Virus record (IMG/VR): IMGVR_UViG_3300042446_001086
Coordinates: 1-22,727 of that record
DNA from: a virus
DNA length: 22,727 nucleotides
Reading direction: 5' to 3' (one strand)
Shown: positions 1 through 22,727 of the stretch, in pieces
How the letters are laid out: each line of letters starts with the position of its first letter
Numbering within the stretch: position 1 is the stretch's first letter
The notes under the pieces: model-generated
What the model saw: the letters and a program-made list of their open reading frames with translations, nothing else
The model's database searches: none
Told to the model about the DNA's origin: nothing
Position numbers and translations under genes: made by a program

Positions 1-175
1 TAACATTTTCTTAAAGAAAGAAATGCAGGTATTTAGACCGTTTATAAAAACGTTTAATGCTAAAGATGCTGATCTGATGTTTGGACCGTTAGTCAATCTT
101 AGCGAAATTGCAGAAAAGCGCATTAAACGCAAATCAATACAATTAGTACGTTCAGTTAAGAATAACCGTAGCTAA
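1..175 (+). CDS. C-terminal fragment of an unknown plus-strand protein
   Basis: This is an open frame entering from the left edge. The visible 57 residues run from NIFLKKEMQVF to VRSVKNNRS and end at TAA 173-175. It is the only plausible plus-strand gene in the window. Its 3' end overlaps the end of the minus-strand mini-DnaE gene by 20 nt, so two transcription units converge here with no obvious hairpin terminator. The fragment is lysine/arginine-rich near its end and shows no motif I recognise. The composition is protein-like and there are no internal stops, but the family cannot be named. It could be a chance open frame, although a convergent neighbour is common at module boundaries. Confidence 0.5.
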   Translation, partial: NIFLKKEMQVFRPFIKTFNAKDADLMFGPLVNLSEIAEKRIKRKSIQLVRSVKNNRS

Positions 176-734
176 TTTTTTCACATAGCATGTTCATATG
201 GATTACTACTAATGCTGCATAGCTATGGGCGTGACTTTTCTTAAAGAAATATTCATCCCCGGCGGGTTTCTGCCAAACTTCTTTCTTCACGGTCTGCCAA
301 TCTTGCCCAATTAGATATCGTTTGGCAGGACGAATCACTGCTAACACCGCAGCCAATTCTTCTATACTTGTCGGTTTCATTTGTTTCAATATTGACCCAT
401 GTCCGTTTACATGAAACAAATTGTTGGTAAAGTCGTCTTCTAACAATAGATCCCATAGTGGCTCCGTATTAAGCAATCTAACTAGATGTTCTTCGCTTTG
501 TATATCTTTATACACATTGACATTTAAGAAATCTATTTTAAGATACCCTCGTGTCTCAGCTTCTTTATAATCAATACTAGCAGTATCAGTTAATGGATTG
601 TACGGGATAGAATGACAATATACACCAGTATTGTGCTTTTTAAAAGTTCCATTATCTTTAATTGATGCAGGAACATGCTTGATAATATCGAGCACTCGTG
701 TCCTGTCAGCAAAGTCAATATCAATATCCGTCAT
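156..734 (-). CDS. Miniature DnaE-like (family C DNA polymerase palm) protein
   Basis: I start this protein at ATG 734 (192 aa). It overlaps the end of the kinase gene by 14 nt and has a weak GAG upstream; an in-frame start at 770 would only add a His/Thr-rich tail translated from the kinase gene. The sequence follows the order of conserved blocks in the bacterial Pol III alpha palm. These are DIDIDF (residues 3-8, matching E. coli D401 and D403 in FDVDF), KHNTGV (33-38, matching KHAGGV), and LKIDFL (65-70, matching VKFDFLGL with catalytic D555). They are followed by LFHVNGHGSILKQMKP (106-121, matching VFQLESRGMKDLIKRLQP), LAAVLAVIRPA (127-137) and KSHAHSYA (166-173, matching KSHAAAYA). All three catalytic aspartates seem present. 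The PHP domain, most of the fingers, the clamp-binding and the tau-binding regions are absent, since DnaE is normally about 1100 aa. Homology is well supported; polymerase activity is only inferred and may have been lost. Confidence 0.8.
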   Translation of the reverse strand: MTDIDIDFADRTRVLDIIKHVPASIKDNGTFKKHNTGVYCHSIPYNPLTDTASIDYKEAETRGYLKIDFLNVNVYKDIQSEEHLVRLLNTEPLWDLLLEDDFTNNLFHVNGHGSILKQMKPTSIEELAAVLAVIRPAKRYLIGQDWQTVKKEVWQKPAGDEYFFKKSHAHSYAALVVIHMNMLCEKISYGYS

Positions 735-1518
735 TTCTAATCTCGTCGTATGATGGTGCGTAGTTACCACGGTGTTGAACTGTGATACCTGCGGCTATGT
801 TAGCAAACAGTATAGCTTTTTCTATGTCTTTTGTAAAGAGATATTGGGCAGTTAATGCAGCTAAAAATGTATCGCCACATCCACATACATCCATAACTTC
901 TACTTGTTTGGTGGGATATGTCCTATCTTCATTTCCGATCATTTTGAGTAGGGCACCGTCTCCGCCTAAGGTTATAATTAAATTTTGAGGAATTGAATAT
1001 CTATTTTTGTATTCATGCTCATTTATTTTAACAAAGACATTCGGTGCACCAAATCTCGATAGGTCCCGTTTTTTAGTATCAATGAACACCGGACATTTTA
1101 CATTTCGATTAATATGTTCAATATGCTCATAGGTTAGAAACCCTTTATCATAATCTGAAACAACAATGGCGTCATAAGTTTCTAATGGATTGGGCGTTTT
1201 GCCTGACCACTGAGCAACACTGTCCTCGTCGTCTACTCTTAATAAATGTTGACCTGAACGTTTATCTATAAATCTAGTTTTAGTAATAAGAGTGTCGTTA
1301 TGTATGAAGTCTGCTTCAATGTTTAAATTTACTAAATTTTGATACACGTTTGCACTCATGCCAGGCAACGAAAATGTTTCTATAATTTTAACAACAGGGA
1401 CAGGAGCCTCGGGGCTCAGTCTATCTACTGTACCTATGTTATAGATATCAGTACAACTATCACCTATTAGTAATACGTTGTATGATGTTGGTTGTTGAGT
1501 AGTTGCTGACTCTGTCAT
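721..1518 (-). CDS. HldE-type PfkB-family sugar kinase (heptose 7-phosphate kinase-like)
   Basis: A 265-aa ribokinase/PfkB-family kinase most like the N-terminal half of HldE (RfaE), which phosphorylates D-glycero-D-manno-heptose 7-phosphate at C1. The N-terminal nucleotide-fold strand is VLLIGDSCTDIY (15-26), followed by the HldE-like RLSPEAPVPVVK (33-44). TKTRFID (79-85) and HLLRVDDED (91-99) match the substrate-lid region. IVVSDYDKGFL (118-128) and FIDTKKRD (145-152) match core blocks, and VCGCGDTFLA (211-220) is the anion-hole motif with D216 as catalytic base (usually GAGD). It is shorter than typical HldE kinase domains (about 315 aa). It overlaps the nucleotidyltransferase gene by 59 nt, with AGG about 10 nt before the ATG. 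Together the two genes form a split HldE. The exact sugar is inferred. Confidence 0.85.
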   Translation of the reverse strand: MTESATTQQPTSYNVLLIGDSCTDIYNIGTVDRLSPEAPVPVVKIIETFSLPGMSANVYQNLVNLNIEADFIHNDTLITKTRFIDKRSGQHLLRVDDEDSVAQWSGKTPNPLETYDAIVVSDYDKGFLTYEHIEHINRNVKCPVFIDTKKRDLSRFGAPNVFVKINEHEYKNRYSIPQNLIITLGGDGALLKMIGNEDRTYPTKQVEVMDVCGCGDTFLAALTAQYLFTKDIEKAILFANIAAGITVQHRGNYAPSYDEIRNDGY

Positions 1519-1861
1519 AATAAATTACCTGTTTACAATATTGTTCTGCTGTGGATTTCTTGTCGTGTTTCCAGTCGCTGCCTTTTACGTAGACATCGGG
1601 TTCCCATCCTTTCATTATTTCTATAAGCTCTTCTTTGGTGTCAAAAAACATAACACCGTCGACAGCTTTTAGATTTTCTAAATGAAACTTACGATCCTCT
1701 TGATTGTTAACAGGGCGATCCTCTCCCTTTAATTCTTTCACTCTTCTATCAGTATCAATGGCTACTAACAATCGGTCTCCTTTGCTTTTAGCAAAATTTA
1801 ATAATTCGATATGTCCACGATGTAGAATATCGAATGTTCCGTTAACCATCACATGAATCAT
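1460..1861 (-). CDS. HldE-type cytidylyltransferase-family nucleotidyltransferase (HxGH)
   Basis: A 133-aa protein of the HxGH nucleotidyltransferase superfamily, resembling the C-terminal half of HldE (RfaE domain II), which makes ADP-heptose from heptose 1-phosphate and ATP. The N-terminus has MVNGTFDILHRGH (5-17), with the nucleotide-binding HRGH at 14-17. The middle has LKGEDRPVNNQEDR, as in RfaE2 proteins (usually GxxRPV.....R). DVYVKGSDW resembles the sugar-phosphate-site block of the family, and YSTTNIIQRI near the end is the ISSTxI-type motif that contacts nucleotide phosphates. It shares an ATGA junction with the cupin gene upstream and overlaps the kinase downstream. A TagD-like glycerol-phosphate transferase is the main alternative; the PfkB kinase next door favours the heptose reading. 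Confidence 0.85.
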   Translation of the reverse strand: MIHVMVNGTFDILHRGHIELLNFAKSKGDRLLVAIDTDRRVKELKGEDRPVNNQEDRKFHLENLKAVDGVMFFDTKEELIEIMKGWEPDVYVKGSDWKHDKKSTAEQYCKQVIYYDRVSNYSTTNIIQRITNR

Positions 1862-2217
1862 TTCTGACTATCGCCCGGCAACACACGATAGTTGTCTTCA
1901 ACACTATCAGGTGTACTAACTTCTAAGATAGTACCTGCTTCTAAACAAATAACTTGATGTGGAACTAATGGCTCATTATGATGAATCATTCCTTCAGTTG
2001 CTTCGTATTCGAATACTTGTGCATTACTTGTTTGGATATACTTAATAAGAAACTTACCACTCATGATGCGCCAAGTTTCTCTCTTATGAGAGTGAAAGTG
2101 CATACTAAACTTTGCGCCTTCGTTGAAGTGCATTAACTTGCTACAGTAGTCGTTATTAGACACCCAAATCTCTTCTGAGCCCCACCCTTTTTCAACGCTG
2201 CCTTGCAATCTTGTCAT
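1858..2217 (-). CDS. Single-domain cupin, sugar-phosphate isomerase-like
   Basis: A 119-aa cupin. Motif 1 fits the classical G-x5-HxH-x4-E-x6-G pattern exactly: G34, H40, H42, E47 and G54 within AKFSMHFHSHKRETWRIMSG. The second motif contributes H87 in LVPHQVICLE. These residues normally bind a divalent metal. The start KGWGSEEIWVSNNDYCSKLM recalls the cupin domain of mannose-6-phosphate isomerase/mannose-1-phosphate guanylyltransferase proteins. The gene directly precedes, with ATGA coupling, the nucleotidyltransferase and kinase that make up a split HldE. An epimerase or isomerase step on the same sugar pool is therefore a reasonable inference, but the substrate is unknown. Confidence 0.75.
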   Translation of the reverse strand: MTRLQGSVEKGWGSEEIWVSNNDYCSKLMHFNEGAKFSMHFHSHKRETWRIMSGKFLIKYIQTSNAQVFEYEATEGMIHHNEPLVPHQVICLEAGTILEVSTPDSVEDNYRVLPGDSQK

Positions 2218-2393
2218 TTAGGCAACTCCGAAAATCTTGCAAGGAATGCTTCTACATAGCAACTGTATTGCTGTTTAACAAATGCTTCTTCTTCATATTC
2301 TACCCATGTCATATTATTATCCTCAATTATGTTTGTTACACGAAATTTTTTTTCATTACCTGCCCACCAAAGGCTTCCTATTGTTGGTTTCAT
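2214..2393 (-). CDS. Small conserved-type protein, 59 aa
   Basis: A short gene encoding 59 residues, beginning MKPTIGSLWWAGNEKKF and ending LARFSELPK. Its ATG (2393) overlaps the stop of the 127-aa gene upstream in an ATGA junction, and its TGA overlaps the ATG of the cupin gene in the same way. It fills a 170-nt space that would otherwise be empty in a genome with almost no intergenic DNA. The composition is protein-like, with two Trp in the N-terminal strand, a run of acidic residues in the middle (WVEYEEEAF) and an aromatic C-terminal helix. No function is recognised. Confidence 0.75.
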   Translation of the reverse strand: MKPTIGSLWWAGNEKKFRVTNIIEDNNMTWVEYEEEAFVKQQYSCYVEAFLARFSELPK

Positions 2394-2773
2394 AATTCTC
2401 CACTTTCTGCTAGTTTTAGCATTAGGCTATATTGTTCATACGCTTTACGTACTGCCGGATACTTGTTGCGTAGATATTTTTCTTCGTCTTTTTGTTCCAT
2501 GATCATTTCAAACATTTGATAATGTCCTTGCTTTTTCATGTTGTTAAACACTTGTTGTTCAAAATCTGCTATACGTTCTAATTCGCTTTCTGCAAGTTCT
2601 ACAGTATACAAAGGTTCAGATAAGTTTACAATTTCTTGTTGCACCATGTTAAAATCTGTAGGATCTCTAAAATAATTCAAGTTAACCTTATGATACCGAT
2701 GTGCCCGTTTGTTTGTATCAAGCACACGAATGCGGTGATCATTACAAAAATTTTTTATATTTTCTGAACTCAT
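2390..2773 (-). CDS. Hypothetical protein, 127 aa, helical
   Basis: A soluble, charged 127-aa protein, MSSENIKNFCNDHR through LKLAESGEL. The second half is strongly helical and acidic (SELERIADFEQQVF, FEMIMEQKDEEKYLRNKYPAVRKAYEQYSL compatible with a coiled coil). There is no signal peptide or membrane segment. It is ATGA-coupled on both sides, to the small paralogue at 2770-2982 upstream and to the 59-aa gene downstream. I do not recognise a named family. Confidence 0.7.
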   Translation of the reverse strand: MSSENIKNFCNDHRIRVLDTNKRAHRYHKVNLNYFRDPTDFNMVQQEIVNLSEPLYTVELAESELERIADFEQQVFNNMKKQGHYQMFEMIMEQKDEEKYLRNKYPAVRKAYEQYSLMLKLAESGEL

Positions 2774-2982
2774 TTTGTTAGTTTGTCGCCAAATTTAAGC
2801 ATAGCAATAAGTGCTATTTTACTATCATTTATCTGAAGTTTCCAGACCCGCTCTTCCATCTTGGCCGTCCACGCTTCTCCACCTATCTTATTGTGGATAT
2901 AGTATTTTTGTGGACCTATGTAATCTTTACACCATTCAATGATTGGATTTAGTCCACTCGGGTGTACTTTTAGTTCAATCAT
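2770..2982 (-). CDS. Small WC-motif paralogue E (70 aa), lacks terminal LRW
   Basis: Last member of a tandem array of small paralogues. I place the start at ATG 2982, which overlaps the previous stop (ATGA); the ATG at 2988 lies within the previous gene's Trp-Ile codons. It keeps the family's IIEWCKDYIG (WC followed by a basic helix and Gly) and the GGEAW...VWKLQI strand block, but its C-terminus (MLKFGDKLTK) no longer carries the FxLRW ending of its neighbours. This array copy is therefore the most diverged of the five. Function unknown. Confidence 0.7.
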   Translation of the reverse strand: MIELKVHPSGLNPIIEWCKDYIGPQKYYIHNKIGGEAWTAKMEERVWKLQINDSKIALIAMLKFGDKLTK

Positions 2983-3251
2983 ATCCATCTTAGTATAAAT
3001 GTAGTAGCGTCTTTAGGATCTTCAAAGATAAAATCTCTGCCATTGCGCTCATAAGATTGTTTGCAATTATCTTCTAACCAATATGTTATATCAATAGCAT
3101 GATTATTATCAGTTAGTCTGCTGATCATGACACGAGTCCATCCAATTCCTTTTAGCATATCCCAAAGCACTTCTCGATCAATATCGTTGGCAATTTCTTT
3201 TGCCAGTCGATCATTCATTTGTTGTTCTAGAACCTGTGTTGCAGTTTTCAT
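2979..3251 (-). CDS. Small FxLRW paralogue D (90 aa)
   Basis: Start ATG 3251 overlaps the previous stop as ATGA and follows GAGG at 5-nt spacing; a GTG six bases upstream is less likely. The N-terminal half (TATQVLEQQMNDRLAKEIANDI) is a charged helix not seen in its neighbours. The C-terminal half has the family pattern: ITYWLEDN, then RDFIFEDPKDATTFILRWI at the very end. It looks like the short paralogue domain fused to a new N-terminal helix. Its terminal LRW codons (CTA AGA TGG) provide the ribosome-binding site for the next gene. Function unknown. Confidence 0.75.
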   Translation of the reverse strand: MKTATQVLEQQMNDRLAKEIANDIDREVLWDMLKGIGWTRVMISRLTDNNHAIDITYWLEDNCKQSYERNGRDFIFEDPKDATTFILRWI

Positions 3252-3481
3252 GCCCACCTCAATAAAAATATAGTTAGGTGCTTGGGGTCTTTAAAGACAT
3301 ATGTAGTATTTCCAAACATACTGTGCATAACCCAAATCTTACCAGCCATGCCCTCCCATGTCTTGGGAGTATCATAAGACCACCCGCCCAATCCAATATG
3401 ATTGTGACACCACTGTTCCATTTCTAGATGTTGATGATAACGATCCTTACCAAATGTAATCCAACTTGCTGTATTACTCAT
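3248..3481 (-). CDS. Small WC/FxLRW paralogue C (77 aa)
   Basis: Start ATG 3481 forms ATGA with the preceding stop and has GAGATGGG upstream. The protein shows the full family pattern: MEQWCHNHIGLGGW (WC, amphipathic helix, Gly, Trp), GKIWVMHSMF, then TYVFKDPKHLTIFLLRWA at the C-terminus. There are no catalytic-looking clusters, and the alternating aromatic strands suggest a compact alpha/beta fold. It is the clearest representative of the family in the array. Function unknown. Confidence 0.75.
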   Translation of the reverse strand: MSNTASWITFGKDRYHQHLEMEQWCHNHIGLGGWSYDTPKTWEGMAGKIWVMHSMFGNTTYVFKDPKHLTIFLLRWA

Positions 3482-3759
3482 ACCCATCTCAATATAAACA
3501 ATAACATATCTTTTTCATTAGCAAAACAAAATCTATATTTGTCTGTCATGCCGCGGCCACCCCAAAACATTGACCATAGCCCGCCACGATTATCAATTGG
3601 ATTCCATCGAGTACCAAATTGGTTTTTGCACCAATGGCTAGCTGACCTGTGTTTGTCAGAATCTAATAATACTTCGTAATCTAATTGACGTAATTCAACA
3701 GTTAATTTTTTCACATGCCCCATACAATCATACAGTTCCTTGGCGTGTTTTATTAACAT
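3478..3759 (-). CDS. Small WC/FxLRW paralogue B (93 aa)
   Basis: The open frame extends to 3897, but that part lies entirely inside the upstream paralogue in another frame. ATG 3759 sits in the same place relative to the upstream LRW codons as the starts of the other copies, with GGAG just before it, giving 93 aa and a 32-nt overlap. ATG 3723 (81 aa) is the alternative. Family features are ASHWCKNQFGTRW (WC, helix, Gly), GGLWSMFWGG, and YRFCFANEKDMLLFILRWV at the end. An extra N-terminal helix (LIKHAKELYDCMGHVKKL) precedes the domain. Function unknown. Confidence 0.65.
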   Translation of the reverse strand: MLIKHAKELYDCMGHVKKLTVELRQLDYEVLLDSDKHRSASHWCKNQFGTRWNPIDNRGGLWSMFWGGRGMTDKYRFCFANEKDMLLFILRWV

Positions 3760-4012
3760 CACTCCATCGAAGAGAAAAGAAAGTTGCATCTTTGCCCTCC
3801 TTAAAAACAAATAATGCACTTCCTGTTTCAGCAGCAGCTCCAAACATTCCTTTAGGAAAGTTTCCTCGAGTATACCACTTAGGAGCGTTCCTAGCATTAT
3901 CTAACTGAGAAGACCACAATGCTTCTCCGCCGAGGTTTACTCGGCACCACTTAATCATTTCGGAGTGTTTTTCAGGTGCTAGCTCTTTAAATTTAATTTC
4001 TGTTTTAGACAT
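3728..4012 (-). CDS. Small WC/FxLRW paralogue A (94 aa) with C-terminal extension
   Basis: Start ATG 4012 overlaps the end of the beta-ketoacyl synthase gene by 8 nt; the TTG at 4018 is less likely. The domain reads EMIKWCRVNLGGEALW ... SALFVFKEGKDATFFSLRW, matching its downstream neighbours. Where they stop one residue after RW, this copy continues with SDVNKTRQGTV. The in-frame stop at that position has apparently been lost while the next gene's ATG stayed, which explains the larger overlap with paralogue B. It is the first paralogue after the lipid cassette. Function unknown. Confidence 0.75.
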   Translation of the reverse strand: MSKTEIKFKELAPEKHSEMIKWCRVNLGGEALWSSQLDNARNAPKWYTRGNFPKGMFGAAAETGSALFVFKEGKDATFFSLRWSDVNKTRQGTV

Positions 4013-5204
4013 CAGCAATTAATGCCTTTACAATTTCATATTTTGTTAATGCCATCACAACATTAGTTCCACCGAATGCAAAGCTATTATTCAAACATAC
4101 ATCCTGAGGGTAATCAATTACAGAAGTAGGTAGGTTAGTACCCTCAGGGATTTCCGGGTCTGGATTAACAAAGTTCCAGTTGGGAATAATTTTATTGCTA
4201 TTGAGCACTCCTAAACAAGCAATTAATTCCATTGCACCTGAGCATCCTAATAGGTGTCCATGAATAGCTTTGGTTGAACTGATAGGCACGCCTGATCCGA
4301 AAACTTTTTGTATGCTACCTAATTCTACTAGGTCACCTACAGGAGTTCCAGTTCCGTGAGCATTAATATATGTAACGCGGGCGGGATCTATTCCTTTGAT
4401 TGCAGACTTAATTGCAGCTACCTGTGCATCTTCACACGGCTTTGTTATTGTTTCACTGCCGCATGAAATACCGTAACCAATAATCTCTGCGTAGATCTTT
4501 GCGCCTCGGGCCAATGCTCGATTTAAGTTTTCTAAAATATAAATTACACTGCCTTCACCTAGTACAATTCCGTCACGGTCTGCAGAGAACGGAGCACTTT
4601 TAGTCCCTAAGGCTCTCATTGCTCTCCATTGTTCGACTAGCAAGGGGCTTAAACAATATTCAGTACCTCCAGCTGCCATAACATCTACTTCGCCGTGTTT
4701 AATTGCCTTGTATGCTTCACCGATAGACACACTGCTCGAAGAACATGCAGCAGAATGGGTGAATACAGGCCCGCTAATATTTTCTTTTAATGCTACAAAA
4801 CTTGCAGCGCCATTACCTGTTGCCGCAATTAAACTTGTAGGACGTACTCGATTTTTTTCTTGGAATTCTAAAATAGATTTGTTAAGTTCGTACGAAGCTC
4901 CTGCGCCTGACCCTATATAAAGACCGTCTACGCTAGTCCCCGAATCTTCTTTTGCTTTTGAATATGCTAACATTGCGGCGCGGCCAAACATATCAGTTAC
5001 TGACAAATCATATCTATCAAAATGTCTATCGATATCAAATCTTACTGAATCTGTGACTGTTTCTTTTGCAGGTGCTGCCGGAGAGTTGAGCAGCGTTGAG
5101 TGGGCAATTCCAGACTGCCCTGCATACATTGCGTTGACTACTTTTTCATAGGTATCTCCTAATGGAGTAACACATCCAATACCTGTAATAACAACTCTAT
5201 TCAT
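4005..5204 (-). CDS. fabF: Beta-ketoacyl-ACP synthase II-like condensing enzyme (FabF family)
   Basis: A 399-aa thiolase-fold condensing enzyme that would extend an acyl chain by decarboxylative condensation with malonyl-ACP. The start MNRVVITGIGCVTPLG is typical of FabF. The catalytic triad is intact: nucleophile Cys154 in HSAACSSSS, His283 in NAHGTGTPVGD and His317 in KAIHGHLLGCSGA, with Lys312 nearby. DRDGIVLGEGS (209-219) and NNSFAFGGTN (372-381, usually SFGFGGTN) are further family signatures. Length is close to the usual 410 aa. Its ATG overlaps the desaturase stop (AAAAAATGAATA), the same junction as between ACP and desaturase, so the three are probably made together. A complete KAS is unusual in a T4-like phage. 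Whether it acts like KAS I or KAS II cannot be told. Confidence 0.93.
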   Translation of the reverse strand: MNRVVITGIGCVTPLGDTYEKVVNAMYAGQSGIAHSTLLNSPAAPAKETVTDSVRFDIDRHFDRYDLSVTDMFGRAAMLAYSKAKEDSGTSVDGLYIGSGAGASYELNKSILEFQEKNRVRPTSLIAATGNGAASFVALKENISGPVFTHSAACSSSSVSIGEAYKAIKHGEVDVMAAGGTEYCLSPLLVEQWRAMRALGTKSAPFSADRDGIVLGEGSVIYILENLNRALARGAKIYAEIIGYGISCGSETITKPCEDAQVAAIKSAIKGIDPARVTYINAHGTGTPVGDLVELGSIQKVFGSGVPISSTKAIHGHLLGCSGAMELIACLGVLNSNKIIPNWNFVNPDPEIPEGTNLPTSVIDYPQDVCLNNSFAFGGTNVVMALTKYEIVKALIADV

Positions 5205-5959
5205 TTTTTAATAACCTTAATAAATTGTGCAGCATAATCAATTTCCCACCAGCGTTCTCTCTGGTTCCATTTTCTGGGATGAGCATGGTGATTATTATGC
5301 CACTCTCCGATCAACAAAGCCACATAACTGTTAGAGCTATCGTCTTTTGTTTTGTGATTTTTGTAAGTAGTTACTCCATCAGAATGACATACTGTGTTGA
5401 TAAATCCCATGGCAAAAAACGAGCCCACTACTCCGACATTGAAGCATAATAACAGTATAGGATCAATTAGAAGTAATATCAAGAGAAATGTATTAATAAC
5501 TAAAATATAATAATTGTGAGTAAATTTAATCCAGGGATCTCGCAAATCTTTAACGGCATCCCACATGCTGAGATTATCAAGATTCCATCTGAAGAATATA
5601 ACTCTTCTAAAACCTAAATATTTGTGTGCATGTGGATCTTTTTCTGTATCAGTATGTGCATGGTGTGACCTGTGAATAACAGCATACCCTGCAGGGCTTC
5701 CCATACAAACTAAACAAGAACTTAGGCATAAAAACGCATGCCAAAACTTATTAACTGAGTAACTTTTATGAGAAAAATATCTGTGTAACCCTGCATGGTG
5801 AGAAACAAATAATAAAAAACTATAAAATCCTAAGATGTATAATGCATACCACCACTCCCAAAAATAAATTAAGAGAGGAATAGATCCAAATATACTTACT
5901 AGGTTCGTAATTAATATTTGCCTGGCGTGGGCAGGGTCGCCCTGAAATGTTATATTCAT
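5201..5959 (-). CDS. Membrane fatty acid desaturase (three-histidine-box, delta-9 type)
   Basis: A 252-aa integral-membrane di-iron desaturase. Its histidine boxes are HRYFSH (59-64), HRSHH (96-100) and, inside GEWHNNHHAHP, HNNHH (221-225); INTVCH (187-192) supplies the further conserved ligand. Hydrophobic segments lie at about 16-52, 74-90, 150-172 and 174-190, placing the catalytic face in the cytoplasm. The layout matches bacterial and cyanobacterial DesC or acyl-CoA delta-9 desaturases, but it is slightly short. It would introduce a cis double bond into a fatty acyl chain with O2 and an electron donor supplied by the host. ATGA coupling to ACP upstream and to the KAS downstream suggests acyl-ACP or newly made lipid as substrate. 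Regiospecificity is not provable here. Confidence 0.93.
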   Translation of the reverse strand: MNITFQGDPAHARQILITNLVSIFGSIPLLIYFWEWWYALYILGFYSFLLFVSHHAGLHRYFSHKSYSVNKFWHAFLCLSSCLVCMGSPAGYAVIHRSHHAHTDTEKDPHAHKYLGFRRVIFFRWNLDNLSMWDAVKDLRDPWIKFTHNYYILVINTFLLILLLIDPILLLCFNVGVVGSFFAMGFINTVCHSDGVTTYKNHKTKDDSSNSYVALLIGEWHNNHHAHPRKWNQRERWWEIDYAAQFIKVIKK

Positions 5960-6219
5960 TTTTTACTGTTTACTGTTTTAAGTAAATTATCAATAATTTC
6001 TGCTAAGGTGGAAGGTTGCCCCATATCGCTGTTGTTGATTCTAATATCTAACGCATCTTCAACGTCGAAGATTAATTCGATAATCGCCATTGAATCTACT
6101 TTAGGATTAATATCTTGTAAATCTTTAAGCGGTGCATCTTCTGGAAAATTATCAATATCCAAGTCGTAATTTTCTTTGCTTATTTTAAGTAGTACTGCTT
6201 TAACTTCTGCTCGTTCCAT
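5956..6219 (-). CDS. acpP: Acyl carrier protein
   Basis: An 87-aa acidic four-helix carrier. Ser43 in VDSMAIIELIFDVEDALDI (41-59) is the expected 4'-phosphopantetheine site (DSM instead of the common DSL), followed by the recognition helix. The N-terminal helix (ERAEVKAVLLKISKEN) and C-terminal TLAEIIDNLLKTV complete the fold. The start is well defined, with AAAGGA seven bases before ATG 6219. It is the first gene of a coupled ACP-desaturase-KAS set. No phosphopantetheinyl transferase is in the window, so the host enzyme would have to activate it. Confidence 0.9.
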   Translation of the reverse strand: MERAEVKAVLLKISKENYDLDIDNFPEDAPLKDLQDINPKVDSMAIIELIFDVEDALDIRINNSDMGQPSTLAEIIDNLLKTVNSKK

Positions 6220-6235
6220 TTTATTTTCCTTTATA

Positions 6236-6460
6236 TTATTTAAACCCGTATTTTAGTGAAAACAGAGTTGCTTGTTTATCTTCATAAAATGTAAAAACTG
6301 TGTGTTTATGAATAACATCTTCATATGAAAAATTATTATCTTCTGTGGGATAATAACGAAAGTCAAAGTCTGCACCTTGCATTAATCCATGTGATCGCAA
6401 CTCACGAACAATTTCTATAATTTCTGAAGGATTCTTTTTATAGATAACAATTTTAATCAT
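6236..6460 (-). CDS. Small paralogue F (74 aa), diverged FxLRW family
   Basis: A 74-aa protein whose C-terminus, TVFTFYEDKQATLFSLKYGFK, matches the FVFKEGKDATFFSLRW ending of the paralogues beyond the lipid cassette, with RW replaced by KY. The N-terminus is a strand followed by a helix (IKIVIYKKNPSEIIEIVRELRS), without the WC motif. Its 5' end overlaps the preceding gene by 8 nt. The lipid cassette therefore sits between this copy and the rest of the array. Function unknown. Confidence 0.7.
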   Translation of the reverse strand: MIKIVIYKKNPSEIIEIVRELRSHGLMQGADFDFRYYPTEDNNFSYEDVIHKHTVFTFYEDKQATLFSLKYGFK

Positions 6461-6737
6461 CGGTTAACATTTCGTCTATTACATAGTCTTCACCTGCAAA
6501 GTAAGTGACATGATATTCTTTTTGATTTAAATGATAGACCTCAGTAATGGTACTTTGATTGTTTGAAACAGAATACGGAGTATTGATCATTTGGATCATT
6601 AACCAAACATTTTCTTTTTCTTGTCCTTCTAGCGTACGGTATGGTGGACCCATTACTGCTCTCAAAAACCTTTTAAGTTCAACCGGATCCTTACACAATT
6701 TGTCTACAAATTCTTTATGTGGATTATCGTCATTCAT
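6453..6737 (-). CDS. Hypothetical protein, 94 aa
   Basis: Starts at ATG 6737 overlapping the stop of the zinc-finger gene (ATGA), and ends inside the start of paralogue F. It begins with a charged helical section (PHKEFVDKLCKDPVELKRFLRAV) followed by a strand-rich half (ENVWLMIQMINTPYSV, YHLNQKEYHVTYFAGEDYVI). There is no transmembrane segment and no known motif. Coding status rests on coupling and protein-like composition. Confidence 0.65.
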   Translation of the reverse strand: MNDDNPHKEFVDKLCKDPVELKRFLRAVMGPPYRTLEGQEKENVWLMIQMINTPYSVSNNQSTITEVYHLNQKEYHVTYFAGEDYVIDEMLTDD

Positions 6738-7429
6738 TGTATACCAGCTTCTTTTAAGATTTCTTTAACAAGTGCAACATCTGCTGGGTGTTCTTTAAAT
6801 TTCTTAAGCCATGTCTTGATCTCAAATGCAGGAGCAATCATAGACAACTGTTCGTCATTCATTTTACCCACCATTGCTTTGCCGTCATCAGAATTTAAGA
6901 TAACCCAAGAACTAACTTTACCATAAAGAATATCGTGTACTGCTTTATTAAGGCTCACATAATTGAAGTAATGTGCAAATTCTGCATTATGCTCATCACC
7001 CCATTCCATCATTGTTTGCAAACTACGTTGGACTGCTGACTCAACTGGTTCAACTTTGATCATCTCGTAAAGATAGGTTTCATACAGCTCGTCACGGCAC
7101 CACTGATCGAGCTTAACTCCGCTCTTAATTACATAGTCGATAAACTTAGAAGGATATAATGGATTAACATTATTAACAAAACTTCCAAACTTTACAAATG
7201 CATTGTAGTAAGAACTATTACAAAAATGTTCATAAGTTTTACCCTTCTTATCATTTTGTGTTAGTTGATAGAATCGAACATACGCCATGTAGCCTGCTTG
7301 GACACGCTTTTCATCTCGTTGCAGTACACGCCTTTTTTGCTCGCACATGTGAGCAACAAGAGTTTTTTCTTTCATAAAACTCTTGCCGCAATGTACACAA
7401 TTATAAGGTTGATCTGCCAATGCAATCAT
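6734..7429 (-). CDS. Conserved T4-like phage protein with N-terminal zinc finger
   Basis: 231 aa. The N-terminus YNCVHCGKSFMKEKTLVAHMCEQKRR has a C11-x2-C14-x12-H27-x-C29 arrangement consistent with a single zinc finger followed by a basic patch, suggesting nucleic-acid contact. The rest is a mostly helical domain with FCNSSYYNAFVKFGSF, KFIDYVIKSGVKLDQWCRD and KMNDEQL. From memory this resembles a conserved protein of unknown role in marine T4-like phages. It is coupled by ATGA to the gp62-like gene, so it probably belongs to the replication or expression module. Confidence 0.75.
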   Translation of the reverse strand: MIALADQPYNCVHCGKSFMKEKTLVAHMCEQKRRVLQRDEKRVQAGYMAYVRFYQLTQNDKKGKTYEHFCNSSYYNAFVKFGSFVNNVNPLYPSKFIDYVIKSGVKLDQWCRDELYETYLYEMIKVEPVESAVQRSLQTMMEWGDEHNAEFAHYFNYVSLNKAVHDILYGKVSSWVILNSDDGKAMVGKMNDEQLSMIAPAFEIKTWLKKFKEHPADVALVKEILKEAGIQ

Positions 7430-7917
7430 TCGTATTCTTTCCGCTCTTTTTTATCAAATCCCATGTCGTCGAGTAATTCTTTCTTTTCTCGATCAGTCAT
7501 TAACTTAGCCAACAGCTTAATGTCTTCAAGTTTATATGTAGGGTGCAACTCTGCCAACAGCTTTTCAATCTTATTAAGTTCTTTCTTAAGAGCGGGCAGG
7601 TACGGATGGAAACTTTTAATGCCTGCTCCGACGGCAGTGTATAGCAACCACAGAAGTTTTTCGTCGTGCTTACTCAACTCCCAATGATTTTTATTAACCA
7701 ATTCGTTGGTCATTTCTACAAACCATTCTTGTAGTTCACGGTCATTAGAATTAATGTTGCTGACAAATCTCATTAGTACATAAGGACTAAATTCTTTTAA
7801 TTGGAGATCGTCTAGTTTGTCGTAAAATTTATAATTTTTATAATCGACAGCTTCGAGCACCTTTGCTATGTCAAGTGCCCGTTCTTTCTTCTTTGCTGGT
7901 TTCTTTGCAGTTGCCAT
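7426..7917 (-). CDS. 62: Probable clamp-loader small subunit (gp62-like)
   Basis: 163 aa, helical, beginning with a Lys-rich tail (MATAKKPAKKKERA) and followed by VLEAVDYKNYKFYDKLDDLQLKEFSPYVLMRFVSN. This resembles gp62 of T4-like marine phages, where a short N-terminal segment leads to a conserved block ending in F.P.V..R..S. gp62 is the non-ATPase subunit that, with gp44, loads the sliding clamp gp45. AAGG lies upstream of ATG 7917. Neither gp44 nor gp45 is in the window. The assignment rests on pattern resemblance and replication-module context, and it could be a conserved hypothetical instead. Confidence 0.5.
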   Translation of the reverse strand: MATAKKPAKKKERALDIAKVLEAVDYKNYKFYDKLDDLQLKEFSPYVLMRFVSNINSNDRELQEWFVEMTNELVNKNHWELSKHDEKLLWLLYTAVGAGIKSFHPYLPALKKELNKIEKLLAELHPTYKLEDIKLLAKLMTDREKKELLDDMGFDKKERKEYE

Positions 7918-7930
7918 ATATTGCCTTGTA

Positions 7931-8200
7931 TTAAACCGGATGCCATGCTACTGGTTCCTCAGTTTTGCTTAGATGATATAACATTATAACATGATCTATG
8001 GCCTTTTGTAAAGCAGGATTGGTTTTAGCGGCGTTTTTAATTTCAAGCCAATCTTGTTGAGATTTTTTCTCTTTCATTTCTTCAACAAGCCCGGGACTCA
8101 TATAGTGTAGTTTTCGTTCTTTACTTCCGGGTTTTCGGACATAAACCGTCTTGCCGCCGTCCGGACTTTCATATATATTGTTTGGATCAGTTACCAGCAT
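7931..8200 (-). CDS. Conserved hypothetical protein, 89 aa
   Basis: A basic 89-aa protein whose start at ATG 8200 overlaps the preceding gene's end by 10 nt (the codons for Cys-Trp-stop). The N-terminal half has a beta-hairpin-like YESPDGGKTVYVRKPGSKERK; the rest is helical (EEMKEKKSQQDWLEIKNAAKT, ALQKAIDHVIMLYHL). There is no recognised domain. It lies between UvsW-linked genes and the gp62-like gene. Confidence 0.7.
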   Translation of the reverse strand: MLVTDPNNIYESPDGGKTVYVRKPGSKERKLHYMSPGLVEEMKEKKSQQDWLEIKNAAKTNPALQKAIDHVIMLYHLSKTEEPVAWHPV

Positions 8201-8694
8201 TTTGTATAATCAACAATTTCACTTTGGCGGCTGACTTCTTTAACGAAGTATGCACACATTGGTTCTTTTCCCGGACGTAACGGAGTGCATAATAATTGCC
8301 CTGGTTTCATTTTAGGAAAATACCACTTAACATCTTGATAGATATCGACAATATCGATTTCGTGAAACTCTGGTCTAAATCCATTAATTGGATTAAAACA
8401 GAATGTTTTAAATCCTCGATCGTTTAAACTTGTTAGCGGCAATACTTCCATGTCCGGGCCTTCTGGATCGCCTACAATAGTACACCAATCTAACGGCATG
8501 GTAAGATCATATGGTCCAATTTTTAGCACTGCTGCTGGTCCTGTAAAACTTTCTAAGAAGATTAAAGGAATGAAGAAATAATCAGGATTTTGATTATCGC
8601 TGTTGTCTAATACATTAAATCTCAAGTCATCATCTACTTCTTCGGGTAGATCGTTGAGATAAAATGTTTTGTTTTCTAAGGTTAAAATTTGCAT
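8191..8694 (-). CDS. Conserved hypothetical protein downstream of UvsW, 167 aa
   Basis: A strand-rich acidic protein. Blocks that look conserved include FLESFTGPAAVLKIGPYDLTMPLDW (parted by turns), PLTSLNDRGFKTFCFNPING and KWYFPKMKPGQLLCTPL. The ATG shares its A with the UvsW stop (TAATG), so the two are translationally coupled. I recall similar proteins in T4-like cyanophages without an assigned function. It has no membrane segment. The alternating hydrophobic strands suggest a beta-barrel-like fold, which is inference only. Confidence 0.7.
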   Translation of the reverse strand: MQILTLENKTFYLNDLPEEVDDDLRFNVLDNSDNQNPDYFFIPLIFLESFTGPAAVLKIGPYDLTMPLDWCTIVGDPEGPDMEVLPLTSLNDRGFKTFCFNPINGFRPEFHEIDIVDIYQDVKWYFPKMKPGQLLCTPLRPGKEPMCAYFVKEVSRQSEIVDYTKCW

Positions 8695-10154
8695 TATTTG
8701 TATTTCACTTTTTGAATTTCGAACGGATATTTGGCCTCTTTATAGAATTTCTTACGTTCTGTAAGATGCCTCTTCGCGTACTTTGTAGATGCCGTAATGT
8801 CCCAGATTTGGACGAAGTCTTTGTCGTCTGCCTTTCTAATGCCTCGGCCAATGCTTTGGATAACCCGTGTAAAGCTCTTTCCGGGTTCCACCATAACCAA
8901 ATTAAAAATGCGGGGCACATTAATACCCACAGCGGCCACACCGTAAGTCGCCACAATAATCTTATTAGTAGCTGTTCTAACTTCGTCATATTCTGTCTTC
9001 CTGTCTTTTGTTTTTACAGCACCTGATATAAAAACACTGTCTTGTAATTTTTCTGCTAAGAATTTCCCACATTCAATTCTGTCAACTAACACCAATGTAT
9101 TTCCGGTTGCGGATATATCATTAATAAGCGCCGACACAAATGTCATCCTATCTTCGTCAGTTACTAGATATTTTAGTTCTTCAGGATACCCGCCAAACTC
9201 TTTCCATTCTGCTGTCTGGATAACGTTTACGTGGCAGTCACTAAGGATGCCTTTTGCCTGAAGTTCGTGTGCCTTAACTCGGTGAACAACTTCACCTAAA
9301 CTAGCTTTTAGACTTTGAAATTCAAAATCTTCCTTTGGAACAGTACCTGTAAGCCCCCAACGAATTGGCGCCTTGGCAAGATTGCGTGTTAACAAGTTTT
9401 TTAGTACCTCTGCCTTGGCCATGTGTACTTCATCAACCATTACGCAACTAACACCGTCTAGCAATTCTGCTAGTGTTAGTATATCTTCATCAGTAACATC
9501 CTTGGATTTTTTGTCTAAGATATTTAAACTTTGCCATGTACAAATAGTATGAGTTTTATCAGTGTGTTTTCTATCACCGTAGTAAACTCCAACATCTAAT
9601 CCGCAGTTGATAAAGTCTTCTTCTGTTTGTTCAACTAGAGATTTGTTAGGAACAATGGTTACAGTTCGACCGTATTTTTCGGTAATTTTTGCCAATGTAG
9701 CAGTGGTAATTGTCTTGCCAAATCCTGTGGCAATTTCTTGAATGCATTGAGGATTCTCGAGAAATTTGTTGATAACTTCTACTTGGTCTTCACGTAAGCG
9801 AATTGGATCTCCTGCAAACCGATGTCCTACAGGCCAGCATTTTTCACCCCAAAAATCCTCAAAAATTTGTGGAAAATTTAGCTGAACAGGAATCCTGTTA
9901 TCTTCAACTTCAATGTAATAGTTTTTACTTTCCAAGTATTCAAGTACCTGTGGTAACATTGAAAGATAGGTTGTTCCACCAAGACCAAAAAATGAAACAG
10001 TACCGTCCCAACGACCTAATTTATAGGCAGGACGGTACCGTGCTGTGGGGTCTTCATACTTGAATTTCTTGACCAAAGCCTTCCTGCTGTCAAGATCTAG
10101 ATTTTCAATCTTGATGTTAACTTCGTCTTTAATTATAATTTTACAGCTTCCCAA
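8694..10154 (-). CDS. uvsW: RNA-DNA/DNA helicase UvsW
   Basis: A 486-aa superfamily 2 helicase that in T4 unwinds R-loops and branched DNA, switching replication from origins to recombination. Motifs in order: N-terminal substrate domain with RYRPAYKLGRWDGTVSFF (39-56), Q/motif I ATGFGKT (142-148), motif II DEVH (241-244), motif III GLTGT (267-271), motif IV NTLVLVDR, motif V VATYGVAAVGINVP and motif VI QSIGRGIRK. No ATG lies near the N-terminus. I use TTG 10154, which has AAAGG nine bases upstream and overlaps the HARP-like gene by 14 nt. Length agrees with T4 UvsW (about 500 aa). Confidence 0.93.
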   Translation of the reverse strand: MGSCKIIIKDEVNIKIENLDLDSRKALVKKFKYEDPTARYRPAYKLGRWDGTVSFFGLGGTTYLSMLPQVLEYLESKNYYIEVEDNRIPVQLNFPQIFEDFWGEKCWPVGHRFAGDPIRLREDQVEVINKFLENPQCIQEIATGFGKTITTATLAKITEKYGRTVTIVPNKSLVEQTEEDFINCGLDVGVYYGDRKHTDKTHTICTWQSLNILDKKSKDVTDEDILTLAELLDGVSCVMVDEVHMAKAEVLKNLLTRNLAKAPIRWGLTGTVPKEDFEFQSLKASLGEVVHRVKAHELQAKGILSDCHVNVIQTAEWKEFGGYPEELKYLVTDEDRMTFVSALINDISATGNTLVLVDRIECGKFLAEKLQDSVFISGAVKTKDRKTEYDEVRTATNKIIVATYGVAAVGINVPRIFNLVMVEPGKSFTRVIQSIGRGIRKADDKDFVQIWDITASTKYAKRHLTERKKFYKEAKYPFEIQKVKYK

Positions 10155-11325
10155 AATTGAATGCCTTTTGTTGTTTTTGTTCTACTATCGTGATCACATT
10201 GTGGTGCCATTTTAGTAAATTTTTAATAGAATAGTGAATAGAGTAGAAGTTAAAGTTTACTATCAAATTAAATTTTATCCTAGACTCGAGTATTGTCTTG
10301 GGAACTTTACTGCTGATAAACACTGCTTTGGTTTTTTCAGTGATGGGAGAATTTAAGTTTTCGTCTTTGACAAAATTGTTGAATTTTTCACCGGTTTCTT
10401 TAGGTAATCTAAACAGTACACTAATTTCGTCATTGGTAATTCCATTGTCATTCAAGAAGGTAATACATTTTTCCAATTTTTCCAATTCTGTACCTCCGGG
10501 AATTACAAACAGTGTGGGGGACAGGTAATTTACAATGTCTGACAATGAAGAAATTGCAGTATCTTCTACATTAATTGAAAATTCTTCATTAGGTGCTATT
10601 GATAAAAATTGTCGTGTTACACTATTGGCATTTTTCCATTCATCACTGTCTACTATCTGTTCGTCCCAGGTAAAAATTCCTAATTTTCTTGCAAGGAACA
10701 AATTTTCTAGAATGTTAGAATTTGTAGGTTGTGGAATTTTTGGAGAAATATTCAAAAATTTCAGTTTTTCTCCGTCTAATGAAAGCATAGGCACATACTG
10801 CTCAATGTTCCTTTCGATGTCAGTAAACTGTGATTGGTAGTCTTCGAATTCTTCGTCAACTGAAAAATTTTCTTCAACTGCAAGACCAATTAGAAATTTA
10901 AGAGACCGCTCATCGAGTGAAAAAATCCAGGATTTTTTCTCAGGATCCCAATTTGCGTAATTAAGTGACATCTTTTCCTTCCTAACTTTTGCCAAGACAG
11001 CTTCGTTGAAGGGGAACTCTACTTTAATAACTTTTCCATAAATCTCATGAGGTTGAATTGTCATTTTCTTTGCAGAAGCAACGGTTCTCCTAGAGAGTCT
11101 AAATTGAGGATTTTCTAAAAATGTGGAAATATCTTGATTAAAGATCAAGTTTAATTTAGGTATTTGTCTTTTTAATATTTTTACTGATAGCGTTGCTTGC
11201 TTTTCAGTAAAACCTAGTCCGCGGGTAACTTGATCATAAAAACTATGTATCAGATTTGTGTCATATGGATTCATAGTGACACGATGATCATAGGCTAGTG
11301 CGATAATTAGGTCTTCGATATACAT
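10141..11325 (-). CDS. HARP-like domain protein, apparent helicase relative without ATPase motifs
   Basis: 394 aa directly upstream of and overlapping UvsW. Residues 98-155 contain KVIKVEFPFNEAVLAKVRK followed by ANWDPEKKSWIFSLDE, matching the DPxxKxWxFxL pattern of the HARP domain known from annealing helicases such as SMARCAL1. The C-terminal part (LFVIPGGTELEKLEKCITFLND, TKAVFISSK, LIVNFNFYSI) has the strand/helix rhythm of a RecA-like helicase lobe, but I see no Walker A, DEAD/H box or arginine-finger motif. A role helping UvsW recognise branched DNA is inference. It is the first gene of its transcription unit, preceded by a terminator and a sigma70-like promoter. Confidence 0.7.
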   Translation of the reverse strand: MYIEDLIIALAYDHRVTMNPYDTNLIHSFYDQVTRGLGFTEKQATLSVKILKRQIPKLNLIFNQDISTFLENPQFRLSRRTVASAKKMTIQPHEIYGKVIKVEFPFNEAVLAKVRKEKMSLNYANWDPEKKSWIFSLDERSLKFLIGLAVEENFSVDEEFEDYQSQFTDIERNIEQYVPMLSLDGEKLKFLNISPKIPQPTNSNILENLFLARKLGIFTWDEQIVDSDEWKNANSVTRQFLSIAPNEEFSINVEDTAISSLSDIVNYLSPTLFVIPGGTELEKLEKCITFLNDNGITNDEISVLFRLPKETGEKFNNFVKDENLNSPITEKTKAVFISSKVPKTILESRIKFNLIVNFNFYSIHYSIKNLLKWHHNVITIVEQKQQKAFNFGKL

Positions 11326-11330
11326 AATTT

Positions 11331-11359
11331 ATTATAACACAAAAATAAAAGGAGAACAA
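11331..11359 (-). promoter_or_regulatory. Sigma70-like promoter for the HARP-uvsW operon
   Basis: The minus strand has TTGTTC (forward 11354-11359), a 17-bp spacer and a perfect TATAAT (forward 11331-11336) five bases before ATG 11325. The -35 half lies in the terminator hairpin. No Shine-Dalgarno fits between TATAAT and the ATG. It is the likely start of the long unit running left through UvsW and the accessory genes. Confidence 0.55.
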
Positions 11360-11369
11360 GTCTCCTTTT
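11341..11369 (-). terminator. Intrinsic terminator after the UvsY-like gene
   Basis: The minus strand reads AAAAGGAGA-CTTGT-TCTCCTTTT with a following T-rich tract (TTTTATTTTT). The 9-bp stem starts three bases past the stop of the 151-aa gene and ends the gp32-UvsX unit. Confidence 0.88.
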
Positions 11370-11371
11370 AA

Positions 11372-11827
11372 TTATAATACCACGTCTTCAAGTCCAGCTG
11401 TTCGAAGTTTAATGATGTTGCTAAGTTGCCATTGCTTTATGTCCAAAGCCTTGATAATACCTAACCACTGATTTCGTAACATGGCAAATTCATTAATGAT
11501 TTTTTCCATATCAACTACATCAGCTTCACCATCTACATATTTTTCAACATCTCTAGAGCTAAGAGCTCTGGCATAGTTTTCCAAATATTTTTTAAATGCT
11601 TTACTACGAACACGTCTAAGTTCAATGTTTAAATATTCAAGTACAGCTTCAATTTCTTGAAGCTGATTGAATCTTTGTTCAACAATTCCCGGTAAGTTAG
11701 ACGAAGATTTTTCCACGTTTCCGTGGATTTTTACTTCATATCTTGCTTCGGATAGTTCTTTGTAGAAATGATCTATACAGTCAGGAAGATGAGTTAAGTC
11801 TTTGCTTACTTTGGAGTACCATGACAT
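11372..11827 (-). CDS. Conserved recombination-module protein, possibly UvsY-like (151 aa)
   Basis: A small basic, helical protein, MSWYSKVSKDL to TAGLEDVVL. The middle (FNQLQEIEAVLEYLNIELRRVRSKAFKKYLENYARALSSRDVEKYVDG, in separate helices) and the size recall UvsY, the mediator that loads UvsX onto gp32-coated DNA. The neighbourhood gp32-UvsX-small gene-this gene fits. T4 UvsY does not align convincingly by eye, however, so this may be a separate conserved protein of marine T4-like phages. Its ATG shares the A of the previous TAA stop. It is the last gene of its unit: a strong terminator follows. Confidence 0.6.
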   Translation of the reverse strand: MSWYSKVSKDLTHLPDCIDHFYKELSEARYEVKIHGNVEKSSSNLPGIVEQRFNQLQEIEAVLEYLNIELRRVRSKAFKKYLENYARALSSRDVEKYVDGEADVVDMEKIINEFAMLRNQWLGIIKALDIKQWQLSNIIKLRTAGLEDVVL

Positions 11828-12072
11828 TAGTAATCCTCATCCTCTCCGTAGTCGTTGTCAATTTCTTCTTCATCTTCTCTAAATTCGTCTAATACTACTT
11901 TAATAGCCGAATCAAGATGAGGATCAAAACCCATTAAACTTTCCAATGTGGCAACTTCTACATCTTTACCTACTAGGAAATCTAAAAATTGACTTGCTGC
12001 TGTTTCTCGATTTTTTTCAGGAATATAATCTCTAAATGTATCCCATACTTCAATAATAAGTTGTTCTTCCAT
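11827..12072 (-). CDS. Small acidic protein between UvsX and the UvsY-like gene (81 aa)
   Basis: The frame is open further upstream inside UvsX, but ATG 12072 lies one base after the UvsX stop and gives a sensible 81-aa protein, MEEQLIIEVWDTFRDYIPEKN onward. GAAGAGG inside the UvsX end provides a plausible ribosome-binding site. The C-terminus is strikingly acidic (EFREDEEEIDNDYGEDEDY), as seen in DNA-mimic or protein-binding tails of replication proteins. The position within the gp32-UvsX unit suggests a recombination accessory. Function unknown. Confidence 0.75.
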   Translation of the reverse strand: MEEQLIIEVWDTFRDYIPEKNRETAASQFLDFLVGKDVEVATLESLMGFDPHLDSAIKVVLDEFREDEEEIDNDYGEDEDY

Positions 12073-12073
12073 A

Positions 12074-13135
12074 TTATGCCTCTTCAGAATCTTCAATAGT
12101 GATTGTACTAACAGATGATGAGTCATTCCACTCTGCCATCATAACAGTTAACCCGTCTTTCTCATTACGTTCCCAAGCCTTGCGAAATTGTTTGATAATT
12201 TCGCCGTCTTTAGTTACATACACAAGACTGTTACCTTCTTTCTTTAATGCGCCTTTACCTTCAAACAGATCAACTAATCCGCTAAATGGACTCATACCAG
12301 TTGTGTAAGGAATTTCTACCTGCACACTTTCAAACGGTTTTGAGTAACGGGTTTTCATAATCTTACATGCGGCACGGATACCGTGTACTTCAGATGTTTT
12401 ATTGCCGTCGGCGTCAGTTTTAAGTTTGAGTTTTTTCATAGCAACTACAATAGAACTTGCATAAACAAATCCTTGTCCGCCACTGATCTTGTCATCAGGA
12501 TCAAACATATCTTGACTAGCGTATGTGTGATTAGTACACACCAATCCAACATTAAAACTACCAAACATGTTTACACAGTTACGAACTAAGGATGTAAGTG
12601 CTTTGGGTTTACGACCCATGTCACCTTTCATCTCGCCTGCTTCAAACTGATTAACGTCAGTAGGAGTTAACAACATACCCAACGAGTCGATTACAAACAA
12701 CACCTTAGGACGTTGATCCTCAGGCATAACTTTGAACTCTTTCATGAATTCGGAAATGGTTTTAGCCACATCGTCAATCATTGCCATGTTAAGTTTTAGA
12801 AGTTTATCTTCACTTGTGTCAACACCCAAATCAAGCAACCACTTTTCGTCAAGTGCGTTTTCACTGTCGACAAGAACAACATAAATGCCTTGTTCCTGTG
12901 CCGCTTTAATAATGTTTCCAGAGCAGATATATGATTTACCTGCACCTGATTCGCCTGCAAAAACTGTTACTTTACCCAGAGGTACTCCTTTAAAGAAGTC
13001 CCCTGAGATAAGATAGTTTAGGGCGTAGTTACCGGTTGAAATCCAATCGGTTGGGTCATTAAACCCGATTCCCAAGCCATCAATACTTTTCGTAATAGAC
13101 TTGCGGAACTTCGAAATATCGAAGGCCTTTGCCAT
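12074..13135 (-). CDS. uvsX: UvsX, RecA-like recombinase
   Basis: A 353-aa strand-exchange protein. Walker A GESGAGKS (61-68) and Walker B VLFVID (145-150) are intact. ENALDEKWLLDLGVD, the loop GEMKGDMGRKPKALTSLVRN and the segment CTNHTYASQDMFDPDDKISGG match T4-type UvsX. The C-terminus is acidic (TIEDSEEA). AAGGAG formed by the end of the gp32 gene lies nine bases before ATG 13135. In T4 the protein forms filaments on ssDNA that start recombination-dependent replication. Location between gp32 and small recombination genes fits the role. Confidence 0.95.
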   Translation of the reverse strand: MAKAFDISKFRKSITKSIDGLGIGFNDPTDWISTGNYALNYLISGDFFKGVPLGKVTVFAGESGAGKSYICSGNIIKAAQEQGIYVVLVDSENALDEKWLLDLGVDTSEDKLLKLNMAMIDDVAKTISEFMKEFKVMPEDQRPKVLFVIDSLGMLLTPTDVNQFEAGEMKGDMGRKPKALTSLVRNCVNMFGSFNVGLVCTNHTYASQDMFDPDDKISGGQGFVYASSIVVAMKKLKLKTDADGNKTSEVHGIRAACKIMKTRYSKPFESVQVEIPYTTGMSPFSGLVDLFEGKGALKKEGNSLVYVTKDGEIIKQFRKAWERNEKDGLTVMMAEWNDSSSVSTITIEDSEEA

Positions 13136-13148
13136 AGTCTATTACTCC

Positions 13149-14165
13149 TTAGTCTTTCTGACGGTTACGAATCATCGCAATGATGTCTGCTGCTCGGCTA
13201 GATGCCTCACCACCAGCGCTTTCTGCTTTCGGAGCAGGTGCTGAGAATGATTTTTCTGCTGTTGCAACTTCAGCTTCCCATGGTGCTGGTTCTTCAGCTG
13301 CCTTAGCTGGTGCCGGCGCTTGTCGAGCTGCCGGTGCGGCTACTGGTTTAGCTGCTCCGCCTTCTGCACTGTCTCGGCCACCGTAGCCTGCTGGCTTGAA
13401 GTATTGACCCCAACGATCCATGTCGAATGCTTCACCGTCAACTGACGCTTCAAACATTTCCTTGATAACCTTGAGCTCAACTTCACCTGGCTTTTTAGGC
13501 AAGAAGCCCTTTAAGTCATGAAGACCATACTGTGCAATAGCCGCATTTTCTGCTTCGCTTAGAGCACGTTCACGACGAGCCCATGTGCTGGTAGAGTAGT
13601 CAGCATAACCACCCTTGCTAGTTTTAGCAATCTTGAAATCCAAGCCACGGACATAGTCTGTTGGCAATTCTTCAATTTCACTATCCATCAACGCATTCTT
13701 AACAATGTTAAAAATTTGTGAGCCGATAATGAATCGACGAATTGGATTCTCTGGAGTTTTGTCTTCTTGTAGTTTGCTATCGACCACATAACCTTGGAAC
13801 AGGTAAGACTTCTTTTTCCAGTACTTACGACCCATATCTTCCAAAGACTTGTCTTTGAACCATGGACGCACTTCTGTCAATACTGGACATGTTTCACCCC
13901 ACATTTCCATACAAGGGACTTGAACAGTCACTGGTTTGGAATTAGTTTCACCTTTGACTCCGGCAAAAGGCAATTTAATCATTGCTCTTTCAATCCAGAA
14001 AAAAGTGTTGTTTGGATCTGCGTCTGGAAGGAATCGAACTGTAGTAGTTGTGCCTTCTGCGGCATTCCAGTGAGGATAAATTGCATTATCACCGCCGCCG
14101 GATTGCCCGCCGCCTTGTTGTGATGATGCTTGTAGTTTTGCGCGAATTTCTGCTAACGTTGCCAT
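13149..14165 (-). CDS. 32: gp32, single-stranded DNA-binding protein
   Basis: A 338-aa T4-type ssDNA-binding protein that coats replication and recombination intermediates. The N-terminal LAEIRAKLQASSQ segment corresponds to the cooperativity domain. The OB-fold core runs from IYPHWNAAEGTTTTVRFLPD to LDFKIAKTSKGGYADYSTS. A long Ala/Pro-rich linker (about 270-320) leads to a C-terminal helix (SRAADIIAMIRNRQKD). T4 gp32 binds zinc with one His and three Cys; here only C85 and C93 are seen in VPCMEMWGETCPV, so the zinc site is probably gone. AAGGA precedes ATG 14165. A late-type TATAAATA and a terminator hairpin lie in the 145-nt leader region. Confidence 0.92.
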   Translation of the reverse strand: MATLAEIRAKLQASSQQGGGQSGGGDNAIYPHWNAAEGTTTTVRFLPDADPNNTFFWIERAMIKLPFAGVKGETNSKPVTVQVPCMEMWGETCPVLTEVRPWFKDKSLEDMGRKYWKKKSYLFQGYVVDSKLQEDKTPENPIRRFIIGSQIFNIVKNALMDSEIEELPTDYVRGLDFKIAKTSKGGYADYSTSTWARRERALSEAENAAIAQYGLHDLKGFLPKKPGEVELKVIKEMFEASVDGEAFDMDRWGQYFKPAGYGGRDSAEGGAAKPVAAPAARQAPAPAKAAEEPAPWEAEVATAEKSFSAPAPKAESAGGEASSRAADIIAMIRNRQKD

Positions 14166-14219
14166 AATGTTTTTCCTTAATGTTGATTTATTATGCCTCT
14201 TCTTTAAAGCCCACTGACT

Positions 14220-14256
14220 AAAAAGAAAAACTGTGCATACGGTTAAGTATACACAG
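14220..14256 (-). terminator. Intrinsic terminator after the 773-aa gene, upstream of gp32
   Basis: The minus strand reads CTGTGTATAC-TTAACC-GTATGCACAG, a 10-bp stem with one G-U pair and 6-nt loop (forward 14231-14256), followed by TTTTTCTTTTT. It ends the structural block about 55 nt after the 773-aa stop. Because T4 gp32 mRNA has a structured leader used in autoregulation, part of it might also act in the gp32 leader. Confidence 0.85.
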
Positions 14257-14259
14257 TTC

Positions 14260-14267
14260 TATTTATA
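14260..14267 (-). promoter_or_regulatory. T4 late-type promoter TATAAATA upstream of gp32
   Basis: An exact TATAAATA on the minus strand, the T4 late -10 consensus, about 95 nt before the gp32 ATG. The expected start would fall at the edge of the terminator hairpin. Either it reads gp32 late, or it is a chance match in AT-rich DNA. Confidence 0.4.
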
Positions 14268-14310
14268 CACACAACCTAAAAGGCTGTTAAAATATGGTGT
14301 ATTTTGCCAA

Positions 14311-16632
14311 TTATTTTTTCTTGGCTAACAATGCTTTACCAGGTTCCGCTGCCTTATCTTTGGCCATTCTGTCTTTTTGTTTGCCAGCGGCTGCTTTATA
14401 TTCTGGGCCATTGATATCTCTATACGGTGTCTTTTGTTTTTCTTTTGGTCCAGACCCTTCTCCAAGACCGGCTAACTTCATAATTGCTGAAAGTTCTTCA
14501 CTGATGCCTAATTCTGCTTTTTTACGTGCCAGTCCTGCCGAGCTAGTTGGACTATTGGTTTTTTCTTTTTCTAAATCCTTAGTAGACATTTTCCAATCTC
14601 CGCCTTGTTCTTTGCGCTTGTACGCAGGGACTTGGCTCTTGTTTGGACCACTTTCTTCTTGTGCATTTTTTAATTTACCAGTGCGCTCTAAATCCTTTAA
14701 CATATCAATGCGATCACGATAGCCTGCAATACCTGGTTTGATATCATGTGCTGCCATACGTTGTTGGACAGATGGATTATCTGCGTGTTTCATTGTAGTA
14801 TCATATTGGTGACTATGTTGAGGATTCTTTTCCTCACCCATTTCTTCAACACGGCCTTTAATATTGCCCACTAGTTCTTTCAAACGTGCTAACCCATCTG
14901 TAGGTTCAACTGGGCCGGCCTGGCCGTGACGTTGTTGCCACTCTTGGGTTAATTTGTTCATAAATTTTTCTGCTATCTGTGCGGCTTGTTCGCCTGCTTC
15001 GTCGCCAAACTTTTCGCTAATAGATTTTTTAACATCTAACACAATGCCTTCTCCACCACGGAATGGTCCAACTTCTGGATTGTCACGATTGTAAAAACTC
15101 TTAACGATCTTGGCAACTTCTTGTACCATGCTACCTTCTTTACCTTCTGCTACAGGTGCAGGCTGCGCCCCTGCTTCAGGTGCAAGTGCAGGAACCGGTG
15201 CTGCGACTGCTGGGGCTTGTGGTGGTACTTCTTCGGGTTGATTGCTTATGCCTAGTGCTACTAATAGTTCAGGATAGTTGTCTTTTGCCCATACTTGTAA
15301 TACTTCAATAGGATCAGTTCCTGGATCTAAGTCAGCTGCTGCTTTTAATTTTTGTTCTAAATCAGTGTCTTCTAATCCAAAGCTGCTAAAGAACTGGAAT
15401 GACGTTTGACCATCTGGACCAAGTTCCATTTCTCCATTAGGTAATTCTGCTAATGCTTGCTTTAAATCTTCAACCTGATCATCTGTTAGTTTGCCTTGTT
15501 CTACTGCTTCTGCCCATTCTGCAAATTCGTTAAATGCATCTTCCTTAACATCTTCCTCGTCGTCACACTGGCATGGATCTTTGTGACATACTGAGCATGT
15601 GCTTTCTTTAACATAGTCTTCTAAATCAACTGTGTTTGTTTCTTGCATAATGCTGTGTAACAAGGGGAAGAAACTTGCTAGGTCTTCTTTAAAGTTTGTT
15701 TCTGTAAATTTTGATTTGTATGTTTCCATAGTTACAGGATCTAGTTCCATGACAGCTTGATCAACAGCTTCGCCGTCTAGTTCTGATAACCATGACTCAT
15801 AATGATGACGCTTACTTAGTCCTTCAATTGTTGCTTTTAGTTCGTTTAGTCGGCCTACGGCCCTGTCTGTAATGCCCATTGCGTCATCATGAAGAGAACT
15901 GCGTTGTACTTGTCTTTGGAATTCTTGTAATTGAGCAATTTGTTCGCTCATACGGATAATTGCTTTGCCCCCATGATCATGTGGAATACCTCCATGGTCA
16001 ATGTGTTGGGCCATTGCAAACGCACCTGCTGGGTGTATAAATGGATACTTGAAGCGTTCGCCTTCGCTGTTTTGGATAAAAATTGCCTTGATATTTTTTC
16101 GTTGACTACGAGCACCGGGATAAGTTTCATCCACAGCGTGTGCGTGTCGTACAATAACTTCTGTTGCGCCTTTAACTGCACGGCTTGTTTTTTTGGTACT
16201 CTTTTGGTTCCAGCGTGATTCGTTCATATTCATAGTGGGGTCTTCTTCCTTAGGGCCTTGCGTAGTAGCTAGATGTTGGAAATCATTTTTATCTAAATTA
16301 GATTTAGCAACGTCTCGAGTGTCAAAACGTAGTAATCTACGCATAGCAAATAATCTCATTTCTTTTAGAAATCCGTACCAAATTTGTTTTGCAGGATCAT
16401 CTTGATTTTCAGTAATTCCTTGACTGTAGTAAATTTTTAAACTTCCTAGGTCGTTTAAACTGATGCTCACGCGACCTAAGTTTACGTTTTCGTTAACAAA
16501 ATCAAAATCAAAGAATCTTGCTTCTGCAGGGTTGATAGTTACTGCACCTGTTTCGTCGCCCATTTCTAAATTTTGGAAACGGCTTCGAACTTTGTCGAAT
16601 AAATCTTGGCTAATAAGTTGGATAGGTTTCAT
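14311..16632 (-). CDS. Large virion-block protein, 773 aa
   Basis: A large hydrophilic protein of unknown role next to the terminase. Residues 1-110 form an alpha/beta domain (FDFDFVNENVNLGRVSISL). Residues 138-155 are ESRWNQKSTKKTSRAVKG, a motif shared with the C-terminus of the 434-aa protein. Residues 156-345 are His-rich and then helical. A cysteine knuckle with C346, C349, C354 and C356 may bind zinc. A Pro/Ala linker (465-495) follows, then a helical lysine-rich tail with ELSAIMKLAGL (713-723). It has no Shine-Dalgarno; an ATAAATA box lies 7 nt before the ATG. It resembles uncharacterised large structural proteins of marine T4-like phages. A scaffold, internal head or DNA-binding role is possible but unproven. 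Confidence 0.75.
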   Translation of the reverse strand: MKPIQLISQDLFDKVRSRFQNLEMGDETGAVTINPAEARFFDFDFVNENVNLGRVSISLNDLGSLKIYYSQGITENQDDPAKQIWYGFLKEMRLFAMRRLLRFDTRDVAKSNLDKNDFQHLATTQGPKEEDPTMNMNESRWNQKSTKKTSRAVKGATEVIVRHAHAVDETYPGARSQRKNIKAIFIQNSEGERFKYPFIHPAGAFAMAQHIDHGGIPHDHGGKAIIRMSEQIAQLQEFQRQVQRSSLHDDAMGITDRAVGRLNELKATIEGLSKRHHYESWLSELDGEAVDQAVMELDPVTMETYKSKFTETNFKEDLASFFPLLHSIMQETNTVDLEDYVKESTCSVCHKDPCQCDDEEDVKEDAFNEFAEWAEAVEQGKLTDDQVEDLKQALAELPNGEMELGPDGQTSFQFFSSFGLEDTDLEQKLKAAADLDPGTDPIEVLQVWAKDNYPELLVALGISNQPEEVPPQAPAVAAPVPALAPEAGAQPAPVAEGKEGSMVQEVAKIVKSFYNRDNPEVGPFRGGEGIVLDVKKSISEKFGDEAGEQAAQIAEKFMNKLTQEWQQRHGQAGPVEPTDGLARLKELVGNIKGRVEEMGEEKNPQHSHQYDTTMKHADNPSVQQRMAAHDIKPGIAGYRDRIDMLKDLERTGKLKNAQEESGPNKSQVPAYKRKEQGGDWKMSTKDLEKEKTNSPTSSAGLARKKAELGISEELSAIMKLAGLGEGSGPKEKQKTPYRDINGPEYKAAAGKQKDRMAKDKAAEPGKALLAKKK
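16168..16221 (-). repeat. Copy 1 of a shared 18-residue coding repeat
   Basis: Encodes ESRWNQKSTKKTSRAVKG inside the 773-aa protein (residues 138-155). It matches copy 2 at 18300-18353 with a single residue difference and high nucleotide identity. Confidence 0.9.
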
Positions 16633-16639
16633 AATATAT

Positions 16640-16646
16640 TATTTAT
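16640..16646 (-). promoter_or_regulatory. Late-promoter-like ATAAATA box before the 773-aa gene
   Basis: AATAAATA on the minus strand overlaps the gp17 stop codon and lies seven bases before the ATG. No Shine-Dalgarno-like purine run precedes that start. Confidence 0.4.
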
Positions 16647-18226
16647 TAATAATTGCTGATGTAGATAGGCATTGGCATTAGGAACTCGTCATCGCGTTCT
16701 TCACGCATTTTATCGTAAATAGCAGGATCCCACTCTTGTAGCATCAGCGCCATACGTATGACCAGCAATGTAGCACTGACTAGATCGTCGTGCATGCCAA
16801 CTTTAGCTTCAAAACTAACACCTTTTGCAATATACCCTTTAAGTTCGCTAATTAGAGGTTTAGAACGAACACGGAATCTTTTGCTTTCTACCAAGTGTTT
16901 TAATTTAGCACAGGCATTAATTTTACTTGAATTTGTGGTGTTAAATCCTTTGCGGAAGCGGCGAACGTGGCCTTTTTTGATTGGCTCACTTAGAAACAAT
17001 CCCGGAATACTTTCTTCACCTATTTCTTCAATGGCAACTAACGCTGCTTCTCCAATATTATTGTTTTCTACGGAATAATACAGACTTGTCTGCATTCCTT
17101 TATCAGCACACGCATCATTAATAAAGTTGCACAAGTCACGTAAAATACGTACTTGACCCTGGATAGTAGTTAAGTTATGTTGCCACTCTGCAACTTGTTC
17201 GAAGCTTGGGATTTCTAAAATCTGTATAGCTGCTGGGTCGCCGCCTGTACCTAAACTAGGGTCTAGTGCTATAAGATATGTAGACATGGGATTAATTTTT
17301 TTGTACCACCGTGCTTGCCCCATCTTCATGTACGGTTCATCACCTTCCATACCTGCAAGACAAATACTATTAATAAGTGTTTCATCAAATACCAAGAACT
17401 CGCAATCGTGTTCACGGCGAAATCGTTCTTCACCAATACGACTTCGTTCTTCGTTTGCCCAGTTTTCATCACGATCAGGATGTTCATTCCAATATGCTCT
17501 AAATGGAAAGAATCCGTTGCGGCCTACTGTTTGCTCATTGCCAAACTCATCAAACTTGTGATTAGCTTCTTTCCATATGTTGGCAAATTGATCTTCGTCA
17601 CTGTTAGGGGTAGATGTAATAATTGCTTTACCTCCAGTTGCTAGTGTAGGCGAAATGGATGTCCAGAACTCTGTAGCAATATTAGGTTCAACGAACGCAA
17701 ACTCGTCGGCGTATAGTAATGACAGAGACAACCCTCGACCAGTTGTTTCAGTTGTTGTCTGTGCAATAATGCGCGAGCCGTTGTCAAATTCAATACTTTG
17801 TTTATTATAACTTTTAACGCCGCATCGAATATGATCAGCACATAACTCATAGGCATATCGAATACGCGACATAATTTCTTGAGCACCAGTAAACTTGTGC
17901 GCTGCAACTAACACAGTTGCATCAGGAATAAACATAGCGTACCATAACAAGTATCCTGCTGCTGTAGTTGTTTTACCTGTTTGTCGAGGTAGTAGATTTA
18001 CATTAAAGCGATTTCCATGATAGCTGTCAATTAATCTTTTTTGATACTCAAACGGCTCGTATTTTAATTTGCCTTTAGTAGGATGCTGGATATAGAAAAA
18101 GTTGTCAAGGAAATAATGGGGTCCGTTAATCGGATCCGTGCATTTTAGTAGATCTTCGATGTCTTTTTCAGTGTACTTGTTAGAACTGTACGCAGTCTTG
18201 ACTAGTTTGTTATCTGTATATGCCAT
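16646..18226 (-). CDS. 17: Terminase large subunit (gp17)
   Basis: A 526-aa packaging motor and nuclease. The ATPase domain has Walker A RQTGKT (81-86), Walker B LLYADEF (170-176) and coupling motif TSTPN (204-208). The C-terminal RNase H-fold nuclease has D322 in ALDPSLGTGGDP, E387 in YSVENNN and the HDD (479-481) of MHDDLVSA. It docks on the portal and cuts concatemers. Length is close to cyanophage gp17 and shorter than T4 (610 aa), lacking the N-terminal extension. The ATG lacks a Shine-Dalgarno and is preceded by a terminator and TTAAATA five bases upstream. Confidence 0.96.
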   Translation of the reverse strand: MAYTDNKLVKTAYSSNKYTEKDIEDLLKCTDPINGPHYFLDNFFYIQHPTKGKLKYEPFEYQKRLIDSYHGNRFNVNLLPRQTGKTTTAAGYLLWYAMFIPDATVLVAAHKFTGAQEIMSRIRYAYELCADHIRCGVKSYNKQSIEFDNGSRIIAQTTTETTGRGLSLSLLYADEFAFVEPNIATEFWTSISPTLATGGKAIITSTPNSDEDQFANIWKEANHKFDEFGNEQTVGRNGFFPFRAYWNEHPDRDENWANEERSRIGEERFRREHDCEFLVFDETLINSICLAGMEGDEPYMKMGQARWYKKINPMSTYLIALDPSLGTGGDPAAIQILEIPSFEQVAEWQHNLTTIQGQVRILRDLCNFINDACADKGMQTSLYYSVENNNIGEAALVAIEEIGEESIPGLFLSEPIKKGHVRRFRKGFNTTNSSKINACAKLKHLVESKRFRVRSKPLISELKGYIAKGVSFEAKVGMHDDLVSATLLVIRMALMLQEWDPAIYDKMREERDDEFLMPMPIYISNY

Positions 18227-18231
18227 GCATT

Positions 18232-18238
18232 TATTTAA
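18232..18238 (-). promoter_or_regulatory. Late-promoter-like TTAAATA box before gp17
   Basis: TTAAATA directly after the terminator T tract and five bases before the gp17 ATG. Since the terminator stops upstream transcripts, gp17 needs its own promoter, and this box is the only candidate in the 15-nt gap. Confidence 0.55.
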
Positions 18239-18240
18239 TG

Positions 18241-18268
18241 AAAAAAATAGACCCCGAAGGGTCTATTT
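18241..18268 (-). terminator. Intrinsic terminator between the 434-aa gene and gp17
   Basis: On the minus strand AAATAGACCC-TTCG-GGGTCTATTT is a perfect 10-bp stem with a UUCG tetraloop (forward arms 18245-18254 and 18259-18268), followed by a T tract. It lies 17 nt beyond the 434-aa stop and isolates gp17 from upstream transcription. Confidence 0.95.
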
Positions 18269-18284
18269 GGTAAAACAAGTTTGA

Positions 18285-19589
18285 TCAGTTTTTTGACACA
18301 CCTTTAACTGCGCGGCTGGTTTTTTTAGAACTCTTTTGGTTCCAACGGGATTCTTGTAGGCCTTGCTCCCTATACACTCCGTCCATATTTTGTTTACCTT
18401 GTCCACCAGTGGCTTGAGTTAAAGCAGTTAACAAATCATTAAATTTTAGTTTAGGATTAACTAACGCACCTGGTACAATAGTTTTATCGCCGTATACTAG
18501 ATCAGCATCGTCAAAATAAACAGGTGCGTCTTTTGGCAATCCTGCTTGTTTACGCAACCAGTTTGTAAGTTTCATTTGATCACCAGTTTTTTCATAATAT
18601 CGAACGACATTATAACCGTGTGCGCTGCCTTCCGCCACATATTGGTGTGTTCTATCTTTTAACATTGATAGTAGTTTTTCGGCAACTTCTTCTGGGTGAT
18701 CCTCATATGCACTACCTAAATTATATTGTAGCTCATCAAATTCTTTTTGTATATAAAGTCCAACAGGATGAGTGATATTGGGAGAATCGACTATTTTTAA
18801 AATAGTATCACTATTAAATTCTGGACTGTTTACTACTTTTCCAACTTTTTGCAGTAATGCATTGTTATCAACACTAGGACTCATTCTCGAAATAAACTGG
18901 TCACGTGGGGTGTTTGTTAGATCCCGACCTTGCTCGCCAAATTGTACACTTTCGGTTACAAACTTTTTATATTGTGCAAATAGATCTGTTACTGCTTCTT
19001 TCATATCTGCGTATGCTTTTGGACGATCTCCGTCCATTCTATCGCCTTGCCCTGGCTGATTCTCTTGATGAGCATGTGCATTGGCATCAAACTCGTCTTT
19101 GTCATTTGGGTCAGCTGGAGTATTGTCATACTCGTCAACTTTGTTTTTCTTTTCCATATCGTGATCATCCATGTCGTGATCACCATCGTTGTCTAGGTCG
19201 CCGTGTGCTTTATTAACATCGTCTTCACCGTTGTCATCCATTGGATTCAATTTGTCAATCACACTTCGCATGTTATCAGTTTGGCTCATAGGACCGCTTG
19301 CTGGTTCTAATGCGCCCGGTGCTGGTGGTGTGTTGTCTAGTGCAGGAGCTGCTGATACAGGCTTGTTCTGACCAGCAAGTTGCATGATAGTGGCTAGCAT
19401 GTTGCTTAGTTCATCACCGCTACCAGCAGTCATATTAATGCTTGCAGGCATCGATGGCTTCTCAGGAGCTAAGTCCATACCCATTTCTGGCATCATTCCA
19501 CATTCGCCAACTTGAACATTTTCCTTAACAATGTTAGGATTTTTAGAATCAAGTTCCGCTAGTCTTTTCATTACATCGATCATATACAT
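18285..19589 (-). CDS. Acidic virion-block protein with EF-hand-like loop, 434 aa
   Basis: Start ATG 19589 follows AAAGGA by seven bases; the longer open frame to 19658 lies inside the previous gene. Residues 60-73 (ELSNMLATIMQLAG) resemble a segment near the end of the 773-aa protein. A disordered Pro/Asp region follows, with DLDNDGDHDMDD (131-142) fitting a canonical 12-residue EF-hand/dockerin calcium loop (acids at 1, 3, 5, 9, 12 and Gly at 6). The second half is a folded helical domain (190-400). The final residues contain ESRWNQKSSKKTSRAVKG, shared with the 773-aa protein. A strong terminator comes right after the stop. Probably a capsid-associated or scaffold protein; not identified. 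Confidence 0.75.
   Translation of the reverse strand: MYMIDVMKRLAELDSKNPNIVKENVQVGECGMMPEMGMDLAPEKPSMPASINMTAGSGDELSNMLATIMQLAGQNKPVSAAPALDNTPPAPGALEPASGPMSQTDNMRSVIDKLNPMDDNGEDDVNKAHGDLDNDGDHDMDDHDMEKKNKVDEYDNTPADPNDKDEFDANAHAHQENQPGQGDRMDGDRPKAYADMKEAVTDLFAQYKKFVTESVQFGEQGRDLTNTPRDQFISRMSPSVDNNALLQKVGKVVNSPEFNSDTILKIVDSPNITHPVGLYIQKEFDELQYNLGSAYEDHPEEVAEKLLSMLKDRTHQYVAEGSAHGYNVVRYYEKTGDQMKLTNWLRKQAGLPKDAPVYFDDADLVYGDKTIVPGALVNPKLKFNDLLTALTQATGGQGKQNMDGVYREQGLQESRWNQKSSKKTSRAVKGVSKN
18300..18353 (-). repeat. Copy 2 of a shared 18-residue coding repeat
   Basis: Encodes ESRWNQKSSKKTSRAVKG four residues from the C-terminus of the 434-aa protein. It has the same orientation as copy 1 and lies about 2.1 kb from it, with gp17 in between. 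Confidence 0.9.
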
Positions 19590-19590
19590 A

Positions 19591-20178
19591 TTATTTTCCT
19601 TTGCTGCCAAATAGGCTTGTATTACCTGGCTCTGCATCCGTATTATATTTGGCAGCACCTTCTGTTGGAATTTCTTCGCCGCGTTCCTTGCGTTGAAGTT
19701 TCAAGATATCATTTAATTCCTTAACAAAACCTGTATTATACTTATCACCGTAGTAGTCTTCAAACTGCGGACTACCTGCTTCTTTATAGTCGGGATCTAG
19801 CAATAATGCGCCTTCTCTTTTCTCAGCGGGCATTTGATATTCTTCACTTGGCTCGCCTGGTCGACGAACTACGAGATTTTGTTTACCGATGCCTAACTCA
19901 GTTGCTAGATACTCCGTTAGTTCAAATTGTGTTGTTGGAAAATCTAGAGTAACTTCATAGATGTTTACTTCGCAATTTTTAACTTGAGGAAAGTCCAACG
20001 GCACTGCTTGGATAGGCGTCTTTGATTTTTTAAAGCCCGTCAAGGTATTTTCGTTAGTAAAACGCCCTAGCAAACGCTTCATTGTATCTTCTTGTTCAGT
20101 AGACATTTCTCCTGCAATTTTAATGCGGAAGTCATATTGCTTCTTAGATTCGGTTAGGTATTCGGTGAATGATTTCAT
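19591..20178 (-). CDS. Conserved packaging-block protein, 195 aa
   Basis: A 195-aa protein starting MKSFTEYLTESKKQYDFRIK, with an alternating strand/helix domain (VKNCEVNIYEVTLDFPTTQFEL, LTEYLATELGIGKQNLVVRR) and a hydrophilic tail. The ferredoxin-like rhythm of two beta-alpha-beta units is visible. I recall similar genes beside terminase in marine T4-like phages, without assigned function. Its end supplies the ribosome-binding site for the 434-aa gene. No Shine-Dalgarno precedes its own ATG; an ATAAATA box overlapping the gp16 stop lies seven bases upstream. Confidence 0.7.
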   Translation of the reverse strand: MKSFTEYLTESKKQYDFRIKIAGEMSTEQEDTMKRLLGRFTNENTLTGFKKSKTPIQAVPLDFPQVKNCEVNIYEVTLDFPTTQFELTEYLATELGIGKQNLVVRRPGEPSEEYQMPAEKREGALLLDPDYKEAGSPQFEDYYGDKYNTGFVKELNDILKLQRKERGEEIPTEGAAKYNTDAEPGNTSLFGSKGK

Positions 20179-20184
20179 AATAAT

Positions 20185-20664
20185 TTATTTATTCATATTC
20201 TTAAGTTTTTCAAGGATACTATTACGATCAGTGATAATATATCCTTGTCCTTCAACAGTGTCTCCACCTTCTTGACCGTGTTTTTTGTCAATTGCTAACT
20301 TTTTAAGCTGTAGATCAACCATCTTTAACTTTTTATCAATTTTTGCACTTTTTGCAGCAATTGCTTGAGTCATCATACTAGCTGCAACTTCAAACATTCG
20401 AGCACCATATCGTGCTTCAACATTCATGCCTAAATCCATTAAGTCGTCATATGCTTGTTCTGCTTTGTTTGCCAATGCGTCTAGCTCGCTATCTGCCATA
20501 TCCCCCAGTCCTTTTACCCTAGGTAAAGCTGAAGCAATTTTGTCTAATTCTTCTAACTTTTCTTGTAGGTCAATAGTTGCTACTGGCTCTGCGTCAACGG
20601 GTTTAGCATCTAATACAGATTCACTAGGTTCGATGTTTAATAGTTCTTCTAACTTCTTTGTCAT
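20185..20664 (-). CDS. 16: Terminase small subunit (gp16)
   Basis: 159 aa. An acidic N-terminal segment (LEELLNIEPSE, as in T4 gp16 where the protein begins with a similar LLDIEP) is followed by the central coiled-coil pair: SELDALANKAEQAYDDLMDLGMNVEARYGARMFEVAASMMTQAIAAKSAKIDKKLK, in separate helices, and a C-terminal IITDRNSILEKL like the T4 end. gp16 forms the ring that recognises concatemer ends and regulates gp17. Length is near the T4 protein (164 aa). It lies between gp4 and gp17 with two extra genes inserted before gp17. The ATG has no Shine-Dalgarno; ATAAGTA lies five bases upstream. Confidence 0.85.
   Translation of the reverse strand: MTKKLEELLNIEPSESVLDAKPVDAEPVATIDLQEKLEELDKIASALPRVKGLGDMADSELDALANKAEQAYDDLMDLGMNVEARYGARMFEVAASMMTQAIAAKSAKIDKKLKMVDLQLKKLAIDKKHGQEGGDTVEGQGYIITDRNSILEKLKNMNK
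20186..20192 (-). promoter_or_regulatory. Late-promoter-like ATAAATA box before the 195-aa gene
   Basis: AATAAATA on the minus strand, seven bases before the ATG and overlapping the gp16 stop codon. No Shine-Dalgarno is visible between the box and the start. Confidence 0.4.
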
Positions 20665-20669
20665 AATGT

Positions 20670-20676
20670 TACTTAT
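20670..20676 (-). promoter_or_regulatory. Late-promoter-like ATAAGTA box before gp16
   Basis: ATAAGTA (one mismatch to nTAAATA) lies five bases before the gp16 ATG, which has no Shine-Dalgarno. It overlaps the end of the gp4 gene. It is the weakest of the five boxes. Confidence 0.3.
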
Positions 20677-21116
20677 TATTTGTTACGACCATTATGGAAA
20701 ATATCGTGCTCATTTAGAATACGAAATTTAATTCCTTGATTTTTGCACCACGAACTGGCTGCGGCCCACTTGGCTTGATTCTTTACAAACTGTGCTTGGT
20801 TGTAGAGATTTTTACCAACTTTTTCTAATATTTGTTGATTTGCTGGTTTTACTTCCCATAGCTCTGCATGTTGCTTATGATTACGGTCAACAAACATTAC
20901 TAGAAAATCTGGTACATAAATTGACTGCTTTCCAGTTAATGGATCTCTATATGGAATTTTTACCGGCTCGCTTGACCATTGTTGTATAGCAGGATTTTCG
21001 TCACACATCCTCATTACAGCTATTTCCCAACTGCTGCGATAAATTGGGCCGGATGTGCCTACATATTTTTCGGGGTTTTTTAACTTGTAAGCCCCCTTAG
21101 AGAACTTTAAGCTCAT
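20676..21116 (-). CDS. 4: Head-completion protein gp4 (TnsA-like nuclease fold)
   Basis: 146 aa. IYRSSWEIAVMRMCDENP and QQWSSEPVKIPYRDP match the signature of T4 gp4/gp50, with the acidic residue of SSWE (E31). VPDF (D70) and WEVKP (E88, K90) form a restriction-enzyme-like E...D...ExK arrangement. In T4 the protein is needed to finish filled heads before tail joining and may trim DNA ends. Its ATG overlaps the previous stop (ATGA), so it is co-translated with the 123-aa gene. Confidence 0.88.
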   Translation of the reverse strand: MSLKFSKGAYKLKNPEKYVGTSGPIYRSSWEIAVMRMCDENPAIQQWSSEPVKIPYRDPLTGKQSIYVPDFLVMFVDRNHKQHAELWEVKPANQQILEKVGKNLYNQAQFVKNQAKWAAASSWCKNQGIKFRILNEHDIFHNGRNK

Positions 21117-21484
21117 GCAATTATGTTACGTAGTACTTCGGGATGGGTTCTAAATTTTTCAGCGTACCCTAAACTACTGCTCTTAAATCTGTTATAATTT
21201 AATATTTCAGAAACAAGGCCAGATAATGCAACATCGTCTAGACCTTTTAATGTATCTAAAATTTGCATAGGATTGTAATCATCTTGTTTAGCTTGTCTAA
21301 TAATTGTAATTGCAATTGACTCGGCTGATACTTCTGCAAAACCTCTTGCAGTAAAATACCCTTTCATAGCTGCTAACACAGATGAATTAATTTCAACTGG
21401 CATAGAAAAATAAGAATCAAATGCTTGTATAGTCAAATCTTGACTAGTGTTATTAACTGGAATATTAGAATAGGATGAATTCAT
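21113..21484 (-). CDS. Conserved structural-block protein, 123 aa
   Basis: 123 aa, with a conserved-looking core: FDSYFSMPVEINSSVLAAMKGYF, FAEVSAESIAITIIRQAKQDDYNPMQILDTLKGL and LSGLVSEILNYNRFKSSSLGY, all amphipathic helices. I recall near-identical patterns in T4-like cyanophages beside gp4 and baseplate genes, where it is listed as a virion structural protein. AAAGG from the end of the gp54-like gene provides the ribosome-binding site. A tail or neck role is likely from context, not proven. Confidence 0.75.
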   Translation of the reverse strand: MNSSYSNIPVNNTSQDLTIQAFDSYFSMPVEINSSVLAAMKGYFTARGFAEVSAESIAITIIRQAKQDDYNPMQILDTLKGLDDVALSGLVSEILNYNRFKSSSLGYAEKFRTHPEVLRNIIA

Positions 21485-21486
21485 TT

Positions 21487-22638
21487 TTAACCTTTAGGGG
21501 GAAATAAAATTGCAGCTGGGTTTGCTCTAACTTTACCATCTACACTGGTATTGAATGCTTTGAAGATATTAATACCAACACCGCCGGGAAGTGTAAAGAT
21601 GCCCACCTGACTTTCAGTGCTAGGCGGAGAAGCATACTTGCCCGGTGCTGTTTTAGTAAGAGCACCAAGTGCGCCACTGGCAATATTATACCCAGTAGCT
21701 TTAGATCTAATTATGCCTGTAGAGTTAACATAATTTTTAGCCAAGATAGTGGCAATGTCTAACAAGGGATTAGGAGCTTGATAGTTTCCTCCAACTCGAC
21801 CAAACACTCGTTGAGATCCAGGCTTATCAAATCCTGTTTCTTGTTTAATGTATGTAGGACTATTAATAGGATTGCCTGCAATTCCTAACGGGCTAGGAGT
21901 TTTATCATAATAAACTGTAGCAAAGCCAGGTGGATTTGTTTCAGGCACAATTCTGCCATAATCGTACAATACATTTTCGTATGCTACTGACATTCTATTC
22001 TGCATAACTCGGGCACCATCAGCTTGACTTAAACTATCGTGTGCCCATTCTGTAATTTTAGGATTTACTAATGTTATCTGAGTAAAATTTTGTTGATGTA
22101 ATGAATAGATATCAATGGATGTAATGAAGGGAATTTTTTGATTGTTATTGTAGATACCGTATTCGTGATCTTGTTCGCCGTACTTTGTGTCCCAATATGC
22201 AGTAGGTACTTCATTACCTTTCTCACCGTAGTTGCTATCTGCAAAATAATGTTTGTAATAGTTAACCCACAGTTTGTTAATAACATCTAAATTGTCATCG
22301 TGAAATTCCACGCTAACAGGAGAATACGTCAATTTAGTTTGTACAATTGTTTTTCTATTATATTGATTAACAGTTTCGTTGGCCACCGTAAACTTTGGTA
22401 GATCAATTTTCTTCACTAATACACCTACATTCGGAGATCCTTTTGTTCGCCATTCTTTATCCGATATCGCATCTTGATTTAAGTTGAATACTACATAATA
22501 TAAAAATCCAACTTTAGGGGTGAAGGCATAATTGTTATCAACATACAATCTACTTGCATGTTGGTAATCTCTTAGGTTAGGATATCCTTTAAGATAGCCC
22601 GTACTAGATAGGTAGTTAGTAAATGCGTTGCTGCTCAT
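21487..22638 (-). CDS. 54: Tail-tube-like baseplate protein (gp54-like tube initiator)
   Basis: 383 aa. The N-terminal section LRDYQHASRLYVDNN ... PKVGFLYYVVFNLN leads into KKIDLPKFTVANETVNQYNRK and VQTKLTYSPVSVEFHDD (about 77-115), then LWVNYYKHYF. This is the signature shared by T4-type tube proteins gp19 and gp54 (NQYNRKxxVxTKxxYxPVxxxFHDD). The length (gp54 is about 320 aa, gp19 about 163) and the extra C-terminal half favour gp54, which starts tube polymerisation on the baseplate. The C-terminal 120 residues are Gly/Pro/Ser-rich. No Shine-Dalgarno; CTAAATA lies five bases before the ATG, right after a strong terminator. Confidence 0.8.
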   Translation of the reverse strand: MSSNAFTNYLSSTGYLKGYPNLRDYQHASRLYVDNNYAFTPKVGFLYYVVFNLNQDAISDKEWRTKGSPNVGVLVKKIDLPKFTVANETVNQYNRKTIVQTKLTYSPVSVEFHDDNLDVINKLWVNYYKHYFADSNYGEKGNEVPTAYWDTKYGEQDHEYGIYNNNQKIPFITSIDIYSLHQQNFTQITLVNPKITEWAHDSLSQADGARVMQNRMSVAYENVLYDYGRIVPETNPPGFATVYYDKTPSPLGIAGNPINSPTYIKQETGFDKPGSQRVFGRVGGNYQAPNPLLDIATILAKNYVNSTGIIRSKATGYNIASGALGALTKTAPGKYASPPSTESQVGIFTLPGGVGINIFKAFNTSVDGKVRANPAAILFPPKG

Positions 22639-22643
22639 ACAAA

Positions 22644-22650
22644 TATTTAG
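22644..22650 (-). promoter_or_regulatory. Late-promoter-like CTAAATA box before the gp54-like gene
   Basis: CTAAATA on the minus strand, between the terminator and the gene, five bases from the ATG. It resembles the T4 late -10 element TATAAATA. With T4 geometry, transcription would begin at or next to the start codon. Confidence 0.5.
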
Positions 22651-22654
22651 TCAA

Positions 22655-22683
22655 ATAAAAAGCCCAGGTATTAAGCTGGGCTT
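22655..22683 (-). terminator. Intrinsic terminator before the gp54-like gene
   Basis: On the minus strand AAGCCCAG pairs with CTGGGCTT around an 8-nt loop (forward 22660-22667 with 22676-22683) and runs into TTTTATTT. An 8-bp GC-rich stem plus U tract is a classic Rho-independent terminator for the gene entering from the right edge. Confidence 0.88.
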
Positions 22684-22703
22684 GTTTATAGCTAGTGTAA
22701 CTA

Positions 22704-22727
22704 TTAACCTGTAGCTAGGCCTTGAGC
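22704..22727 (-). CDS. Last codons of the upstream gene (partial)
   Basis: On the minus strand the edge reads as AQGLATG followed by TAA (22706-22704), about 20 nt before a strong terminator. This is the expected place for the 3' end of a preceding minus-strand gene. The other two frames either stop early or run through the terminator hairpin. Only seven residues are visible, so nothing can be said about the product. Confidence 0.4.
   Translation of the reverse strand, partial: AQGLATG

What the first reader, a model, noticed from the sequence alone, without database searches (positions are those of the whole stretch)
16633..22650. Late-promoter boxes at fixed 5-7 nt from start codons suggest leaderless late mRNAs
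Seen: five structural/packaging genes (starts 22638, 20664, 20178, 18226, 16632) lack a Shine-Dalgarno and have nTAAATA or a one-mismatch version 5, 5, 7, 5 and 7 nt before the ATG. Operon-internal genes here (19589, 21484) have AAAGG. Known: the T4 late element TATAAATA is centred about 10 bp before the start site, so transcripts would begin at or within two bases of the ATG. Leaderless late expression would be a departure from T4.
Basis: partly seen in the sequence, partly recalled or inferred. Interest (0 to 1): 0.6.

Follow-up and report, generated by a model that had tools for sequence, protein, structure and literature searches.

The report
Phage late genes start without leaders
In a large, mostly uncultured group of T4-related phages, the late-gene promoter sits so close to the start codon that the messenger RNAs should begin at, or within about two letters of, the AUG with no ribosome-binding leader, unlike phage T4; this is a strong sequence-based inference that can now be tested in a cultured phage of the ocean bacterium Pelagibacter.

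Summary
All five late genes have TAAATA (four) or TAAGTA (one) 5, 5, 7, 5 and 7 nt before the ATG; 0 of 5,000 shuffles match this. It is not local. In the window plus five long relatives (0.72 Mb), TAAATA-to-ATG distances spike at exactly 5 nt: 52 ORFs against 1.6 expected, the most enriched of all hexamers at that spacing. Orthologues keep it: TerL 50 of 55, tail tube 38 of 40, gene 16632 49 of 49, while gp32 and uvsX have SDs and no box. T4's late box lies at -13 to -6 (PMC1524935), which puts +1 on the A of the ATG. A pyrimidine precedes that A in 93% of cases against 54% at SD genes. Where the box of gene 20178 drifts to 17-23 nt, an SD appears (14/15 against 0/26). Divergent genes share 28-29 bp gaps made only of two boxes. 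The arrangement marks most of a well-supported TerL clade but not T4, CBB, Phosso, Syn9 or PA5oct. The cultured pelagiphage HTVC008M has it in a separate lineage. No RNA 5' end was measured. I found no earlier report in the library searched.

The parts
22644..22649 (-). late box TAAATA, 5 nt before ATG 22638
   Evidence: sequence; conserved at 5 nt in 38/40 distinct orthologues
21487..22638 (-). tail tube protein gene, predicted leaderless
   Evidence: PHROG tail tube E 9e-10
22660..22683 (-). intrinsic terminator directly upstream of the 22638 box
   Evidence: -11.9 kcal/mol, z -3.4
20670..20675 (-). variant late box TAAGTA, 5 nt before ATG 20664
   Evidence: the TAAATA/TAAGTA class is kept in 38/44 orthologues; TAAGTA at 5 nt stands at 7 against a background of about 1.1
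20185..20664 (-). small-terminase-position gene (PHROG 16202, unknown function), predicted leaderless
   Evidence: small-terminase role inferred from position
20186..20191 (-). late box TAAATA, 7 nt before ATG 20178, overlapping the upstream stop codon
19591..20178 (-). virion structural protein gene, predicted 2-nt leader
   Evidence: PHROG 14802
18232..18237 (-). late box TAAATA, 5 nt before ATG 18226
   Evidence: 5 nt in 50/55 distinct orthologues
16646..18226 (-). large terminase (TerL) gene, predicted leaderless
   Evidence: PHROG 36964 E 6e-125; the ATG is the only in-frame ATG in the relatives listed
18245..18268 (-). intrinsic terminator ending 18 nt before the TerL ATG
   Evidence: -13.3 kcal/mol, z -5.2; hairpin in 44/55 orthologues with 11 stem types
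16640..16645 (-). late box TAAATA, 7 nt before ATG 16632; box plus spacer fill the whole 13-nt intergenic gap
   Evidence: 4-7 nt in 49/49 orthologues
14311..16632 (-). virion structural protein gene, predicted leaderless (2-nt leader)
   Evidence: PHROG 13484
18285..19589 (-). operon-internal gene with an SD (contrast)
   Evidence: AAAGGA; SD in 31/35 orthologues, box in none
21113..21484 (-). operon-internal gene with AAAGG (contrast)
   Evidence: SD in 20/47 orthologues, box in 1 at 10 nt
13149..14165 (-). gp32-like SSB gene with an SD (contrast)
   Evidence: SD 36/36, box 0/36

Best explanation
The window comes from an uncultured T4-related phage distantly allied to the jumbo phage PA5oct. 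Its late genes use a T4-type late promoter, a lone -10-like TAAATA box presumably recognised by a gp55-type sigma factor. The box is fixed 5 nt (range 4-7) before the ATG, so RNA polymerase should start on the A of the ATG or within about 2 nt of it. The first gene of each late transcription unit would then be translated as a leaderless mRNA by recognition of a 5'-terminal AUG, while downstream genes and the recombination genes gp32 and uvsX use Shine-Dalgarno sites or coupling. Shown: box, spacing, conservation, initiator signature, SD exchange, terminators, gp55 homologues in relatives. Inferred: that gp55 uses this box, the exact +1, and leaderless translation.
For: Spike at 5 nt, top hexamer of all (52 against 1.6). 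TerL box kept across relatives down to about 50% TerL identity. Late genes boxed, gp32/uvsX not. T4 box at -13 to -6 (PMC1524935). Pyrimidine at -1 in 93% of 54 genes, and in 214/215 TerL loci, against 54% at SD genes. SD appears only when the box is further away (14/15 against 0/26). Terminator stem ends about 18 nt from the ATG with varied stems. 28-29 bp divergent gaps made of two boxes. gp55 family in G001, G002, G003 (E 1e-25 to 4e-27). ATG 77, GTG 3, TTG 2 after the box. The same in cultured HTVC008M, 12 boxes at 5 nt, with the starts matching annotated CDS starts.
Against: No RNA data. Window genes 16632, 20178 and 20664 follow the preceding gene closely and could also be read from upstream transcripts. 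PA5oct, nested in the clade, and 14 other rows of 85 lack the box at TerL. No PF02916 sliding clamp was found in the five long relatives, though these are fragments and CBB and PA5oct also score none. The start-codon contrast is small, since SD genes also use mostly ATG (128 of 145).
Confidence: 0.86

Rival explanations
1. The genes are read from longer transcripts that start upstream, and TAAATA before the ATG is an A/U-rich, SD-independent translation signal rather than a promoter.
For: Three of the five genes follow the previous gene within 13 nt, so upstream transcripts can cover them. SD-less initiation on AU-rich leaders exists (general knowledge).
Against: A strict hexamer at a strict spacing, not general AU-richness. 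It equals the T4-type late box, and the genes include structural and packaging genes. TerL and the tail tube gene follow terminators. In 28-29 bp divergent pairs neither gene can be covered by an upstream leader of the usual kind. When the box moves away an SD appears.
Confidence: 0.07
2. A genuine late promoter, but initiation occurs a few nt inside the 4-7 nt spacer, giving 1-5 nt leaders rather than strict leaderless mRNAs.
For: Spacing varies from 4 to 7 nt; purines occur in the spacer.
Against: The pyrimidine-A signature at -1/+1 is at the ATG (93%, 214/215) and T4's +1 falls there. The functional outcome is nearly the same.
Confidence: 0.06
3. Chance, or a by-product of AT-rich DNA and stop codons next to starts.
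For: The window has 38% G+C, and some of the boxes touch or follow stop codons.
Against: Shuffles, control hexamers and distant relatives exclude it.
Confidence: 0.01

Closest known systems
T4 late promoters (gp55/gp33/gp45-dependent; TATAAATA)
   Same: Lone TAAATA box, late structural genes, gp55-family protein in long relatives, spacing consistent with the T4 geometry of -13 to -6.
   Different: T4, CBB, Phosso and Syn9 boxes lie about 20-32 nt before the ATG; here 4-7 nt with no SD.
Pelagibacter phage HTVC008M late genes
   Same: TAAATA 5 nt before the ATG of 12 ORFs including tape measure, gp2-like, head closure and baseplate genes; a 26-bp divergent pair; encodes annotated gp55, gp33-like and clamp.
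   Different: A separate TerL lineage (Kyanoviridae side); other structural genes there keep SDs; relatives Mosig and Melnitz show no such peak in the regions read. A published search found no late promoters in pelagimyophages by standard criteria (PMC7029224).
phiKZ late promoters (TATG, nvRNAP)
   Same: A phage late promoter whose conserved motif overlaps the transcription start (PMC4666361).
   Different: Other polymerase and motif; the T4-type -10 box is absent.
Pseudomonas jumbo phage PA5oct
   Same: Same order of packaging genes and nearest cultured TerL (55%).
   Different: No TAAATA peak near the ATG; its TerL has an SD.

Membership tests
T4-type late promoter | TAAATA core upstream of late (structural/packaging) genes | tested here: met
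T4-type late promoter | late sigma factor gp55 | tested here: met
   phrog_234 in G001, G002, G003; the window is a fragment without it, so this is by relatives
T4-type late promoter | sliding clamp gp45 as activator | tested here: inconclusive
   PF02916 not found in G001-G005, nor in PA5oct or CBB, only in T4; records are fragments and the clamp may be too diverged
T4-type late promoter | co-activator gp33 | not tested
   not searched
T4-type late promoter | box at -13 to -6 from a mapped +1 | not testable with these tools
   needs 5'-end mapping; the initiator signature agrees
Leaderless mRNA | RNA 5' end at or within a few nt of the start codon | not testable with these tools
   inferred from box geometry
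Leaderless mRNA | AUG start codon | tested here: met
   ATG 77, GTG 3, TTG 2 at 4-7 nt after the box
Leaderless mRNA | no Shine-Dalgarno for the first gene | tested here: met
   TerL 0/55, tail tube 1/40, 16632 2/49 with SD-like strings; partly mechanical
PA5oct-like phages (Wroclawvirus, Arenbergviridae) | shared gene order and close TerL | tested here: inconclusive
   same order but only 55% TerL identity; the clade includes PA5oct

The most novel reading that the evidence does not exclude
A major aquatic clade of T4-related phages switches its mode of translation in late infection, from Shine-Dalgarno genes early to leaderless genes late, so that late mRNAs may be chosen by a changed ribosome or initiation-factor state as well as by a late sigma factor; the arrangement arose at least twice, once in this clade and once in HTVC008M.
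Probability: 0.25. Interest if true: 0.82.

Novelty: new variant of a known kind. Interest (0 to 1): 0.66.

Why it matters
T4 late transcription is the textbook sliding-clamp-activated system, and in T4 the late promoter sits far enough upstream to leave a leader with an SD. Here a widespread group appears to have merged promoter and start codon, so for late operon heads the transcription start and the translation start become one signal. This offers a simple rule for finding late genes and correct start codons in many uncultured phage contigs, may explain why late promoters were not found in pelagimyophages by standard searches, and raises the testable question of how leaderless late mRNAs are favoured in an infected cell.

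Tried and rejected
Chance: rejected by shuffles and control hexamers. T4-style placement everywhere: rejected, since T4 peaks at 28 nt, CBB at about 28-32, Phosso 21-33 and Syn9 20-28. A ribosomal-protein bS21 link: HTVC008M, PA5oct, Mosig and Melnitz carry S21 but none of 13 clade records does, and PA5oct, Mosig and Melnitz do not show the arrangement where examined, so no support. Sliding clamp by Pfam gave nothing in the clade. Caulobacter Cr30 (profile) and, by pattern counts only, phiM12, RaK2, Vibrio 2.275, S-PM2, P-SSM2 and Atu_ph07 showed no clear excess. TAAGTA was the clearest of the one-mismatch boxes. Rfam gave no hits. Paper searches for leaderless T4-like or jumbo phage late genes found no prior report; subscription papers are mostly not in that library.

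Full report
What the window is. It is a complete IMG/VR record of 22,727 bases with its genes on the minus strand. PHROG searches name a tail tube, head closure, terminase large subunit, virion structural proteins, gp32, UvsX, UvsY and an SF2 helicase. The nearest cultured TerL is that of PA5oct-type Pseudomonas jumbo phages at 55% identity, and PA5oct has the same packaging gene order.

The observation. In dinucleotide shuffles, none of 5,000 reached five of five with up to one mismatch; over all 31 genes, four exact boxes compare with 0.25 expected, P = 0.0004.

Genome-wide test in relatives. I took five long relatives, 92-221 kb, found by TerL. For each of 572 TAAATA sites I counted ATGs that open ORFs of at least 50 or 60 codons at each distance. 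Counts at 3, 4, 5, 6, 7, 8 nt are 1, 17, 54, 7, 13, 5, with a background of about 1-3; a small second peak lies at 21-22 nt. Ranking every hexamer at 5 nt before ORF starts, TAAATA is first (52 against 1.6), ahead of SD words. In T4 the peak is at 28, in CBB about 28-32, in Phosso 21-33, in Syn9 20-28, and PA5oct has none.

Orthologues. Counting distinct upstream sequences in up to 80 relatives: tail tube box at 5 nt in 38/40; TerL 50/55; gene 16632 at 4-7 nt in 49/49; gene 20664 keeps a TAAATA/TAAGTA-class box in 38/44; gene 20178 at 5-8 nt in 26/41. Contrast genes: gp32 SD 36/36 and no box, uvsX SD 38/39 and no box, 19589 SD 31/35 and no box; 21484 and 21116 lie directly against or overlap their upstream genes.

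A natural experiment. In gene 20178 the box is within 8 nt in 26 relatives, and none has an SD between box and ATG; in 15 relatives the box lies further away (examples at 17-23 nt), and 14 have an SD in between. This is what is expected if the RNA begins just downstream of the box: a leader appears, and with it an SD.

Where the RNA would start. T4's late consensus lies at -13 to -6 (PMC1524935), and the T4 review places it about one helical turn upstream (PMC2988020). A box ending 5 nt before the ATG therefore puts +1 on its A. Independent support: the base before that A is a pyrimidine in 93% of 54 cases against 54% at SD-preceded starts, and in 214 of 215 TerL loci. Bacterial initiation favours pyrimidine-purine (general knowledge).

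Terminators and divergent pairs. In 44 of 55 distinct TerL upstreams, a hairpin plus T-run ends 15-21 nt (mostly 18) before the ATG, with 11 stem types, which suggests compensatory change (folding). The box lies in the remaining gap. Relatives also hold 13 distinct divergent gene pairs whose gap, mostly 28-29 bp, is two back-to-back boxes, each 4-8 nt from its ATG.

Machinery. The late sigma family phrog_234 is found in G001, G002 and G003. A sliding clamp by PF02916 was not found; gp33 was not searched.

Extent. On a TerL tree of 102 rows, 70 of the 85 rows of one supported clade (97) carry the box at TerL, with PA5oct nested as an exception. Box presence at TerL is near-universal above 65% identity and common down to about 50%. 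Outside the clade, the cultured pelagiphage HTVC008M has 12 boxes at exactly 5 nt (Poisson P about 3e-10); 11 of 12 have a pyrimidine at -1 and the genes start at those ATGs in its deposited annotation. Its TerL relatives Mosig and Melnitz have SD leaders in the regions read, so a second origin is likely. Published attempts to find late promoters in pelagimyophages failed (PMC7029224).

Reading. The anatomy fits a T4-type late promoter fused to the start codon, giving leaderless or near-leaderless late mRNAs for operon heads. What is not shown: RNA 5' ends, gp55 dependence, translation. Absence of an SD is partly forced by the box and should not be counted twice. The host is unknown. A few relatives (for example L361, L362, L365-L367) have a terminator-like hairpin directly before the TerL ATG and no recognisable box, which I cannot explain.

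Verdict. Observation confirmed; interpretation supported by sequence evidence; a new variant of a known kind. Leaderless mRNAs and T4 late promoters are both known; their systematic fusion across a large clade was not found in the literature I could search.

Noticed in passing
G001:177498-177525 (L089:17498-17525); also G002, G003, G005, L033, L035, L067: Divergent gene pairs separated by 28-29 bp made only of two back-to-back late boxes, each close to its ATG. HTVC008M has a similar 26-bp gap at 18917-18942.
   Followed up: partly
window 16169-16221 and 18301-18353: A 53-nt direct repeat, 89% identical, encodes a shared peptide (about ESRWNQKSSKKTSRAVKG) at the C-terminus of the 19589 product and inside the 16632 product; relatives G001 and G003 keep it in the 16632 product.
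   Followed up: no
window 11325-11345: Gene 11325 follows a terminator and has an extended -10-like TGTTATAAT about 5 nt before its ATG; near relatives keep a TATAAT-like word nearby. Possibly a near-leaderless sigma-70 gene.
   Followed up: partly
window 10154 (helicase start): The UvsW-like helicase starts with a non-ATG codon (mostly TTG) in 21 of 25 distinct relatives, with an SD in 19.
   Followed up: no
G003:116431-116970; G001:75458-75898; G001:206985-207545: Non-structural genes under the same start-proximal box: an Fe/Mn superoxide dismutase, a ferritin-like (Dps-like) protein and an AlgH-like protein.
   Followed up: partly
L361, L362, L367, L365, L366 upstream of TerL: A terminator-like hairpin and T-run directly before the TerL ATG with no recognisable TAAATA or TAAGTA: box lost, or a different box.
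   Followed up: no
NC_042013 (Atu_ph07) 244-747: A jumbo phage gene annotated as a translation initiation factor; whether clade members encode one was not examined.
   Followed up: no
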